Positions 1 through 64,000 of a stretch of 64,000 nt of DNA are shown here, in pieces. Source of the DNA: Mariniflexile sp. AS56 (lineage in GTDB: Bacteria; Bacteroidota; Bacteroidia; Flavobacteriales; Flavobacteriaceae); the NCBI RefSeq assembly GCF_030552475.1, contig NZ_JAUPED010000005.1:248001-312000 (forward strand), written 5' to 3'. The stretch's first letter is position 1. Each line of letters starts with the position of its first letter. Position numbers and translations under genes: made by a program. The notes under the pieces were generated by a model. That model did no database searches, was not told where the DNA came from, and saw only the letters and a list, made by a program, of their open reading frames with translations.

Positions 1-472
1 CGTAAAATTCTGGATTGTGTTTATCGCAGGCTGTTTTACATACCGTGTGAAAATGAATAGCGTCGTCTTCAAAAAGATAGTATGGTGTTAAATCTTGGCC
101 ACCACCAAACCATTGGTCAACAGTAGTTCCGTCTTTATCATACATTTCAAAGTAGCGCCAATTGGCATGTACGGTGGGCACCATGGGGTTCTTAGGGTGT
201 AAAACCAGACTTAAACCACAGGCAAAAAAATCGGCATCTTCAACGCCAAAGTATTTTTGCATGCTGTCGGGCAATTTGCCGTGAACACCAGAAATGTTTA
301 CACCTCCTTTTTCAAATACAGCACCGTTTTCAATAACACGGGTGCGCCCGCCACCACCTTCTGGTCGTTTCCAAACATCTTCTTTAAAGATGGCTTTACC
401 GTCTACAGCTTCTAGTTTGGCTGTGATGGTGTCTTGTAAGTTTTGAATGTATTTATAAAATTTATTTTTCAT
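1..472 (-). CDS. hemF: Oxygen-dependent coproporphyrinogen III oxidase, N-terminal part (cut by window edge)
   Basis: This gene runs off the left edge, so only about 157 N-terminal residues are seen. HemF converts coproporphyrinogen III to protoporphyrinogen IX with O2 in the cytoplasm. The visible part has the glycine-rich stretch GGGGRTRV near residues 38-45, the region VHANWRYFEM, and the strongly conserved WFGGGQDLTPYY at about residues 122-133. The ATG at 470-472 is followed directly by good HemF sequence, so the start looks right. It lies 2 nt after the nhaA stop and is the last visible gene of the long minus-strand hem operon. Use of the O2-dependent enzyme points to aerobic heme synthesis. 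Confidence 0.95.
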   Translation of the reverse strand, partial: MKNKFYKYIQNLQDTITAKLEAVDGKAIFKEDVWKRPEGGGGRTRVIENGAVFEKGGVNISGVHGKLPDSMQKYFGVEDADFFACGLSLVLHPKNPMVPTVHANWRYFEMYDKDGTTVDQWFGGGQDLTPYYLFEDDAIHFHTVCKTACDKHNPEFY

Positions 473-474
473 TT

Positions 475-1764
475 TTATTTTTTGAATCGTAAAATGATAT
501 AACCAACAATTGCAGAAATAAATGAGCCTATTAGAATACCAATTTTAGCAGAATCTATATATGCTGGACTATTAGAAAAAGCTAAACTTGCAATAAAAAT
601 AGCCATAGTAAAACCAATACCTGCTAAAAATGAAACACCTATTATCTGAAGGTTGTTAATATCAGAAGGGATTTCTATAAGTTTTATTTTTTTTGCTAGT
701 AAAACAATAAATGAAATACCGATGCTTTTTCCTAAAACCAAGCAAATAGCTATGTTAATTACTAGGGCTATGTCTAAAGGTATGTTACTGTTTAGCACAA
801 CGCCAGCATTGGCTAAGGCAAAAAAAGGAATAATAAAATAAGCCACCCAATCGTGTAAATTATGTTCTAAATGTTGAAGTGGTGATTGGTATTTGTTAGT
901 CCAATCTTCTAATTCGTCAATTTCTTGAATTTGTTCTTTGGATAGAAGAGGTTTTTTTGAAACAGTGGCTTCTTTAATTTTGTTTGTTATGGTTACTAGA
1001 TTATCAATAAACTCTGGTGTTTTAATTTTTTGTCTTATAGGTACCGAAAACGCTAATAAAATACCTGCGAGGGTAGGGTGAATGCCCGATTTTAGGAATA
1101 GGGTCCAAATAATGATTCCTGAAAAAATCAATAAAAACTTTGAATAGTAGCCTTTGTATGATAAAAAATATAAGAAAGCTAAGAATAAAAATGCGATTCC
1201 TAGTAAGCTAATTTTAATAGTACCACTGTAAAATATGGCAATAATTAATACCGCTCCTAAATCGTCTACAATGGCAAATGCAGTTAAAAACACTTTAAGG
1301 CTTAAAGGTATTCGGTTACCTAAAACCTTTAAAATAGCTAGTGAAAAAGCAATATCGGTAGCCATTGGAATACCCCAACCTTTAAAAGTTTCTGTGTTTT
1401 GGTTTAATGCTAAAAAAAATAGCACAGGAATAATCATGCCTCCTAATGCCCCAAAAAGAGGAAAGGCTAACTTTTTAGTTGTATTTAGTTCTCCAATTAG
1501 AAATTCTCTTTTAATCTCTAATCCAATTAAGAAAAAGAATATAGCCATTAAACCGTCATTAATCCAGAGTATTAAAGGCTTGTTTAATTCAAAACTTTCG
1601 GTAGTAAAGCCCATTTTATATTGCCAAAGGGTATGGTAGCTTTCTGCTAAAGGTGAATTTGCCCAAATAAGTGCTAGAACTGTTGCTAACAGTAATAAAA
1701 TACCACTAAAACTTTCAATTTTAACAAATTTTTGAAAAGGAGATAGTATAATTTTTTGGACCAT
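475..1764 (-). CDS. nhaA: Na+/H+ antiporter NhaA
   Basis: This is an inner-membrane antiporter of 429 residues that expels Na+ in exchange for protons. The family signatures are clear: the early segment IFFFLIGLEIKREF (residues 75-88), ATDIAFSLAIL with D137, and AIVDDLGAVLIIA with the paired D167/D168 equivalent to the ion-binding Asp pair of E. coli NhaA. It is about 40 residues longer than the E. coli protein because of an acidic and basic cytoplasmic loop at about residues 250-305. It sits 5 nt after the EI24-domain gene and 2 nt before hemF, so it is almost certainly co-transcribed with heme genes, which is an unusual place for it. Confidence 0.96.
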   Translation of the reverse strand: MVQKIILSPFQKFVKIESFSGILLLLATVLALIWANSPLAESYHTLWQYKMGFTTESFELNKPLILWINDGLMAIFFFLIGLEIKREFLIGELNTTKKLAFPLFGALGGMIIPVLFFLALNQNTETFKGWGIPMATDIAFSLAILKVLGNRIPLSLKVFLTAFAIVDDLGAVLIIAIFYSGTIKISLLGIAFLFLAFLYFLSYKGYYSKFLLIFSGIIIWTLFLKSGIHPTLAGILLAFSVPIRQKIKTPEFIDNLVTITNKIKEATVSKKPLLSKEQIQEIDELEDWTNKYQSPLQHLEHNLHDWVAYFIIPFFALANAGVVLNSNIPLDIALVINIAICLVLGKSIGISFIVLLAKKIKLIEIPSDINNLQIIGVSFLAGIGFTMAIFIASLAFSNSPAYIDSAKIGILIGSFISAIVGYIILRFKK

Positions 1765-1769
1765 GTAAT

Positions 1770-2510
1770 TTATTTGTTTTTTAATTGTAAAGCTTCAATA
1801 GTTCGTATTGAAGCTGCTGTTACTGAAAAAGGTAGAACTAAAATGACGCCCACTATAGGGATTAATAAAAATAGCAGAAATATGATGCCGTTTCCAATAG
1901 CGAGTCCTTTGTTTTTATTCACAAATATAAGGCTTTCATTATATTTAAAATGACGTTCTAAAGTATAATCCATATTGCCAAAACCGGCATAATAGGCTTG
2001 TATCAAAAATAATAAAACGGATGAAGCGATACCAATTATAGGTATAAAACTCAATAGCAATATGGGCAAAGTTAAAAGTAGTTCCATGCCTAAATTTCGA
2101 GCATTTATACGAATACCACGCCAAAGTTGTTCGCTAAAAGAACTGGTTCTGTGTGGGTGAATAGTACCGACTAGATGCGCTTCAATTTTTTCGGATACCG
2201 GACTCATAAAAGGTGCAGAAAACGCCATAATAATGTGCTTATAAAGTATGAGTCCAATAAGTACAATTAATAATCCACCTATAATGTTGCTAATGGTTGT
2301 GAAGGTTTCTTTGCCCCATCGCCAAGTCCAAATTTTGGAAATGTATGCGCCAAAATTATCTGAAAGGCTGTATGCAAACACACCAATAATAATTGCAACA
2401 AAAACACTAATAAGCATTGGGATCGCAAAGTATTTCCAGAGCTTTAGTTTTGAAATTAAACTAAAAGCTCCGAAATAAGCTTGTATTCCTAAGGCTATGT
2501 TTTTAATCAT
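1770..2510 (-). CDS. EI24-domain (CysZ-like) membrane protein
   Basis: This 246-residue polytopic membrane protein resembles the EI24/CysZ family (PF07264), with paired hydrophobic segments near residues 25-50, 75-105, 140-175 and 205-235. CysZ proteins are linked to sulfate uptake, but many Bacteroidota members sit in hem clusters without sulfur genes and have no tested role. The gene is 26 nt after hemE and 5 nt before nhaA, inside the hem operon. A role in heme synthesis is only suggested by position. The family call is fairly firm and the function is unknown. Confidence 0.8.
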   Translation of the reverse strand: MIKNIALGIQAYFGAFSLISKLKLWKYFAIPMLISVFVAIIIGVFAYSLSDNFGAYISKIWTWRWGKETFTTISNIIGGLLIVLIGLILYKHIIMAFSAPFMSPVSEKIEAHLVGTIHPHRTSSFSEQLWRGIRINARNLGMELLLTLPILLLSFIPIIGIASSVLLFLIQAYYAGFGNMDYTLERHFKYNESLIFVNKNKGLAIGNGIIFLLFLLIPIVGVILVLPFSVTAASIRTIEALQLKNK

Positions 2511-2536
2511 GATCCTAGTTTTCTTCGTAGGTAAAC

Positions 2537-3565
2537 TTAAGAAGGTTTATACTCTTTAACAGCATCTACAAACGCCTTTGCATTTTCTAAAGGAATGTTA
2601 GGTAAAATACCATGACCAAGATTTACAATGTATTTGTCTTTCCCAAATTCATTAATCATTTGGTGCACCATTTTCTTGATTTCTGCAGGTGGCGATAATA
2701 AACGTGATGGGTCAAAATTACCTTGAAGCGTAATATTTCCACCAGTTAAATAACGGGCATTTCTTGCCGAACAGGTCCAGTCTACACCCAAAGCAGAAGC
2801 ACCAGATTTAGCCATATCGTTTAATGCAAACCAACAGCCTTTACCAAAGGCAATTACCGGAGCATCGTCTTTCACAGCATCAATAATTTGTTGCATGTAT
2901 TGCCAAGAGAATTCTTGATAATCTACAGGTGAAAGCATGCCTCCCCAAGAATCGAATACTTGAACGGCGTTACAACCTGCTTTTACTTTTTCTTTTAAAT
3001 ACGCAATAGTCGTATCTGTTATTTTTTGAAGCAATAGGTGTGCAGCAACTGGGTTTGTAAAGCAAAATTCTTTGGCTTTATCAAAGTTTTTACTGCCTTG
3101 ACCTTGTACACAATAACAGAGAATCGTCCATGGTGAACCTGCAAAACCAATTAAAGGAATATCATCATTCAACAGTTCTTTAGTCGCTTTGATGGCTTCA
3201 TAAACGTAGTTTAAAGACTCTTTAACATCGGGTACAATCACATTGTCCACATCTTTAGACGTGCGAATAGGGTTTGGAAGGTATGGGCCAAAATTTGGCT
3301 TCATTTGCACCTCAATATTCATAGCCTGTGGAATTACTAAAATGTCGCTAAACAAAATAGCAGCATCCATACCGTAACGGCGAATAGGCTGTACTGTAAT
3401 TTCACTGGCTAATTCTGGAGTTTGGCAACGTGTGAAAAAGTCATACTTTGCTTTTATTTCCATGAATTCTGGTAAATAACGTCCCGCTTGACGCATCATC
3501 CAAACAGGTGGACGTTCAACAGTTTCTCCTTTTAATGCTCTTAAAAATAAATCGTTTTTTATCAT
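2537..3565 (-). CDS. hemE: Uroporphyrinogen decarboxylase
   Basis: HemE removes four carboxyl groups from uroporphyrinogen III to give coproporphyrinogen III in the cytoplasm. The 342-residue product has the usual length. It starts with the signature [17 protein letters not shown] (residues 18-34), has [13 protein letters not shown] with the catalytic Asp, and [12 protein letters not shown] near residue 140. The C-terminal [11 protein letters not shown] is also typical. It begins 1 nt from the trkA stop and leads into the EI24 gene 26 nt later, so it belongs to the minus-strand operon. No irregularity is seen. Confidence 0.97.
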
Positions 3566-3566
3566 C

Positions 3567-4283
3567 TTAAATATTCTTATTTCTTAAATCGTATTCTTCT
3601 TCACCCATACAGTAGTTTTCAATGTCTTTATTATTACCGTAAACTACTAAAATATCGTTGTTTAAAACAACCGTATCTGGCGAGGTACGACCTAGGGTTT
3701 CTTTTACTATTGTTTTTTTGCCTATTAAATTTTTCTTTTCAACTTCCCGAATTATGGTAATTAAAGTGAGGTGGTATTTATCTATAGAATCCAGCTCATG
3801 CAATGTTTTACCGTAAAATTCTTTTTTTGCTTTGACTTCGGAAATGGTATAATTATTATCTAGCTGGTAATTTTCAAGCGTAGATTTAAAGTTAATTTGT
3901 TTCGTAAGTCTATCTGCCGAATCTTGCTCGGGGTGTACTATACTGTGAATGCCCATCGCTTCTAAAACGGTATCGTGAATGGGTGATAACGCCCGACTAA
4001 TAATTTTAACGTCGCATAGTTTTTTAATAATAGCAGCGGTAATAATAGCCGCCCCTTCATTTTCTCCAATGGCAACTACAATTTTGTCGGCATCTTTTAG
4101 CGGTACCGCTTCATAGGCCAACTCGTTGGTAGAATCCATACAAATGGCATGCGAAATTTTATCTTTTACAAGATTAATTTTATCCATTTGTTTATCTATA
4201 GCGATAACCTCGTTGCCTGTTTCGGTGAGGCTAAAGGATAAAGCAGTACCAAAATTTCCAAGTCCGAAAACAATTATTTTCAT
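3567..4283 (-). CDS. trkA: TrkA/KtrA-type regulator of potassium uptake
   Basis: This cytosolic regulatory subunit gates the TrkH/KtrB K+ channel. The 238-residue protein has one RCK unit. An N-terminal Rossmann fold carries the dinucleotide motif GLGNFG at residues 7-12 followed by the acidic D30 of AIDKQ, and a C-terminal TrkA-C domain spans about residues 140-225. A single RCK unit is the KtrA form, not the double unit of E. coli TrkA. It lies 12 nt after trkH and its stop is next to the hemE start, so it is in the heme operon. Nucleotide and possibly c-di-AMP control would be expected from the family, but nothing in the sequence proves it. Confidence 0.9.
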
Positions 4284-4295
4284 CCAGTTACACTT

Positions 4296-6038
4296 TTAGT
4301 TAATTAAAATATTTTCTTTTGGATACTCATAAAACTGGTGGTTTACTTGGCGTAATAAACCAATCATTAAATTGAGCATTCCTATTCTCCCAATAAACAT
4401 AACAGCAATTATAATGTATTTACTAGCATCAGTAAGTGTTGGTGTGAAATTTAGGCTTAAACCAACGGTACTGTAAGCCGAAAAACATTCGAAAACGACC
4501 GTTAATAGCGGTGTGTCTTTAGGTTCTAAAATTAATAAAGCCATAATGGCTAAACCAATTACAATAAGTGAAATGCATAAAATAGCAAAGGCTCTGGATG
4601 TTGATTCAGCTGAAAAGCGTCTTCCAAAAATTTCTATTCTACTCTTTCCTCTAGCAATGGCAAATATGTTTAAAGTAGCCAATGCAAAGGTACTTGTTTT
4701 TATACCACCACCGGTTGATGCTGGGGAGGCTCCAACCCACATTAAAAATATAATAAATAATAATGAAGGTACCGTCATTTGCGAATAATCTACCACATTA
4801 AAACCTGCTGTTCTGGGGGTTACCGAGTTAAAAGCCGCATTCGTAATTTTACCAAAAACGGTGGTATGTTCTAAAAGGGTGTTGCTATATTCAGAAATAA
4901 ACAAGAAAATCCAGCCAACAAAAAGCAGTAAGATAGTTGTGTAAATAACTATTTTAGAGTTTAAAGTTATTAGAGGTATGCGCTTATGGATTATTTTTTT
5001 TCTGAATAACTCCAACACATAGGTTTTTAGTGAATTATAAAAATTGAAAACGATGTGATGTCCAAGACCTCCAAAAACGATTAGAATCATAATGATCCAT
5101 TGGAAAAAGTAATTGAAACGGATGCTTTCATTGAATAAACCAGATGAAAATATAGAAAATCCTGCATTACAAAATGCCGAAATGGAATGAAATATAGAAA
5201 AGAAAAACCGATTTTCGATATCCGGATTTGATGTTATCGATGTGTAAATAAATAGGGCGCCAACAATTTCTACACCAACCGTAAAAACGACCACGTTTAA
5301 TGCCACTCTAAAAACATCTTTCAAACCTTCATGAGCTAAAAAATCTTTGGTATTTAAACCTTCTTTAAAGGAAGAACTTCCTCTAAAGAAAAAAGCAAAG
5401 AATGATGTGAAAGTTAATATACCAATACCTCCCAATTGTATTAATACTAAAATGATGGATTGCCCCATGACAGTAAAATCGGTGCTGGTATCTACAACCG
5501 CTAGTCCGGTAACGCATACGCTGCTGGTTGCGGTAAACAAAGCGTTCGTGAAACTTATACCGTTGGTGGTAGCACTTGGTAGTATAAGTAGAAAGGCGCC
5601 TGCCAATGCCAAAATAATGAAGCTACCCACAAATACAATCGCGGGGTTAAAATACACATCGTAAATATGTCTTACTAAAACGAATAACCTTAAAAGGAAG
5701 TAAAGGATTAATCCCGTTTCTAAAACGGGTTTTATCTTTTGTAAAATGAAATGATAATCGTGATTAAGATGGAATAATGCGACTATAAGCGAAGTTACCA
5801 ACAATACAGAAATAATAACCATGTTTACAAATGCAATGGTTTTCCCCTTTTTAAACTGATAAACAAAAAATTTAAAAGCATTAAAAGCGAGTAGGAAAAA
5901 CGAAAGTATTATTAAACTGGCAACGTGTGCTGAGGTGAAATTTTGCGCAAAGTCATAACCAAAATCAAATACAATGAAAAAAAGAACAATAATATCGAAA
6001 AAACGATATATATAATTGAGTACAGATTCTCTTTTCAT
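4296..6038 (-). CDS. trkH: TrkH/KtrB-type potassium uptake channel subunit
   Basis: This is the membrane subunit of a Trk/Ktr K+ uptake system. The 580-residue protein has an extra N-terminal block of about 125 residues with four hydrophobic segments. Four pore repeats follow, whose filter glycines can be seen in SVCVTGLA (about 173-180), FCNAGFS, PRTAGFN and AYSTVGLS. The partner trkA follows 12 nt later. Upstream there are 72 nt to the hemCD stop with no evident terminator, so read-through from hemA/hemCD is likely. KtrB proteins are usually about 450 residues, so the N-terminal extension is a lineage feature worth noting. Confidence 0.92.
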   Translation of the reverse strand: MKRESVLNYIYRFFDIIVLFFIVFDFGYDFAQNFTSAHVASLIILSFFLLAFNAFKFFVYQFKKGKTIAFVNMVIISVLLVTSLIVALFHLNHDYHFILQKIKPVLETGLILYFLLRLFVLVRHIYDVYFNPAIVFVGSFIILALAGAFLLILPSATTNGISFTNALFTATSSVCVTGLAVVDTSTDFTVMGQSIILVLIQLGGIGILTFTSFFAFFFRGSSSFKEGLNTKDFLAHEGLKDVFRVALNVVVFTVGVEIVGALFIYTSITSNPDIENRFFFSIFHSISAFCNAGFSIFSSGLFNESIRFNYFFQWIIMILIVFGGLGHHIVFNFYNSLKTYVLELFRKKIIHKRIPLITLNSKIVIYTTILLLFVGWIFLFISEYSNTLLEHTTVFGKITNAAFNSVTPRTAGFNVVDYSQMTVPSLLFIIFLMWVGASPASTGGGIKTSTFALATLNIFAIARGKSRIEIFGRRFSAESTSRAFAILCISLIVIGLAIMALLILEPKDTPLLTVVFECFSAYSTVGLSLNFTPTLTDASKYIIIAVMFIGRIGMLNLMIGLLRQVNHQFYEYPKENILIN

Positions 6039-6110
6039 AGTGATGATGATTTCACTTTAGGTAGCCTATAAAAGTTCTATAAGTTGTGCGTTTAAACGTT
6101 TAGCAACTAA

Positions 6111-7688
6111 TTAAATATAATGCTCGTTTACTAATTCTATAACACTTTCAACGGTTGGCACTTTAGCAATTCTTACATCGTTAAAGTGTTTTTTAGCTTC
6201 ATTTGCTGTAGAGTCTCCAATACAAAAAGCAATAACCTCGCTTTTGTTTTTCTGTACAAAACTTTCAACCGTAGACGGGCTGTAAAACATAGCGCTTTCA
6301 ACCGTGTCTTCTACTTTTAAACCATCATATTTGGTTTGGTAGGCTTCAACTTCTATTACTTTTACGTTGTTTTCTGCTAAAACAGTTGGTAAATCGTCTA
6401 GTCTTAAATCGCTGCAAAAGTAAGTCACTTCAGCACCTTCCATAAACTCCACTAAATATTGAGCTAGTTTTTTAGCATTGTTTTCAAAGTGAGTGACTTT
6501 GCCAATTTTTTGTTCTACTAAGCGTTTGGTACGACGCCCCACGCAATAAATATTTTTAAATTGAAGTTCTAGAGGTGAAAAATTAGTAAGTAAAGCTTCA
6601 ACCGCGTTTTTACTAGTAATGATAACGTTTTCAATCTCGTTTTTTAAGAAACGTGGGTGAATTCTATTTAAACTTATTTTAATGAAGTCGCTGCTTTCCA
6701 CAGTTACTTTTTCATGAAAAAGTAAACGTTGATCTTCAGTGAACGATTTTGTTGAATAGACGTTGGTTTCTTTATGTGAGTTTTTAATGGTATCCATTAA
6801 ACGTTTGCCACCACGTTCAATTACAAAATTGGCGCAATACTCGGCCATATCATGGTGTTCACCTAGTTTTTTAACACGGGTCACATCAATTCTTTTAGAA
6901 CCATCAATACTTAAAAGAACACCTTTAAAGTTTATTTCTTCGTCTTTAATGTAAGCCAAAGCGCCAATAGGGGCTGTACAACCACCTTCCAATTTATTTA
7001 AAAATTGACGTTCTATTGTGGTACAAATTTCGGTTTCTTCGTGGTTAAGCTGTTTACAAGCGTCAAGAACAAATTCATCTTCCGCTAGAGCTGTAATCAT
7101 AATGGCTCCTTGTGCAGGTGCCGGAATCATCCAATCTAAATTGATGGCTTCTTCGGGTCTAATACCTATTCTGCCAATACCTGCAGCAGCAAAAATAGCA
7201 CCGTTCCAATCTTCATTGTCATCGAGTTTTTCTAAACGAGAATTTACATTACCGCGTAACCCTACAACAGTATGCGTTGGGAATCGGTTTAACCATTGTG
7301 CACGTCTGCGTAAACTTCCAGTTGCAATGATAGCTTCTTTAGAACCCAAAAATTCTTCGTTATCTTTAAAAACCAAAGTATCATTTACGTTCCCACGTTT
7401 TAAAACAGCAGCCTGTACAATACCATTAGGTAATACCGTAGGCACATCTTTTAAAGAATGTACTGCAATATCAATATCATGGTTTAACATGGCGATATCT
7501 AAAGTACGGGTAAAAATACCGGTGATACCTAATTCGTAAAGTGGTTTGTCTAAAACTAAATCGCCTGTAGATTTTACAGGCACTAATTGTGATTTAAAAC
7601 CTAAAGTTTCAAGTTGATTTTGTACTATTTTGGCTTGCCATAACGCTAATTCGCTATCGCGGGTACCAATTCTTATAATTTTAGACAT
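6111..7688 (-). CDS. hemC: Fused hydroxymethylbilane synthase / uroporphyrinogen-III synthase
   Basis: One 525-residue protein carries two successive heme enzymes. Residues 1-305 are HemC: IRIGTRDSELALWQA at the N-terminus, AVHSLKD at 76-81, TGSLRRRAQW at about 123-132, and KLEGGCTAPIGA with C237, the residue that holds the dipyrromethane cofactor. Residues of about 310-525 match HemD, a poorly conserved fold, with KNAVEAL and FYSPSTVESF being typical. The fusion would close the linear tetrapyrrole without releasing it. The start overlaps the hemA stop by 8 nt, which suggests coupled translation. HemC is sure. HemD is assigned from position and fold-typical motifs. Confidence 0.94.
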   Translation of the reverse strand: MSKIIRIGTRDSELALWQAKIVQNQLETLGFKSQLVPVKSTGDLVLDKPLYELGITGIFTRTLDIAMLNHDIDIAVHSLKDVPTVLPNGIVQAAVLKRGNVNDTLVFKDNEEFLGSKEAIIATGSLRRRAQWLNRFPTHTVVGLRGNVNSRLEKLDDNEDWNGAIFAAAGIGRIGIRPEEAINLDWMIPAPAQGAIMITALAEDEFVLDACKQLNHEETEICTTIERQFLNKLEGGCTAPIGALAYIKDEEINFKGVLLSIDGSKRIDVTRVKKLGEHHDMAEYCANFVIERGGKRLMDTIKNSHKETNVYSTKSFTEDQRLLFHEKVTVESSDFIKISLNRIHPRFLKNEIENVIITSKNAVEALLTNFSPLELQFKNIYCVGRRTKRLVEQKIGKVTHFENNAKKLAQYLVEFMEGAEVTYFCSDLRLDDLPTVLAENNVKVIEVEAYQTKYDGLKVEDTVESAMFYSPSTVESFVQKNKSEVIAFCIGDSTANEAKKHFNDVRIAKVPTVESVIELVNEHYI

Positions 7689-8940
7689 GTGTTGTGGGTT
7701 GTAACTGAAAAACCTTTTTTATAAGTTCCAAGCTTTCATCAGTGGGAATGCCATCATCTTTTAAATGATGAGCAAAATGATTTGTTATTTTTTGTATGAT
7801 GTTGTTGCTTATTAACTCTGCTTGTGCTTCGTTAAAATCGCTATTTTTTTTGCGTTGTGTATCCAATTCCGCAGTAGCGAAATCGAGTAGTTTTTCTTTT
7901 AAAGCCTTTATAGTAGGGGCGAATTTTCGGGTTTCTAACCAGCCGTTAAACTCTGAATTTACTTCTTCAATAATCGCTTCAGCCAACGGAATGTGTGCTT
8001 TTCGTGCTTCTAAAGTTTTATCTGTAATTTGAGATAAATGGTCTAAATGAACCAAAGTCACATTGTCCAATTCTTCAACATTAGCATCCACATTTTTAGG
8101 AATCGATAAATCTAAAATCAAAAGTGGTTTGGTCGATTGGATGATGTGTTTATCAATAGTAGGGCGTTGAGCGCCTGTGGCAACAATTAAAATGTCTGAA
8201 GCCTGAATTTCTTCTTGTAAATTGGCGTAATCTTTAACTATTAAATTGAATTTCCCAGCAATTTGTTCTGCCTTTCCTTTCGTTCTGTTAATTAAAGTGA
8301 TATGCTCGTTTTTGGTGTGCTTTACTAAATTTTCACAGGTATTTCTACCTATTTTTCCAGTACCAAAAAGTAAAATATTTTTGTTTGAAACGTCTTCAAC
8401 GGTATTAAAAATGTATTGAACCGATGCAAATGATACGGAAGTCGCGCCTGATGATATTTCGGTTTCATTTTTAATACGTTTACTTGCTTGAATAACGGCA
8501 TTTACTAAACGTTCTGTAAAATGGTTTAATAAATTTAGTTTTTTAGAAACGCGTGCACTTATTTTTAACTGACTTATAATTTCAAAGTCACCAAGAATTT
8601 GACTATCTAAACCAGAGCCTACACGAAACATATGCGCAATGGCATCATTATTTTTATAAACGTAAGCTACTTTTTGAAATTCTTCAACCGTGCCTCTTGT
8701 ATTATCACAAAGTAATTGGATTAATTGAAACGGGTGTTCTGCAAAGCCGTAAATTTCAGTACGGTTACAGGTAGAAGTTACCACTAAACTTTCAATAGCA
8801 TTTTCCTTAGCTTGGTTAAGCAGCGCTAGCTTAGCGGCTTCATCCAAACTAAAGTGGCCTCGTATGTCGGCATCAGCTTTTTTATAACTTAAGCCAATGG
8901 CATAAAAGTATTTGCTTTTAGATATGTTATATTGGTGCAT
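7681..8940 (-). CDS. hemA: Glutamyl-tRNA reductase
   Basis: HemA reduces glutamyl-tRNA to glutamate-1-semialdehyde, the committed step of C5-pathway heme synthesis. The 419-residue protein has the catalytic Cys in STCNRTEIYG (C58), the region GSGLDSQILGDFEI at about 122-135, and an NADPH-binding LLFGTGKIGRN near 195. It is the first gene of the minus-strand operon. A good -7 box lies about 24 nt upstream of the ATG, and a divergent AraC-type gene lies beyond. Overlap with hemCD is 8 nt. HemA is usually the control point of the pathway, so this promoter matters most in the cluster. Confidence 0.97.
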   Translation of the reverse strand: MHQYNISKSKYFYAIGLSYKKADADIRGHFSLDEAAKLALLNQAKENAIESLVVTSTCNRTEIYGFAEHPFQLIQLLCDNTRGTVEEFQKVAYVYKNNDAIAHMFRVGSGLDSQILGDFEIISQLKISARVSKKLNLLNHFTERLVNAVIQASKRIKNETEISSGATSVSFASVQYIFNTVEDVSNKNILLFGTGKIGRNTCENLVKHTKNEHITLINRTKGKAEQIAGKFNLIVKDYANLQEEIQASDILIVATGAQRPTIDKHIIQSTKPLLILDLSIPKNVDANVEELDNVTLVHLDHLSQITDKTLEARKAHIPLAEAIIEEVNSEFNGWLETRKFAPTIKALKEKLLDFATAELDTQRKKNSDFNEAQAELISNNIIQKITNHFAHHLKDDGIPTDESLELIKKVFQLQPTTHV

Positions 8941-8963
8941 TGTTGTGTTTGTAATTCCGTAGA

Positions 8964-8971
8964 CAAATGTA
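8964..8971 (-). promoter_or_regulatory. Putative -7 box of the hemA operon promoter
   Basis: The minus strand reads TACATTTG, an exact match to the Bacteroidota -7 consensus TAnnTTTG. It would start transcription about 15-20 nt before the hemA ATG. It lies in the 184-nt gap shared with the divergent AraC gene. No convincing -33 TTTG was found at the usual spacing. Confidence 0.55.
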
Positions 8972-9065
8972 TGTGTATGATTAGTTAAAAAGTAACGCTG
9001 AAAGAACTTTTAGTGTCGTTTGTGGTTTTTTGGGTTGTTTTTTAAGTAATATATGATAAAAGTCA

Positions 9066-9073
9066 TATTTTTG
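9066..9073 (+). promoter_or_regulatory. Putative -7 box of the AraC-type gene next to hemA
   Basis: TATTTTTG matches TAnnTTTG on the plus strand about 50 nt before the ATG at 9125. Together with the box at 8964-8971 it makes a divergent promoter pair about 95 nt apart, which would allow joint control of hemA and the regulator. Confidence 0.5.
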
Positions 9074-9124
9074 CAGTAAAACCGATGTGTTTTGAGTGAT
9101 TAATTTAGAATAAATCTAAATAAC

Positions 9125-10030
9125 ATGATAGAAAATAACGATAAAAATCTGCAAAAAAATAACGCTGTAAGTTCTTTTGAAGAAACTAAAGTAGACGATG
9201 GTTTTTTAGTTTTGGTTTATAAAAATGATGGAAGCGAAACGCAAAGTGTTCTTAAAGAAATACATAGCGATTATATTCAATTTCATTTTTGCGTAAAAGG
9301 TTCTAGTAAATTTATGTTTAACGAGGGGCGTTATGTGCTTAATATTCTCGAAGAGAACTCGTTATTGTTGTACAACCCACAACGCGATTTACCTATAAAC
9401 TTGCAAGTTAGCCCACATTCTTGGATGGTTTCTGTGTTGATTTCTATTAAAAAATTTCACGGACTGTTCTCTCAAGAGGCCGATTATATTTCCTTTTTAA
9501 ATGAAGATAATAAGGATAAAAAATATTATAAAGATGGTAGTATAACACCGTCTATGGCTATTGTACTCAATCAGTTAATTAATTACAATTTGAATCAATC
9601 CATTAAAGATTTATACTTTAAAGGAAAGGCTTATGAGCTTTTAAGTTTGTATTTTAACCGAAGTGAAGATGCTAATATTGAGCAATGTCCGTTTTTGGTT
9701 GATGAAACTAATGTGATTAAAATTAGAAAAGCGAAAGATATTATTATTGCGCGTATGTCTGAGCCGCCAAGTTTGCAAGAATTGGCCGATGAGATTGGAC
9801 TGAATCTTAAAAAACTTAAAGAAGGTTTTAAACAAATTTATGGCGATTCTGTTTTTAGTTTTTTGTTCGATTATAAAATGGAAGTTGCCAGAAAGCTTTT
9901 AGAATCGGGTGAAAATAACGTCAATGAAGTAGGTTTAAAAGTAGGTTACAGTACGTCTAGCCATTTTATAGCAGCCTTTAAAAAGAAGTATGGCACAACG
10001 CCAAAAAAGTATTTGATGTCCTTATCGTGA
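9125..10030 (+). CDS. AraC-family transcriptional regulator divergent from hemA
   Basis: This 301-residue protein ends in an AraC-type DNA-binding domain (about residues 195-298) with two helix-turn-helix units. The second contains VNEVGLKVGYSTSSHFIAAFKKKYGTTPKKY, split here as the family pattern GY-x-S-x-SHF-x-x-x-FKK-x-x-G-x-TP. The N-terminal 180 residues form a ligand-binding or dimerisation region with a cupin-like look but no obvious heme ligand motif. The gene is divergent from the hemA operon and upstream of hemH/hemJ, so control of heme genes is a reasonable inference and is not shown. Its last codons are repeated downstream at 10594-10614. Confidence 0.9.
   Translation: MIENNDKNLQKNNAVSSFEETKVDDGFLVLVYKNDGSETQSVLKEIHSDYIQFHFCVKGSSKFMFNEGRYVLNILEENSLLLYNPQRDLPINLQVSPHSWMVSVLISIKKFHGLFSQEADYISFLNEDNKDKKYYKDGSITPSMAIVLNQLINYNLNQSIKDLYFKGKAYELLSLYFNRSEDANIEQCPFLVDETNVIKIRKAKDIIIARMSEPPSLQELADEIGLNLKKLKEGFKQIYGDSVFSFLFDYKMEVARKLLESGENNVNEVGLKVGYSTSSHFIAAFKKKYGTTPKKYLMSLS
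10004..10024 (+). repeat. Left copy of a 21-nt direct repeat flanking the toxin-antitoxin remnant
   Basis: The codons for KKYLMSL at the end of the AraC gene recur at 10594-10614 with 19 of 21 bases identical. The two copies bracket the antitoxin gene and broken toxin gene. Confidence 0.6.
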
Positions 10031-10080
10031 AATAAATAAATGGAACATTAATTGTATATTTGGTATAAAAGCGAACGGTT

Positions 10081-10320
10081 ATGACAACTTTAGATTTAAG
10101 AAAAAGTGTTTTAAAATATATTAATGAAGCAGATGAACGCCTTTTAAAATTAACGGAAGCGTTAGCAGATAGCTATCAAGAGGGAGCTCAAGAGGATTTC
10201 ATACTAAATGAGGCTGATTATACTATGCTAGATAAGCGTCGCGAGCTTCATTTAAAAGTGAAAAGCGAGTCTTATACTTGGGGGCAGGTAAAGGAACAGG
10301 CAAGAAACGCGGCCTGCTAA
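10081..10320 (+). CDS. Antitoxin-like small protein (addiction-module type)
   Basis: This 79-residue acidic protein resembles the short antitoxins paired with ParE/RelE toxins in Bacteroidota: a helical N-terminal half (DLRKSVLKYINEADERLL) and a toxin-binding tail with LDKRRELHLKVKSES-type sequence and YTWGQVKEQ. It is the first gene of a two-gene unit. Its stop TAA shares one base with the ATG of the broken toxin gene, the overlap expected of a toxin-antitoxin pair. The frame is intact. With the toxin inactivated it may be a solitary antitoxin. The family assignment rests on architecture and partner, so it is moderate. Confidence 0.65.
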   Translation: MTTLDLRKSVLKYINEADERLLKLTEALADSYQEGAQEDFILNEADYTMLDKRRELHLKVKSESYTWGQVKEQARNAAC

Positions 10321-10620
10321 TGACCTTCGTTTTAGAAATTAAAGAAGAAGCAACTGCTAAGATTGTAGAAGCCTATCTTTATTATAAAGCGAAACAAGAG
10401 GGGGTGGGCGAAGCGTTTTAATGCATTTAGATGCTTATTTCCATAGAATTAAAACCAACCCCAATCATTTTCCTCAAAGCCGTATTATGAAGCTTTTATT
10501 AAAAGATTTCCTTTTATGGTTATTTATGAAGTTGAAAATAAAAAAATAATCGTGTATTCTGTATTTAATACTTGGCAAAATCCAGTGAAGAACAAAAAAT
10601 ATTTAATGTCCTTAAATTAA
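10320..10620 (+). pseudogene. RelE/ParE-family toxin gene broken by two frameshifts
   Basis: Three reading frames must be joined to recover a typical ParE/RelE toxin of about 100 residues. The first frame from the ATG at 10320 gives MTFVLEIKEEATAKIVEAYL and continues to KQEGVGEAF, then stops at 10419. The second continues as HLDAYFHRIKTNPNHFPQSR. The third, from about 10483, gives YYEAFIKRFPFMVIYEVEN and ends with IIVYSVFNTWQNP, the classic toxin C-terminus. Each shift equals loss of one T, in the T-run at 10416-10419 and near 10483. The antitoxin lies directly upstream. The breaks could be real decay or homopolymer base-calling errors. Confidence 0.8.
10594..10614 (+). repeat. Right copy of the 21-nt direct repeat flanking the toxin-antitoxin remnant
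   Basis: This copy encodes KKYLMSL as the end of the broken toxin frame, matching the end of the AraC gene at 10004-10024. The spacing is 590 nt. Confidence 0.6.
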
Positions 10621-10624
10621 TTTC

Positions 10625-11347
10625 ATGAAAAATATCTTAATAGTATGTATTATCTTTTTAACGTTTTCTTGTAAAGCGACAGATGCGTCGAAGGGACCTG
10701 ATAAAGTGCTTGTTTTTACAAAAACAAGTGGTTTTCGTCATCAATCTATCGAAACAGGTGTAAAAACAGTTGAGGCCTTAGGGACGGAGAACAATTTTGA
10801 AATCACACATACGGAAGATGCCAGCTTGTTTACTGTCGAAAATTTAAAACAATACAAATTGGTTGTTTTTCTAAATACAACGGGTGATGTTTTGAATGAA
10901 AGTGAGGAGCAAGCCTTCGAAAGCTTCATTAAAAATGGTGGTAGTTTTATGGGAGTTCATTCAGCGACCGATACCGAGTATGAATGGCCATGGTTTGGGA
11001 AATTAGTAGGTGCTTATTTTTTAAATCATCCCAAACAAGCAACAGCGACTTTAAAGCGTGTAAATGATTCGCATCTGGCTACCAAACATTTGAAAAAAGA
11101 ATGGGTTCATTTTGATGAGTGGTATAATTTCAAGTCAATCAATCAAGATATTAATGTCTTGTTGAATTTGGATGAATCAACTTATGAAGGCGGAAAAAAT
11201 GGAGAGAATCACCCCATTGCTTGGTATCATGAATTTGATGGTGGTCGATCGTTCTACACAGGTTTAGGACATACCAACGAATCGTATGCCGAACCAGAAT
11301 TTAAACAACATCTTTTAGGCGGTATTTTATATTGTTTGAAGCGTTAA
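10625..11347 (+). CDS. ThuA-like domain lipoprotein
   Basis: This 240-residue protein begins with a lipoprotein signal peptide (MKNILIVCIIFLTFSC, lipobox FSC at about residue 16), so it is likely anchored in the periplasm or outer membrane. The rest is a ThuA-like domain (PF06283), a class-I-glutamine-amidotransferase-like fold. Visible marks are KVLVFTKTSGFRHQSI near residues 27-42, GGSFMGVHSATDTEYEWPW near 105, and a C-terminal WYHEFDGGRSFYTGLGHT. Such proteins are often linked to carbohydrate use, with no settled reaction. It follows the toxin remnant by 4 nt and is 24 nt before a small unknown gene. Confidence 0.88.
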   Translation: MKNILIVCIIFLTFSCKATDASKGPDKVLVFTKTSGFRHQSIETGVKTVEALGTENNFEITHTEDASLFTVENLKQYKLVVFLNTTGDVLNESEEQAFESFIKNGGSFMGVHSATDTEYEWPWFGKLVGAYFLNHPKQATATLKRVNDSHLATKHLKKEWVHFDEWYNFKSINQDINVLLNLDESTYEGGKNGENHPIAWYHEFDGGRSFYTGLGHTNESYAEPEFKQHLLGGILYCLKR

Positions 11348-11371
11348 TAGTCGAATTTAAAAAACGGAGCT

Positions 11372-11533
11372 ATGAAATATTTAACCCCAGAAATTGAAGC
11401 ATTGTCAAATAACACCAACACAAAATCGTTGGCGCGTTCTAGTACCTCTTGTGGTATTTTTCAAGATTGCGATTATAATGAAGAACGACCAAAATTATAT
11501 CATCAGCAAAAAATAGAAAAAAAGGAAGATTGA
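11372..11533 (+). CDS. Small unknown protein with Ser/Thr/Cys-rich centre (53 aa)
   Basis: I do not recognise this gene. A 53-residue frame starts at an ATG preceded by GGAGC at a plausible ribosome-binding distance. It reads MKYLTPEIEAL, then a polar stretch, then ARSSTSCGIFQDCDYN at residues 21-36 with two Cys, then a charged tail ending KKED. It follows the ThuA gene by 24 nt and precedes hemH by 61 nt, all on the same strand. A leader-like N-terminal part followed by a Ser/Thr/Cys segment recalls modified-peptide precursors, but no modification enzyme lies nearby. It may equally be an ordinary small cytoplasmic protein. Confidence 0.5.
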   Translation: MKYLTPEIEALSNNTNTKSLARSSTSCGIFQDCDYNEERPKLYHQQKIEKKED

Positions 11534-11594
11534 TATAAAACAGAGGGGTTTTGTTTTTAGAACGAAAAAACTCTGAGAAATAATAAAAGCGTAA

Positions 11595-12626
11595 ATGAAA
11601 AAAGGAATTTTACTAGTAAACCTTGGGTCTCCCGATAGCCCAACACCCAAAGACGTAAAAAAATATTTAGGCGAGTTTTTAATGGACGAACGTGTTATCG
11701 ATATTCCGTTAATTGCAAGAGCAGCACTTGTTAAAGGCATTATTTTAAAAACGCGCCCAAAACAATCGGCAGCAGCTTATAAAAAAATATGGTGGGAAGA
11801 TGGTTCACCGTTAATTGTGCTTTCAGAGCGATTACAAAAAAAACTACAAAAGCAGGTAAATGTACCGGTGGCTTTAGCGATGCGCTATGGCAGTTTAACG
11901 ATTAAAAAGGGGCTTCAGGAATTGGTAGATAAAGGTGTTGAAGAAGTGTTGCTCTTTCCGTTATACCCGCAGTTTGCCATGGCAACTACCGAAACTATTA
12001 CGGTTTTAGCTGAAGAACTTCGTCAGGAATTTTTTCCTAATTTGAAAATTGAATCGGTGCCTGCGTTTTATAATAAACCAGATTATATTGAGGTACTTTC
12101 AGATTCTGTAAAACGCCATTTAGAAAGCGTGAATTATGAGCACTTATTATTTTCATATCACGGTGTTCCTGAGCGTCACATTCGAAAAAGCGATATCACA
12201 AAATCGCATTGTAAAATAGATGGAAGTTGTTGTGCAACACCAAGTAAAGCGCATGAGTTTTGTTACCGCCATCAATGTATGGAGGTTACTAGATTGGTTG
12301 CTGAAAAATTGGAACTTCCAGAAGGGACTTATTCAACTTCCTTCCAGTCTCGTTTAGGTTTCGATCCTTGGTTGCAACCGTATACAGATAGAACGATTGA
12401 GCGTTTAGGGAAAAAAGGACTTAAAAGTATGGCTATTGTAACGCCTGCATTTGTGAGCGATTGTTTAGAAACTTTAGAAGAAATTGCCATGGAAGGTCAG
12501 GAGATATTTCATGAAATGGGAGGAAAAGACTTTACGACGGTGCCTTGTTTGAATGATGATGATGCTTGGGTAAATTTACTTTCAAAATGGGTTGACCGAT
12601 GGGAAGGGTCTAAAACAACAGCATAA
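11595..12626 (+). CDS. hemH: Ferrochelatase
   Basis: HemH inserts Fe2+ into protoporphyrin IX to make protoheme. The 343-residue protein has the N-terminal GILLVNLGSPDSPTPKDV, the catalytic-His region FSYHGVPERHIRKSD near residue 190, SFQSRLGFDPWLQPYTD near 250, and FVSDCLETLEEI near 290 with the conserved Glu. A Cys cluster around residues 210-235 (KSHCKIDGSCC and EFCYRHQC) is notable. Some bacterial ferrochelatases bind an iron-sulfur cluster through such Cys, which is only an inference here. Its TAA overlaps the MATE-exporter ATG by one base, so the two are probably translated together. Confidence 0.96.
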   Translation: MKKGILLVNLGSPDSPTPKDVKKYLGEFLMDERVIDIPLIARAALVKGIILKTRPKQSAAAYKKIWWEDGSPLIVLSERLQKKLQKQVNVPVALAMRYGSLTIKKGLQELVDKGVEEVLLFPLYPQFAMATTETITVLAEELRQEFFPNLKIESVPAFYNKPDYIEVLSDSVKRHLESVNYEHLLFSYHGVPERHIRKSDITKSHCKIDGSCCATPSKAHEFCYRHQCMEVTRLVAEKLELPEGTYSTSFQSRLGFDPWLQPYTDRTIERLGKKGLKSMAIVTPAFVSDCLETLEEIAMEGQEIFHEMGGKDFTTVPCLNDDDAWVNLLSKWVDRWEGSKTTA

Positions 12627-13978
12627 TGACTAAAGTTTCATCACAAGATTTAGGGTCGCAGCCTATTGGTAAAATTTTAATAAAGCAAGCGGTTCCTGCA
12701 TCTATTGGTATTTTGGTGATGTCGCTAAACATATTGGTGGACACCATTTTCGTGGGCCATTGGATAGGTTCTACGGCTATTGCTGCCATTAATGTGGTAT
12801 TACCTGTTTCCTTTTTTATCGCTGCTTTAGGAATGGCAATTGGTATTGGAGGTTCTTCTATTATATCGCGCGCTTTGGGAGCCGATAGTCCTGTGAAAGC
12901 CCTTAAAACCTTTGGTAATCAAATTACGTTAACTTTATTACTCACCGTTACTTTGGTGGTTGTAGGTTTGCTGTATTCAGATGCTATTATTTTATCCTTT
13001 GGAGGGAAAGGCGCTATTTTCGAACCAGCTAAAATTTACTATACCATCGTGTTGTATGGTGTGCCGTTTTTGGCATTGAGCATGATGGGGAATACGGTAA
13101 TTAGGGCGGAAGGGAAGCCTAAATTTGCCATGTATGCGATGATGCTTCCTTCTGTTAGTAATCTGCTTTTAGACTATATTTTCATCAATGTATTGGGTTA
13201 TGGTATGGAAGGAGCTGCATGGGCAACGTCTATTTCATACACCATCTGTTTCATATTTATTCTTTGGTTTTTTCTGTCTAAAAATTCAGAATTAAAAATA
13301 AAATTACCTCATTTAAGGTTAGACCGATCTATAGTTTCCGAAATAGGCTCTTTAGGTTTTGTAACACTGGCAAGGCAAGCAGTGGTGAGTATCACCTATT
13401 TATTTATGAATAATATTTTATTCGATTTAGGTGGTGAAACGTCAGTAACCGCCTATGCAATTGTGGGGCGCATGCTTATGTTTGCCATGTTTCCTGTATT
13501 GGGTATTACGCAAGGTTTTTTGCCTATTGCAGGTTTTAATTATGGGGCGAAAAATTACGATAGGGTGCGGCAAAGTATCAATACGGCTATTAAGTATGCA
13601 GCGATATTATCGACGTGTATTTTTATCGTTTTAATGGTTTTTCCTGAAGCTATTACGCGCATGTTTACAACCAATTTAGAAGTGATTGCACAAACCCCAA
13701 ACGATATGCGTTGGGTATTTGCTGCCACTCCTATAATTGCCATCCAGCTTATTGGTGCGGCGTATTTTCAATCTATCGGGAAAGCAATTCCTGCCTTGTT
13801 ATTAACTTTAACGCGTCAAGGGTTTTTCTTTATTCCGTTAATATTAATATTGCCACAATTTTATGGCGAATTGGGTGTGTGGATTTCTTTTCCTATTTCC
13901 GATGTGCTTTCAACCATAGTCACCGCTTATTTTTTAAATAGAGAAGTCAAGACTAATTTAATTAATAAAACCGTTTAG
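12626..13978 (+). CDS. MATE-family multidrug/Na+-type exporter
   Basis: This is a 450-residue inner-membrane protein with about 12 transmembrane segments in two homologous halves, as in MATE (MatE, PF01554) exporters. Typical sequence includes AVPASIGILVMSLNILVDTIFVGHWIG near the start, GLGMAIGIGGSS-like sequence at about residues 70-80, and GRMLMFAMFPVLGITQGFLPIAGFNYGA near 285-312. It overlaps hemH by one base and is 2 nt before hemJ, so it is locked between two heme genes. Drug or Na+ export is the family role. Export of a porphyrin or other heme-pathway intermediate is a speculation based only on position. Confidence 0.92.
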   Translation: MTKVSSQDLGSQPIGKILIKQAVPASIGILVMSLNILVDTIFVGHWIGSTAIAAINVVLPVSFFIAALGMAIGIGGSSIISRALGADSPVKALKTFGNQITLTLLLTVTLVVVGLLYSDAIILSFGGKGAIFEPAKIYYTIVLYGVPFLALSMMGNTVIRAEGKPKFAMYAMMLPSVSNLLLDYIFINVLGYGMEGAAWATSISYTICFIFILWFFLSKNSELKIKLPHLRLDRSIVSEIGSLGFVTLARQAVVSITYLFMNNILFDLGGETSVTAYAIVGRMLMFAMFPVLGITQGFLPIAGFNYGAKNYDRVRQSINTAIKYAAILSTCIFIVLMVFPEAITRMFTTNLEVIAQTPNDMRWVFAATPIIAIQLIGAAYFQSIGKAIPALLLTLTRQGFFFIPLILILPQFYGELGVWISFPISDVLSTIVTAYFLNREVKTNLINKTV

Positions 13979-13980
13979 CT

Positions 13981-14529
13981 ATGGCGTATTACTACTATAT
14001 AAAATCGTTTCATCTTATTTTTGTGATTACGTGGTTTGCAGGTTTGTTTTACATTCCTAGACTTTTTGTGTATCAAATTGAAGCCTTCCATAAACCATCA
14101 CCCGATAAAGAAATTTTAGGGCAGCAATTAAAATTGATGGCAAAACGTTTGTGGTTTATCATTACTTGGCCATCGGCCATTTTAGCGGTTTTATTTGCTG
14201 TTTGGTTGCTTGTTTTACAACCGTCTTGGTTGGAGCAACCGTGGATGCATGTTAAACTGGTATTCGTTTTCCTGCTCATCATCTACCATTTAAAAACCCA
14301 CCAATATTTTAATCAATTACAAAACGATGTGGTAAAACATACCTCCAGTTTTATGCGTATTTGGAACGAGGGCGCTACCTTTATTCTATTCGCAGTGGTG
14401 TTTTTGGTTGTTCTGAAAAGTGCTATTAATTGGGTTTGGGGTGTTGTTGGTATTTTTGTTTTAGGCGTTTTATTGATGTTGGGTTTTAAAGTTTATAAAA
14501 ACATTCGTAATAGAAATCCAGACGCTTAA
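13981..14529 (+). CDS. hemJ: Protoporphyrinogen IX oxidase, HemJ type
   Basis: HemJ oxidises protoporphyrinogen IX to protoporphyrin IX in the membrane. The 182-residue protein has four predicted membrane segments and the family signature KSFHLIFVITWFAGLFYIPRLFVY at the start, given here as K8-F10-H11 then WFAG and PRLFVY. H11 matches the conserved His. KTHQYFNQLQND near residue 105 is also typical. With hemH two genes upstream, it supplies the last two steps of heme synthesis. It is the last gene of the plus-strand run. No clear terminator follows in the 200-nt gap. Confidence 0.88.
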   Translation: MAYYYYIKSFHLIFVITWFAGLFYIPRLFVYQIEAFHKPSPDKEILGQQLKLMAKRLWFIITWPSAILAVLFAVWLLVLQPSWLEQPWMHVKLVFVFLLIIYHLKTHQYFNQLQNDVVKHTSSFMRIWNEGATFILFAVVFLVVLKSAINWVWGVVGIFVLGVLLMLGFKVYKNIRNRNPDA

Positions 14530-14730
14530 TTAAAACTCTAATTTTAAGAACTGCTACTTGTAATTTGATATTTCTTTTTTTGGTTTTATCACTTGGTGTT
14601 TTTTGGATTGATTATTGCTATATTTAAAGCATCATTCATTGAAATGAAACAGTATTAACGAGTTCTTGATACGCAATAGAATGACTATATGGAAGCTACA
14701 TGTGACCTATAAAAACATTAAAATAAGCAC

Positions 14731-16191
14731 GTGAAACTTAAAAAACTCTCCTTACGAACCCGTATTTTTTTAGCCATGATTCTTTTAGTATTAATGGCAT
14801 CGGTACTTATTTCCATAGTTGCTATTTATCAATATAAAGAGCAAAGTAAAGACTATCATGAAGAGCGTTTAGAACGTAAAGAAGAGAGTATTCAAACACA
14901 TTTAAAACGCGTTTTAAACGGAAGGCAAAATACTTGGGAAGTAAGTACAGAAAACATTCCAATTATTTTTAAAGATGAGGTTTATAATATTGCGGATATT
15001 CATAAACTTCAAATTAATTTATACGATTTAGAAGGGTCTTTATTAATTTCATCCAAAGCAGGTTTACACAGTAGTGCTGCTGATCAATGTTTAAATGCTG
15101 AAACTTTAAATGCTATTTCGAATACGGCTTTACATAGGCACGTAGATAAACGTATCGAGAATGGAGAAACCTTTCAATCGTCGTATACCTATTTAGTAGA
15201 TCAAAAATCGAAATCTATTGCTATATTAAATCTTCCTTATTTAGAAAAGGACGATTTTTTAACCAAAGAACTGGAAGAGTTTTTAAAACGTATTGCGGTA
15301 GCCTTTATGTTTGTGTTGTTTATGGCTATTTCTATTGCATTTTTACTTTCTAAATACATTACAAAATCGTTAAAAACAATTAGTGATAAAATTAACACCA
15401 CCCGATTGGAAAAACGGAATCAAAAAATTGTGGTCGATGATACGAGTGAAGAGATTTCTACCTTGGTAAGTTCTTATAATAGCATGATTGATGAGCTTGA
15501 AGAAAGTGCCATCCAATTAGCGCGAAGCGAGCGAGAACAAGCTTGGAGAGAAATGGCCAAACAAGTGGCGCACGAAATTAAAAACCCGTTAACTCCCATG
15601 CGTTTAACGGTTCAAAACTTTCAAAGGAAGTTTAATCCAGAAGATGAAAATATTCATTCCAAATTAGATGAATACAGCAAAACGCTTATTCAACAAATAG
15701 ATACCATGAGTTCTATTGCATCGGCATTTTCAAACTTTGCCAAAATGCCTGCACAACAAAATGAAACCTTGAATGTGGTTAATATTGTGAGGCTTGCATT
15801 AGAAATTTTTAATGAAGATTACATCGATTTTTCCGCAGAAAAAGAAGAAATTATCGCTAAATTAGACCGTACGCAATTAATACGAGTGGTAACTAATTTG
15901 GTTAAAAATGCGACGCAAGCAATGCCAGAGCATAAGGCGCCTAAAATTAGTATTAACGTGTATACGCTTGATAACGAGGTGATTATTACGGTATCAGACA
16001 ATGGTTCAGGTATTTTGGAAGAAAATATGGATAAGGTTTTCGAACCAAAATTCACCACTAAAACCAGTGGCATGGGGCTTGGACTGGCTATGGTAAAGAA
16101 CATTGTAGAAACCTATAAAGGCTCCATAACATTTACATCAGAAAAAGATAATGGTACAGTGTTTAAGGTGTCTTTTCCTAAAGAATATTGA
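14731..16191 (+). CDS. NtrY-like membrane sensor histidine kinase
   Basis: This 486-residue two-component sensor is built as a membrane segment (about 11-31), a periplasmic sensor of 150 residues with no recognisable domain, a second membrane segment (188-207), HAMP (208-262), a His-phosphoacceptor domain with H281 in AHEIKNPLTPMRL, and an ATPase domain with the N box VTNLVKNATQAMPE, G1 VSDNGSGI and G2 GMGLGLAMVKNI. The sequence after H281 is NtrY-like. It starts with GTG at 14731, because an in-frame stop at 14719 rules out an earlier start. No response regulator is adjacent, so it is an orphan kinase. Confidence 0.93.
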   Translation: MKLKKLSLRTRIFLAMILLVLMASVLISIVAIYQYKEQSKDYHEERLERKEESIQTHLKRVLNGRQNTWEVSTENIPIIFKDEVYNIADIHKLQINLYDLEGSLLISSKAGLHSSAADQCLNAETLNAISNTALHRHVDKRIENGETFQSSYTYLVDQKSKSIAILNLPYLEKDDFLTKELEEFLKRIAVAFMFVLFMAISIAFLLSKYITKSLKTISDKINTTRLEKRNQKIVVDDTSEEISTLVSSYNSMIDELEESAIQLARSEREQAWREMAKQVAHEIKNPLTPMRLTVQNFQRKFNPEDENIHSKLDEYSKTLIQQIDTMSSIASAFSNFAKMPAQQNETLNVVNIVRLALEIFNEDYIDFSAEKEEIIAKLDRTQLIRVVTNLVKNATQAMPEHKAPKISINVYTLDNEVIITVSDNGSGILEENMDKVFEPKFTTKTSGMGLGLAMVKNIVETYKGSITFTSEKDNGTVFKVSFPKEY

Positions 16192-16232
16192 AGCCTAGAA
16201 AATAAAAATCTTATAAATTAAAACTTATAATA

Positions 16233-16655
16233 TTGAAAAATCTCATTACATTCATGCTTCTATGTTCTTGGTATAGTGTATGGGCGCAATCTGGAGTCTA
16301 TGTCTACGAACCTAAACATACAGACGGCACAAAATTGAAATGGACACTTAATTTGGAAGAAGACGGGACCTTTATATATCATTTTTTAAGAGATCTTTCG
16401 GTGGTTTCAAAAGCAAATACAGAAGAGAACATTTATGGAAAGGGAACTTGGTTGTATGAAGGTAATTCAGTTATTTTATTTTCTAAAGAAGCAGATAATT
16501 TGAATGGCGTATATACTTTAAATTTAAATAAATCGAAAGCAAGATATATAAAGAAGTCTCCTAGAGATACATCCAGTAAAATAGTTAAAACAGCATTACG
16601 GTTTTATGAATCTGAAACCTTTCATATAAAAGGTTTAGAATTATTTAAAGAATAA
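16233..16655 (+). CDS. Secreted protein of unknown function
   Basis: I do not recognise the family. The 140-residue product has a clean signal peptide (MKNLITFMLLCSWYSVWAQ, cut after AQ), which supports the TTG start at 16233. The mature part is small and beta-rich, with WTLNLEEDGTFIYHFL and GKGTWLYEGNSVILFS suggesting a lipocalin-like or single-sandwich fold. It sits between the histidine kinase (41 nt upstream) and the enoyl-CoA hydratase gene (16 nt downstream). An export role in the periplasm or cell surface is all that can be said. Confidence 0.7.
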   Translation: MKNLITFMLLCSWYSVWAQSGVYVYEPKHTDGTKLKWTLNLEEDGTFIYHFLRDLSVVSKANTEENIYGKGTWLYEGNSVILFSKEADNLNGVYTLNLNKSKARYIKKSPRDTSSKIVKTALRFYESETFHIKGLELFKE

Positions 16656-16671
16656 TAAAAATTAATAAAAA

Positions 16672-17454
16672 ATGAGTTACAATAATATTTTAGTAGAAGA
16701 AAATAACGGGATAACCACTATTACCATTAACCGTCCCAACAAGTTAAATGCTTTAAATAAGGAAACTATTGAAGAGTTACGTGAAGCATTTAAAGATGAA
16801 GAGGAAGATGAAGATACGAAAGTGATCATTCTAACAGGGAGTGGCGAAAAGGCTTTTGTTGCAGGTGCCGATATTAGTGAATTTGCCAATTTTAGCGTTA
16901 CCGAAGGTGCTAATTTGGCTGCAAAAGGACAAGAAATATTATTCGATTTTGTCGAAAATTTATCCAAACCAGTTATTGCAGCAGTAAATGGCTTTGCACT
17001 TGGTGGTGGTTTAGAGTTAGCTATGGCATGTCATTTTAGAGTGGCGAGCGATAATGCGAAAATGGGGCTTCCTGAGGTATCTCTGGGTGTTATTCCGGGT
17101 TATGGTGGTACACAACGTTTACCTCAATTAATTGGGAAAGGACGTGCCATGGAATTGATTATGACCGCGAGTATGATTGATGCGAACCAAGCTTTAAATT
17201 ACGGACTCGTAAACCATGTAGTGCCTCAAGAAAATTTGTTGCCTCTTTGTGAAAAGATAGCTAATAAAATAGCCAATAATTCGCTGGTTGCTATAGGGTC
17301 TGCTATTAAAGCTATTAATGCTAATTTTAAAGATGGTGTTAATGGGTTTGACGTGGAGATTCAAGAATTTGGAAACTGTTTTGGTACCGATGATTTTACC
17401 GAAGGCACCACTGCTTTTTTACAAAAAAGAAAGGCTGATTTTCCTGGGAAATAG
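16672..17454 (+). CDS. Enoyl-CoA hydratase/isomerase family protein (crotonase)
   Basis: This 260-residue cytoplasmic enzyme probably hydrates short-chain enoyl-CoA to 3-hydroxyacyl-CoA. The crotonase motifs are intact: AFVAGADISEF near 62-72 for the oxyanion hole, GFALGGGLELAMACHFR with the first catalytic Glu near 115, and GLPEVSLGVIPGYGGTQRLP with the second Glu near 135. Both glutamates needed for hydration are present, so it is more likely a hydratase than a decarboxylase or isomerase. No other beta-oxidation gene is adjacent. The exact acyl substrate cannot be read from the sequence. Confidence 0.93.
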   Translation: MSYNNILVEENNGITTITINRPNKLNALNKETIEELREAFKDEEEDEDTKVIILTGSGEKAFVAGADISEFANFSVTEGANLAAKGQEILFDFVENLSKPVIAAVNGFALGGGLELAMACHFRVASDNAKMGLPEVSLGVIPGYGGTQRLPQLIGKGRAMELIMTASMIDANQALNYGLVNHVVPQENLLPLCEKIANKIANNSLVAIGSAIKAINANFKDGVNGFDVEIQEFGNCFGTDDFTEGTTAFLQKRKADFPGK

Positions 17455-17575
17455 AAGTTCCTCTATGACAATTCGCATCTAAAAAGCGTATGGAATAACG
17501 CCTTCAATATCCAAGTTGTTTTGATTTTTTTAGTGATGAAGGCAGATTCCGATTTATGATATGAATAATTAGCGT

Positions 17576-17583
17576 TACTTTTG
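17576..17583 (+). promoter_or_regulatory. Putative -7 box for the 17619-19193 gene pair
   Basis: TACTTTTG matches TAnnTTTG, 35 nt before the ATG at 17619. It lies in the 164-nt gap after the enoyl-CoA hydratase gene and would start a two-gene unit. Confidence 0.5.
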
Positions 17584-17618
17584 AAGCATTGAAATTATTC
17601 ACCATCAATTTTTAGTTT

Positions 17619-18011
17619 ATGGAGTACCAAGATGTGTTTATTCTTTTCTGGGAACAGGTAAAAGAAGGTATTGAAGAAGGCAGTTTTGCCAAGTTAACCA
17701 TGGCAAAGACCATTGGTAAGCCTAACTTGAAAAATATATTTGTTAGACCGGTTTATTCGAAAAACGGCTTTTCTGTTTTGTTGAAATACCGCTTTAGATT
17801 AAGAGAAGAAGAGGATATAGAAGAAGAGTTAACATTAGATGAGGCTTTTGTCGTTCTGAAAGAACATCTAAGGAATCCTTTTTCTTCTGTGATAGTATTT
17901 ACAACCACAAAAGATCTACTTTTCAAAATAAATAAAAAAGGGGCGGGTACGATAATTGAGAACATGCCAACATTTAAAAATATTACAGAAGTAGAGCGAG
18001 ATACTGAATAA
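17619..18011 (+). CDS. Unknown cytoplasmic protein (130 aa)
   Basis: I do not recognise this family. The 130-residue protein has no signal peptide or membrane segment. It mixes aromatic and acidic stretches (MEYQDVFILFWEQVKEGIEEG at the N-terminus, REEEDIEEELTLDEAF in the middle) and looks like a small alpha/beta domain. It has its own promoter box and ends 6 nt before the alginate-lyase-fold gene, so the two are probably one transcript. A regulatory or assembly role for the neighbour cannot be inferred from sequence. Confidence 0.7.
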   Translation: MEYQDVFILFWEQVKEGIEEGSFAKLTMAKTIGKPNLKNIFVRPVYSKNGFSVLLKYRFRLREEEDIEEELTLDEAFVVLKEHLRNPFSSVIVFTTTKDLLFKINKKGAGTIIENMPTFKNITEVERDTE

Positions 18012-18017
18012 TTAATT

Positions 18018-19193
18018 ATGATACATAATAAGTTCCTTTTTATAGTTTTCACCTTACTCATGACGAGTTTGTTCAGCTATGGACAATTAGCCAATACTCC
18101 TATTGAATCGAAAAAATATTCGGTTCAAGAATTGAGTCATCCTGGTATCATGCATAGTAGGGAAGAACTTAGTATTTTAAAAGGGCATGTAAATAATGGT
18201 GAAGAGCCTTGGGCGCGTGCTTATAAGGCTATGGAGGCATGGAAAGGATCTTCATTAAATTGGACACCTTCGCCTTTTGAACATGTACATCGCGACAGTT
18301 ATGGGGCCAATAGAGTGGGCGATCCACAAATAGGTAATGATGCGGAAGCAGCCTATTCTCATGCCATACAATGGATTGTTACTGGAAATAAAGCGCATGC
18401 TGAAAAAACCATCGAAATATTGAACGCATGGAGTGGCACCATAGAAACCATTACGGGTAAAGATGATAATTTAGTCGCAGGTATGATAGCTCACAAATTC
18501 TGTAATGCTGCAGAAATTATTCGTCACACCTATGATAACTGGGCAGAGGATGATGTTGACCAATTTAAGGGAATGATGCGAGATGTCTTCTATCCTTTAA
18601 TAAGTAATTATTATACCAATAGCCTCAATTCAAATGGAAACTGGGGGCTTTCTATGGTCAATTCGGTACTGGCAATAGCTGTGTTTTGTGATGACGTTGA
18701 ATTGTTTAACAATGCGGTTTCACATGTAATGGGGACCAATGCACAACCTTACTCGACCTTTTCGGGCTATATAGATGCCAACACTGGTCAATGTCAGGAA
18801 AGCGGAAGAGATCAGGGACATTCCCAAATGGGACTGGGGTATTTAGCCGCCATTTCCGAAATAGCTTGGAAACAGGGTGTTGATTTATATGGCTATCTCG
18901 ACAACCGTCTTTTACATGGCTTCGAGTATTTTGCAAAGTACAATTTAGGAGGCGATGTACCTTACTACAATATGTATGGAAAATTTAAGGACGTCATATC
19001 AGAGAAAAGCCGAGGCAAGTACGAACCTGTTTTTGAAAGGGTTTATAATCACTATGTACGTGTTAAAAAACTTCCTATGCCTTATACGCAACAAATTGTC
19101 GATAAAATCCGTCCAGAGGGTTTTACTTCTTCGATGATTTCGTGGGGTACGCTAACAGGCTACCAAGGTGAACCTATGGATTCAAATGATTAG
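18018..19193 (+). CDS. Secreted alginate-lyase-fold (alpha/alpha toroid) protein
   Basis: The 391-residue protein has a signal peptide (MIHNKFLFIVFTLLMTSLFSYG then Q, split here by description) and an alginate_lyase domain (PF05426-like). Typical features are HPGIMHSREELSILKGHV at about residues 41-58, NGNWGLSMVNSVLAIAVF near 205, and ESGRDQGHSQMGLGYLA near 260 with the RDQGH element likely lining the active site. Family members cleave uronic-acid polymers. The subfamily (for example PL38 or a related group) and substrate are not certain. There is no SusCD pair or other CAZyme beside it, so it is not in a normal utilisation locus. Its 3' end overlaps the convergent peroxiredoxin by 20 nt. Confidence 0.82.
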   Translation: MIHNKFLFIVFTLLMTSLFSYGQLANTPIESKKYSVQELSHPGIMHSREELSILKGHVNNGEEPWARAYKAMEAWKGSSLNWTPSPFEHVHRDSYGANRVGDPQIGNDAEAAYSHAIQWIVTGNKAHAEKTIEILNAWSGTIETITGKDDNLVAGMIAHKFCNAAEIIRHTYDNWAEDDVDQFKGMMRDVFYPLISNYYTNSLNSNGNWGLSMVNSVLAIAVFCDDVELFNNAVSHVMGTNAQPYSTFSGYIDANTGQCQESGRDQGHSQMGLGYLAAISEIAWKQGVDLYGYLDNRLLHGFEYFAKYNLGGDVPYYNMYGKFKDVISEKSRGKYEPVFERVYNHYVRVKKLPMPYTQQIVDKIRPEGFTSSMISWGTLTGYQGEPMDSND

Positions 19194-19842
19194 TACTTAT
19201 ATTCTGTAAAGCTTCTATAATGTCATCGGGCTCTGAACGTGTTCTATAATCAACGTTAACATAGCTCCATGTAACTACTCCGTCACGTTCAATTACAAAT
19301 GTGGCAGGAATGGGTAATACACTACCGTTCCCATTATTGATTATATCTAAATCAAGATTGCGATCTACGCGCATATGTTCTACCAAAAATTCTGGAACTT
19401 CCCATGCAACCCCATATTGTGACGCTACTTTTGCATCTTGGTCAGACAATACAATGAAATCCATTTCGCTAATTTCATTTTTTGTCAAAGATCCGTCAGG
19501 AACCTGTGGGGTAATGGCAACCAATGTTGCACCCAGTGCGTGAATTTCACTTAATCTGGCTTGCAAAGCTCTTAGTTGTAAATTGCAGTACGGGCACCAA
19601 TCCCCTCGATAAAATGTAACAACAACAGGGCCTTTGCTTAGTAAGCTATTTAAGATTGTTAATTTACCTTCAGTGTTTGGTAGCTCGAAATTAGGGACTT
19701 TTTGGCCAACTTTAATAGCATCACTACCTTGTTGGAAGGCTTTTGCTTTATTAATAATAGCATCAACGCCTTTCATGAAATCAGGGTTGGCTTGTCGTCC
19801 TGCTGCAATTTTAGCATCTGTTTGTTCTTTTAAATAGCTCAT
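19174..19842 (-). CDS. Peroxiredoxin-like (AhpC/TSA) thiol protein
   Basis: This 222-residue cytoplasmic thioredoxin-fold protein has VVVTFYRGDWCPYCNLQLRAL with C83 and C86. The first is the peroxidatic position of AhpC/TSA enzymes and the second forms a CxxC pair, as in the peroxiredoxin-like group. An N-terminal helix of about 40 residues precedes the fold. It probably reduces peroxides or acts as a thiol reductase. It has its own promoter box 30 nt upstream and is monocistronic. Its 3' end overlaps the alginate-lyase-fold gene by 20 nt in convergent orientation. Confidence 0.9.
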   Translation of the reverse strand: MSYLKEQTDAKIAAGRQANPDFMKGVDAIINKAKAFQQGSDAIKVGQKVPNFELPNTEGKLTILNSLLSKGPVVVTFYRGDWCPYCNLQLRALQARLSEIHALGATLVAITPQVPDGSLTKNEISEMDFIVLSDQDAKVASQYGVAWEVPEFLVEHMRVDRNLDLDIINNGNGSVLPIPATFVIERDGVVTWSYVNVDYRTRSEPDDIIEALQNISTNHLNP

Positions 19843-19871
19843 AATTTTCTTTAATTGTTTTGCAGATATGG

Positions 19872-19879
19872 CAAAGGTA
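19872..19879 (-). promoter_or_regulatory. Putative -7 box of the peroxiredoxin-like gene
   Basis: The minus strand reads TACCTTTG, matching TAnnTTTG, 30 nt before the ATG at 19842. The rest of the 232-nt gap to 20074 shows nothing else I can support. Confidence 0.5.
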
Positions 19880-20074
19880 GAAGCTTGTTGTTATGCTCTA
19901 TCTGATTTTGATAGAATCATGGTTTTACGGTAGTTTTTTAAAGTTTTTTAAAGACTTTTTTTAACTGATTATAATATTTATGGTAATGAGTATTGTTTGT
20001 TTGTATTTTTTAAGGAAAATCAGAAGCTAGGAAGTAAAGTAACTCAAGTTGATTAAGCTCAAAATAGCACGTTC

Positions 20075-20752
20075 TTACCATTCTAAATTTTCATAGTCAA
20101 TATCCTCGTCATTTATTTCAAGCTGATTTATTTCACAATTTAACCTTTTCGCTTCTTGTTTTAAGAACTTTTCATAATCTTGAAATTCAGATGTGAATTG
20201 GACACCTCTTTTTAATAATTCAGGCAATTTTCGGAATGCTCTTTTTCCTCCTTTTAATCTTAAATAATCTGTGTCTATTGATAATAATAGTTGGTAAATA
20301 TTTTTAGTTCCGCCAAAAATTGCTCCGTTAAAATACGGTTCCAATTCTATTCCGCCTTTTTCATCATAAGAGATGGCTGATTTTTCTAGCCAGTATTCAA
20401 GTTGAATTAAGATTGAAAGTTCTAATTTATTCGTTTCTTGACTTTGCATATTAAACCGCAAAGCAGACAATGAAAAAATTATGTGAACCCAAGAAACTTT
20501 GCAACCAAAATGTTCAACTTTTTCAAAAGAGAAATGGCTAGTTTTTCGTTTTAGTCTACTTCCTTCATAAGCTTTTCTCAACTCCCTTGAAAACCCACTT
20601 ATAGAATCGTCTCTGTTTTCTGAATTTTTTATCCTATCATTCTTTTCATTTCCCCAAAAATTTTGGACTAAGGAATGAATCATTCGGATGTCATCGTAAG
20701 TACCCCAGATTTCAACTCCAATTCCTTTTTTTGTAGGTACTAAATAAAACAT
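20075..20752 (-). CDS. Unknown protein, possibly DUF6904-like
   Basis: The 225-residue protein starts MFYLVPTKKGIGVEIWGTYDDIRMI, has the middle section KVSWVHIIFSLSALRFNM, and ends with an acidic tail (NDEDIDYENLEW). The start pattern of a strand, then GV-x-I-x-G-x-YDD, resembles the DUF6904 family as I remember it, which has no known role. There is no signal peptide or membrane segment. It stands alone between the peroxiredoxin and a second unknown minus-strand gene 68 nt upstream. Base use is a little more even than in its neighbours, which may hint at a later arrival. Confidence 0.6.
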   Translation of the reverse strand: MFYLVPTKKGIGVEIWGTYDDIRMIHSLVQNFWGNEKNDRIKNSENRDDSISGFSRELRKAYEGSRLKRKTSHFSFEKVEHFGCKVSWVHIIFSLSALRFNMQSQETNKLELSILIQLEYWLEKSAISYDEKGGIELEPYFNGAIFGGTKNIYQLLLSIDTDYLRLKGGKRAFRKLPELLKRGVQFTSEFQDYEKFLKQEAKRLNCEINQLEINDEDIDYENLEW

Positions 20753-20820
20753 GTTTTTTTCATTTTCTTATCAGGCGTTCGGTTTGTTCAAATGTGCAAC
20801 AACAAAGTATACCAATTAAT

Positions 20821-21504
20821 TTACTCATGAAAAATACTAGTTTTCCCTTTCTTTTTTCTGTAGACTTTAATGATATAAATTAGAGTCCAAACCAGGAATA
20901 AACTCAAGAAAAAGTAAGTGGCTATTACGTATCCTATTCTATATTTTGGAGGTTTACCTAAATATTGACTAATGTCTTTTTTGTTGTTTATTTTAACGGA
21001 TTTAAAGAGTTCGGTTTTAATGTCGGGGTTAAACTGCGTATCACTGGCATAGAAAAAAGTATATAAGTTTTTATTTAATAAATAAAATTCGGCTTCGTAA
21101 GTTGGTGTTTCTAAATCGTTTGCGAATTTTAAATTATATCCCGTAAAACCTTCTTTCTTAACCAGTGTTGTGGTTTTTAAATAATAAGGAACTCTATATC
21201 TCATTCGTGCTATAACACGATTGTATTCATCAATTAAACTGGTGTAATCGTATGGTAACCTAGAAAGACTTTGTTTTTGGTCTTCATTTTCAAAAAGCAC
21301 TTTTTGAACAATAAAGCTGTAAGCATCTGTTTTAAAACTTATTTGGTGTATTTTAAGGCCATCCACAAGTGTTTCCGATTCAACGAAATTTTTTGGCACA
21401 TCTAAACTTATGAAGTCGTCTAACTTATGCGAGAATTTAGCGTGGTTTTGAGCAGTTATAGTGACGGTAATTAAAACGAAAAAATATATAAAAAGTATTT
21501 TCAT
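20821..21504 (-). CDS. Exported, membrane-anchored protein of unknown function
   Basis: I do not recognise the family. The 227-residue protein has a signal peptide (MKILFIYFFVLITVTITAQ), a soluble extracytoplasmic part of about 165 residues, and one membrane helix (about 190-212) followed by a basic cytoplasmic tail RKKKGKTS. The soluble part (FISLDVPKNFVESETLVDGLKI, described as a strand-rich start) recalls small domains that sense or bind at the membrane. No partner gene is evident. The AT-rich 230 nt upstream holds no promoter I can name with confidence. Confidence 0.7.
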   Translation of the reverse strand: MKILFIYFFVLITVTITAQNHAKFSHKLDDFISLDVPKNFVESETLVDGLKIHQISFKTDAYSFIVQKVLFENEDQKQSLSRLPYDYTSLIDEYNRVIARMRYRVPYYLKTTTLVKKEGFTGYNLKFANDLETPTYEAEFYLLNKNLYTFFYASDTQFNPDIKTELFKSVKINNKKDISQYLGKPPKYRIGYVIATYFFLSLFLVWTLIYIIKVYRKKKGKTSIFHE

Positions 21505-21735
21505 AGTGGTATGTAATTCTTAATAACCTTTTAAAACTGGTTAAAAAATATGAATAAGTCTAAAGTATGCATTTTTTCAATTCCATATACATTGCAGATG
21601 TATATTTAATCAAACATTATTATTGGCGCAGCAAAAATTTGTTAATAACCCTTCTAAATTTTAACAATTTTCAGTTGAAAATATAAGTAATTTTAAGGCT
21701 TTAATGTATGGAAAATATATCTTGTTATCTCTAAA

Positions 21736-22809
21736 ATGGACTCAAAAACACCGCTAAAAGGCCGAGGCGCACAACTAAATGTACCCAATCGATTTTTCGA
21801 ATTGAGTCATGAAATGCGCGATGATTTTTTAGAGTTCTGCCATAAAGAAGGTGAGGAAAGCGATAAAAACAAAACCCAATACCTGGAAGTGTTTCCTAAA
21901 ACCATTGTAAATAAAGTAGAAAGTCCAGATATTGGTATGTCTTACTCCATGAATGCTTACCAAGGCTGTGAGCATGGTTGTATTTATTGTTATGCACGAA
22001 ATAGTCATGAATTTTGGGGGTATAGTGCTGGTTTAGATTTTGAACGCCGAATTATGGTTAAAAAAGATGCGCCAAAACTATTAGAGGAGTTATTGAAAAA
22101 AAAAAGTTGGCAAGCGCACCCTATTGTGATGTCTGGTAATACCGATTGTTACCAACCTGCGGAAAAACATTTCGAGATTACCCGAAAATGTTTGGAAGTG
22201 TTTCTTAAATATAAACACCCTGTAGCTATTATTACGAAAAACGCCTTAATTCTAAGAGATTTAGATCTATTAAAAGAACTTTCAAAGGATAATTTAATTG
22301 GGGTGAATATGTCTATTACATCCCTTTCGGAAGAAACTAGACGTGTTTTAGAGCCGAGAACCACCACTATTAGTAAGCGTTTAGAAACGGTGAACATATT
22401 AAGCGCACATGGTATACCTGTAAATGTGATGTTAGCTCCTATTATTCCGTCTATTAACAGTCATGAAATTTTATCATTAGCTAAAGCAGCCTCTGATAGT
22501 GGTGCCTTAGGCATTGCACATACCATTGTGAGGCTTAACGGGGCAATTGGTGCTATTTTTAGTGATTGGATACATAAAACCATGCCTGATAAGGCTGAAA
22601 AAGTATTGCGCCAAATTGAATGTTGCCACGGCGGATCGTTAAACGATTCGCGGTATGGTTCTAGAATGCACGGCGAGGGTAAAATAGCTGAACAAATTAA
22701 TAGTTTAGTACAGTTAGCGAAGCTTAAATATTTTAAAAATAAGCAGATGCCTAAACTAAATACCCAATTGCATGCGCAGTATAAAGGTGGGCAATTGAAA
22801 TTGTTTTAA
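21736..22809 (+). CDS. PA0069-family radical SAM protein
   Basis: The 357-residue protein has the radical-SAM cluster motif in YQGCEHGCIYCYAR (CxxxCxxC, about residues 78-91), followed by the family mark NSHEFWGYSAGLDFE. Later sequence MSGNTDCYQPAE and VMLAPIIPSINSHEI fits the same family. Members are uncharacterised relatives of spore photoproduct lyase. They probably bind one 4Fe-4S cluster and cleave SAM, with unknown substrate. The C-terminal part (GSRMHGEGKIAEQI) is also typical. It is monocistronic and followed by a strong bidirectional hairpin. Confidence 0.9.
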   Translation: MDSKTPLKGRGAQLNVPNRFFELSHEMRDDFLEFCHKEGEESDKNKTQYLEVFPKTIVNKVESPDIGMSYSMNAYQGCEHGCIYCYARNSHEFWGYSAGLDFERRIMVKKDAPKLLEELLKKKSWQAHPIVMSGNTDCYQPAEKHFEITRKCLEVFLKYKHPVAIITKNALILRDLDLLKELSKDNLIGVNMSITSLSEETRRVLEPRTTTISKRLETVNILSAHGIPVNVMLAPIIPSINSHEILSLAKAASDSGALGIAHTIVRLNGAIGAIFSDWIHKTMPDKAEKVLRQIECCHGGSLNDSRYGSRMHGEGKIAEQINSLVQLAKLKYFKNKQMPKLNTQLHAQYKGGQLKLF

Positions 22810-22812
22810 ATA

Positions 22813-22841
22813 AAAAGAGCGAACCCAGGGCTCGCTCTTTT
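22813..22841. terminator. Bidirectional Rho-independent terminator
   Basis: Arms AAAAGAGCGA (22813-22822) and TCGCTCTTTT (22832-22841) pair fully around a 9-nt loop and carry T-runs on both strands. It separates the convergent radical SAM gene and the secreted-protein gene at 22863. Confidence 0.85.
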
Positions 22842-22862
22842 AATAAAATAATTAAGGGTTGG

Positions 22863-23480
22863 TTAGTTAATAATTTCTTTTGTGAACTCGCGTCCTTCTG
22901 TTTTAAAAATTAGTTTGTAGTCACCTTTTTGTTTTCCTGACAGTCTGTAAATACGACTTAGGTTTTCAGTGTTTGTAATTTTTTCAGAATAAATAAGTTC
23001 TGGTGTACTAGAAATTGACTCACTGCCTGTAAAATAAATGGCAATATCCATAGGCGCTTTACTTAAAGAAAGTCTAGATACATAAACAATATCACCTTTT
23101 ATGCGCGTTACCGGTTTAAAAATGGTGTTTTCCATGTCTTTTTTAAATGTAACCGTGTCTGATAATACCGTAAATGGAATGGTTTGAATTTCTACATCTT
23201 TATCTAGTTCAAATATGTAGCCCCCGTTTGGTAGTGATGTTAAATCGAAGCCTTTCGTGTAGATTCCAGATTGAAGAATGAGTTCTTTATATAGTACAAT
23301 ACCGTTAATATCTTTAATAGATAATAGGTTTCCTTGCTTTACATTGTTTAAAGTAAGAGAGGTTCTTTTAGCATCATTTTCGATTGAGAAAAATGCTTTT
23401 TCATTTGCGAAACTTAACAAGGTAGCAAACAATGTTACCATTAAGAATCCTTTTTTTGAGATGTTTAATACGTTTTTCAT
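22863..23480 (-). CDS. Secreted protein, copy 1 of a local paralogue family
   Basis: The product of 205 residues begins at the ATG at 23478-23480 (MKNVLNISKKGFLMVTLF), which gives a normal signal peptide ending LLSFANE. An in-frame TTG at 23510 lies inside the promoter box and is unlikely. The mature part is strand-rich, with NLLSIKDINGIVLYKEL and GFDLTSLPNGGYIFELDKD, which resembles a secretion-tail-like beta sandwich, then a second half that ends in a conserved EFTKEIIN. It is about half identical to the protein at 23777-24373. Function is unknown. An upstream inverted motif shared with copies 2 and 3 suggests common control. Confidence 0.8.
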   Translation of the reverse strand: MKNVLNISKKGFLMVTLFATLLSFANEKAFFSIENDAKRTSLTLNNVKQGNLLSIKDINGIVLYKELILQSGIYTKGFDLTSLPNGGYIFELDKDVEIQTIPFTVLSDTVTFKKDMENTIFKPVTRIKGDIVYVSRLSLSKAPMDIAIYFTGSESISSTPELIYSEKITNTENLSRIYRLSGKQKGDYKLIFKTEGREFTKEIIN

Positions 23481-23507
23481 AAGTTGTTTTTTTAACGTTT
23501 TATAAGA

Positions 23508-23515
23508 CAAATATA
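23508..23515 (-). promoter_or_regulatory. -7 box of paralogue copy 1
   Basis: The minus strand reads TATATTTG (TAnnTTTG), 28 nt before the chosen ATG. The same box occurs before copies 2 and 3, each at the same distance from the shared inverted motif. Confidence 0.65.
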
Positions 23516-23558
23516 TAACCGTTTTTTAGTTTTTAAATCACTGATATTGATGCATTTG

Positions 23559-23614
23559 TGTGCTAAATTATCTGTTATTATTACATCAATTTTAGGTAAA
23601 ATTAATATAGAGTA
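23559..23614. promoter_or_regulatory. Candidate operator 1: inverted motif upstream of copy 1
   Basis: The left arm TGTGCTAAATTA (23559-23570) and the right arm TTAATATAGAGTA (23602-23614) are imperfect inverted copies of TRTGCTAWATTA. The GCTA of the left arm begins 54 nt, and the opposite G of TAG 102 nt, from the start of the -7 box. Both distances are the same at the other two copies. This fits an activator site upstream of the promoter. Confidence 0.55.
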
Positions 23615-23725
23615 TAATGGGGGTAATTAAGTATACCCTATGTGTTTATTGAAATGAAGAAAAGAGGGAAAGGGAAATTTTAAAAGCAGTAACTAAGTAC
23701 TTGAGTTGAGATTAAAGCAAAAAAA

Positions 23726-23748
23726 AAGTGAGCCACCACAGCTCACTT
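23726..23748 (-). terminator. Terminator of paralogue copy 2
   Basis: Arms AAGTGAGC (23726-23733) and GCTCACTT (23741-23748) pair around a 7-nt loop, and a long T-run follows on the minus strand. It lies 28 nt after the stop of the gene at 23777. The same hairpin recurs at 24764-24786. Confidence 0.85.
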
Positions 23749-23776
23749 TACCAACTAAACTAAATAAGACATTAAA

Positions 23777-24373
23777 CTAATTGTTAATGAATTTTGTGTA
23801 CTCTTTATTATCAGAGCTAATTACTATTTTATAACTTCCTTTTTCTAATTTGTAAACTCTTTCAATAGCTTGAACATCTGTAATGCTTTCAGCGTGTAAT
23901 AATTCGTATTCGTTATTGGCATTCGAGTAAACACTAATTTTAACAGCTTCCGAGTTTGGAGACAATTTTGTAATGTATAACAAGTTGTTTTTTTGTACGA
24001 TATATGGTTTGTAGCTTGTTGTTTCTTTTTCTTTGTTTACAACAATGCTTTTAAAGCTAATTGTAAATGGGATCGTTTTAATTTCAATGTCCTTATCTAA
24101 TTCAAAAACATAATCACCATCAGGAAGTGATGTAAAGTCGAACCCTTTTGTGTAGATTCCCGCTTTTTCAATTTGTTCTGAATATAATACGATACCGTTG
24201 GCATCTTTAATAGACAATTTGTTTCCAGCTTTTACATCTGTTAAAGTAAGTGCCGTTTTTTTTGCGTCATCTTTAATAGAGGTAAATGATGCTTCATTCG
24301 CGAAACTTAATAAGCTAGTAAATAGTGTTACTATTAGGAATCCTTTTTTTGTGTTGTTTAATATATTTTTCAT
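23777..24373 (-). CDS. Secreted protein, copy 2 of a local paralogue family
   Basis: This 198-residue protein has the signal peptide MKNILNNTKKGFLIVTLF ending LLSFANE, and a mature part parallel to copy 1: NKLSIKDANGIVLYSEQI, GFDFTSLPDGDYVFELDKD and a C-terminal SSDNKEYTKFINN. No domain with known function is evident. The size, the export signal and the repeated G-x-Y-x-F-E-L-D-K-D strand suggest a small periplasmic or surface beta-sandwich. It has its own promoter and terminator and is monocistronic. The neighbours are copy 1 and a decayed third copy, so this is a tandem family. Confidence 0.82.
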   Translation of the reverse strand: MKNILNNTKKGFLIVTLFTSLLSFANEASFTSIKDDAKKTALTLTDVKAGNKLSIKDANGIVLYSEQIEKAGIYTKGFDFTSLPDGDYVFELDKDIEIKTIPFTISFKSIVVNKEKETTSYKPYIVQKNNLLYITKLSPNSEAVKISVYSNANNEYELLHAESITDVQAIERVYKLEKGSYKIVISSDNKEYTKFINN

Positions 24374-24401
24374 GACTTGTGTTTTTTAATGTTTGATAGG
24401 G

Positions 24402-24409
24402 CAAATATA
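24402..24409 (-). promoter_or_regulatory. -7 box of paralogue copy 2
   Basis: TATATTTG on the minus strand, 28 nt before the ATG at 24373, matching TAnnTTTG and the box of copy 1 in sequence and position. Confidence 0.65.
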
Positions 24410-24452
24410 TGGTGCGTTTTCGGCTGGCAAAACATTGATTTTGACACATATC

Positions 24453-24508
24453 TGTGCTAAATTATCTGTTATGATAATATTAACATTGTGTTAAGTTAAT
24501 ATAGCACA
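24453..24508. promoter_or_regulatory. Candidate operator 2: inverted motif upstream of copy 2
   Basis: The left arm TGTGCTAAATTA (24453-24464) and the right arm TTAATATAGCACA (24496-24508) form a good inverted repeat of TGTGCTAWATTAA. The distances from the -7 box (54 and 102 nt) equal those at copies 1 and 3. Confidence 0.6.
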
Positions 24509-24757
24509 CATCGATGGTAAATATGAACAGTTGAGGAAAAAGCGATTTTGAAAATTTGTAAAATAGGCTAAGAAGTGCCTACGAAGTATAATGTTTTAAA
24601 TGTCTTCTAAAAAAGTAGTTTAAAAGGATATGGAGTTATTATTAAAAAGCGAATGCTTTTAAAAACAACTATGAATTTTATAGATAGAATGTCTTATATA
24701 TAATAGGTAGAAAATGCGAGTTAAATATATGGGAAGAAGTATTTGAAAATAGGGCAC
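24509..24757. other. Gene-free AT-rich spacer
   Basis: I see no gene, hairpin or promoter that I can support between operator 2 and the terminator of the decayed third copy. It is probably old sequence of the duplicated unit that has drifted. Confidence 0.5.
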
Positions 24758-24763
24758 AAAAAA

Positions 24764-24786
24764 AAGTGAGCCACCACAGCTCACTT
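24764..24786 (-). terminator. Terminator of decayed paralogue copy 3
   Basis: Arms AAGTGAGC (24764-24771) and GCTCACTT (24779-24786) with a 7-nt loop are identical to the copy-2 terminator, with a T-run on the minus strand. About 105 nt around it are nearly identical to the copy-2 terminator and gene end (23720-23829). Confidence 0.8.
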
Positions 24787-24814
24787 TACCAACTAAACTA
24801 AATAAGACATTAAA

Positions 24815-24984
24815 CTAATTATTAATGAATATTGTATACTCTGTGTTATGAGAGTTAATTTTTTGTTTCTTTTTCTAAAACTTTTATGTTAGTATGGGTT
24901 AAAAACCTACTACCATATTGTAAAACGCAATAATCTTACAATTATTGTAATAAATAACAACTTAATGTTGTTGTCTATTTTTAT
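24815..24984 (-). pseudogene. Decayed copy 3 of the secreted-protein family
   Basis: Only the two ends of the gene remain. The start codon of copies 1 and 2 is ATA here (24982-24984) within the same context AAGTCATA. The 3' end still reads INSHNTEYTIFINN then TAG, matching SSDNKEYTKFINN of copy 2. About 430 nt of the middle are gone, and what is left has stops. The -7 box, the upstream inverted motif and the terminator of the unit are all kept, so a short untranslated transcript of about 260 nt could still be made. Confidence 0.8.
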
Positions 24985-25033
24985 GACTTCTGAAATACTA
25001 TTCTTTAACAGAAATACCTAATGTTCTACGGTA

Positions 25034-25041
25034 CAAATATA
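25034..25041 (-). promoter_or_regulatory. -7 box kept upstream of decayed copy 3
   Basis: TATATTTG on the minus strand, matching the boxes of copies 1 and 2 although the gene behind it is dead. Confidence 0.6.
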
Positions 25042-25083
25042 TGATGGAATAAGAGTTAATAAAACAACAAATTTGACCAATAT

Positions 25084-25141
25084 ATATGCTATATTGACTG
25101 TTAACTAAATGTTAAATGGATTAAAAGGTAATATAGCATAT
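25084..25141. promoter_or_regulatory. Candidate operator 3: inverted motif shared by copy 3 and the AraC gene
   Basis: Arms ATATGCTATATT (25084-25095) and AATATAGCATAT (25130-25141) are a perfect 12-nt inverted repeat. Seen from the minus-strand box at 25034 the distances are again 54 and 102 nt. Seen from the plus-strand box at 25183-25190 the right arm is 53 nt away, nearly a mirror image. The site could serve both divergent promoters and autoregulate the AraC gene. Confidence 0.6.
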
Positions 25142-25182
25142 AATCGGGTTAAATAAAGCTATGTTTGCATAATAATATATTG

Positions 25183-25190
25183 TAATTTTG
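25183..25190 (+). promoter_or_regulatory. -7 box of the AraC gene at 25208
   Basis: TAATTTTG matches TAnnTTTG, 17 nt before the ATG. A TTTG at 25164-25167 could be a -33 element, with a short 15-nt spacer. Confidence 0.55.
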
Positions 25191-25207
25191 CATCTAAATT
25201 AATTTGT

Positions 25208-26080
25208 ATGATTAATAAAAAACCAACTTTTAGGAAGCTCTCCCCAAGTTTCGGAAGTTCTATATTAGTTAAGCAACATGTAGAAACAATTGATAAAGAC
25301 GGCGCTTACTGGCATTTCCATCCAGAATTAGAGCTCATTTATATAAACAAAGGGCAGGGTAAAACACATATAGGAAACCATTTATCCTATTTTAATAACA
25401 GTCAATTAATACTTATTGGGTCTAATTTACCGCATAATGGCTTTACCGATAGGTTAACGGCCAACGGTACCGAGACAGCAGTACAATTTAAATCTAATTT
25501 CTTAGGTGACGATTTTTTGAGTATCCCAGAAATGGCGAATATTGTGTCGTTATTTGATAGAGCCAGACAAGGCATTCGATTTAAAGTAGAAACTAAAAAA
25601 GTAATAGGGCCTAAAATTGATAAACTTCTGGAACATCAAGGCTTAAAGCGTGTTTTGAAGTTTCTAGATATTCTAAATTACTTAGCAACTACCGAAGATT
25701 ACACTCTGTTAAATGCCGATGGGTTTGCTTTTGAAGCAGAACCACAAGACAGTTCTAAAATTGACGTGATTTTTAAATACGTGAATAAGAACTTTCAAAA
25801 CCATATTACTTTAGATGAAATTGCAGATGAGGTGAGTATGACGGTACCAGCATTTTGTAGGTATTTTAAAAAAGCAACCGGAAAAACATTTACACAATTA
25901 GTGAATGAATATAGGGTGGTACACGCTACTAAATTGCTCAATGAAAGCCAAATGAGTATTGCTGATATTTGTTTTGAGTGCGGTTTTAATAATTTCTCGC
26001 ATTTCAATAAGCAGTTTAATGAAATTACAGGTAAAAGTGCCTCAAATTATAGAAAGGAAATTAAGTTAATTATTCAATAA
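25208..26080 (+). CDS. AraC-family regulator with N-terminal cupin domain
   Basis: The 290-residue protein has an N-terminal cupin-type sensor (about residues 20-85, with YWHFHPELELIYINKG and the metal- or sugar-binding-like histidines HFHPE) and a C-terminal AraC domain (about 188-288, with ITLDEIADEVSMTVPAFCRYF and a second helix-turn-helix ending CGFNNFSHFNKQF). Such cupin-AraC proteins usually respond to sugars. The start context has its own -7 box. It sits beside the three-copy secreted family and shares an inverted motif with all three promoters, so it is a candidate activator of that family. The stop at 26080 abuts the convergent HD gene at 26081. Confidence 0.92.
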   Translation: MINKKPTFRKLSPSFGSSILVKQHVETIDKDGAYWHFHPELELIYINKGQGKTHIGNHLSYFNNSQLILIGSNLPHNGFTDRLTANGTETAVQFKSNFLGDDFLSIPEMANIVSLFDRARQGIRFKVETKKVIGPKIDKLLEHQGLKRVLKFLDILNYLATTEDYTLLNADGFAFEAEPQDSSKIDVIFKYVNKNFQNHITLDEIADEVSMTVPAFCRYFKKATGKTFTQLVNEYRVVHATKLLNESQMSIADICFECGFNNFSHFNKQFNEITGKSASNYRKEIKLIIQ

Positions 26081-26734
26081 TTAACTTAAGCCTTCCCATT
26101 CTGTATAAAACTGGTCAAGATATAAGGTCATAAAATCATGTCTTTTCGTGGCTATATCTTTACCTGTTTTTGTGTTCATTTTATCTTTTAGAAGTAGCAA
26201 TTTTTCATAGAAATGATTGATTGTTGGGGCGTTTGATGCTTTATATTCTGCCTTCGTCATCTGTAAATTAGGCTTAATGTCTGGATTGTAAATTTCTCTA
26301 TTTTTAAAACCGCCGTAATTAAAACAACGTGCAATACCAATAGCGCCAATAGCATCCAATCTATCGGCATCTTGTATAACATCCAGTTCAGCCGATTTAA
26401 ATTTCTGGGCCTCGTGACCGCCTTTAAATGAGATGTTTTCAATAATTTTTACAACATGTTCAATCACTGTCGAGTCTACATTCAGGTTGAACAAAAATTG
26501 ACGTGCTTTGTTAGGGCCAACCGTTTCGTCGCCGTCGTGAAATTTACTGTCGGCAATATCATGAAGCAAGGCACCAAGTGAAACTATAAATAGGTCTACC
26601 TTTTCTTTTTTAGCTATGAGTAGTGCGTTTTTATACACCCTTTCTATGTGAAACCAATCGTGCCCACCTTCAGCGTCAATAAGGGTGTCTTTTACAAAAT
26701 CGATGGTTTTATTTATTATTTGTTCTGAAGTCAT
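26081..26734 (-). CDS. HD-domain phosphohydrolase
   Basis: This 217-residue cytoplasmic protein belongs to the HD superfamily of metal-dependent phosphohydrolases. The expected metal ligands are seen: GGHDWFHIERV with H25 and H29, LLHDIADSKFHDG with the HD pair H58/D59, and IQDADRLDAIG with a later Asp near 128. YedJ/YpgQ-type proteins of this size are thought to act on nucleotides. The substrate here is not known. It is convergent with the AraC gene with no bases between the stop codons. Confidence 0.88.
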   Translation of the reverse strand: MTSEQIINKTIDFVKDTLIDAEGGHDWFHIERVYKNALLIAKKEKVDLFIVSLGALLHDIADSKFHDGDETVGPNKARQFLFNLNVDSTVIEHVVKIIENISFKGGHEAQKFKSAELDVIQDADRLDAIGAIGIARCFNYGGFKNREIYNPDIKPNLQMTKAEYKASNAPTINHFYEKLLLLKDKMNTKTGKDIATKRHDFMTLYLDQFYTEWEGLS

Positions 26735-26749
26735 AAGGGTATAAAAATA

Positions 26750-26779
26750 AAAATTCCTTTCGGTTTAGAAAGGAATTTT
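26750..26779 (-). terminator. Terminator of the acyl-ACP desaturase gene
   Basis: Arms AAAATTCCTTTC (26750-26761) and GAAAGGAATTTT (26768-26779) pair fully around a 6-nt loop 25 nt after the desaturase stop. AT-rich sequence follows. It would also insulate the HD gene. Confidence 0.8.
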
Positions 26780-26803
26780 ATAAAGATATATAAGGTTGTT
26801 CTA

Positions 26804-27793
26804 TTACTTAATAATAGCAGGTTCTACCCATTTAAATTGAAATGAGTTTTCCGGAATTTTAATACGTTCAGATAAACGATACATTCTTGATGGAAGCTTC
26901 ATTAAATAATCTCTAGCTTTTTCAGCTTCATCATTAAGTCCAGTTACTTTATCAATTTCCCAACGTTTGATTAATTTATCTAAAATGTCTACATAATCCG
27001 TAGATGTGTAAACACCAATACGTTGTGCCGTATTAGAAAACTCTTCAAAAGCAGAGCTAATTTGGTTTCCAGATTCTCTTAAAAAATGCGCAGGCATGGT
27101 TATTTTAAGTTTCATCATATCATGAAACGCCATCATCATTTGGCTAGGATCTACTTTAAAGATACGTTCAACAAACTCAGAATAAGCATGGTGGTGTCTC
27201 ATTTCATCTCCAGAAATAATTTGACACATTTTAGCCAATTGCTTATTACCACTTTTCTTAGCGATTTTAGCAACACGGTTATGTGAAATATAAGTCGCTA
27301 ATTCTTGAAAACTAGTGTATACAAAGTTTTTATAGGGATCTCTATCAGTTCCAATATCAAAACCATCTGCAATTAAATACTGTGTGGTTCTTTCAATTTC
27401 TTTCATGTTAACACGTCCAGAAAGGTATAAGTACTTGTTAAGTACATCACCATGGCGGTTTTCTTCGCCGGTCCAGTGGCGTACCCATTTAGACCAGCCG
27501 TTGCGCTCTACTTGCCCAACACCTTCAACATCCATTAACCACGATTCGTAGGTTGGTAAGGCTTCTTCGGTAATCATATCACCTACTAAAACTACCCAAA
27601 AATCATAAGGTAATTCTTTTGAAAGTTCTCTTATTTCACGTACTTCTTCAAAAAAAGTATCACTTTCAGAATTTGGTAAAAAATCTGAAGGTTGCCAAAT
27701 GGTATCAACAGGTATTAAATACTTTTGTATTAAAGCTTCAACGTCCTTTTCCAAAAATTGCATTACTTCTAGTCTTACATTCTTTAACGACAT
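26804..27793 (-). CDS. Acyl-ACP desaturase (ferritin-like di-iron)
   Basis: This 329-residue soluble di-iron enzyme introduces a cis double bond into acyl-ACP, so it helps set membrane fluidity. The two ligand motifs are clear: EENRHG (E110, E111, H114) and DEMRHH (E197, H200). Length and the N-terminal region (KNVRLEVMQFLEKDVEALI) fit the plant-like stearoyl-ACP desaturase family found in Flavobacteriia. The gene starts 11 nt after plsC, so the two probably form a lipid operon. Electrons would come from ferredoxin, which is not encoded nearby. Confidence 0.94.
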   Translation of the reverse strand: MSLKNVRLEVMQFLEKDVEALIQKYLIPVDTIWQPSDFLPNSESDTFFEEVREIRELSKELPYDFWVVLVGDMITEEALPTYESWLMDVEGVGQVERNGWSKWVRHWTGEENRHGDVLNKYLYLSGRVNMKEIERTTQYLIADGFDIGTDRDPYKNFVYTSFQELATYISHNRVAKIAKKSGNKQLAKMCQIISGDEMRHHHAYSEFVERIFKVDPSQMMMAFHDMMKLKITMPAHFLRESGNQISSAFEEFSNTAQRIGVYTSTDYVDILDKLIKRWEIDKVTGLNDEAEKARDYLMKLPSRMYRLSERIKIPENSFQFKWVEPAIIK

Positions 27794-27804
27794 CTTAATA
27801 ATTT

Positions 27805-28542
27805 TTAATTATTTATATTATTTATAATAGTAGATTCAATACTATTAAGTAGTTTTTCTTTGTTTACAAAGGTACTAACTTTTAAAGGCTTATGCACAGT
27901 AAATGTTATATGTGTACCTAAACCCATGGGGAATTTGCCATATTTTAACATTTTCCAAGAATTGTTAATGGTTATGGGTACAACAAGTGCCGATGGTATT
28001 TTTTTTAACAGTATTTCTAATCCTTTGGTTTGAAATGGTTTAGGTGTTCCGTCTTTACTTCTTGTGCCTTCTGGGAAAATTACAGCAGAGCGTTTGTTGG
28101 CTTCAATATATTCGCCAAATTTCATAAGGGCAGGAAGTGATTGTCTAGGGTTTTTCCTGTCAATTAATGCAGCGCCACCATGTCTTAAATTATAAGAAAC
28201 GCTAGGAATGCCTTTTCCCAACTCTATTTTACTAATAAATTTAGGGTGGTGTTTGCGCATATACCAAGTAATTGGGTAGATGTCATGCAAACTTTGGTGA
28301 TTGGCAACAATTATTAAGGGTTGGTCACCGTCTATATGGTGTGGATTGTTGAAGGTGAAACGCGTACCTAATAAATGAGCGCATCGCATCAAGGTAAGTT
28401 GTAACAAATCAACACTGTTTTTATGTGCCTTGTATCCAAAAACAGTAAAGCAAAACCATTGAATGGGATGAAAAATAACCAGTGCTAAGAAAAAACACAG
28501 GGAGTAAATAATACTTATGGGGTATGATATTAATTTTTCCAT
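27805..28542 (-). CDS. plsC: 1-acyl-sn-glycerol-3-phosphate acyltransferase (PlsC type)
   Basis: This 245-residue membrane-bound enzyme transfers an acyl group to lysophosphatidic acid in phospholipid synthesis. The PlsC motifs are present: NHQSLHD (H82 to D87, the NHx4D catalytic pair) and FPEGTRS (156-162). A membrane segment spans about residues 8-32. It is 11 nt before the desaturase gene and 26 nt after a small lipoprotein gene, so it probably belongs to a transcript of two or three genes. Other acyltransferases share the fold, so the exact acceptor is inferred. Confidence 0.9.
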   Translation of the reverse strand: MEKLISYPISIIYSLCFFLALVIFHPIQWFCFTVFGYKAHKNSVDLLQLTLMRCAHLLGTRFTFNNPHHIDGDQPLIIVANHQSLHDIYPITWYMRKHHPKFISKIELGKGIPSVSYNLRHGGAALIDRKNPRQSLPALMKFGEYIEANKRSAVIFPEGTRSKDGTPKPFQTKGLEILLKKIPSALVVPITINNSWKMLKYGKFPMGLGTHITFTVHKPLKVSTFVNKEKLLNSIESTIINNINN

Positions 28543-28568
28543 GCCTCAAAAATAAACAAAAAGAGGTT

Positions 28569-28958
28569 TTAATAAACAGCCAGACAGATGTTATTTTCAC
28601 ATTTTAAACTGGTTGGAGGTGTGGCGAAGGCACAGTCGGAAATAATTCCCCATTTTTTATTAAAATCGGCTTCGTTTTTATTGTAAATAGCTACCATGTT
28701 TTCTAGTTTTTCAAAATTTATGGAGCTTGAATACACTAAATAACCCCAAGGGCCACCGCAAGGTTTGCTGCCTAATGCCATGTATTTACATGTAAATGTG
28801 TCGTTACAGATTGAAGTTGATGCTAAATCTTCAATCGCTTTTTTAGACATGTTTAAATCTTGTTGTTCTGTTTCTTGGGTGGAAACAGCATCTTCATCAC
28901 ATTGAAACGCCATTAATACTAAGCAGGCAGTCACCAAAATAAGCAGTTTCTTTTTCAT
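28569..28958 (-). CDS. Small lipoprotein of unknown function
   Basis: The 129-residue protein has a lipoprotein signal (MKKKLLILVTACLVLMAFQC, lipobox AFQC at about residue 20), an acidic linker, and a soluble part with five more Cys (STSICNDTFTCKYMALGSKPCGGP, and later DCA and KCENNICLA), probably paired in disulfides. I do not know the family. It lies in the same orientation as plsC, 26 nt upstream, and behind the bacilliredoxin terminator. Its Cys content fits an extracytoplasmic site. Confidence 0.75.
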   Translation of the reverse strand: MKKKLLILVTACLVLMAFQCDEDAVSTQETEQQDLNMSKKAIEDLASTSICNDTFTCKYMALGSKPCGGPWGYLVYSSSINFEKLENMVAIYNKNEADFNKKWGIISDCAFATPPTSLKCENNICLAVY

Positions 28959-29012
28959 AGTTTCATTTTTGTATTAGATGCTTGCTTGCGTAAATGGTTG
29001 CGTTATAAAACA

Positions 29013-29040
29013 AAAACCCACGACCATGGTCGTGGGTTTT
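29013..29040 (-). terminator. Terminator of the bacilliredoxin gene
   Basis: A perfect palindrome of 28 nt, with AAAACCCACGACCA facing its complement from 29027, ends in a T-run on the minus strand about 40 nt after the stop at 29081. Confidence 0.85.
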
Positions 29041-29080
29041 AAAAGTATACGTTCGTTATTTAATAACCGACGTTAATTTT

Positions 29081-29491
29081 TTAACAATGCTCGTTGTAAG
29101 CATCTGTTAGGTTTTCAGCAATTAATTCTGCTGGTCTTCCTTCAATGTGGTGACGCTCTAACATGTGCACCAATTCGCCATTTTTGAATAATGCCATACA
29201 AGGTGAACTTGGAGGAAATGGTACCATATGGCCACGAGCTGCATCAACAGCTTCTTTATCAACACCTGCAAAAACTGTCACAATATGGTCAGGACGTTTT
29301 GCGTTTTGTAAACTTGTTCTAGCGCCTGGGCGAGCATTGGCAGCTGCACAACCACAAACCGAATTAACTACAACTAAGGTAGTTCCTTCTTTAGCTAAAG
29401 CAGCATCAACAGCCTCGGCGGTATGTAATTCTTCAAAACCAACTTTGGTTAAATCTTCGCGCATTGGTTTTACTAATTCTGCTGGATACAT
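29081..29491 (-). CDS. BrxA/BrxB-family bacilliredoxin (YphP-like)
   Basis: This 136-residue thioredoxin-fold protein has the bacilliredoxin CGC motif in NSVCGCAAANARPGA (C46 and C48). The family removes bacillithiol from S-bacillithiolated proteins, and many Bacteroidota have bacillithiol. The ends (MYPAELVKPMREDLT and PAELIAENL) are conserved too. It has its own promoter box (29527-29534) and a strong terminator, so it is monocistronic. Whether BrxA or BrxB cannot be told. Confidence 0.9.
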   Translation of the reverse strand: MYPAELVKPMREDLTKVGFEELHTAEAVDAALAKEGTTLVVVNSVCGCAAANARPGARTSLQNAKRPDHIVTVFAGVDKEAVDAARGHMVPFPPSSPCMALFKNGELVHMLERHHIEGRPAELIAENLTDAYNEHC

Positions 29492-29526
29492 ATTTTTTAA
29501 ATTTTAATATTAGTATATATAATGTA

Positions 29527-29534
29527 CAAAGTTA
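29527..29534 (-). promoter_or_regulatory. Putative -7 box of the bacilliredoxin gene
   Basis: TAACTTTG on the minus strand matches TAnnTTTG, 36 nt before the ATG at 29491. Confidence 0.5.
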
Positions 29535-29812
29535 ATCAAAAATCGTGCAATAATAGCTTTGGCATTGTCTTATAACACTTATGGTGTCATAAGGTCAGGC
29601 TATAGGCATTGTCTTTTTTGATTTTAAAAGTAAAAAAGGGCTGTCGTTGGTATTTAGATGATAGGCTTAAGTTGTGCCCTTTTAATGAATTTGTTAAATT
29701 TTGCACCTAAATAATTAACAAAATATGCTGTAACAATATGTCGATAAACAGCACAAACAGTAAAAGCGACCATATAAAAACATTTCTTCTTTTAAACGAA
29801 TGAATTTATATG
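29535..29812. other. Intergenic region between divergent bacilliredoxin and TerB/DnaJ genes
   Basis: About 280 nt hold no gene that I can support. An 11-nt string GGCATTGTCTT occurs twice (near 29558 and 29607). An imperfect inverted repeat with TTGTTAA and ATTAACAA arms lies near 29691-29722 and may be a regulator site or a weak hairpin. Confidence 0.35.
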
Positions 29813-29820
29813 TACGTTTG
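29813..29820 (+). promoter_or_regulatory. Putative -7 box of the TerB/DnaJ gene
   Basis: TACGTTTG matches TAnnTTTG, 28 nt before the ATG at 29848. It falls inside the longer open frame that begins at 29800, which argues for the downstream start. Confidence 0.5.
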
Positions 29821-29847
29821 AAACGTATTTTTAAAGTAAAAAAGAAC

Positions 29848-30582
29848 ATGAATTTTTCAAAGTGGATTGGAGCAGCCTTGGGCTGGTCGTTTGGTGGGCC
29901 TATAGGAGCTATTTTAGGCATGGCATTAGGTAGTGTTGTAGATGGAATGTCCAATGGTAGCGCAGTTAATACAGAGAACCCGCAACAACGCACACAAACG
30001 CAACCGGGCGATTTTGAAGTGAGTTTGCTTATTTTGGCTTCTATTGTTATAAAAGCGGATGGTAAACAAGACCAGCGCGAGTTAGATTTTGTACGTCTAC
30101 AGTTTGTGAGTATGTATGGAAAAGAGCGTGCGAATCACGCCTTTAAGTTATTTAAAGAAATAAATAAACAGGAAAATATTTCAACCAGACAGGTGTGTTT
30201 GCAAATAAGACAAATGATGCAGCATGCATCTCGTTTACAGCTTATTCATTTTTTATTTGGTATTGCCAAGGCCGATGGTGTTGTAACGGATGATGAGGTT
30301 GCCCAAATTCAAACCATTGCGGGGTATTTAGGGATAAGCCATAATGATTATGAAAGCATCAAAGCTATGTTTTATAAAAGCACAGATAGTGCTTATAAAA
30401 TATTAGAGATTGAAAAAACAGCCACAAACGACGAGGTTAAAAAAGCGTACCGAACCATGGCTAAAAAGTACCACCCAGATAAGGTGATTCATTTAGGGGA
30501 AGAGCACCAAAAAGGGGCAGAAGAGAAATTTAAACAAGTACAAGATGCTTATGAGCAATTGCAAAAGGAGCGTGTATTTTAA
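29848..30582 (+). CDS. DjlA-like co-chaperone: glycine-rich N-terminus, TerB domain, DnaJ domain
   Basis: The start was set at 29848 because family members begin with KWIGAALGW and a promoter box lies between the two possible ATGs. The product is 244 residues. The N-terminal GWSFGGPIGAILGMALGS is a hydrophobic, glycine-rich segment that may touch the membrane. Residues of about 60-165 are a TerB-like domain (VIKADGKQDQREL). The C-terminal 65 residues are a J domain with the HPD motif in KYHPDKV (about 209-211), which stimulates DnaK. The domain order equals that of E. coli DjlA without its clear membrane helix. Confidence 0.87.
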   Translation: MNFSKWIGAALGWSFGGPIGAILGMALGSVVDGMSNGSAVNTENPQQRTQTQPGDFEVSLLILASIVIKADGKQDQRELDFVRLQFVSMYGKERANHAFKLFKEINKQENISTRQVCLQIRQMMQHASRLQLIHFLFGIAKADGVVTDDEVAQIQTIAGYLGISHNDYESIKAMFYKSTDSAYKILEIEKTATNDEVKKAYRTMAKKYHPDKVIHLGEEHQKGAEEKFKQVQDAYEQLQKERVF

Positions 30583-30597
30583 GTTTTTATTTCAGAA

Positions 30598-30756
30598 TTA
30601 AAGAAATTTACTGGTAAAAACTACCGCTATAATTAGGATTAGTAAAACTACTAAAACAATTATTGCGGTAGTTTTTGTTATACCATCTTTTTGAAATATG
30701 TAATTCCTTTTTTTATCTTCTTTATCTTTTACTAATTCAAAATTGTCTTTTTCCAT
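30598..30756 (-). CDS. Small single-pass membrane protein (52 aa)
   Basis: This frame encodes an acidic and basic N-terminal part (MEKDNFELVKDKEDKKR) followed by one strong hydrophobic segment (TAIIVLVVLLILIIAVVF, residues 30-47) and a short tail. The layout, the good start context and the convergent place between two real genes make it a likely gene. It is too short to assign to a family. Function is unknown. Confidence 0.6.
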   Translation of the reverse strand: MEKDNFELVKDKEDKKRNYIFQKDGITKTTAIIVLVVLLILIIAVVFTSKFL

Positions 30757-30881
30757 AATTGGGTATTTAATTTCAAAGATACTTTTATGAATAGTTTTCT
30801 ATTGCTTTATATAAATTGAATATTAACTCAAATGAAAATATTAAATTTTTGGTTATATTTAAGAAGTATAAATAAATTAGC

Positions 30882-31334
30882 ATGATAAACATTTTCGACA
30901 TAAACGAAACCAATGCGGTTATTCTAAGAATTAATAATTTGAAGCCAGATTCGCAGGCATTATGGGGCAAAATGAGCGTTGATAAAATGTTAGCGCACTG
31001 TAATGTGGCTTACGAAATGGCTTTTGAAGATGTACACGTGAAACCAACTGGTTTGAAAAAAACCTTGTTAAAATTGTTTGTAAAGCCAGTAGTGGTTGGT
31101 AAAAAACCTTATAAACGTAATAGTAGAACGGCGCCAGAGTTTTTAATTGCCGATTCTAAAAATTTTGAATTGGAAAAGGTAAGACTCATCAACTATATTT
31201 TGAAAACAATAAGTTTGGGTGAAGATTATTTTCATAATCGTGAATCGCATTCTTTTGGTAAACTCACCAAAACGGAATGGAATAACATGTTTTATAAACA
31301 TTTAGATCATCATTTATCTCAATTTGGTGTATAA
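30882..31334 (+). CDS. DUF1569-family protein (DinB-like fold)
   Basis: This 150-residue protein has the DUF1569 pattern: LWGKMSVDKMLAHCNVAYEMAF near residues 27-48 and, near the end, HSFGKLTKTEWNNMFYKHLDHHLSQFG. The conserved histidines (H39, and the HLDHH group) may bind a metal as in DinB/YfiT proteins. No reaction is known for the family. It is monocistronic, with a hairpin terminator right after the stop. Confidence 0.85.
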   Translation: MINIFDINETNAVILRINNLKPDSQALWGKMSVDKMLAHCNVAYEMAFEDVHVKPTGLKKTLLKLFVKPVVVGKKPYKRNSRTAPEFLIADSKNFELEKVRLINYILKTISLGEDYFHNRESHSFGKLTKTEWNNMFYKHLDHHLSQFGV

Positions 31335-31337
31335 AAA

Positions 31338-31368
31338 AAACCAACCAATATAATAGTGGCTGGTTTTT
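31338..31368. terminator. Terminator after the DUF1569 gene, possibly bidirectional
   Basis: AAACCAACCA and TGGCTGGTTT pair with one mismatch and are flanked by an A-run and a T-run. It separates the convergent genes ending at 31334 and 31391. Confidence 0.7.
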
Positions 31369-31390
31369 AAATGATGGGTAAGTGAATAAA

Positions 31391-31630
31391 TTACTTACTT
31401 ATATATACTTTGTCATTACTATCTTTAGAAAAAACGTAAACAAGCTTATTGTTGGCGTTCATGTAAACAGATTTTAATTCCCAACCTTCACTTTTTGAAG
31501 CATCTAACAAACATTTACGGATGTCTGGATTGTAAAGGTTTAAATCTGAATTGATAATAGTGTCAGCATTTACATTTACAGTTAACAAAAGCATGATAGC
31601 CGCTGTTAACAATTGTAATTTTTTCTTCAT
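31391..31630 (-). CDS. Small secreted protein (79 aa)
   Basis: The 79-residue protein has a signal peptide (MKKKLQLLTAAIMLLLTVNVNA, cut after NA) and a mature part of about 57 residues containing LYNPDIRKCLLDASKSEGW and KLVYVFSKDSNDKVYISK. There is one Cys in the mature part. I do not know the family. It is monocistronic, ends next to a hairpin, and its upstream gap holds no promoter that I can name. Confidence 0.7.
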   Translation of the reverse strand: MKKKLQLLTAAIMLLLTVNVNADTIINSDLNLYNPDIRKCLLDASKSEGWELKSVYMNANNKLVYVFSKDSNDKVYISK

Positions 31631-31934
31631 TTGAAGTTTGTTTTAAGAGATTATTTAATTTAATCAGCAAGAGTAAAACATAAAGGGTTAAAACTTGAAA
31701 AAAATAGACGATTGGCTGCTATTTATCGATATGATCATCATAACAAAGAAAAAGATTCGAGAATCTTTGCTTTTAACTAGTTGTAAGTAGGTGTGTAACA
31801 AAACAGTAATCTCACTTTTTGAGCACAATCAAAGGGCTTTTTTTAGTGTAAAAAGGTTTTTAATTGAATTAAAATATTTTATAAAATAAATAGCATCTCT
31901 TTAATTACATTTGCCGCCAAAATAGAAATGTAAA
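31631..31934. other. Intergenic region with the promoter of the DUF4403 gene
   Basis: Two divergent genes share 304 nt. TACATTTG at 31906-31913 matches TAnnTTTG and would serve the plus-strand gene at 31935. A small inverted repeat AAAGATTC/GAATCTTT at 31751-31768 has too small a loop to be a strong terminator. I see no gene. Confidence 0.45.
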
Positions 31935-33344
31935 ATGGTTAAATGTGTGTCCCGTATTTTCGTATTTATCGGTCTCATTATTAATGTGTCATGTGCTTCA
32001 AAACAGCAACTCATGACGCTTAAACCAGAGCCAGAAACAACAAAACCTTTGGTGTTAGAGCACGTGCCTTCGTTTATAAATGTTCCTGTTAATGTGAAAT
32101 TAAAAGATATTGAAAACCAAATCAATACGCTTTTAAAAGGCTTGATTTATGAAGATAAAACCATCGAGGACGACAATATCGAAATAAAAGTCTGGAAACA
32201 AGCACCCATTACTATTTTAAACGATCGAGGGTCGGCCAGCGAACGCATCAAAACAATTCTTCCTTTAAAAGCAATTATAAAGTACAGAATAGGTACCCAA
32301 ACTATGGGTGTTAATCTGTATAAAACCAGCGAATTCAACTTAAATGGTGTGGTGACATTAACCAGTGATATAGGCTTGTCTAACTGGAAACTAAAATCTA
32401 AAACACATATAACCAATTTGGAATGGAAGGAAAGTCCGTCTATGGTTGTTTATGGTAAAAATTTACCGGTCACTTATTTGGTGAACCCTGCCATAAAAAT
32501 GTTTAGAGCAGATATTGAAAAAAGTATTGACGATGCTATTGAGGCTTCTATGGATTTTAAGCCCAATGTGCTTGAAGCTATTGAAAAATTAACGGTGCCT
32601 TTTAAGATGAACGACGATTATGAAAGCTGGCTTAGAATTGTGCCTATTGAAGTTTATAGTACGGATGCTCAATTAAAAAACGACAAAGTATTACTTCAAA
32701 TGGGGATGAAATGCCATATGGAAACTGTTATTGGAGACCAACCCGTATCAAAGTTTGATGCTAAAAGTATTGTTTTAAAACCGGTTGCTAAAATGCCAAA
32801 TCACGTGACTTCAAACATTATTGCTGTTTCTACTTACCAAGATGCCTCAAAAATTATAACTAAAAATTTCTCTGGTGAAGAGTTTGGTTCGGGCACCAAA
32901 AAGGTAACAGTGAAAAAAGTAGACATTTGGCATAAAGAGGGCAAAATGGTAATTGCCTTGGATGTGAATGGTTCTGTTAACGGGACGATCTATTTGCAGG
33001 GTATGCCGTTATATGATGGCTTAAAAAAAGAAATTTACTTTAATGATTTAGATTATGTTCTAGATACCAAAAGTAAATTATTGCGTACCGCAAATTGGTT
33101 GGCAAAGGGGTTGATTCTAAAGAAAATTCAAGAAAATTGTCGCTATTCCATTCAGTCTAATTTAGATGAAGGCAAGAAAACCATGTTAAGCTATCTTAGT
33201 AATTATGCACCAATTCCAGGAGTGTTTGTAAATGGCACCATGGAAGATATCGATTTTCAAAAGATAGAATTAACCAATAACGCTATTTTGGCCTTTTTAA
33301 AAGTAAAAGGAAACATAAGCGTAACGGTTGATGGATTGAAATAA
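31935..33344 (+). CDS. DUF4403-family lipoprotein
   Basis: The 469-residue protein has a lipoprotein signal (MVKCVSRIFVFIGLIINVSC, lipobox VSC near residue 20). The mature part looks like DUF4403: SFINVPVNVKLKDIENQINTLL near 48, KMFRADIEKSIDDAIE near 192, and the C-terminal YLSNYAPIPGVFVNGTMED. Folds of this type are elongated and are thought to bind lipid in the envelope, without a proven role. It has its own promoter box 22 nt upstream and is followed by a strong terminator. Confidence 0.85.
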   Translation: MVKCVSRIFVFIGLIINVSCASKQQLMTLKPEPETTKPLVLEHVPSFINVPVNVKLKDIENQINTLLKGLIYEDKTIEDDNIEIKVWKQAPITILNDRGSASERIKTILPLKAIIKYRIGTQTMGVNLYKTSEFNLNGVVTLTSDIGLSNWKLKSKTHITNLEWKESPSMVVYGKNLPVTYLVNPAIKMFRADIEKSIDDAIEASMDFKPNVLEAIEKLTVPFKMNDDYESWLRIVPIEVYSTDAQLKNDKVLLQMGMKCHMETVIGDQPVSKFDAKSIVLKPVAKMPNHVTSNIIAVSTYQDASKIITKNFSGEEFGSGTKKVTVKKVDIWHKEGKMVIALDVNGSVNGTIYLQGMPLYDGLKKEIYFNDLDYVLDTKSKLLRTANWLAKGLILKKIQENCRYSIQSNLDEGKKTMLSYLSNYAPIPGVFVNGTMEDIDFQKIELTNNAILAFLKVKGNISVTVDGLK

Positions 33345-33346
33345 AA

Positions 33347-33376
33347 AAATAACGCCCGTTAAAACGGGCGTTATTT
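33347..33376. terminator. Terminator between convergent DUF4403 and porin genes
   Basis: Arms AAATAACGCCCGT and ACGGGCGTTATTT pair fully around a short AT loop and have A/T runs on both sides. It is likely to act in both directions. Confidence 0.85.
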
Positions 33377-33398
33377 AAAATAGGATGTGTTGCTATTA

Positions 33399-34049
33399 TT
33401 AGTCTAATTTTACTGCTAAGTATAAACTAAGGTTGCTGTTTTTTCCATCAGGAATGGTGTACGTTTGGCCACCTGCAGTACGCTCTTTTCCAACGGTAGT
33501 TAAACCGTAGTTGTAGCGTAAACCAATACCCATACCATCGAAATCAAAACCAACACCGGCCGCTAATCCTGCATCGAATTTGTTGAAATCATCATTGTCA
33601 TAATTGTCTTCAAAATCGAAAGAACCACTATCGGATTCATTTGTAGTTTGCGCATCGATTAAGTAGGCAAAATAAGGACCGGCCTGAATATTAATGTTTT
33701 TGGCCACATTAACTTTCAATAACACGGGCACTTCAATATAATTTAATTTGAATTTTGCAGTTCCACTCGCAAAGGCGTTGTCGTAAACCAACTCAGCACC
33801 TTTTCTAGAGTATAATAATTCGGGCTGAAGGGCGATAAATTCTGTTATGGGAATGTTTGCATACAAACCGGCATTAAAACTGGTTAAAACGTTGTTGTCA
33901 TCAACATCATCTGTATATAAATTTGAAAAGTTTAAACCACCTTTCACTCCAATTTGAGATGTTCCTGTATCGTTAACTTGAGCGTTTGCAGTTGTAGTTA
34001 GTCCGAACACCAAAAGAATGGCTGCCGAAAGTTTTCCTATGTTTTTCAT
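33399..34049 (-). CDS. Outer-membrane beta-barrel protein (porin family)
   Basis: The 216-residue protein has a signal peptide (MKNIGKLSAAILLVFGLTTTANAQ then V, cut after NAQ) and repeated amphipathic strands typical of PF13568-type eight-strand barrels: QIGVKGGLNFSNLYTDDV, FIALQPELLYSRKGAEL, INIQAGPYFAYLIDA and LSLYLAVKLD at the end. The terminal aromatic-poor LAVKLD strand is a little weak but acceptable. It is monocistronic. The pore or ligand cannot be named. Confidence 0.88.
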   Translation of the reverse strand: MKNIGKLSAAILLVFGLTTTANAQVNDTGTSQIGVKGGLNFSNLYTDDVDDNNVLTSFNAGLYANIPITEFIALQPELLYSRKGAELVYDNAFASGTAKFKLNYIEVPVLLKVNVAKNINIQAGPYFAYLIDAQTTNESDSGSFDFEDNYDNDDFNKFDAGLAAGVGFDFDGMGIGLRYNYGLTTVGKERTAGGQTYTIPDGKNSNLSLYLAVKLD

Positions 34050-34196
34050 GTTTTTTTGTTTTAAAAATTTTACACTACAAAGATGCGATTGTAGGCAACC
34101 TGATTCGTTATAACATTTTCAGGTTGGTTTATAAAATTTCCATTTTTTTTCAAAAAAACGACTAAAATTGGTTTGGGATATTAGTAATAAATGAGA

Positions 34197-35213
34197 TTAT
34201 TTATGAAAAACAACTGTAGATTTTTCAGAAGTAACAGTTAATTCCACCGTTCTTCCAAAAATCAAGGCGCGATTGTCTTTTTCATGTCCAGCAGGCATAT
34301 TGAATGCCACGGGAATGTTGTATTCGGCTAAAATATCTAAAATAAGCTGTTCAACAGAGACGCCCCAAGCGGTGGTGTTTCTTCTCACTTTAGTAATATC
34401 ACCCACCAAAACACCTTTGCAATGATCGAAATATCCAGCGCGTTTTAAACTCTGTAGCATACGGTCTATATGGTATTCATATTCACCAATTTCTTCTATA
34501 AATAAAATTTTTCCTGCAGTATTAATGCTGGTTTTCGAGCCTAACATGGTGTGTAAAATAGTTAAGTTACCACCCACTAATTGCCCAGATACAGTTCCTG
34601 GTTTATTGTATTTTGATCCTTCTAAGGTATAGGTTAGAGGCGTTCCAAAAAGGGCCTCTTTAAAAGTAGTAATCGTTTCTTTAATCGTCTCAGTGTTATC
34701 TTGTAAACTGGTACACATCATGGCGTGCAAACTTTCAAAACCTTCGTTATGCACTTGGTTGTGTAGCGCTGTAATATCAGAATAGCCAATAATCCATTTA
34801 GGGTGTTTTCTAAATTTTGAATAGTTTAATTTATCTAAAATTCGCACCGTGCCATACCCACCACGAGCACTCCAAATGGCGCTTATTTTAGGGTCGTCCA
34901 TCGCTTTTTGTAAATCGTCCCAGCGCTCGGTATCTGTTCCTGCAAAGTGATAGTTTTGGTTAAATACATTTTTGCCAATTTGTACGTGTAAACCCCAGGT
35001 TTCAAGAAGGTTTTTGGCTTGTTCAACTTCGGCGGTTCTGTTTCTTAAAACGCCCGATGGCGCAACAATGGCAACAGTGTCGCCAATTTTTAAATAGGGT
35101 GGACGTATCAATGTAGATGATTTAGTTATGGTTGTATTTTGTGCAGATAAATTTGTATTTCCGCAGAAAAAATAAGCACAAAGTAGGATTGTTATTAAAG
35201 TGATTCTAGACAT
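34197..35213 (-). CDS. LD-carboxypeptidase (peptidase family S66), exported
   Basis: The start was set at 35213 (MSRITLITILLCAYFFC), giving a normal signal peptide ending NLSAQ and 338 residues. S66 enzymes cut the L,D bond of muramoyl tetrapeptides in cell-wall recycling. The serine nucleophile lies in GYSDITALHNQ (S145), the Glu in LFIEEIGEYEY near 232 and the His in PAGHEKDN near 308. ARGGYG before the serine is also typical. Most S66 enzymes are cytosolic, so a signal peptide points to a periplasmic form. It is monocistronic. Confidence 0.9.
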   Translation of the reverse strand: MSRITLITILLCAYFFCGNTNLSAQNTTITKSSTLIRPPYLKIGDTVAIVAPSGVLRNRTAEVEQAKNLLETWGLHVQIGKNVFNQNYHFAGTDTERWDDLQKAMDDPKISAIWSARGGYGTVRILDKLNYSKFRKHPKWIIGYSDITALHNQVHNEGFESLHAMMCTSLQDNTETIKETITTFKEALFGTPLTYTLEGSKYNKPGTVSGQLVGGNLTILHTMLGSKTSINTAGKILFIEEIGEYEYHIDRMLQSLKRAGYFDHCKGVLVGDITKVRRNTTAWGVSVEQLILDILAEYNIPVAFNMPAGHEKDNRALIFGRTVELTVTSEKSTVVFHK

Positions 35214-35281
35214 AATGTAAATGTACATTTTTTTTCTAATTCGCTGTCAAAATGTGTACTTTTGCAGCTTATAAAATAACA

Positions 35282-35366
35282 CGTCATTCCGAGCGAAGCG
35301 TGGGAATCTGTTTGTTTGAAGTTTTAATTTATAAGATTGCTTCGTCGCCTACTTCTCGCTATGACG
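35282..35366. repeat. REP-like palindromic intergenic element
   Basis: An imperfect palindrome begins CGTCATTCCGAGCGAAGCG and ends CTACTTCTCGCTATGACG, with GGAATCT and AGATTGC as inner arms. It looks like the small dispersed elements common between genes in Flavobacteriia and is richer in GC than the sequence around it. It lies just upstream of metG. Confidence 0.6.
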
Positions 35367-35388
35367 GTAACATATAATTTTTAGATTG

Positions 35389-37455
35389 ATGAACAAACCA
35401 AAAAGATATACCATTACATCGGCCTTACCTTATACAAACGGCCCGATACATATAGGACATTTAGCGGGTGTTTACGTGCCAGCTGATATTTATGCGCGCT
35501 ATTTGCGTTTAACAGGCAATGATGTGGTTTTTATTGGCGGAAGTGATGAACACGGGGTGCCAATTACTATTAAAGCTAAAAATGAAGGTGTATCTCCGCA
35601 AGATGTGGTTGATAAATATCATGCTATAATTAAACAGTCTTTTGAAGAATTTGGTATTACGTTTGATAATTACTCACGTACGTCAGCTAAAATTCATCAT
35701 GAAACAGCTTCAGAATTTTTTAAAACCTTGTATGATAAAGGTGAATTTATTGAAGAATCTACCGAACAATTGTACGATGAAAAAGCCAACCAATTTTTGG
35801 CTGATAGATTTGTTACAGGAACTTGCCCAAAATGTGGGAATGAGGAAGCTTACGGGGACCAATGTGAAAAATGTGGAACGAGTTTAAATGCAACCGATTT
35901 AATTAATCCAAAATCGGCGTTAACTGGAAATGTACCTACTTTAAAAGAAACCAAACACTGGTTTTTACCTTTAGATAAACACGAAGCTTTTTTAAAGGAA
36001 TGGATTTTAGAAGGTCACAAAAAAGATTGGAAACCGAATGTATACGGACAAGTAAAATCATGGATTGATGACGGTTTACGTCCGCGTGCCGTAACCCGCG
36101 ATTTAGATTGGGGAATTCCGGTGCCTGTTGAAGGGGGTGAAGGGAAAGTGTTGTATGTGTGGTTTGATGCGCCTATTGGCTATATATCATCAACCAAAGA
36201 ATGGGCTCAACGTGAAGGTAAAGATTGGGAACCATATTGGAAAAGTGACGACACCAAATTGGTACATTTTATAGGGAAAGATAATATTGTGTTTCATTGC
36301 ATTATTTTTCCAGCGATGTTAAAGGCAGAAGGCAGTTATATTTTGCCTGAAAACGTACCAGCGAACGAGTTTTTAAATTTAGAAGGTAATAAATTATCGA
36401 CTTCTAAAAACTGGGCGGTTTGGTTGCCAGAGTATTTAAAAGAATTTCCAGGTCAACAAGACGTGTTGCGTTATACATTAACGGCGAGTGCACCAGAAAC
36501 TAAGGATAACGATTTTACTTGGAAAGATTTTCAAGCAAGAAATAATAATGAATTGGTAGCCATTTTCGGAAACTTCATTAATCGTGTCGTGGTTTTAACT
36601 AATAAATATTACAACGGTGTAGTGCCTGCTCCTAATGCGTTTTCTCAGGTTGATGAAGAAACCTTGGCCGCTGTAAAAGCATACCCAGATGTGATATCAA
36701 GTTCTATTGAACGCTACCGTTTTAGAGAAGCACAACAGGAACTTATGAATTTGGCACGACTTGGAAATAAGTATTTAGCCGATGAAGAGCCATGGAAAGT
36801 GGTAAAATTAGATGAAGCTCGCACGCAAACTATTATGTATGTAGCACTTCAAATAGCATCCGCATTAGCGACTTTAAGCGAACCGTTTTTACCGTTTACT
36901 TCTGCTAAATTAAAATCTATGTTAAATAGAACATCGGGAGATGTTGCGACTTCTTGGAATGAAGTAAGCATCAAAGAAGTATTGCTTCCTGCAGGGCATC
37001 AAATAGCGCAAGCAGAATTGTTGTTTTCTAAAATAGAAGATGACACTATTCAATTTCAATTAGATAAATTAGAAGCGAGCAAAAAAGCCAACGAAGCAGC
37101 GAATAAAACGGTAGAACCTCAAAAAGACACCATTACTTTTGATGATTTCACGAAATTAGATTTACGTGTAGGGACTATTCTGGAAGCTGAAAAAATGCCG
37201 AAAGCTAAAAAACTGTTAGTTTTAAAAGTAGATACAGGTATTGATGTGCGTACCATCGTTTCTGGTATTGCCGAAAGTTTTACACCTGAAGAAGTGGTTG
37301 GAAAACAGGTAACTGTTTTGGTAAATCTGGCTCCAAGAGCATTACGTGGTGTAGAAAGTGAAGGTATGATTTTAATGACTGAAACGGCCGAAGGTAAGTT
37401 GGTATTTGTAAATCCAGATACAGCTGGTGTGACTAATGGATTACAGATTAGTTAA
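35389..37455 (+). CDS. metG: Methionyl-tRNA synthetase with C-terminal tRNA-binding domain
   Basis: The ATG at 35389 is preferred to the in-frame TTG at 35386 and gives 688 residues. The class-I catalytic core has HIGH at 21-24 and the KMSKS equivalent KLSTSKN near 335. A zinc knuckle with CPKCG and CEKCG lies near 145-165. Residues of about 585-688 are an EMAP-II-like tRNA-binding domain ([16 protein letters not shown]), also found in E. coli MetG. It charges tRNA-Met in translation. It is monocistronic. The REP-like element just upstream may shape its 5' region. Confidence 0.97.
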
Positions 37456-37535
37456 AATTTTGAACAGGCTAAATTTTTGTTAAGTCCATTTGAATGCCGT
37501 AATGATTTTCTTAACTTTACGAAAAACAGAAAATT

Positions 37536-38054
37536 ATGTTATCAAAAAATATAGAAAAAGCACTTAATGATCAGGTAAGAATTGAAGCAGAATCTTCACA
37601 AATCTATTTAGCAATGGCTTGTTGGGCGGAAGTGAAAGGTTTAGAAGGTGTTGCAGGTTTTATGTACAAGCAATCTCAAGAAGAGCGCGACCACATGCTT
37701 AAATTGGTTAAATATATAAATGAACGTGGTGGGCATGCTCAAGTATCGGCACTGGCGTCACCAAATGTTACTTTTGAATCATTTAAAGGGATGTTCGAAG
37801 AACTTTATAAACACGAAGTTTTTGTTTCAGAAAGTATAAACGAGTTGGTTCATATCAGTTTACAGGAAAAAGATTATTCAACCCATAACTTTTTACAATG
37901 GTATGTGGCCGAACAAATAGAAGAAGAGGCTATGGCTCGTACTATTTTAGATAAAATCAATTTGATTGGAGATGATAAAGGTGGCTTGTACTTGTTTGAT
38001 AGAGATATTGTTAACTTAACGGTTAGTACAGCCTCAGCTACTGGTATTCAGTAA
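37536..38054 (+). CDS. ftnA: Ferritin (non-heme, FtnA type)
   Basis: This 172-residue four-helix protein stores iron in 24-subunit shells. Ferroxidase ligands are visible: E17 in VRIEAESSQIYL, the pair in EERDHMLK (about 49-56) and E in QWYVAEQIEEEAM near 125-137. No heme-binding Met of bacterioferritin type stands out, so it is a ferritin. It is monocistronic. With the feo genes and the hem genes in this window it makes iron handling a local theme. Confidence 0.94.
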   Translation: MLSKNIEKALNDQVRIEAESSQIYLAMACWAEVKGLEGVAGFMYKQSQEERDHMLKLVKYINERGGHAQVSALASPNVTFESFKGMFEELYKHEVFVSESINELVHISLQEKDYSTHNFLQWYVAEQIEEEAMARTILDKINLIGDDKGGLYLFDRDIVNLTVSTASATGIQ

Positions 38055-38093
38055 TTTTAACATTTAATCTTATTTAGATTTAATAAAAATAAC

Positions 38094-38101
38094 TATTTTT
38101 G
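38094..38101 (+). promoter_or_regulatory. Putative -7 box of the Cys-rich small gene
   Basis: TATTTTTG matches TAnnTTTG, 28 nt before the TTG start at 38129. Confidence 0.5.
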
Positions 38102-38128
38102 CCCGTCATTTATTTATAAATAAGTCTC

Positions 38129-38290
38129 TTGGGCAAAAAGAAAGAAAAAAAAGCACTTAAAAAACTTGAAAAAGCGGAGAGGAAACTTTCAAGCAAAGTA
38201 AAGTCTAGTTGCTGCGAGAAATATAAAAAACGAGAGGACAAACGTTGCAAAAAATGCCCTTGTTTCGACTTACTTAAAAAAGTGGCCTAG
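38129..38290 (+). CDS. Small Cys-rich basic protein (53 aa)
   Basis: The frame starts with TTG because an in-frame stop at 38117 leaves no ATG. It encodes a Lys-rich helix (GKKKEKKALKKLEKAER) followed by SSCCEKYKKREDKRC and KKCPCFDLL, five Cys with CC and CxxCxC spacing. The Cys set could bind one metal ion or a small iron-sulfur cluster. I recall similar small proteins in Flavobacteriia without a known role. A promoter box upstream and a terminator downstream (38324-38359) frame it as a gene of its own, next to ferritin. Confidence 0.7.
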   Translation: MGKKKEKKALKKLEKAERKLSSKVKSSCCEKYKKREDKRCKKCPCFDLLKKVA

Positions 38291-38323
38291 GTTCTAATAA
38301 AATCTCCATCTTAATATTTTCAT

Positions 38324-38359
38324 AAAAGCAGATCGCAATTCAAAAACGGTCTGCTTTTT
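38324..38359 (+). terminator. Terminator after the Cys-rich small gene
   Basis: AAAAGCAGA (38324-38332) and TCTGCTTTT (38350-38358) pair around a 17-nt loop and are followed by a T-run. Confidence 0.75.
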
Positions 38360-38393
38360 GCTTATTTCAAAAAAAACTTAATAAAAATTTACT

Positions 38394-38858
38394 ATGAAAT
38401 CAATAGTCTTAAGCGCATGTGCGTTACTTATCTTATTTACAAGTTGTAATACATCCAAAAAAACAAATGAAACCCATTCTAAAGATCAAACACCTGAAAT
38501 GAGCATGACAAAAGAACCTGTTTCCATTGAAAACATAAAGTGGAAATTAGTAACACTTATGGGGCAAGATGTTAGCGATAAAGAGGCATTCATCACATTT
38601 TCGTCTGAAGATCATAGGGTTTATGGAGATGGAAGTTGCAATACCTTTAATGGTACTTATCAACTTCAAGATGGGGGCCGTATAACCATTTCTAAAATTG
38701 CAGCGACTTTAAAGGCTTGTGTAGATATGCAAATTGAAAATCAATTTATGGGTGTTTTGGAGAAGGCAGATAATTTTTCGCTAAGTGGAACCAAAATGAC
38801 ATTGAATAAAGCAAGAATGGCGCCCCTGGCTGTTTTTGAAGTCGCAGAAATTGAATAG
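38394..38858 (+). CDS. META-domain lipoprotein
   Basis: This 154-residue protein has a lipoprotein signal (MKSIVLSACALLILFTSC, lipobox FTSC near 18) and a META domain at about residues 48-150: IKWKLVTLMGQDVS, then GDGSCNTFNGTYQL, then KIAATLKACVDMQIE. The two Cys (SCN and KAC) are the conserved pair that probably form a disulfide. HslJ-type proteins with this domain are linked to envelope stress. It is followed by two further envelope lipoprotein genes on the same strand. Confidence 0.88.
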   Translation: MKSIVLSACALLILFTSCNTSKKTNETHSKDQTPEMSMTKEPVSIENIKWKLVTLMGQDVSDKEAFITFSSEDHRVYGDGSCNTFNGTYQLQDGGRITISKIAATLKACVDMQIENQFMGVLEKADNFSLSGTKMTLNKARMAPLAVFEVAEIE

Positions 38859-39033
38859 AAATTTTACTTTTTAAACTGAAAAGTGCTGTTTATTTTAAAC
38901 TGTTATTGGAAAAAGATTTCCTTTATCGACAATCGGTTAAAAATGGAAATATTATAATCAATATACAGAATGATATAACATAAATATTGGAACAGATTCG
39001 CATCTTTGTACTATATAATTAAATGTAATATTT

Positions 39034-39504
39034 ATGAAAAAGTTAATCCTATTATGCGTTGCGATAAGTGTATTAAGTTGCGGAGCTTCTAAAACCGTTA
39101 GAGTTTCAAACAGAGTTATTAAGGGTGATTGGGTATTAAGCTCCATCACATATAATAAGCCAGGAACATTTAACACGACCCTGCTTAACGATGCTTCTAA
39201 AGCGTGTTTTGAAGGTAGTACATGGCAATTTATTCCGAATAACAATACAGGGCTCTATACTATAAATGATACGAGTTGTGCTACGGGTGAAAGAAATTTT
39301 ATTTTCAACATTCAAGAAGTAGATGCTGAAACGGGTTTATATGATTTTTTGCTTAAACCAACGAATGCGAAGCATAAATCGGATACCAATCAAGGGTTCA
39401 GATTAAAACTTTCTGCTTTGTCTGATACGGATATGCAATGGCAACAAACCGTAAATGTAAGCGGTAGTTCACTTATTATCAACATGAATTTTTCAAAACA
39501 ATAA
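39034..39504 (+). CDS. Lipocalin-like lipoprotein
   Basis: The 156-residue protein has a lipoprotein signal (MKKLILLCVAISVLSC, lipobox LSC near 16) and a small beta-barrel-like part with KGDWVLSSITYNKPGTF, then FEGSTWQFIPNNNTGLYTI, and a final DMQWQQTVNVSGSSLIINM. The pattern of a G-x-W at the first strand is lipocalin-like, and such proteins lie next to OmpA genes in many Flavobacteriia. It precedes the OmpA-family gene by 13 nt, so they are probably one operon. The ligand is unknown. Confidence 0.78.
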   Translation: MKKLILLCVAISVLSCGASKTVRVSNRVIKGDWVLSSITYNKPGTFNTTLLNDASKACFEGSTWQFIPNNNTGLYTINDTSCATGERNFIFNIQEVDAETGLYDFLLKPTNAKHKSDTNQGFRLKLSALSDTDMQWQQTVNVSGSSLIINMNFSKQ

Positions 39505-39517
39505 AAATTAAAAAAAA

Positions 39518-40222
39518 ATGAAAACAATTATAAATAAAACAGGAATTTTACTTTTTACACTTGTTGTCGCGATGAGCTTAACAAACTGTAAAGCAGTACA
39601 AAATGCAAATAATAAACAAAAAGGTGGTGTTATTGGTGCTACAGGTGGAGCTATATTAGGAGCCATAATTGGTAACAATGTTGGTAAAGGCGGTAATGGC
39701 GAATTAGGCGCTGTTATTGGTGGTGTTGTTGGTGGTGGTGCAGGTGTGCTTATTGGTAACAAAATGGATAAGCAAGCTAAAAAAATTGAAGAAGAAATAC
39801 CAGGCGCTCAAGTAGAACGTGTTGATGATGGTATTGTTGTTACTTTTGATGAAGGCAGTGGTGTGAATTTTGCTACTAATAAATACGACATCAATGCATC
39901 GTCTCAGCAAAATTTAAACAAGCTAATTGCCGTTTTTCAAGATTATCCAGACACCAATTTATTGGTTATAGGACATACAGATAGTCAAGGTGCTGAAGAT
40001 TATAATATGACGCTTTCTAAAAACAGAGCCAATGCGGTAACTCACTATTTAACACATAAAGGAGTTTCAAGTAGTAGAGTAACAACGAATTGGTTTGGGG
40101 AAACACAACCTATTCATGACAACTCTACAGCGACAGGACGTGCTAAAAATAGACGTGTAAATATCGCTATTTTGCCAAATGATAAAATGATTCAAGATGC
40201 TAAAAATCAAGCTCAGAATTAA
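39518..40222 (+). CDS. OmpA-family lipoprotein with glycine-zipper segment
   Basis: The 234-residue protein has a lipoprotein signal ending SLTNC, a glycine-zipper stretch at about residues 32-82 (GATGGAILGAIIGNN and GGVVGGGAGVLIGNK) that may cross or coat a membrane, and an OmpA C-terminal domain at about 115-225 with VIGHTDSQGAEDYNMTLSKN and NRRVNIAI, which binds peptidoglycan. It ties the outer membrane to the wall. It is co-directional with the lipocalin-like gene and followed by a strong terminator. Confidence 0.93.
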   Translation: MKTIINKTGILLFTLVVAMSLTNCKAVQNANNKQKGGVIGATGGAILGAIIGNNVGKGGNGELGAVIGGVVGGGAGVLIGNKMDKQAKKIEEEIPGAQVERVDDGIVVTFDEGSGVNFATNKYDINASSQQNLNKLIAVFQDYPDTNLLVIGHTDSQGAEDYNMTLSKNRANAVTHYLTHKGVSSSRVTTNWFGETQPIHDNSTATGRAKNRRVNIAILPNDKMIQDAKNQAQN

Positions 40223-40244
40223 ATAATTTAATATAAATTTGTTT

Positions 40245-40281
40245 AAATCTCGTTTTCAATGTTAATTTGAAAACGAGATTT
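40245..40281 (+). terminator. Terminator after the OmpA-family gene
   Basis: AAATCTCGTTTTCAA (40245-40259) and TTGAAAACGAGATTT (40267-40281) pair fully around a 7-nt loop and are followed by a T-run. Confidence 0.9.
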
Positions 40282-40429
40282 TTTGTTTAAAATATATTAT
40301 GAACCAATTGCAAAATTAAGAATTGAAGTTATTGAAAAGTAGGAATCGATTTAATTTTCAATGTTACTGTTTTTCTTTAAGTAACCATATGGCATTGTTT
40401 TTGACGTTATTTTTTATACAACCTTCTAT

Positions 40430-42019
40430 ATGAGAAATACACTAACCACGCTTTTTTTCTTCTTTTTCATATCTTTTAATTTGATGGCTCAAGAAAAGAC
40501 CTTTCTTTCCGTAAAGGCCATAGATAGTTTGACAAATGAGCCCATAAGCTTTGCGACCATTCGAATAAATAATACTAACAGAGGCTTAATAGCCGATGAA
40601 GAAGGAAGCTTTAGATTACCACTAGAACTTCAAATTCAGAAAGACAGCTTAATTATTTCTGCCATTGGTTATAATACCAAGAGTGTAAATCTTAAAACTT
40701 TTGATAATACAATTCTCAATATTATAAAAGTAGCATCAAAAGTTGAGGTTTTACAAACGGTAACCATCACAAAAAATATCACAAAAGAGGGCGGGTTAGG
40801 ATTTATTACAGCTGAACAAATCATATCAAACGCCATAAAAAATATAAAGATTAACTATCCCAAAGATCCTTTTTCTTATTTAGCATATTATCGAGATTAT
40901 CAAGTTTTTGAAAATGAATATTTTAATTTAAATGAAGGGCTTATTGAAGTTTTTGATGCGGGTTTTAAAACAAATTCATTTTTAAATAAAGAAAACAAAA
41001 CAGCGCTTTACTCTTATAGGCTAAACAAAGGTTTTCCACAAAATTTAGGATTCTCTATTCCTTATGATAATAAGAGATCTAAGTACATTGAGGATGCATA
41101 TATACCCTCAATAGGGGGAAATGAATTGAGCATTTTACAAATGCACGACCCTATTAGAAATTATGAAATGAAAAATCTTGCTTTTATTTATAATTGGGAA
41201 ACAGATTTTATTAAAAACCATGACTTCGAACTTATAGGAACCACTTTTTTAAATGATAAACCCATTTATGAAATTAAGATAAAGAAGAAAGCATCAAATA
41301 GTACGTCTGTTAATACCCGTTTTCTATATGTGAAAGGGAATAATAAATTTGATGATTACTTTAAAGTTGAAGGTGTTATTTATATCTCTAAAGGTAATTT
41401 TGCTATTCATAAAATAGAATATGCGGTTTATGATGAAGAAGCTAAAACTTCTAAATATGCTATTAATTTAGAGTATGTTCCAAAAAACAATCTGATGTAC
41501 TTAAATTATCTTTCTTTTAATAATGCATTTAAAGTAAAAGATAAAGAAAGCTTCGAAACAACATCGTTTAGTTTAACAACGTCTCAAGATCTTGTTAGTT
41601 TGCGTGTTAATAACCTAATAAGTGTGAGTACTTTAAAAAAGAAAAATTTTAAAGTGTATCATGGTAAAACAGAACTTCCAATAGAGTCTATAGGTTGGGT
41701 TGAAGGAGCGGAAATACAAATTAAAATAAACTTAAAAAAGGATACATTTAAGAGGTATAAAATAGATAATGAATCTGCGATTACTATTGTAACTAAAAAT
41801 GTTCTAGATACATCAAACAGGAAATTGGATGAACCACTTTTTTTAGATATTAATCAGTTTCGAGAAGTATTTGTACAAGAAGTTTTTCCAAATAAGCAGC
41901 CCATTCCGGGTTTAGAATATAGCATGAAATCCCAACCATTATCCCAAGGGCCATTAAATAAAAACGATGCTATTTCAAAGTATTGGTTAAATACGCCTTT
42001 AAAAAAAACAAAAGATTAA
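40430..42019 (+). CDS. Secreted protein with carboxypeptidase-regulatory-like N-terminal domain
   Basis: The 529-residue protein has a signal peptide (MRNTLTTLFFFFFISFNLMAQ, cut after AQ) and a CarboxypepD_reg-like domain at about residues 25-110 with TNEPISFATIRINNTNRG and SAIGYNTKS. The rest (about 400 residues) contains LEYVPKNNLMYLNYLSFNN and similar strands of a large beta domain typical of Bacteroidota envelope proteins without known role. It lacks a TonB plug, so it is not a receptor. It is 22 nt before tex and may share its transcript. Confidence 0.85.
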   Translation: MRNTLTTLFFFFFISFNLMAQEKTFLSVKAIDSLTNEPISFATIRINNTNRGLIADEEGSFRLPLELQIQKDSLIISAIGYNTKSVNLKTFDNTILNIIKVASKVEVLQTVTITKNITKEGGLGFITAEQIISNAIKNIKINYPKDPFSYLAYYRDYQVFENEYFNLNEGLIEVFDAGFKTNSFLNKENKTALYSYRLNKGFPQNLGFSIPYDNKRSKYIEDAYIPSIGGNELSILQMHDPIRNYEMKNLAFIYNWETDFIKNHDFELIGTTFLNDKPIYEIKIKKKASNSTSVNTRFLYVKGNNKFDDYFKVEGVIYISKGNFAIHKIEYAVYDEEAKTSKYAINLEYVPKNNLMYLNYLSFNNAFKVKDKESFETTSFSLTTSQDLVSLRVNNLISVSTLKKKNFKVYHGKTELPIESIGWVEGAEIQIKINLKKDTFKRYKIDNESAITIVTKNVLDTSNRKLDEPLFLDINQFREVFVQEVFPNKQPIPGLEYSMKSQPLSQGPLNKNDAISKYWLNTPLKKTKD

Positions 42020-42041
42020 ATTTGTCTAGATTAGATGATAT

Positions 42042-44159
42042 ATGATAAAATTTATAAAATTCAGAACCCAACTTCCTGAGCAATCTATAAAAAATACCGT
42101 GCAATTACTTAATGAAGACTGTACGATTCCTTTCATTTCTCGTTATAGAAAAGAACATACTGGTAATTTAGATGAGGTTCAAATAGGTGATATTGTAAAG
42201 TATAAAGAACAATTTGAGGCTTTAGAAAAACGAAAAGTAGCTATTTTAAAGGCTTTGGAAGAGCAAGGTGTTTTAACTCCAGAATTAAAACAAAAAATTG
42301 AGGCTACCCAAGATTTAACAACTTTAGAAGATTTATATCTCCCATTTAAGAAAAGCAGAAAAACAAAGGCAGAAACGGCCAGACAGTTGGGGTTAGAGCC
42401 TTTGGCTAAAATACTTATGAGCCAAAACGCACATGATGTAGAATCGGTTACGATGAAATATGTAAAAGGAGAGGTTGCTTCGGTTGAAGATGCCCTGGAA
42501 GGAGCGCGACACATTATTGCCGAATGGGTGAATGAGCGTACCGATGTTCGAAACAACATCCGCCAGCAGTTAGAGCGTTTTGCTATGATTTCCACGAAAG
42601 TGGTAAAGTCGAAAAAGGAAGATGAAAAGGCTCAAAAATTTAGAGATTATTTTGAATGGGAAGAGTCTTTAACTAGAATTCCTTCGCACCGATTATTGGC
42701 TATTTTAAGAGCTGAAAGTGAAGGTTTCATTAAGGTGAAAATTGAAATTGATGATGATAAAGCACTGAGTAAAATTGAAGACCGTATCATTCGTTCTAAC
42801 AATGCGTGTTCAGAACAGATTCAAATAGCGATTCAAGATGCTTACAAGCGTTTATTATTGCCATCGTTAAGTAATGAGGCGCTTCAGATGACGAAGGAAA
42901 AGGCCGATGTGTCTGCAATTTCAGTATTTGCAAATAATTTAAAACAGTTATTACTAGGGTCTCCATTAGGTGAAAAGCGTGTGCTTGCTATCGACCCTGG
43001 TTTTAGAAGCGGTTGTAAAGTGGTGTGTTTAGATGCGCAAGGTAGTTTGTTGTATAATGAAAACATTTACCCGCACCCTCCTAAAAGTGACGCTGTGGGC
43101 GCCATGAAAAAGATAAGTTCACTAACAGAAGCTTACCAAATTGAAGCTATTGCGATTGGTAACGGCACAGCGTCGCGAGAAACAGAAGCGCTCATACGCA
43201 AAATTCATTTTAAACATGATGTTCAGGTGTTTGTGGTGAGTGAAGCGGGTGCTAGTATTTATTCGGCTTCTAAAATTGCGCGTGATGAATTTCCTAATTA
43301 TGATGTTACGGTGCGTGGTTCGGTTTCTATTGGAAGACGCTTGCAAGACCCTTTGGCGGAATTGGTTAAAATTGATGCCAAGTCCATTGGAGTGGGGCAG
43401 TACCAGCATGATGTAGACCAAACCAAGCTTAAAAAAGAGTTGGATGTTGTGGTTGAAAGTTGTGTGAATGCAGTAGGTGTAAATATTAACACGGCAAGTG
43501 CCAGTTTGTTAAGTTATGTGTCTGGAATTGGACCTAAACTAGCTGAAAACATTGTAGCCTATCGTGATGAACATGGGGCGTTTTCTTCTAGAACGGCTGT
43601 TAAAAAAGTACCTCGTTTAGGCGGAAAAGCCTTTGAGCAGAGTGCAGGGTTTTTAAGAATTAAATCGGCCGTCAATCCTTTGGATGATTCGGCGGTACAC
43701 CCAGAGCGTTATGATTTGGTGAAACAAATAACAAAAGATTTGGGTAAAAGTGTTCAAGATTTAATTGGAAATAAAGAGCAGCTACAAAAAATAGATTTAA
43801 AAAAGTATTGTTCAGATTCTGTTGGGTTGCTAACACTTCAAGATATTATAAATGAATTAGAAAAACCTGGTTTGGACATTCGTGAACAAGCTAAAGTATT
43901 CACTTTTAATCAAAACATTAAAACTATAAGCGATTTACAAGAAGGGCAATTACTTCCTGGTATTGTTAACAATATAACCAATTTCGGGTGTTTTGTAGAT
44001 GTTGGAATTAAGGAAAGTGGCTTGATACACGTTTCAAATTTATCCGATTCTTTTGTTTCAGATGTGAATGCACATGTGAGTTTACATCAGCAAATCATTG
44101 TAAAAGTCTTAGAAGTTGATCTTCCGCGGAAGCGTATTCAATTAAAACTTCACAAATAA
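42042..44159 (+). CDS. tex: Tex-family RNA-binding transcription accessory protein
   Basis: This 705-residue cytoplasmic protein matches Tex (Spt6-like core). In order it has the N-terminal helical domain (about 1-290), a YqgF-like RNase H fold with RVLAIDPGFRSGCKVV near 315, helix-hairpin-helix sequence NTASASLLSYVSGIGPKLAENI near 485, and a C-terminal S1 domain (about 635-705) with GIVNNITNFGCFVDVGIKESG. Tex binds nucleic acid and is thought to help transcription elongation. It follows the CarboxypepD_reg gene closely and is convergent with the TonB receptor gene (4-nt gap). Confidence 0.95.
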   Translation: MIKFIKFRTQLPEQSIKNTVQLLNEDCTIPFISRYRKEHTGNLDEVQIGDIVKYKEQFEALEKRKVAILKALEEQGVLTPELKQKIEATQDLTTLEDLYLPFKKSRKTKAETARQLGLEPLAKILMSQNAHDVESVTMKYVKGEVASVEDALEGARHIIAEWVNERTDVRNNIRQQLERFAMISTKVVKSKKEDEKAQKFRDYFEWEESLTRIPSHRLLAILRAESEGFIKVKIEIDDDKALSKIEDRIIRSNNACSEQIQIAIQDAYKRLLLPSLSNEALQMTKEKADVSAISVFANNLKQLLLGSPLGEKRVLAIDPGFRSGCKVVCLDAQGSLLYNENIYPHPPKSDAVGAMKKISSLTEAYQIEAIAIGNGTASRETEALIRKIHFKHDVQVFVVSEAGASIYSASKIARDEFPNYDVTVRGSVSIGRRLQDPLAELVKIDAKSIGVGQYQHDVDQTKLKKELDVVVESCVNAVGVNINTASASLLSYVSGIGPKLAENIVAYRDEHGAFSSRTAVKKVPRLGGKAFEQSAGFLRIKSAVNPLDDSAVHPERYDLVKQITKDLGKSVQDLIGNKEQLQKIDLKKYCSDSVGLLTLQDIINELEKPGLDIREQAKVFTFNQNIKTISDLQEGQLLPGIVNNITNFGCFVDVGIKESGLIHVSNLSDSFVSDVNAHVSLHQQIIVKVLEVDLPRKRIQLKLHK

Positions 44160-44163
44160 GAAG

Positions 44164-46575
44164 TTAGTAACTGTATTTTAAAGATAAAATAAAATTTCTG
44201 CCAGGAGCTGCAATACCAGATGAATAGGTTTTGTAGCGCTGGTCTGTGATATTCTCTAAACTCGCACTTAAAGTAGTCGCTTTATTTAGTTGGTATTGGC
44301 TTCTAAAGTTTAATGTGACCCACGACGGACTGTAAGGGTTTCCATTGGCGTCTTGGGCATAGATATAATCTTTTTCAATTTCTGAAGGCGCTAATTGGTA
44401 AAAAGAAAGTTCACTATTGTATATAGTAAAAGCATCGAATTTTAAGTTATTATGCGTCCAAACTAAATGGGTGTTTCCAAAATTTGGAGTGGCATATCTA
44501 GCTGGAACTTCAATGGTGTCTTCTACTTCGGTACCGCCTACCACACTGTATTGAGATGTTAATTTTAATTGATTAGTAATAGCAAATTTTATACCCATTT
44601 CAAAACCATAAATCCATGTTTTTGATGCATTTTGCATGGCTTGTACATTGCTTAATTCTCCATCATACATAATTTGTGTTTCGCCATTCAGTTCAAAATC
44701 GCGTCTTACCAAAGCATTGTCTAAATAAGTGTAATAGCTACTTAAATCTAAAACAAGTTTCTTGTTGAAATTAAGATTTAAACCTATTTCTCCACCATAA
44801 GCATGCTCCGGTTTTAGGTCGTTGTTGGGGACTACAACAGATCCAGGTTCGGAGTCGAATACTTTACCTATATCGTCAATATTTGGTGCTCTAAATGCTG
44901 AAGAGGCATTTAGTTTCCATTGTAGAATGGTATTTGGTGACCAACGGATGCCTGCTGTTCCAGTAATGGCAGACGACTCGTTATGAGAATTGTTGAAAGG
45001 TAAATTTAAATACTGGTTATTTTCTGAAAAATCGGCATAAGAGGTTATGTAGTTAAATCTCAATCCAGACTGAAACACAAATTTTAAATTGGGTTTATAT
45101 TTGATGCTTGTGTATGCTGCCGCTGATTGCCAATTAGAGCCATTAGGGTATCTTGAAACAGTTGGGGTAACCGTATTGCTGCTTATATTTTCTTCCTTAC
45201 CGTAAGATATTACCATGTTATAAACGTATTCTACACCATAAAAAAGTTGAGTTTTAAGGGCTAAATTTTTTTCTAAATCTAAATTGAAGGAATAGGCATC
45301 AACCGCTTCATTTCTTAGGTTTCTGGTGGTCGATTGAAAATCTCGATCCCTTCTACTTTCTTGAAAATTTTGATAGGCGATGGTAGCCTTTATTTTGTCA
45401 TACAAATTGGAATTACTACTCAACTTCGTGATTTGTAGGTTCGACATGAACCAGTTTTGTGGGCCATAACTCCATTCTGCCGAACGTAATGTGTTGTTTT
45501 TGTATCGAATTAGCCGGTCGTACCTAGAATAATCAGAGGTTGTGGTGTAGAATAATCCCAAATCAAAACTTAAATTGTTTTGAGCTTTATAATGTGCTTT
45601 TTGTAATAAGCTTAGTTGTTGGTAACCCGTGCTGCGTTGTATTAGTGGGTTGTTGTTTTGAATTATAACATCGCCATTGTTGGTTTCTAAAGCAAATTCA
45701 GGTCGTAAATATTCGCTAGGACCGTGTGTTCCCATACGTAAATCGCCAAAATCGTTATAACTTATATTGGTTAAAAAGGCCCATTTTTTATAACCTAAAT
45801 TAAAATCGATATGTGCTGCTTTTTCATCACTGGCAGTGGCGTATCTTAAAAGGGTGTTGGCTCTAAAAAGTAGCGAATCTGTTAAGGAGGTTTGCGGTTT
45901 ATGGGTGTAAAAGCTCATAACACCACCAATAGCATCACTTCCATAAATTACAGAGCCAGAGCCTAATGTGACTTCTGTGTTTTGAATTGATAAAGGGTCT
46001 ATTGAAATAACGTTTTGTAAATTACCGCCTCTAAAAATGGCATTGTTCATTCTAACGCCATCTACTGTAATGAGGAGTCGGTTGGTTGAGAAGCCTCTTA
46101 TCATAGGGCTTCCACCACCTAGTTGGCTTTTTTGCACATATACTTGACCAGTGCTTTCTAGTAAATCGGCACTAGTTTGTGGATTTGCAAATTGAATAGC
46201 CTCGGCATTGATATTTATTATTTTTTGAGGAATGTCACGTTTATTCTGTTCAAACTTGGACGCTGAGATCACAATTTCATCTAAGCCTTCCGTATTTGAT
46301 ACTAAATACACTCTATTTGATTGGGCTAATTGTAGCTTCGTTATTTGTTTTAAAACGTGTGATAAATGTTTGAAATAAATAGTTTCGGCGTTCGAGAATT
46401 CACTTAAAGAAGCTTCGCCTAAAAAGTTTGTAACCGTACTTTTAGATTTATCTATGTTGTAAATGGCGACCCCAAAAACAGGCTCTCTTGTAAGATTGTT
46501 TAGAACCTTAATGTTTTGAGCTTGTACTTGTGTTAAGGTCAATAAAAAGAATGAAATAGCAAAAAAACACTTCAT
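44164..46575 (-). CDS. TonB-dependent outer-membrane receptor
   Basis: The 803-residue protein has a signal peptide (MKCFFAISFFLLTLTQVQAQ), a short carboxypeptidase-like domain (about 22-95), a plug (about 100-220) with SPMIRGFSTNRLLITVDGVRM and GSGSVIYGSDAIGGVMSF, and a 22-strand-type barrel that ends in FILSLKYSY. The plug wording is that of the hemoglobin/transferrin/lactoferrin-like receptor group. A heme or metal-complex ligand is therefore possible but not proven. It is the last gene of the porZ-recO-receptor operon, 3 nt after recO. Confidence 0.92.
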   Translation of the reverse strand: MKCFFAISFFLLTLTQVQAQNIKVLNNLTREPVFGVAIYNIDKSKSTVTNFLGEASLSEFSNAETIYFKHLSHVLKQITKLQLAQSNRVYLVSNTEGLDEIVISASKFEQNKRDIPQKIININAEAIQFANPQTSADLLESTGQVYVQKSQLGGGSPMIRGFSTNRLLITVDGVRMNNAIFRGGNLQNVISIDPLSIQNTEVTLGSGSVIYGSDAIGGVMSFYTHKPQTSLTDSLLFRANTLLRYATASDEKAAHIDFNLGYKKWAFLTNISYNDFGDLRMGTHGPSEYLRPEFALETNNGDVIIQNNNPLIQRSTGYQQLSLLQKAHYKAQNNLSFDLGLFYTTTSDYSRYDRLIRYKNNTLRSAEWSYGPQNWFMSNLQITKLSSNSNLYDKIKATIAYQNFQESRRDRDFQSTTRNLRNEAVDAYSFNLDLEKNLALKTQLFYGVEYVYNMVISYGKEENISSNTVTPTVSRYPNGSNWQSAAAYTSIKYKPNLKFVFQSGLRFNYITSYADFSENNQYLNLPFNNSHNESSAITGTAGIRWSPNTILQWKLNASSAFRAPNIDDIGKVFDSEPGSVVVPNNDLKPEHAYGGEIGLNLNFNKKLVLDLSSYYTYLDNALVRRDFELNGETQIMYDGELSNVQAMQNASKTWIYGFEMGIKFAITNQLKLTSQYSVVGGTEVEDTIEVPARYATPNFGNTHLVWTHNNLKFDAFTIYNSELSFYQLAPSEIEKDYIYAQDANGNPYSPSWVTLNFRSQYQLNKATTLSASLENITDQRYKTYSSGIAAPGRNFILSLKYSY

Positions 46576-46578
46576 GGT

Positions 46579-47298
46579 TTAATTAAAAACTTGATTAAAT
46601 ATTTGCAGAGATTTTGGCGGTTTAAAACTCCCCAAATGTAATTCAAAATAAAGCAGCATCATACTTAAAAATGATTGTCTTTGTTTTGAGTTTATCTTTA
46701 CTGTTGGTAAAGCATCAAATGTTGTGCCTAACAACTGTTTTAGTAGTGTTAAATTATCTCCTGAAATGGTGTAATTATCAAGTTCATTAATTTCGAATTT
46801 GCCTTCTCTCAAACTGAAGTAAGCATATTCTAAATTGTTCGTATCTGGATAGAACCCTAAATACTTCGATAGATTTAGTAGAAATAATAAATGAAAATTT
46901 GAATAATCAGATTGTTCATCTAACCATAATAGGGTGGTTTCTATGAAACTGTATAGAGTTTCGTTGGGTTCTTCTTCTTTAAGCGTACTTGAGAGTACTT
47001 CAGACAAAAACATGACTATGGCACTTTTTAAAATATGGGTGTGTAAGGTATTGTAAACATGGTTTACCTTAGTGTCGCTAATGCTTTGTAAGGACCTGTT
47101 TTGTTTATAACTTATACTTATCTGAATTTGTGATAGTGGCTGAAAATAAGCAGCTTTAATATTTGATTTTTTGTTTTTTAGAACACCACGTAATAAAAAA
47201 CTAACAACGCCCAAGTGCTGGGTATAACATCTTACAATTAAATCGTTGTCTTTGTATTTTAATTTTGAAAGTACAATGGCGTTTGTAGTAATAAGCAT
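46579..47298 (-). CDS. recO: DNA repair protein RecO
   Basis: RecO helps load RecA onto single-stranded DNA in the RecFOR pathway. The 239-residue protein starts MLITTNAIVLSKLKYKDND with the OB-fold region (YTQHLGVVSFLLRGVLKNK) in the first 80 residues and a helical C-terminal part. The zinc-binding Cys of some RecO proteins are absent, as in many Bacteroidota. Its ATG overlaps the porZ stop by one base and its stop is 3 nt before the TonB receptor gene, so all three share one transcript. Confidence 0.9.
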   Translation of the reverse strand: MLITTNAIVLSKLKYKDNDLIVRCYTQHLGVVSFLLRGVLKNKKSNIKAAYFQPLSQIQISISYKQNRSLQSISDTKVNHVYNTLHTHILKSAIVMFLSEVLSSTLKEEEPNETLYSFIETTLLWLDEQSDYSNFHLLFLLNLSKYLGFYPDTNNLEYAYFSLREGKFEINELDNYTISGDNLTLLKQLLGTTFDALPTVKINSKQRQSFLSMMLLYFELHLGSFKPPKSLQIFNQVFN

Positions 47299-49640
47299 TA
47301 TCTAACGACCATTAATTTTAAAACTTTTGTTTCAAAGGTATCTAAATCTGAAAGCATGATTAGGTAAACTCCAGATGCGACCACTCTGTTTGCTAAATTT
47401 TTACCATTCCAATAGGCGGTTCCTCCATCAATTTCAAGATTATAACCACCGTAACGTTCGTTAGTTCTCGATTGGGCTTCGGCGACCAAATTACCTTCAA
47501 TGTCGGTTATTTTTATATTAACATTTTCTGAAATGTCTTTAATCTTTACTTTTTGATCAACAATATTAAAACTAGGCCTCACAGGGTTGGGGTAAGCATA
47601 AGCGCTTTCTAAGGTTTCAAAAGGACTAGAGTTGCCCGAGCTAAATGAAACAAGACCTTTGCTAGTGGCTATGTATACGATACCATTAGTATTGTCTATA
47701 GAGACGTCTGCAATGGTGTTTGAGGGTAAAGGTGAATTGTCTTTAGTGAAATGGTGTATGGTTTGCTGTCCATCTGAAGACAAATAAAAGATACCCGAAT
47801 CTGCGGTGCCAATCCATTTATTATTGGACCCATCTACTTCAATGTCTGTAATTAGTTGTTGGAACAGTAGTTCTTTAGCGATGCCATCTTCCAATATGAT
47901 GATTTCATCCACTTTAATGTCATCTTCAAAAAAATTAGAAGTGTTATATAAAACACGTAAGCCTTTAAAAGTGCCTATCCAGAGTTGGTTTCTTTTATCT
48001 AATGCTAGTGCAGTGGCAAATTCCATAGGCATGTTCTCTTCCTCTTTATAAACGCTTTTTATTTTGGGGTTGCCTCCGTTTTCATTAAACCCAACGAGTC
48101 CATATTTATAGCTAGCGATCCATTTGGTGTTGTCGTTCCCAATTACTAGATCTCTAAAGCCTAGGTTGGCTGAAAAGTCGGGGATAACACTAGAGAAGTC
48201 ATATGATTTCCATTGTTTATTTGAAGGGTTATATGATTTTAATGGTTTCTTTATAAGGCTAGTGATACTCCATAATAGGCCATTGCTATCAAAGGAAGAG
48301 GCTCCTGTTCTAATATCTTTGTAATTTGGATCACTTTGTGAAATTAAGGACTCTAATCCACTGTTAGTTTCGTTGTAAAGTAGTGTAGGAATCTCGTCAT
48401 TTATTTCTAATAGTCCACTAAAAAACGAACTTATAAATACTTGATTGTTATTTGAAGGGTTTGGAGATATAACATTTAAACATTTGGCTTCAAAAACATC
48501 GTTGTAAGGAGTGTTTGTCCATTTTTTGTTTTTTAAATGACTGATACCCCTTGAGTTTAGGTCGTAGGGATTGAAGAACACGGTGTATTCGCCAAAAGTA
48601 ACCCAAACACCGTTGGGTTGTGCTTCGACGGAAAAAGGAATGTTTAAAAGCGGACCTTCGGGATGTATTTCTTCAAAATTACTAGGTGTCGTAATGAGTG
48701 TTTTTAAAACCCCAAAATCACTTGTCCCTATGTAGATAAAATCAGTATCACTTGTGGCAGAAGTATATTGTGTTGCAAACTCGGTGCTTGTAGAAACTTG
48801 TGAAATGATGTTGAAATTAGCATCGTAAACAAACACATTGTTTGAAGTGGTAACTATTAAATTATTAGTCACACTTTTAACGTCTAAAGGAAGCGTATTG
48901 TATTGAGTTAATTCACTTAATATATCGTTTTCGACTTTAAATAGTTGTCTGTTGGTGTTTACAACATAAAGCTTGTCTTCAACGGATTCAGTTGCTGTGA
49001 AATCACCTGAAGTAATTGTTTGCCAATTTTGAAAGTCAATTAAATTGGGGCTAGAAACAAGTGCCTTCCTTAATCCGTTTCCGCCAGAGCAAGCAGCGTA
49101 AATATAATCTCCAAACATAGTTGTTTGGTTTATTTTTATTTGTGAGCCGCCGTTACCAATAAAGTAGGTGTCACCAAACTCCAGACGTTCTAAGTTGAAA
49201 ACGGAAATCCCATAATTTGTAGAGATATATACTAAATTCTCATGGGCATTAAAATGATTTATCCTTTTTTGTGTTGCAGGAATTGTTGGTTTTTCGATGA
49301 TATCCACAACGGTTAAAATTTCATTATCGTCATCAAAAGCTATTTCAATAAGTCCGCTTTCATAACCAATTACTAATAGCTCGTACGGTTCACTATAATA
49401 AATGGTAGAAATTGTTTCACCCGATAATCCGTTAATGGTGTTTAGCTCTTTTATTTCATTTGAAAGGACGTCAATACTAAAAACAGCATTTTCTGCAGCA
49501 GCATAAATTCGATTGTTACCTTGCGTAACTTGTTTAATGTTGTTGTATGAAAAGTGTCCTTTCCAAAGTGCAGAAAAATCCTGAGCAAATTGAAATAAAG
49601 GTGTTAAACAAATTAAGAGAACAACGAGTTTTTTAATCAT
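47298..49640 (-). CDS. porZ: PorZ-like type IX secretion component (propeller protein with T9SS tail)
   Basis: The start was set at 49640 (MIKKLVVLLICLTPLFQFAQ, a clean signal peptide), since an earlier TTG overlaps the promoter box. The 780-residue protein has two beta-propeller-like regions built of repeats such as NGLSGETISTIYYSEP and DNTKWIASYKYGLVGFNE, a beta-sandwich, and a C-terminal T9SS type A signal with AYPNPVRPSFNI and VASGVYLIMLSD. This is the layout of PorZ, which helps attach cargo to lipopolysaccharide on the surface. Place next to recO is common in this family. Other propeller proteins look similar. Confidence 0.8.
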   Translation of the reverse strand: MIKKLVVLLICLTPLFQFAQDFSALWKGHFSYNNIKQVTQGNNRIYAAAENAVFSIDVLSNEIKELNTINGLSGETISTIYYSEPYELLVIGYESGLIEIAFDDDNEILTVVDIIEKPTIPATQKRINHFNAHENLVYISTNYGISVFNLERLEFGDTYFIGNGGSQIKINQTTMFGDYIYAACSGGNGLRKALVSSPNLIDFQNWQTITSGDFTATESVEDKLYVVNTNRQLFKVENDILSELTQYNTLPLDVKSVTNNLIVTTSNNVFVYDANFNIISQVSTSTEFATQYTSATSDTDFIYIGTSDFGVLKTLITTPSNFEEIHPEGPLLNIPFSVEAQPNGVWVTFGEYTVFFNPYDLNSRGISHLKNKKWTNTPYNDVFEAKCLNVISPNPSNNNQVFISSFFSGLLEINDEIPTLLYNETNSGLESLISQSDPNYKDIRTGASSFDSNGLLWSITSLIKKPLKSYNPSNKQWKSYDFSSVIPDFSANLGFRDLVIGNDNTKWIASYKYGLVGFNENGGNPKIKSVYKEEENMPMEFATALALDKRNQLWIGTFKGLRVLYNTSNFFEDDIKVDEIIILEDGIAKELLFQQLITDIEVDGSNNKWIGTADSGIFYLSSDGQQTIHHFTKDNSPLPSNTIADVSIDNTNGIVYIATSKGLVSFSSGNSSPFETLESAYAYPNPVRPSFNIVDQKVKIKDISENVNIKITDIEGNLVAEAQSRTNERYGGYNLEIDGGTAYWNGKNLANRVVASGVYLIMLSDLDTFETKVLKLMVVR

Positions 49641-49658
49641 TTTTAAATTTTCAAAATT

Positions 49659-49666
49659 CAAAGATA
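49659..49666 (-). promoter_or_regulatory. -7 box of the porZ operon
   Basis: TATCTTTG on the minus strand matches TAnnTTTG, 18 nt before the ATG at 49640, and rules out the longer TTG start at 49661. Confidence 0.55.
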
Positions 49667-49712
49667 TTTATAAGTAACGAGTTTTACTTTAAAATAATAT
49701 ATAATAAACTAA

Positions 49713-49743
49713 AAAAGCTTCCTGTTTACACAAGGAAGCTTTT
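49713..49743 (-). terminator. Terminator of gdhA
   Basis: AAAAGCTTCCT (49713-49723) and AGGAAGCTTTT (49733-49743) pair fully around a 9-nt loop. T-runs lie on the minus strand, 22 nt after the gdhA stop. Confidence 0.9.
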
Positions 49744-49764
49744 CGTTTTTATGTTATCTAGATG

Positions 49765-51108
49765 CTATAAAACGCCTTGCGCTAGCATCGCATCAGCAAC
49801 TTTTACAAAACCTGCAATATTTGCTCCTTTTACATAGTCTATATAGCCGTCTTCTTGTGCGCCATATTTAGTACAAGAATCGTGAATATTAGACATGATG
49901 TCTTTTAATTTTAAATCGACTTCTTCTCTAGTCCAATGAAGGCGTAGTGAATTTTGCGTCATTTCTAAGCCTGAGGTAGCAACACCTCCTGCATTTGAGG
50001 CTTTCCCTGGAGCATATAAAATTCGTGCTTTATGGAATTCACGAACCGCTTGGATGGTAGAAGGCATGTTTGCACCTTCACTAACGCAAATACAACCGTT
50101 TTTTAGTAGCAGTTTTGCATCCTCATCATTTAATTCGTTTTGTGTAGCACAAGGTAAAGCGATATCGCATTTAACTTCCCAAGGGGTTTTACCTTCAACA
50201 AATTTAGCGTTGGGGTATGTGTCTAAATAGGCGCTTATTCTGGCTCTTTGTACATTTTTAAGTTCCATTACAAGAGCTAGTTTTTCAGCATTTATACCTT
50301 CAGAATCATAAATGTAGCCTGATGAATCAGACATGGTTACGACTTTTGCTCCTAACTGAATGCATTTTTCAGTAGCATATTGTGCTACATTACCAGAACC
50401 TGATACAACGACTTGTTTGCCTTTTAAATCTTGCCCCTTAGTTTCTAGCATTTTTTGAGCAAAATATACGGTACCATAACCTGTTGCTTCTGGACGTATT
50501 AAAGAGCCTCCCCAAGAAAGTCCCTTACCAGTTAAAACACCTGTAAATTCATTTTTAATTTTTTTGTACATCCCGAAAAGGAAACCAATTTCTCTTGCAC
50601 CTACTCCAATGTCTCCCGCAGGAACATCGGTGTTAGGGCCAATATGTCTAAATAATTCACCCATAAAAGCGTGGCAGAAGCGCATGATTTCGCCTTCACT
50701 TTTTCCTTTAGGGTCAAAATCACTTCCGCCTTTTCCGCCACCCATTGGCAATGTAGTTAAGCTGTTTTTAAACACCTGTTCGAAGGCTAAAAACTTTAAA
50801 ATACTCATGTTAACAGTGGGGTGAAAGCGTAAGCCGCCTTTGTAGGGACCAATGGCCGAATTCATTTGAATACGATACCCTCTATTTACTTGAATTTCGC
50901 CAGCATCGTCTACCCAGCAAACACGAAATGTTATAACGCGTTCTGGTTCTACCATTCTTAACAAAATATTTTTACCAAAATATATATCGTGTTCAACGAT
51001 ATAAGGAATTACAGTTTCTGCAACTTCCTCTACTGCTTGTAAGAATTCAGGTTCGTTACCATTTCTTTCTTTTACAAGATCTAAAAAAGCTTCAAGATTA
51101 CTTTTCAT
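49765..51108 (-). CDS. gdhA: NADP-type glutamate dehydrogenase (hexameric)
   Basis: The 447-residue enzyme joins ammonium to 2-oxoglutarate to form glutamate. Typical motifs are GPYKGGLRFHPTVN (87-100), PMGGGKGGSDFDPKG with the catalytic-site lysine (121-135), and the nucleotide-binding VVSGSGNVAQYATEK near 240. Length and sequence fit the NADP-linked hexameric form. It is monocistronic, with a -7 box at 51306-51313 that implies a leader of about 190 nt, which contains two similar direct repeats. The long leader may serve nitrogen control. Confidence 0.96.
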   Translation of the reverse strand: MKSNLEAFLDLVKERNGNEPEFLQAVEEVAETVIPYIVEHDIYFGKNILLRMVEPERVITFRVCWVDDAGEIQVNRGYRIQMNSAIGPYKGGLRFHPTVNMSILKFLAFEQVFKNSLTTLPMGGGKGGSDFDPKGKSEGEIMRFCHAFMGELFRHIGPNTDVPAGDIGVGAREIGFLFGMYKKIKNEFTGVLTGKGLSWGGSLIRPEATGYGTVYFAQKMLETKGQDLKGKQVVVSGSGNVAQYATEKCIQLGAKVVTMSDSSGYIYDSEGINAEKLALVMELKNVQRARISAYLDTYPNAKFVEGKTPWEVKCDIALPCATQNELNDEDAKLLLKNGCICVSEGANMPSTIQAVREFHKARILYAPGKASNAGGVATSGLEMTQNSLRLHWTREEVDLKLKDIMSNIHDSCTKYGAQEDGYIDYVKGANIAGFVKVADAMLAQGVL

Positions 51109-51305
51109 AGGTTTTATTTTATTATTTCAAAGTTGAGATGTTGCATCCAAATAATAATTTATTCTTTTAAGTTGAGACACTCCATCATAAATATTTATTT
51201 ATAGTTAAATGTGTTTAATTTTTATTGGTGCGATTATTCTTTAATCGACGTATGGTGACACATGCTAAAAGGCGCTATAATTATTAAATATACAATTTAT
51301 GGGTG
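51109..51305 (-). promoter_or_regulatory. Long gdhA leader with paired direct repeats
   Basis: On the plus strand AAGTTGAGATGTTGCATC (51130-51147) and AAGTTGAGACACTCCATC (51169-51186) agree at 14 of 18 bases, with starts 39 nt apart. They lie in the gdhA 5' untranslated region and could be protein sites or RNA elements. No known riboswitch is evident. Confidence 0.35.
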
Positions 51306-51313
51306 CAAATATA
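51306..51313 (-). promoter_or_regulatory. Putative -7 box of gdhA
   Basis: TATATTTG on the minus strand matches TAnnTTTG but is about 197 nt from the ATG, giving a long leader. Confidence 0.45.
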
Positions 51314-51393
51314 CGTTATCTTTAAAAATAATGTAATTTTTTTTTGAATTTCGCAATTAATATTTTTGCTAGTAAGTGGTCAAATTATAATTA

Positions 51394-51424
51394 TTTGTTT
51401 CTTTATACAGTTTTTATATATTTG
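51394..51424 (+). promoter_or_regulatory. Complete Bacteroidota promoter of the gene at 51460
   Basis: TTTG at 51394-51397 and TATATTTG at 51417-51424 are separated by 19 nt, the standard spacing of -33 and -7 elements. It starts transcription about 28 nt before the ATG. This is the best full promoter in the window. Confidence 0.7.
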
Positions 51425-51459
51425 TTGTAATTAATGCCTCAAAAAAATCCAATTTAAGT

Positions 51460-52266
51460 ATGCTTAACTTTAAACGTTTAGCTTTTTTTTTATGCTTGTT
51501 AGCTTGCTGCCAAACTGCATCTTCACAATTGGGTTTTTCTCATGAAATAGGCGTTATTGCTGGTCCTGTGCAGTTTAGAGCCGATTTTGGAGCTAGATAT
51601 AGTGAGCCTACAAATTTTGGTAATTCAGGATTTGGTTATGGGATTATTCATTATATAAATTTTTCATATAGAGCAGATTGTAATTGTTATACAACCGATA
51701 CGTATTTTAATGACCATTTTAAATTACGAAACGAGATTTCTTGGAACAAAACAAACCTAGAACATATTGGAAAGTGGGTGGACCCAAGTAGAAATACTAT
51801 TGAAGCCAACCAGCTTAGGGCTCATACAGGTGTTGCTAAAAATTTAGACATTGGTACACAATTAGAATACTTTCCTTTAAGTATTCGTTCATTTCAATCA
51901 TTTGGCTATCGTTTAGCTCCTTTTGTAAGTTTAGGGGTGCATTATACTTCTTTTAATCCTGAGGTTAGTACAAACTATGCGAATCCAGATCCTACTGCTT
52001 TCGGAGATGTGAATGATCCTAGTAATTTTTATTCGGCCTGGGCGCCAGGATCTGTCGATGCTACAGGTGGAAGTACATGGTCTGTAGTTAGTAGTGTGGG
52101 TGTTCGGTATAAAGTAGGGAAGCTTTCCGATTTAATGTTAGATTTAAGATGGCAGTACTATTTTAATGATTGGATAGACGGTCTAAACCATAACTGGGAG
52201 AATAACGACCGCTATAACGATTGGCTTGTGTGGCTTAACGTTGGTTATATTTATTATTTGGATTAA
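51460..52266 (+). CDS. Exported outer-membrane-type protein (THC0290_0291-like family)
   Basis: The 268-residue protein has a signal peptide (MLNFKRLAFFLCLLACCQTASSQ) and repeated aromatic strands of a beta-barrel: LGFSHEIGVIAGPVQFRADFG, then FGYGIIHYINFSYRADCNCY, and the end VWLNVGYIYYLD. It recalls a Flavobacteriia family known as THC0290_0291, which has no defined role. A complete promoter lies upstream. It is followed 60 nt later by a DUF3298 gene on the same strand. Confidence 0.8.
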   Translation: MLNFKRLAFFLCLLACCQTASSQLGFSHEIGVIAGPVQFRADFGARYSEPTNFGNSGFGYGIIHYINFSYRADCNCYTTDTYFNDHFKLRNEISWNKTNLEHIGKWVDPSRNTIEANQLRAHTGVAKNLDIGTQLEYFPLSIRSFQSFGYRLAPFVSLGVHYTSFNPEVSTNYANPDPTAFGDVNDPSNFYSAWAPGSVDATGGSTWSVVSSVGVRYKVGKLSDLMLDLRWQYYFNDWIDGLNHNWENNDRYNDWLVWLNVGYIYYLD

Positions 52267-52326
52267 AAAAATATAACATAAACTTCACTTTTTATTCGGT
52301 GTTTTCAAATGCAATAATTACTTTTA

Positions 52327-53058
52327 ATGAAGGTTAAAAATTTACGCATGCTTTATAGAAAAATCCTTTTATGTATTGGTTTACTTAGTTTCATTTATTC
52401 TTGTAATGAAGATTTAAAACCATCTTTTTCAGATATAAATATTACAACTTCAAATAATAAATTGGTTGAAGTGAATTTGCCAAAAGCTATTGGCGATGAT
52501 TCTATTTCATCGAAAATTAATAGTGAAATAAACAAAACGGTAGCTGCTGCATTGCAAATTGGTGAGCAAGATAGTGCTACAACTAAAACTGTTGAAGAAA
52601 GTATTACGTTGTTTAATGAAGAATATAATGCGTTTAATACCGATTTTCCGGACGTTTCACTTCCTTGGGAAGCTCAAGTAGATGGCGAGGTTATGTTTCA
52701 GTCGGTTCGGGTTATTAGTGTTTCAATAACGTCTTATGTGAATACCGGCGGTGCTCATGGCATCACAACCATTTCCTTTTTAAATTTTGATCCATCAACA
52801 GGTAAACGTATTCAAAATAATGAATGGATTCAGAATAAAGAAGGTTTTAAAAGTATTGCAGCATCGTATTTAGAAGAGGCTGTTAAAGAGGATGGTGTGC
52901 TTTTTGAATCTGATAACTTTCAGCTACCAAATAATATTGGTTTTAATGAGTCGGGTGTTATTCTACTATATAATACTTATGAAATTGCACCATATTCAAC
53001 AGGAATTATAGAATTTACAATTCCTATTGAAAAAGTACAGGCGTTTTTAGCTTTTTAG
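52327..53058 (+). CDS. DUF3298-domain lipoprotein
   Basis: The 243-residue protein has a lipoprotein signal (ILLCIGLLSFIYSC, lipobox YSC). The start is at 52327, though an in-frame ATG at 52348 would also give a good signal. The C-terminal half is a DUF3298-like domain with NTGGAHGITTISFLNFDPSTG and PYSTGIIEFTIPIEK, related to the extracellular part of RsiV anti-sigma factors. The preceding helical region fits DUF4163. It is convergent with the DinB gene and overlaps it by 12 nt. Confidence 0.87.
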   Translation: MKVKNLRMLYRKILLCIGLLSFIYSCNEDLKPSFSDINITTSNNKLVEVNLPKAIGDDSISSKINSEINKTVAAALQIGEQDSATTKTVEESITLFNEEYNAFNTDFPDVSLPWEAQVDGEVMFQSVRVISVSITSYVNTGGAHGITTISFLNFDPSTGKRIQNNEWIQNKEGFKSIAASYLEEAVKEDGVLFESDNFQLPNNIGFNESGVILLYNTYEIAPYSTGIIEFTIPIEKVQAFLAF

Positions 53059-53511
53059 AACTCTTAATAAGGCCATAACATAGCCTAAGTGCATGCCTTC
53101 ATGAAATAAAATAAATTCAAAGGCGTCTTCTATGTTTTTTAGTGTGTTTCCTGTGGTTGAAACTGTATATTCTTGATAGTTTTTGAATAAACCATTACCG
53201 TAGTCTTCTTTTGTTTTTTCAACAGTAGAGAAAAGTAGTGTTTTAATTTCGTTTACTTCTTCTTCTGTTGCAGTTCCTTCTGGTTTGGAATCCTTTTTGT
53301 ATTTACCAACTAATTCGTCGCTAGCTAGCATTGGTAAACCTGCTAATTTGTATGCTAATAATTGTTGGGTGACAACGATATGCCCAATATTCCAAAGAAT
53401 GTTGTTGTTAAAGCCTTCAGGTATTTTATTTAAATCTTCTAATGAAGTATTTTCAATAATTCTGTTAAATGCTTTTCTCGTATTTGGTAAAACGTCTAAT
53501 GTAAAATGCAT
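53047..53511 (-). CDS. DinB-family protein
   Basis: This 154-residue four-helix protein has the DinB/YfiT histidine set: NIGHIVVTQQLLAYK near residues 42-56 and FILFHEGMHLGYVMALLRVL at the C-terminus (H near 136 and 140), which may bind a metal. Some members are thiol-dependent transferases for bacillithiol, and a bacilliredoxin is encoded elsewhere in the window, but no direct link is shown. Its 3' end overlaps the DUF3298 gene by 12 nt. Confidence 0.87.
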   Translation of the reverse strand: MHFTLDVLPNTRKAFNRIIENTSLEDLNKIPEGFNNNILWNIGHIVVTQQLLAYKLAGLPMLASDELVGKYKKDSKPEGTATEEEVNEIKTLLFSTVEKTKEDYGNGLFKNYQEYTVSTTGNTLKNIEDAFEFILFHEGMHLGYVMALLRVLKS

Positions 53512-53568
53512 AGTAATTTTTTTTATAAATATAACTTTACTTATTTTGGATATAAATATATGATAATT

Positions 53569-53919
53569 ATGAAAAAGGTATACTATTTAAAAACATGTAG
53601 TACATGTGTAAGAATTTTAAAGGATTTAAACCTGCCATCAGAATTCGTTCTACAGGATATTAAAACAGAAGCAATAACAGTAAGTCAACTTGAAGAAATG
53701 AAAGCTCTAGCGGGAAGCTACGAGGCGCTATTTAGTAAACGTTCTAAGCTTTATAAGGAAATGGATTTAAAAAACCAGAAACTTGAAGAGCGCGACTATA
53801 AACAGTATATATTGGAACATTATACGTTTTTAAGTAGACCAGTGGTTATTATTGATGATAAAATATTTGTTGGAAATTCGAAACCTGTTGTTGAAGCCGC
53901 AAAAGCAACAATACATTAA
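53569..53919 (+). CDS. ArsC/Spx-family arsenate-reductase-like protein
   Basis: The start was set at 53569 (MKKVYYLKTCSTCVRIL), giving 116 residues, the family's usual length. The longer frame overlaps the divergent DinB gene. The thioredoxin-like fold has CSTC (C10, C13), where ArsC enzymes have a single catalytic Cys in CxxC/S form, and ends with FLSRPVVIIDDKIFVGN. Many such proteins are Spx-like or of unknown substrate, so a role in arsenate reduction is not certain. It is followed by a strong terminator. Confidence 0.85.
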   Translation: MKKVYYLKTCSTCVRILKDLNLPSEFVLQDIKTEAITVSQLEEMKALAGSYEALFSKRSKLYKEMDLKNQKLEERDYKQYILEHYTFLSRPVVIIDDKIFVGNSKPVVEAAKATIH

Positions 53920-53936
53920 AAATAAATTTATTCAGA

Positions 53937-53966
53937 AAAAAGGCATGCCGAATAGTATGCCTTTTT
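53937..53966 (+). terminator. Terminator after the ArsC-like gene
   Basis: AAAAGGCAT and ATGCCTTTT pair around a 10-nt loop, with a nine-base T-run after it. Confidence 0.85.
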
Positions 53967-54050
53967 TTTTATCAAAATAGTTGGCAAGTTGTTGTTTTAA
54001 AGAAAACGCAGCGAATAAGGTTGTTCCTGTAAAACCCTTGTAGAATACTT
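53956..54050. repeat. Left imperfect direct repeat bounding a 1.7-kb insert
   Basis: This stretch matches 55695-55787 over about 95 nt, starting at GTATGCCTTTTTT. It includes CAAGTTGTTGTT and the identical 21-nt core at 54024-54044, matched at 55761-55781, which reads TTCCTGTAAAACCCTTGTAG plus A. The two repeats bracket the PspC mini-gene, the integrase remnant and the nuclease-like gene. Confidence 0.7.
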
Positions 54051-54128
54051 ATCAAGACTATACTGTGTTTAAAACTCCTAACTTCTGTGATGGTGTAATG
54101 TTCAGCATCATAAACAATCATAATTGTT

Positions 54129-54136
54129 TATATTTG
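54129..54136 (+). promoter_or_regulatory. -7 box of the PspC mini-gene
   Basis: TATATTTG matches TAnnTTTG, 27 nt before the ATG at 54163. Confidence 0.55.
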
Positions 54137-54162
54137 ATTTATTATTAATTAAAAATTGAATT

Positions 54163-54312
54163 ATGATTTTAGGAGTTTCAGAATGGCTAAGTGGTAAATT
54201 AGGGTGGAAAACATCTCATATCCGTATTGCTTTTGTTGTGTCAGTATTATTCTTTGGAGTTGGTATTGGACTTTATCTAATTTTGTGGTTGGTTAAAATG
54301 TTTTCAAAATAA
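54163..54312 (+). CDS. Minimal PspC-domain membrane protein (49 aa)
   Basis: This 49-residue frame reads MILGVSEWLSGKLGWKTSH, then one membrane segment (IRIAFVVSVLFFGVGIGLYL and LILWL), the shape of a PspC domain (PF04024) on its own. PspC domains help sense or respond to envelope stress. The start has a good promoter box. It lies inside the repeat-bounded insert, in front of the convergent integrase remnant. Whether it is native to the locus or part of the insert cannot be told. Confidence 0.75.
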   Translation: MILGVSEWLSGKLGWKTSHIRIAFVVSVLFFGVGIGLYLILWLVKMFSK

Positions 54313-54347
54313 AATATCCGGCTAATCACTAAGTGAATTAAGGGAAG

Positions 54348-55031
54348 CTAATCGCTCCCCTTTAATCTATTCATCTCCAAACTAATCTTTTTCTGTACTA
54401 CTTTGCCATAGCTATCCTGTGTAATCTTCATGCTGCTATGTCCTAATAATTCGCTCACAATCTCCATTGGTACATCATTTTATAATAACACTGTACTAGC
54501 AAAGGTTCTCCTAGCCATATGAGTAGTTAGATTTTTTTCTATTCCAATAATTTCAGCTATTTCTTTTAGATAGGAATTGTATTTAATAAAGTTTTTCGCG
54601 TCAGTTTTTACATAATCAAACTTGTTCCATGTTACTTGTTTAATATCAATGCCAATAAGGGTTTTAAGCCTGTTTAAGTAAACATCAAAATACTCGATCA
54701 CATTGTATTGTTTTTGTGTCTTCTTGCCTATATACAGGCTGTAAATGTCTTCAATTGTAATTTCTTCTTCTTTAACTTGAAGCAATAAAAAAGCCTTATT
54801 AATTTTTATCTTAATAAGGCTTAGCTGTGTGTTTATATTATTTCTGTCAGGTTCTGGCGGTTTAACCAGTTGTTGTTTGCTGTTCCAGTTTTTTGGGTTT
54901 AAAAATTGATCAGTCGAGAACTGATTTCTTCTACTTTTATAAGTAATTCGACAATATAGGGGTGCTCCTTTGGCTTCTCTTATTCTAATTCTATTTAAAA
55001 TAAAACGAATATTTATTTTTTGTGTTAACAT
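54348..55031 (-). pseudogene. Tyrosine integrase remnant with internal deletion and stop
   Basis: The N-terminal arm and core-binding part are kept (MLTQKINIRFILNRIRIRE to YNVIEYFDVYLNRL, residues 1-170). The sequence then jumps to the end of the catalytic domain, NLTTHMARRTFASTVLL, with the HxxR pair. About 180 residues with the first catalytic Arg and Lys are missing. An in-frame TAA at 54480-54482 interrupts it, and the same frame goes on with MEIVSELLGHSSMKITQDSY, carrying the second His and the catalytic Tyr, to the TAG at 54348. The protein cannot recombine DNA. It is of the type found in Bacteroidota mobile elements. Confidence 0.85.
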
Positions 55032-55063
55032 TTTATTTAGTTTTAGTTTTTTAAAATTTAATT

Positions 55064-55657
55064 ATGATAGTTCGTTCTGAAGAATCAATACCTAGTACAC
55101 CATCAAAAGAGGAAAGTTTCGTTAAGTTTTATCTAGAAGAAAATGGTATTAGTTTTAAACCTCAAATAAGATTATTTAATTTAAAATATGACGATAAATA
55201 TGCTTATCGAGATGTTGACTTCTTTCTACCAAAATTGGGTGTATATGTTGAGTATTATGGTTGGTATAATAAAAGTAAAATAAGTAGAAATGAATATGAT
55301 TTAAAAACTCAAGTATATATTAAAAACAGCCTTCCTACGATTGTTATATACCCACATGAACTTGGTTTTATAGATTATGCTTTTCATACTAAAATGCTTA
55401 CGATTTTGAGATACCCAAAATTTTATAAATTAAAAAACAGTATGATTTATAAAATGAATAGATATTTTAACAAAGGAAAAGGTTACTATCTTTTTTTATC
55501 ATTAGTATTATTAGTCATTAGTATCTCTGCCTTGTATGAATCTAAACGTGAATATGATTTTTTCTTTATAATATATATATTAAGTTTTGGAATATCGTTT
55601 GGGTTGATTCTACAATCCTTTAGAAATGTGTATTTTATTTTTTTTAAAGATATGTAA
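55064..55657 (+). CDS. PD-(D/E)XK-like domain protein with two C-terminal membrane segments
   Basis: The 197-residue protein begins with a conserved-looking nuclease-fold pattern: SKEESFVKFYLEENGISFKPQ (about 14-34) then YRDVDFFLP (D50, D52) and VYVEYYGW (E63), the layout of DUF559/Vsr-like PD-(D/E)XK folds. The Lys usual two residues after the Glu is Tyr here (Y65), so activity is uncertain. Two hydrophobic segments (about 142-159 and 168-187) would anchor it in the membrane. It is divergent from the integrase remnant, with only 32 nt between starts, and lies in the repeat-bounded insert. Confidence 0.7.
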   Translation: MIVRSEESIPSTPSKEESFVKFYLEENGISFKPQIRLFNLKYDDKYAYRDVDFFLPKLGVYVEYYGWYNKSKISRNEYDLKTQVYIKNSLPTIVIYPHELGFIDYAFHTKMLTILRYPKFYKLKNSMIYKMNRYFNKGKGYYLFLSLVLLVISISALYESKREYDFFFIIYILSFGISFGLILQSFRNVYFIFFKDM

Positions 55658-55694
55658 CGTTGTTACCTTTTAGAAACCAGGTGTTACCTTTTTG

Positions 55695-55787
55695 TATGCC
55701 TTTTTTATGTAAATAGTTACCAAGTTGTTGTTGTAAAGTAAATTTAGCGAATGATTATAATTCCTGTAAAACCCTTGTAGATACTGT
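55695..55787. repeat. Right imperfect direct repeat bounding a 1.7-kb insert
   Basis: It matches 53956-54050, including a 21-nt identical core (55761-55781). It lies about 55 nt from the 3' end of tRNA-Asn and next to its terminator. Confidence 0.7.
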
Positions 55788-55796
55788 ATAAAACCA

Positions 55797-55828
55797 AAAA
55801 AGGCCTTACATTTCTGTAAAGCCTTTTT
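55797..55828 (-). terminator. Terminator of tRNA-Asn
   Basis: A-run, GGCCTTACA and TGTAAAGCC (one mismatch) and a T-run form a hairpin just after the 3' end of the minus-strand tRNA. Confidence 0.75.
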
Positions 55829-55840
55829 CTTGTTATTTGC

Positions 55841-55913
55841 TCCCCCTCTTGGGCTCGAACCAAGGACCCTTTGATTAACAGTCAAATGCTCTAACCAACT
55901 GAGCTAAGGAGGA
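55841..55913 (-). tRNA. tRNA-Asn (anticodon GTT)
   Basis: The minus strand folds into a 73-nt cloverleaf. The acceptor arm TCCTCCT pairs with AGGGGGA, the D arm is GCTC/GAGC, the anticodon stem TTTGA/TCAAA holds loop CTGTTAA with anticodon GTT, the variable region is GGGTC, and the T arm is CTTGG with TTCGAGC and CCAAG. No CCA is encoded. It is 75 nt from the start of rseP and close to the integrase-remnant region. Confidence 0.95.
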
Positions 55914-55988
55914 GTGTTAGGTTGTTTGCCTAAGCGAGCGCAAATATAATTATCTTTTTAATTTCTGCAAACATTTTTTAAAAAAATT

Positions 55989-57320
55989 TTAATTAAATAT
56001 TGCTTTAAAAATATCGTTACCATTTGCGAACAAAACTAAGGCTATTAAAATGAAGAAACCTACCATCTGTGCATACTCCATAAATTTGTCTCCTGGCTTT
56101 CTTCCTGATACTATTTCGTAAAGTAAAAACATAACGTGTCCACCATCTAAAGCCGGTATTGGCAATAGGTTTAGTACACCAAGCATAATAGATAAGAACG
56201 CTGTTAAATACCAAAACGCATGCCAGTTCCAAGTCGCTGGAAACATGTTTCCTATGGCTGCAAAACCACCTATTTGAGAGGCTCCTTTTTTAGTGAAAAT
56301 ATACTTAAACTGCGCTAAGTAATCTTTAACTTCCCAGTAGCCTTGACTCATTCCTCCAGAAATACTTTCAGAAAATGAGTAGTCTCTTTTATGTATTTTA
56401 ATATAATCTAAATCGGCAGGTGTTGTAACAATACCGATGGTTTTGTCTTCCGCAGGCGTAATAGTTATACTTTTAATTTCATTATTACGTTCAACTTCTA
56501 AAAATAAATTTTCCTTCGTATTATTTTTAAATTGATATGTTAAATCGGAATAATAGGTTATTTGCTCCCCATTAACCGAGATAATCTTATCTGCTACCAT
56601 CAATCCAGATTTCTCTGCTGGTGATTCTGAAACAACAGAATCTAGTTGAAAAGGGTAACGTGGTGATAATGCTGGTATATCACCAGCTTCAAAAAGTTGC
56701 GTTCCAATATCTTCAGGAAGCTTGATTTCTTCAATCGTACCGTTTGGGTGCTCTACCTTAATATTATCAACTTTTCTGAACATGATATACTTATTGATAT
56801 CAATAGAAAGGTCTTTATAATTTTCTCCGTTTACAGATATGACTTTATCGCCTTGTTGAAAACCGTAAGACTCTAAAGTTTTCGCTACACCGAAACCATA
56901 TTTTATATCTTCCTTAGTGGAGTAGTTTTTTCCCCAAACAAGAAGCATCATCATAAATAGGAAGAATGCGAGTATAAAGTTAACTGTAACACCACCAAGC
57001 ATAATAATTAAACGTTGCCATGCTGGTTTAGAACGAAATTCCCAAGGTTGTGGGGGTAATGCCATTTGCTCGGTATCCATGCTTTCGTCAATCATACCTG
57101 CTATTTTAACATAACCACCTAAAGGTAACCAGCCAATACCGTAAACAGTATCGCCTATTTTCTTTTTAAATAGTGAAAACTTAACATCGAAAAACAAATA
57201 GAATTTTTCTACACGTGTTTTAAATAATTTTGCTGGGATAAAGTGTCCCAATTCGTGTAAAACTACTAATATGGAAAGGCTTAATAATAATTGAGCCGCT
57301 TTTACTATAAATACAGTCAT
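55989..57320 (-). CDS. rseP: RIP site-2 metalloprotease RseP
   Basis: This 443-residue inner-membrane zinc protease cuts transmembrane anti-sigma factors in envelope stress. It has HELGH at residues 22-26, two PDZ-like regions (about 125-215 and 215-300, with SPAEKSGLMVADKIISVNG), and the second catalytic part NLLPIPALDGGH near 395-406. Length and domain order fit RseP. It is monocistronic, lies beside tRNA-Asn and is followed upstream by an M1 peptidase gene in the same orientation, 74 nt away. Confidence 0.95.
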   Translation of the reverse strand: MTVFIVKAAQLLLSLSILVVLHELGHFIPAKLFKTRVEKFYLFFDVKFSLFKKKIGDTVYGIGWLPLGGYVKIAGMIDESMDTEQMALPPQPWEFRSKPAWQRLIIMLGGVTVNFILAFFLFMMMLLVWGKNYSTKEDIKYGFGVAKTLESYGFQQGDKVISVNGENYKDLSIDINKYIMFRKVDNIKVEHPNGTIEEIKLPEDIGTQLFEAGDIPALSPRYPFQLDSVVSESPAEKSGLMVADKIISVNGEQITYYSDLTYQFKNNTKENLFLEVERNNEIKSITITPAEDKTIGIVTTPADLDYIKIHKRDYSFSESISGGMSQGYWEVKDYLAQFKYIFTKKGASQIGGFAAIGNMFPATWNWHAFWYLTAFLSIMLGVLNLLPIPALDGGHVMFLLYEIVSGRKPGDKFMEYAQMVGFFILIALVLFANGNDIFKAIFN

Positions 57321-57394
57321 GTATTAGGGTTTTTTTTATAATCGGACAAAAGTAAGCTTTTAACCCCATTTAGAAAACTTAATATAAAGTATTG

Positions 57395-59332
57395 CTAGTT
57401 TTTTAACAACGTTTTATTAATTATACCCTGATTGGTATTTAATTGAATAAGAAGCAGGCCTGAAGCAAGTGGTTCTAGGTTAATAGTTGGTGACCAGCTA
57501 AATGTTTGTAACAATTGGCCAAGGGCATTAAATATTTTCACCTCATGAACCTCTATGTAATCAGGTTTTATAAAGCTGAATGAATGGGTAGTGGGGTTGG
57601 GGTAAATAGTAAATTTTGACTGTAATTCTGTGTTTTTGATGCCCAATAGAACACTGTTGTTTTTTGAAATTAAATCACTTTCGGGGTCCATTTCAACAGA
57701 AGCTATTGTGAAATTAACGGTTCTTAAAAAATCTTCATTATTAATAGTGTTAGTAAGGGTGATGTCTAAAGTTTCACCTAAAGTGCCTGTAAGTCGGATG
57801 GGTACTGGTGCTTCAAAAAAAGAAACCGATGCATCACTTTGGGTTTGAGAAATGTTAATTAATACTTGATTTGTTGTGGGTTGGCTCCACTGTACCGTGT
57901 AACTTGGGTAACCTTGGTTGTATAGCCAATCACTAAAAAATTCTGTTAAATTTTCGCTACTTGCGGTTTCCATGATGTTTATAAAGTCCGGTGTTTTAGC
58001 ATACGCATAGGCGTGGTTGGGGTTGGCCAAGTAATTTTTTACTCCTTGAAAAAAGGTGGCGTCTCCCAATTTTTTTCTAAGCATGTGTAAAACCATGGCG
58101 CCTTTATTATAAGTTAAACGGCCATTAAAAATTCTATTTACACTGGTGGTATCGGTATCTGTTAAATAAACAGCTCCATTGGGTGATGAGGTGATGGAGG
58201 TGTTGCGTTGTTCTTTCCATGTTGTAAAAGCGGGGTTTCCATCTAGGTTTTCAATGGTTATTCCAGATAAATAGGTAGCAAAACCTTCATTTAACCAAAT
58301 GTCTTTCCAACTTCCGCAGGTAATTTTATCACCAAACCATTGGTGTGCTAATTCATGTGCTATTAAATTTCTATTAAAATCGCCCATAAATGAAACCGTT
58401 GTGTGTTCCATGCCACCGCCCCAACCAAATTGTGCATGCCCATATTTTTCATTTGCAAAGGGGTATTCTTCAAAAAGGTTAGTAAATAAGTTCATAATAT
58501 CTACCGTAACAGGTGTGCTAGTTTGGGCACTACTTAAGCTTTCTGGATATACATAGTTTACAATATCGAAAGGCTTACCGTTATTTGGCACGGTATGCGA
58601 ATACACCTCATAATTGGTAACTGCAATCGCTATTAAATAAGCAGGAATGGCATATCTATGTTTAAAATGTGTTGTTTTATTACTGCCATTAATGATTTGA
58701 CTTTGTTCTAATCCGTTTGAAACGGCAATATATGCTTCGTTGGAAGGGTTAAATGTGGGTGTGGTAATAAAAACATCTAAAGAATCTGCTTTATCATTTA
58801 AATCTTGTTTACAGGGCCACCATCCTTTTGCGCCATAAGGTTCAGAAAGTGTCCAAACTATGGGGTCGCCGTTATGTTGGTTTTGTTCAAAAGAACCGAA
58901 TCCAGAACTAATTGGGTTTCCAGAGTAGCTAACCGTTAGAGAATCTAAAACGCCTAAATTTTGAACTGCTGGTAGGGTGATAACCAATTCATCGTTCGTA
59001 TTCTGCGTAAATGAAAGGGTGTTTCCGCGTTGTGTTACCTGAGAAACGGTCATATTATTAGATAAGTCGAACGTAACTTGGTTTAAGTTGGCTTTGGCTT
59101 CTAAATAGGTGGTGACATCTCCCGAAATAAAAGCAACCGAAGGATCTAAGTTAAATTCTAAGCGGTGGTACTTTACATCGTAATTACCGGTATTTATATT
59201 CGCTTTTTGAAGTGTTTTATTAAAAGCTCTTGATGCTTCTGCGGTTTGAATAGATTTTAAAGTTTCATTAAAATCTTGCCCAAAAAATAGAAATGAGCAT
59301 AAAGAGCACAGAATGAATAGGGGTGTTTTCAT
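57395..59332 (-). CDS. M1-family metallopeptidase with T9SS sorting tail
   Basis: The 645-residue secreted aminopeptidase-type protein has a signal peptide (MKTPLFILCSLCSFLFFG then Q), GWGGGMEHTTVSF for the GxMEN-like substrate site, the zinc motif HELAHQWFGD (about residues 325-334) and WLNEGFATY 19 residues later. After the catalytic domain comes a C-terminal T9SS type A sorting domain with FTIYPNPTTHSFSF and PLASGLLLIQLN. It would be exported by the type IX system and attached to the cell surface or released. The peptide preference is unknown. Confidence 0.93.
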   Translation of the reverse strand: MKTPLFILCSLCSFLFFGQDFNETLKSIQTAEASRAFNKTLQKANINTGNYDVKYHRLEFNLDPSVAFISGDVTTYLEAKANLNQVTFDLSNNMTVSQVTQRGNTLSFTQNTNDELVITLPAVQNLGVLDSLTVSYSGNPISSGFGSFEQNQHNGDPIVWTLSEPYGAKGWWPCKQDLNDKADSLDVFITTPTFNPSNEAYIAVSNGLEQSQIINGSNKTTHFKHRYAIPAYLIAIAVTNYEVYSHTVPNNGKPFDIVNYVYPESLSSAQTSTPVTVDIMNLFTNLFEEYPFANEKYGHAQFGWGGGMEHTTVSFMGDFNRNLIAHELAHQWFGDKITCGSWKDIWLNEGFATYLSGITIENLDGNPAFTTWKEQRNTSITSSPNGAVYLTDTDTTSVNRIFNGRLTYNKGAMVLHMLRKKLGDATFFQGVKNYLANPNHAYAYAKTPDFINIMETASSENLTEFFSDWLYNQGYPSYTVQWSQPTTNQVLINISQTQSDASVSFFEAPVPIRLTGTLGETLDITLTNTINNEDFLRTVNFTIASVEMDPESDLISKNNSVLLGIKNTELQSKFTIYPNPTTHSFSFIKPDYIEVHEVKIFNALGQLLQTFSWSPTINLEPLASGLLLIQLNTNQGIINKTLLKN

Positions 59333-59396
59333 TTTTATGAATTCTTTTAAAGGGTATAACTAGTGTTAAAAATACCATTTTATTACTTATGTGTCG

Positions 59397-59404
59397 TATT
59401 TTTG
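59397..59404 (+). promoter_or_regulatory. -7 box of the SCO-family gene
   Basis: TATTTTTG matches TAnnTTTG, 38 nt before the ATG at 59443. It lies inside the longer frame from 59389, so the later start is preferred. Confidence 0.55.
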
Positions 59405-59442
59405 CGACCATTACTTACTTATTAAGCCTTAATTTAAAATTT

Positions 59443-60111
59443 ATGCTTTCTTTTTTTAAAGACTATAAAACATTCGGAATTGTATTTTTGATTTTATCCA
59501 TCATCATCGTTTCAATTATTTATAATACCTTAAATGTATACCAACCGCTACCTATTTATCAACCAGCCATGGTAAGTACCGAGTTGGTGGATAGCACCAT
59601 TCAGTATCAAAAAAAATATCATAAAATAGCCGATTTTAAATTGATTAATCAAAACGGGAAAACCATAACCCAAAACGATTATAAAGATAAAATTTACGTG
59701 GCCGATTTCTTTTTTACAACCTGCAAAACCATTTGCCCAATCATGACAAACCATATGGCGCAAATACAAAAAGCGGTTTTAAATGATGATGAGGTGTTAT
59801 TACTTTCACACACCGTAACACCAAAAATTGATACGGTAGCCCAATTAAAGCGGTATGCTATAGAAAAAGGGGTGAATGATGCCAAATGGAACTTGGTAAC
59901 AGGTGATAAAAAACAAATTTACGACTTGGCGAGAAAGAGTTACTTGGCCGTGAAAGATTTTGGTGATGGCGGTGATTTTGATATGATACACACAGAGAAT
60001 TTTATGCTTATTGATAAAAAACGTCAAATTCGTGGGTTTTATGATGGAACCAATCCGGAAGATATAGACCGATTGCTTGAAGATATAAAAATTCTTAAAG
60101 AAGCGAACTGA
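59443..60111 (+). CDS. SCO1/SenC-family copper/thiol protein
   Basis: From the ATG at 59443 the protein has 222 residues with one N-terminal membrane anchor (TFGIVFLILSIIIVSIIY, about 10-27). The thioredoxin-like domain outside the membrane has FTTCKTICPIM with the copper ligands C94 and C98, and DMIHTENF with H183, the third ligand. SCO proteins deliver copper to cytochrome oxidase CuA or act as thiol reductases. It is monocistronic here, upstream of feoA. Confidence 0.92.
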   Translation: MLSFFKDYKTFGIVFLILSIIIVSIIYNTLNVYQPLPIYQPAMVSTELVDSTIQYQKKYHKIADFKLINQNGKTITQNDYKDKIYVADFFFTTCKTICPIMTNHMAQIQKAVLNDDEVLLLSHTVTPKIDTVAQLKRYAIEKGVNDAKWNLVTGDKKQIYDLARKSYLAVKDFGDGGDFDMIHTENFMLIDKKRQIRGFYDGTNPEDIDRLLEDIKILKEAN

Positions 60112-60210
60112 TTCTTTTTTATTTAAGGTTCGATGTTAAGTTTGAAAAATCAAATTTTCGGCTTTAAAAACTTTTAAACCTATAAACTTTTCCCTTTTAA
60201 ACTTTTCCCT

Positions 60211-60218
60211 TACTTTTG
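60211..60218 (+). promoter_or_regulatory. -7 box of the feoAB operon
   Basis: TACTTTTG matches TAnnTTTG, 26 nt before the feoA TTG start. No Fur-box-like palindrome is obvious. Confidence 0.55.
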
Positions 60219-60244
60219 CTTCTTTAAAATCAATCTAAATAAGT

Positions 60245-60475
60245 TTGCAAAACACATTAGCCGAATTAAAACGAGGGGAACGCGCTACAATTGTAGATGT
60301 TTCGTCCATTCATATTCCATTAAAACTTCTAGAAATGGGTTGTTTACCTGGTAATTTGGTAGAACTTGTTCAGTTGGCACCTTTCCAAGATCCTATGTAT
60401 TTAAATATTAATGGCACCCATTTAGCGATTAGAAAAGAAACCGCTTCTCATATAATAATTGAAAAAGAATTATGA
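60245..60475 (+). CDS. feoA: Ferrous iron transport protein A
   Basis: This 76-residue SH3-like cytoplasmic protein starts with TTG (60245) and reads MQNTLAELKRGERATIVDV, then LKLLEMGCLPGNLVEL and MYLNINGTHLAIRKETA, all typical of FeoA. FeoA is needed for full FeoB activity in Fe2+ uptake. It overlaps feoB by 4 nt (ATGA), which suggests coupled translation. A promoter box lies 26 nt upstream. Confidence 0.93.
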   Translation: MQNTLAELKRGERATIVDVSSIHIPLKLLEMGCLPGNLVELVQLAPFQDPMYLNINGTHLAIRKETASHIIIEKEL

Positions 60476-62571
60476 GTAAGCAAATAAATGTAGCCTTAAT
60501 AGGAAACCCTAACACAGGAAAAACATCTGTTTTTAATGCGTTAACGGGATTAAATCAAAAAGTGGGTAATTACCCAGGTATTACGGTCGAAAAAAAAGAA
60601 GGTATTTGCAAGCTGCCTCGTGGTGTGAAAGCTCACATTATAGATTTACCGGGTACATATAGTTTGAATGCTTCGTCTTTAGATGAAAATGTAGTTATTG
60701 AACTGCTTTTAAATAAAAATGATAAAGATTTCCCAGATATCGCCGTTGTAGTGACCGATGTTGAAAATTTAAAGCGAAACCTATTACTTTTTACACAAAT
60801 TAAAGATTTAGAAATCCCTACGTTATTGGTTATTAATATGGCCGATAGAATGCGTTATAAAGGTATTTCTTTAGATATCGATTATTTGGAAGCACAGCTT
60901 CAAACCAAAATAGCCTTAATTAGTACTCGAAAAAAGGAGGGTATTGATAATTTAAAGCACTTAATTGCTAACTATAAAGAGGTGTCTGTAACACCATGTA
61001 TTAAGGCTTCAGATATTGATAAGGAATATTTCGAGAATTTACAGAAAGCATTTCCTAACCAACTGTTATATAAATTATGGTTGGTGATTACTCAAGATGT
61101 TAACTTCGGAAAAACAGACCGAAAAGAAATTGATGCCGTTGCCAATTTTAAAACGAAAAGTAAAGCCGATTTAAAACGTTTGCAGCAAAAAGAAACCATA
61201 AAACGGTACCAGTTTATAAATAATGTATTGAGGGAGGGGCAAACTATAGATGTCTCACAAGCCAAAGATTTGCGTTCAAAACTAGATCGTATTTTAACAC
61301 ATAAAGTGTGGGGCTATGCTATTTTCTTCGTCATTTTATTAACGATATTTCAAGCTATTTATGATTGGTCTAGCGTACCAATGGACTTTATAGATAGCAC
61401 TTTTGCTTTTTTAAGCGAATGGACAAAAAACCAATTGCCACAAGGTGCTTTTACTAATTTATTAGCTGAAGGTATTATTCCGGGGCTTGGTGGTATTGTT
61501 ATTTTTATTCCACAAATTGCGTTTCTATTCCTGTTTATTTCAGTGTTGGAAGAAAGTGGTTATATGAGTCGTGTGGTATTTTTAATGGACCGCGTGATGC
61601 GTCGTTTTGGCTTAAGTGGAAAAAGTGTCGTACCATTAATTTCTGGTACTGCCTGCGCTATTCCTGCTATTATGGCTACTAGAAATATTGAAAGCTGGAA
61701 AGAACGTTTAATTACCATTTTGGTAACGCCTTTTACAACCTGTTCAGCGAGGTTACCAGTGTATTTAATTATTATATCACTAATTATTCCTGAAGGTCGC
61801 TTTTTAGGTTTGGGTTATCAAGCCTTAACTTTAATGCTTTTATACTTTCTTGGCTTTGCTACAGCAGTTCTGTCGGCTTATATATTGAACAAGGTTTTAA
61901 AGATTAAAAGCAAAACGTTTTTTGTAGTTGAGATGCCTAATTATAAGCTACCAATGTTCAAAAATGTGGCGCTTACGGTGTTGGAAAAAACAAAATCGTT
62001 TGTGTTTGGTGCAGGTAAAATTATTCTTGCTATTTCCATTATTTTATGGTTTTTAGCATCTTATGGTCCTGGTGACGATTTTAATAACGCTGAAAGCATC
62101 ATTAAAACGGAATACGCAGCCCAACAATTATCCGAAGATGAAATTAGTCAGCATATTTCTTCATATAAATTAGAACATTCATATATAGGTATTACGGGGC
62201 ATGCCATCGAGCCTATTATCAGACCTTTGGGTTACGATTGGAAAATAGGTATTGCCATAGTGAGTAGTTTTGCTGCTCGTGAGGTTTTTGTTGGAACCTT
62301 AGCAACTATTTATAGTGTTGGAAATGATGATGAAGCTACTATAAAAAATAGAATGGCTGCGGAAGTAAACCCTATTTTAGGGGGTCCATTATTCAATTTT
62401 GCATCGGGAATCTCCTTATTGCTTTTTTACGCCTTTGCGATGCAATGTATGAGTACGCTTGCGGTAGTAAAACGAGAAACGAACAGTTGGAAATGGCCAA
62501 CCTTACAATTATTTATAATGAGTGGTTTTGCTTACGTCGTGGCTTTGATTGCTTACCAATTTTTAAAATAA
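60472..62571 (+). CDS. feoB: Ferrous iron transporter B
   Basis: This 699-residue inner-membrane Fe2+ transporter has an N-terminal G domain with G1 GNPNTGKTS (11-19), G2 NYPGITVE, G3 DLPGTYSLN (58-66) and G4 NMAD (122-125). The membrane part has two inverted gate repeats, with SGTACAIPAIMATRN near residue 390 and AAREVFVGTLATIYS near 600. The conserved Cys in GTACAIPA is present. It is translated after feoA with a 4-nt overlap and is followed by a Cys-rich mini-protein gene. Confidence 0.97.
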   Translation: MSKQINVALIGNPNTGKTSVFNALTGLNQKVGNYPGITVEKKEGICKLPRGVKAHIIDLPGTYSLNASSLDENVVIELLLNKNDKDFPDIAVVVTDVENLKRNLLLFTQIKDLEIPTLLVINMADRMRYKGISLDIDYLEAQLQTKIALISTRKKEGIDNLKHLIANYKEVSVTPCIKASDIDKEYFENLQKAFPNQLLYKLWLVITQDVNFGKTDRKEIDAVANFKTKSKADLKRLQQKETIKRYQFINNVLREGQTIDVSQAKDLRSKLDRILTHKVWGYAIFFVILLTIFQAIYDWSSVPMDFIDSTFAFLSEWTKNQLPQGAFTNLLAEGIIPGLGGIVIFIPQIAFLFLFISVLEESGYMSRVVFLMDRVMRRFGLSGKSVVPLISGTACAIPAIMATRNIESWKERLITILVTPFTTCSARLPVYLIIISLIIPEGRFLGLGYQALTLMLLYFLGFATAVLSAYILNKVLKIKSKTFFVVEMPNYKLPMFKNVALTVLEKTKSFVFGAGKIILAISIILWFLASYGPGDDFNNAESIIKTEYAAQQLSEDEISQHISSYKLEHSYIGITGHAIEPIIRPLGYDWKIGIAIVSSFAAREVFVGTLATIYSVGNDDEATIKNRMAAEVNPILGGPLFNFASGISLLLFYAFAMQCMSTLAVVKRETNSWKWPTLQLFIMSGFAYVVALIAYQFLK

Positions 62572-62633
62572 CAAATTCCTACGGAAGCAGGAATATCATG
62601 TTAAGAAACTAGTTTAATGCCGACAAATAAGAT

Positions 62634-62771
62634 ATGAATACCATCATTCAAAATATATTAGTTTTTGCAGCCATAGTAGGGGCACTTGCCTTTTTGTTGA
62701 GAAAATTTATTTGGAAAAAATCGAAATCTAAGAAAGCCTGTGGTGGCGATGATGGTTGCGGATGCCATTAA
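62634..62771 (+). CDS. FeoB-associated Cys-rich membrane protein (45 aa)
   Basis: This 45-residue frame has one membrane helix (about 5-22), a basic stretch RKFIWKKSKSKK and the tail KACGGDDGCGCH, with three Cys and a His at the end. This is the shape of FeoB-associated Cys-rich proteins (often called FeoC-like), whose role in Fe2+ uptake is not settled. It is 62 nt after feoB on the same strand, so it may be part of the operon. The tail could bind iron. Confidence 0.85.
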   Translation: MNTIIQNILVFAAIVGALAFLLRKFIWKKSKSKKACGGDDGCGCH

Positions 62772-62850
62772 AAGGGAATCTATTAATTAACTTCAAAATT
62801 TTGTAATCATTTTTTTATATATTTAGCAGCAATTTAATATATTTTAAAAA

Positions 62851-63741
62851 ATGACTGTTCCGTTTAGATTCACTTTTCTCTTAATTTTCTGCTTCAGTTT
62901 AACTAGTTTTTCTCAAAATAAATCGAAATCCATTGATTTATTAGATGCTGAATTAAGCCAATTCGATACTTGGATAGGCATTGCACATACCACAGTTAAA
63001 GACTTGCCAGAAGGCACCTATCAATCAGATAACGTTTATAGAGGAGGGAAACCGCTTGGTTTAAACAATGATGTGAAAAATGTGTTTTCAGTTTCTATGG
63101 AAAATGAAGAACCAGTTTTAAAAATAACAGGTGAAATTTACGGATGTATCACTACTAAAGCTGAATTTGAGAATTACCATTTAAGTGCTATGTTCAAATG
63201 GGGCGAAAAAAAATGGGAACCACGTTTAGATGAATTAAGAGATAGCGGTATCCTGTATCATTGTTATGGTGAGCATGGTCGTTTTTGGACCACTTGGAAA
63301 ACCTCGTTAGAATATCAAGTTCAAGAAACAGATTTGGGTGATTTTATTCCATTAGGAGGAAATGCTGTAGAACCAAGAGTTTCTGGGCCACAAGTTGAAA
63401 TTAGAGGAACTGTTGGTGATAAAAGAAATAGTTATGACCCAAACAGCAATTCATATTTAGATAAAATAGGCTATACCAGTGCAAGTAAAGAAGTAGACGC
63501 ACCTCATGGTGAATGGAATACTTTAGAAATATATGTAGTTGGCAATGATGCGGTACATGTTGTAAATGGCGAAGTGGTTATGGTGGTAGAAAATGCTAAA
63601 AAACCAGATGGTTCTTTATTAACTAAGGGACAAATTCAAATTCAATCTGAAGCTGCTGAATGTTATTATAAAAAATTAACAATTACACCTATTAAAAAGT
63701 TTCCGAAAGCTATTAAAAAACAAGTGAAGTTTAAAGCATAG
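62851..63741 (+). CDS. DUF1080 (3-keto-disaccharide hydrolase-like) secreted protein
   Basis: The 296-residue protein has a signal peptide ([22 protein letters not shown], cut after SQ) and one DUF1080 domain, a concanavalin-like jelly roll: [20 protein letters not shown], then [13 protein letters not shown], then [22 protein letters not shown] near residue 130, and the end [20 protein letters not shown]. Members remove 3-keto groups from disaccharides or bind sugars. It is monocistronic and convergent with the partial gene at the right edge. Confidence 0.9.
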
Positions 63742-63774
63742 TTTTTTAGTTTGTTTTCTTTAACACTTTTATAG

Positions 63775-64000
63775 CTATTTATTAGAATTGTCTTTCGCGA
63801 TTTGGATGCTACAACCCAATGATAAATAATTCATGGTGTGGTTGATGCCTGTTCCGAAGGAGAAATCAAGCTGGCAATTGTCTTTTAGTAAATAAGCGAT
63901 ACCTGCATCGAAACTCGCTTCGTGTGTGTTAAACTCAACAAAATTTCCGTAAGGTTCTATATAAATACCAAGGGTTTCAGTTACTGAAACACCTAAAGCC
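63775..64000 (-). CDS. Outer-membrane transporter-like protein, C-terminal part (cut by window edge)
   Basis: About 74 C-terminal residues of a minus-strand gene are seen, entering at the right edge and stopping at 63775. The sequence EPYGNFVEFNTHEASFDAGIAYLL followed by QLDFSFGTGINHTMNYLSLG is typical of the last strands of the MetA-pathway phenol-degradation-like outer-membrane family, often called transporter. It is an envelope beta-barrel with no known cargo. The start lies outside the window. Confidence 0.75.
   Translation of the reverse strand, partial: ALGVSVTETLGIYIEPYGNFVEFNTHEASFDAGIAYLLKDNCQLDFSFGTGINHTMNYLSLGCSIQIAKDNSNK

Follow-up and report, generated by a model that had tools for sequence, protein, structure and literature searches.

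A candidate AraC-type regulon of secreted proteins and a probable small RNA gene in Flavobacteriaceae

What does an AraC-type regulator control when three promoters with the same inverted motif lie beside its gene? The question arises from a 64,000-nucleotide stretch of the Mariniflexile sp. AS56 genome (the window), for which a preliminary description had proposed that such a regulator controls a small family of secreted proteins, a third copy of which was considered dead, as well as its own gene. We followed this proposal through the window, through related loci, for which the best 80 of 240 related stretches were kept, and through 199 Flavobacteriaceae genomes.

The regulator and its secreted neighbours

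The regulator gene (25208-26080, plus strand) encodes an AraC/XylS-type protein of 290 amino acids with a C-terminal helix-turn-helix (HTH) domain, which matches Pfam HTH_18 (PF12833; E=3.9e-22, 78.8 bits) and PF00165 (54.1 bits), both above cut-off. The N-terminal part consists mostly of beta strands and has no Pfam match. The structure model of the protein has a mean pLDDT of 80.4, and by sequence comparison its solved relatives match the DNA-binding part only. No named AraC subfamily (RhaS, AraC, PocR or others) could be assigned from NCBIfam, where the 25 families listed of the 32 matched all scored below their curated equivalog cut-offs.

Divergent from araC, on the minus strand, lie genes for two secreted two-domain proteins, paralogue 1 (22863-23480, 205 amino acids) and paralogue 2 (23777-24373, 198 amino acids). 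This arrangement recurs in relatives: araC with the divergent secreted family was found at 72 of 80 loci (126 units), with one to four tandem secreted genes per locus, and the family is present in 108 of the 199 genomes at E<=1e-10. By their beta-sandwich fold and by weak profile matches, these proteins resemble the DUF3244 and Por secretion tail (T9SS sorting) domains, but the window family has two sandwich domains and is without a large cargo domain. Paralogue 1 scored 22.5 bits against DUF3244 (PF11589), below the gathering cut-off of 25, and paralogue 2 gave no match at E<=0.001; among 79 family members, 42 matched DUF3244 weakly and 30 matched the T9SS sorting domain PF18962, in both cases at E<=0.01. 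One of three family members run against NCBIfam matched TIGR04183 (19.4 bits, cut-off 23), and neither window paralogue had an NCBIfam match.

Operator geometry at three promoters and in relatives

The -7 box of paralogue 1 (23508-23515, minus strand, first base 23515) is accompanied by an operator at 23559-23614 (minus strand, profile E=6.4e-20), the arms of which show no mismatch (23559-23570) and 2 mismatches (23603-23614) to TRTGCTAWATTA. For paralogue 2, the -7 box lies at 24402-24409 (minus strand, first base 24409) and the operator at 24453-24508 (minus strand, profile E=2.0e-22), with two perfect arms (24453-24464 and 24497-24508). The third unit, which is noncoding and adjoins araC, has the -7 box TATATTTG at 25034-25041 (minus strand, promoter-profile match E=2.8e-20). 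With araC it has in common a divergent operator (25083-25142) that places one arm beside each promoter; these arms, 25085-25096 (1 mismatch) and 25129-25140 (perfect), are 44 bp apart. The promoter-profile model that scored this genome was built without window sequences.

In all three minus-strand units the outer arm ends fall at -55 and -99 from the first base of the -7 box, and the geometry is therefore identical, as had been described. The distance originally given for the left arm, 54 nt, agrees with our 55 within one base, whereas the 102 nt given for the right arm measured 99, a gap that probably reflects a different choice of arm end. What had been reported as a perfect 12-nt inverted repeat at the third site is perfect over 13 nt (25083-25095 and 25130-25142). 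Its nearly symmetric placement to the araC promoter, put at 53 nt, was also borne out: the arm at 25129 is 54 nt from the araC -7 box TAATTTTG (25183-25190, plus strand), and in 76 of 80 loci this box and the nearer arm of the common site are separated by 54 or 55 nt.

When promoters from relatives were aligned, leaving out 7 of 129 units without a usable -7 box, the proximal arm lay at -55 in 122 of 122 units and the distal arm at -99 in 83 of them, compared with a largest per-column count of 4 in 200 base shuffles; the arm pattern had been slightly widened (W for A/T) after the relatives had been viewed. The distal arm was absent within 2 mismatches in 13 of the 122 units, and other units had best arm spacings of, for example, 32-33, 54 or 65 bp. 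The few cases with 32-33 bp instead of 44 bp suggest a one-turn helical shift. The conserved footprint exceeds the 12-nt arms, running from about -63 to -20, and farther out there is a distal block from -99, with a weaker one at -120. The outcome named beforehand as refuting the proposal, arms no more conserved than their surroundings, did not occur in relatives.

Model R1 was built from 72 of 106 non-redundant units from outside the window. The promoter profile was present in 127 of the 199 sampled Flavobacteriaceae genomes, 124 of them among the 133 that have an AraC ortholog and 3 among the 66 that lack one (Fisher p about 6e-38, kinship ignored). Because the family-wide model searches scored only the best candidates per genome, under stricter filters, the absences are upper bounds. 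Nine AraC-bearing genomes without a profile match count against our best explanation; in three of these that were inspected, the arm pattern gave nothing in G150 and G189, and the proximal arm only in G135. The profile was present without a strong AraC match in G111 and G113. Six genomes (G011, G107, L002, L018, L062 and L066) also keep operator-like sites at secreted genes far from araC, at distances of 37-270 kb or on separate contigs. Comparison across loci and genomes thus shows the operator, its spacing and its co-occurrence with AraC at the level of sequence.

In the strain's own genome, single arms were not enriched (259 against 242 for a reversed control, 1 mismatch allowed). The two-arm pattern, at up to 3 mismatches, found the three sites and two poor ones, and its control found one. 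Only three matches to the promoter profile fell below E=1e-19; the next ranks were the same places in the opposite reading, one of them the araC side, followed by matches at E=0.012 and weaker (150 of 7396 first-look candidates scored, 18 matches listed at E<=10). The genome-wide search recovered the window sites and, among the scored candidates, no further credible one: within that set, the proposed regulon is local and narrow in this genome. Five of the 13 further matches were inspected as possible regulon sites: L118, L120 and L121 lie inside ORFs and were dropped, as were L119 and L122, which lie near ORF starts and lack a convincing site.

Two other accounts of the motif have to be weighed here. 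Equal spacing could be the mere trace of recent tandem duplication, given that the units are paralogous tandem copies and that units 2 and 3 hardly differ at their 3' ends. The comparison already contradicts this reading, which we consider very improbable: the same spacing is constant across many genera while much of the surrounding sequence is unconserved, and nearly the same spacing is seen at the araC promoter, which is no copy of the promoters of the secreted genes. It is also conceivable that the motif is bound by another regulator, in control of araC and of the secreted genes alike, and that the AraC protein acts elsewhere; the broad conserved block from -63 to -20 could hold more than one site. 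We think this improbable given the 124 genomes in which profile and AraC ortholog occur together, against 3 and 9 discordant ones, and given sites that persist both near araC and at remote secreted genes; moreover, one of the 3, G020, in which no AraC ortholog was counted, has a shortened araC-like ORF beside a secreted gene. Taken with the conserved spacing and with only three good promoters in the strain's own genome, co-occurrence and remote sites argue that the AraC-type protein most likely controls the local secreted family and its own gene.

The third unit as a probable RNA gene

The predicted noncoding transcript of the third unit (24757-25029, minus strand) is about 273 nt long, its ends inferred from the -7 box and the terminator. 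It contains no ORF of at least 150 amino acids, and its fold has a z score of -2.24, with 4 of 200 shuffles as good. Near its end lies a conserved 3' module (24753-24830, minus strand; E=3.8e-15, this copy being one of the 60 rows of the module model that scored it). The module, about 75 nt, consists of an AU-rich stretch that hardly varies and a terminator hairpin whose loop is conserved, the hairpin here lying at 24763-24787 (minus strand) and being followed by a T run. It is often preceded by a small hairpin, which in the window lies just 5' of it (24838-24855, minus strand); the 34 nt spanning this hairpin had z below -1 in 33 of 42 noncoding units (mean -1.99), and the 40 nt preceding that segment in 9 of 41 (mean -0.20). 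The terminator hairpin covaries: pairs with both partners changed were seen in 21, 2 and 1 of 60 sequences. Over its 5' half, by comparison, the structure predicted for the module showed almost no covariation. An E-value-mode Rfam search of 21000-27500 gave 13 matches, all below gathering scores.

The module also forms the 3' untranslated region (UTR) of some secreted-protein mRNAs. In the window it makes up the 3' terminal part of paralogue 2, its 3' UTR included (23715-23792, minus strand), covering the last codons and the stop (E=7.3e-15, this copy also being a row of the model); paralogue 1 has a different hairpin at its 3' end and lacks the module. We counted 107 copies in 64 of the 81 sequences kept, 55 in coding 3' UTRs and 52 noncoding, where the coding label follows a distance rule (L026 is coding by this rule and noncoding in the identity analysis) and one L021 record has a negative start and an empty sequence. 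By blastn, the module was not found in the coding units of 16 of 37 coding AraC-proximal loci. It counts against our best explanation that many lineages lack the module, that in coding units it is partly coding sequence (FINN-stop codons), and that its terminator would be somewhat conserved anyway. Module matches occurred in 31 of the 199 genomes, and each of the 57 lay no more than 1.6 kb from araC or from a secreted gene; 168 genomes had no match at E<=1e-4.

An AraC-proximal unit without an ORF of at least 150 codons, with promoter and 3' module, was found in 42 of 80 neighbourhoods (the window and 79 loci). On the AraC tree, about 10 switches between coding and noncoding states were counted, 6 of them forced by supported branches. 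Mean identity between loci, from 70 random pairs drawn from 20 chosen loci, was 0.92 for the module (72 nt), 0.69 for the promoter and 0.74 for araC DNA, with 0.36 for the internal stretch (shuffled, 0.31) and 0.39 downstream. Module conservation is thus also shown by comparison of sequences.

Could the third unit nevertheless be only a decaying pseudogene, the module a leftover terminator, while AraC controls the secreted genes and itself? Since araC needs the common operator, survival of the operator would be explained; the internal part of the unit is unconserved, and two loci of the noncoding class (L026 and L072) still hold ORF fragments. Yet the -7 box, which faces away from araC and is not needed by it, is intact in 42 of 43 ORF-less AraC-proximal units, and the 92% identity of the module exceeds that of araC coding DNA. 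In 24 of the 42 noncoding loci, the module persists in a fetched stretch from which module-bearing coding copies are absent. In five genomes (G029, G040, G054, G136 and G172) the sole module match lies between araC and the nearest secreted gene, and in a sixth, G107, it lies beside araC with the nearest secreted gene 109 kb off. Tamlana nanhaiensis (L022) has six copies that lack an ORF. All six lie 137-140 nt downstream of a -7 box, and their proximal arms, placed at 55 nt, have no more than 1 mismatch; the distal arms have 3-4 mismatches in 4 of the 6, and 2 of the 6 have a two-arm promoter by strict criteria. At one locus, L002, a remote coding copy carries the module, so conversion between copies is possible there. 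Since the unit retains a promoter together with a module that exceeds araC coding DNA in conservation, we consider the pseudogene reading unlikely and the label of dead copy probably wrong. More likely, the third unit is an AraC-controlled small RNA gene, derived from a protein gene minus its coding part, with a predicted promoter and terminator.

A proposed regulon with three outputs

We favour, with a probability of about 0.68, a local autoregulated AraC-type regulon with secreted proteins, araC and a noncoding RNA as its outputs. AraC would bind the two inverted half-sites, spaced by 44 bp, that precede promoters containing a TAnnTTTG box, and the arm at -55 from the -7 box would let it activate transcription. 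The AraC-proximal intergenic operator would serve both directions, so that AraC would also control its own gene. The outputs would then be one to four tandem genes for secreted proteins with two beta-sandwich domains, araC itself, and the noncoding RNA gene adjoining it. We infer that AraC is the binder, that it activates and does not repress, that the RNA is transcribed and acts by base pairing, and that a signal is sensed. The original proposal, control of the secreted family and of araC, gains from synteny, co-occurrence, spacing and the remote loci; its dead copy was not supported.

Through its 3' end the secreted-protein mRNA would most likely serve an additional function; the AraC-proximal copy would, in many lineages, have lost its ORF and kept the RNA role alone, the RNA probably acting through base pairing. 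We lean, by a little, towards small RNAs having been born repeatedly at this locus, each time as an araC-adjacent paralogue lost its ORF and kept promoter and module, with AraC running a protein arm and an RNA arm through a single operator design. Promoter and module would have been retained because the mRNA 3' end already had an RNA-level function.

AraC of the Escherichia coli arabinose operon is an autoregulated AraC/XylS-family regulator with a divergent target. The present system is alike in its AraC-type HTH, in a regulator divergent from its target with a common regulatory region, and in half-site-like blocks 21 nt apart in direct orientation. It differs in its main element, an inverted pair with a 44-bp spacing that recurs at every target promoter, and in its targets, which are secreted beta-sandwich proteins and a probable RNA. 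A second likeness is to 3' UTR-derived small RNAs, as far as these are covered in passages of a review (PMC9438474) and of a Bacteroides thetaiotaomicron map (PMC7366714): a conserved mRNA 3' end, a Rho-independent terminator and a module from the stop codon. Relative to what those passages describe, many genomes here have a separate noncoding copy under a promoter of the same type, the coding or noncoding state has switched repeatedly, and a module-bearing coding copy is absent from the fetched stretch in 24 of 42 loci. Neither the regulon nor the RNA is described in the literature searched, which included passages of PMC9723704 and covered few subscription journals.

If the proposal is true, about two thirds of the sampled Flavobacteriaceae (127 of 199) would have this regulon, with defined sites, and an RNA family without an Rfam match here would be added. 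Since living genomes hold four states (a coding unit with or without the module, a noncoding unit, and arrays of noncoding units), the question of how an mRNA 3' end becomes a free-standing regulatory RNA would be testable in marine bacteria.

A search for targets of the candidate RNA, by antisense matching, by duplex ranking of 341 leaders drawn from the window plus 20 stretches of the strain's own genome, and by pairing with regulon leaders, found no convincing one. The antisense of 21 module nt, at up to 3 mismatches, matched the module's own two copies and one other place (control, 1 match). That place, with 2 mismatches, precedes the start of a SusC-like gene by about 15 nt. The leader of this gene ranked third of 341 by duplex energy (-21.1; mean -11.5, sd 3.0) and was not an outlier; it is a weak lead. 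Within the regulon, the module paired more weakly than shuffled controls with the leaders of araC (-20.8 against a mean of -27.2) and paralogue 1 (-21.9 against -26.4), and more strongly with that of paralogue 2 (-32.2 against -26.3, sd 3.7).

A conserved two-arm promoter beside araC

The preliminary description placed three promoters of identical geometry next to an AraC gene in the window, two of them (units 1 and 2) preceding secreted paralogues and the third (unit 3) proximal to araC, each with two inverted 12-nt arms upstream of its -7 box (TAnnTTTG). We found the promoters and their arms at these places. With the initial base of the -7 box as reference, the outer arm ends lay at -55 and -99 in 3/3 units, which bears out the identical geometry; the right arm, placed at 102 nt in that description, comes to 99 nt by this count.

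We then searched for relatives of the AraC protein and kept the best 80 of 240 related stretches as loci, among which the nearest named relative by AraC was Mariniflexile gromovii (97% identity). The genome that holds the window is itself Mariniflexile-like, within the Flavobacteriaceae. The secreted family was divergent from araC in 72 of the 80 loci, with 126 units occurring one to four in tandem. A gapless promoter alignment anchored on the -7 box (122 units, 3 from the window and 119 from relatives; 7/129 dropped) revealed a conserved block nearly unbroken over -63 to -20, a distal block from -99, and a third, weaker block at -120. With at most two mismatches allowed, 122/122 units had the proximal arm at -55 and 83/122 the distal arm at -99, compared to a shuffle maximum per column of 4. 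A looser pattern, TATRCTNNWTTAAC with 3 mismatches, matched the -99 block in 95/122 units and a direct copy 21 nt further upstream in 90/122, and is unspecific for both, as it was also frequent at -94 (58 units), -72 (42), and -83 (36). On the araC side, a TAnnTTTG box was spaced 54 nt from the arms in 73 loci and 55 nt in three, giving 76/80; the site was absent in three loci, and one more had too little upstream sequence.

Within the window's own genome, single arms were not enriched. A genome-wide search with the two-arm pattern recovered the three window sites, and elsewhere only two poor sites (control, 1). A promoter model using sequence alone, derived from 72 units outside the window, matched all three window promoters at E<1e-19; its next matches were two of the same window places on the opposite strand, one being the araC side, and the remainder were weak (E=0.012 onward). 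Five of these weak matches were inspected as further regulon sites and dropped.

Across a survey of 199 Flavobacteriaceae genomes, the secreted family was found in 108 (E<=1e-10), the AraC ortholog in 133 (E<=1e-80), and the promoter profile in 127 (E<=1e-4). Profile and AraC were concordant in 124 (both) plus 63 (neither) genomes, although the co-occurrence p-value is a guide only because the test ignores kinship. In six genomes, secreted genes lay away from araC yet carried operator-like sites, although in some of these the arms were weaker or spaced by 33 bp: at ~270 kb (G011), ~109 kb (G107), 51 kb (genome of locus L002), and ~37 kb (genome of L018), and on contigs other than araC's for L062 and L066. 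Judged by comparative standards applied to sequence, the regulon is real, and it is local.

A probable RNA gene in the ORF-less unit

Unit 3 had been called a dead third copy, a view that is probably wrong, as the unit retains a promoter and a 3' module whose conservation exceeds that of araC DNA. Scanning the window and 79 loci for ATG-started ORFs of at least 150 codons downstream of the araC-proximal promoter (L019, which ends at a contig end, was left out), we found an ORF in 37 and none in 43. Of these 43 ORF-less units, the window's included, 42 carried a conserved ~75-nt 3' element with a terminator hairpin (the module, also present in the 3' UTR of paralogue 2; exception, L071), and 42 had a -7 box matching TANNTTTG (exception, L010). 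The distance from box to module start ranged from 85 to 403 nt in 42 noncoding units. Over 70 pairs among 20 chosen loci, mean identity was 0.92 for the module, compared to 0.69 for the promoter and 0.74 for araC DNA; the internal part reached 0.36 (shuffled null, 0.31) and the downstream part 0.39.

Among 60 sequences, the terminator hairpin had pairs with both sides changed in 21, 2, and 1; almost no covariation was seen in the 5' half of the module structure as predicted, and that half gains no support from it. A short hairpin was predicted just upstream of the module in most noncoding units despite differing sequence (mean z, -1.99; 33/42 below -1), compared to a mean z of -0.20 (9/41 below -1) for the 40 nt before it. 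The module model found two copies in the window's own genome, both in the window locus and both among the model's 60 rows, and nothing good beyond them (next match, E=0.26). The survey yielded 57 copies in 31/199 genomes, none of them farther than 1.6 kb from araC or a secreted gene.

Given this conservation, the supposed dead copy probably conceals an RNA gene, the more surprising part of the result. A decaying pseudogene would hardly be expected to retain both a promoter facing away from araC and a 3' end conserved beyond a coding gene. Conversion by coding copies could maintain the module in ORF-less units, and the genome of L002 does have a remote secreted gene with a module. It is a poor explanation for 24/42 loci, in which the fetched stretch held no module-bearing coding copy; 18 of those 24 had a secreted gene there. 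The two secreted loci fetched from L062's genome also lacked the module. Conversion fares worse still in six genomes (G029, G040, G054, G107, G136, and G172) whose sole module match sits, from its coordinates, in an ORF-less unit.

In Tamlana nanhaiensis (L022:500-2516), six ORF-less module copies follow one another. All six are preceded by a -7 box at 137-140 nt and have the proximal arm 55 nt from that box (<=1 mismatch); their distal arms have 0 to 4 mismatches. An internal stretch with GGTGGT is common to these copies. To fit the AraC tree, the noncoding state requires 10 changes, 6 of them forced by supported branches. The tree gives no direction; ORF loss is the simplest view of these changes, since the coding frame ends within the module.

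Proposed mechanism and relation to known systems

Anatomy, conservation, spacing, and co-occurrence are established by the comparisons above; the steps that follow are inferred. We propose that AraC binds the arms and would act as an activator, since the conserved proximal arm sits just upstream of the promoter. Transcription would start 12 nt from the first -7 box base, by analogy with a Flavobacterium psychrophilum map, in which the box lies at -12 to -5 (PMC9723704). The unit 3 RNA would then be made and work by pairing. Outside the locus, the antisense of the module matched best at G000:C34:44537-44557 (own genome; locus L176), a statistically unremarkable site. A SusC-like gene starts ~15 nt downstream of it, beside a LacI-like regulator gene; the SusC-like gene is a possible target, as a lead only. 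Of known systems, the regulon most resembles autoregulated AraC systems, and the module RNA most resembles 3' UTR-derived small RNAs. Compared to both, the recurrent coding/noncoding change leaving an RNA gene is unusual, and we found no description of the regulon or RNA in the open-licence papers searched.

The proteins and additional sites

The secreted paralogues, 52% identical, were the only family members found in their genome. The paralogue 2 model (mean pLDDT, 84) has beta strands after a low-confidence, signal-peptide-like start, and we read the modeled strands as two sandwich domains. By Foldseek, the model resembled fibronectin III and Ig pairs as well as the C-terminal domain of RgpB; as whole-chain TM-scores were low, the fold class alone can be relied on. 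The N-terminal part of AraC has many beta strands, and none of the matches listed placed the protein in a named NCBIfam subfamily. In seven fetched genomes of more distant Flavobacteriaceae (L143, L147, L148, L149, L151, L152, and L154), an AraC of the same kind is divergent from a shorter protein (113-126 aa) that looks secreted and may be a one-domain form.

In L162 (G020:C4), an araC-like ORF beside a secreted gene (1793-2272) has only 159 codons, so this araC is perhaps interrupted; that may be why one of the three profile-bearing genomes without a strong AraC match appears to lack the regulator. Two-arm promoter-like sites lie downstream of araC at L144:2698 and L145:3028 (-), with no ORF of at least 90 aa directly behind them and no module by blastn. 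In L018's genome, a promoter-like site with a module heads the remote secreted cluster (L170:4095-4308, -); its proximal arm has 1 mismatch, there is no clear distal arm, and no ORF of at least 90 aa lies between site and module. The 3' end of paralogue 1 (window 22805-22850, -) lacks the module and instead forms another terminator-like hairpin (GAGCGAGCCC TGGGTTCGCTC).
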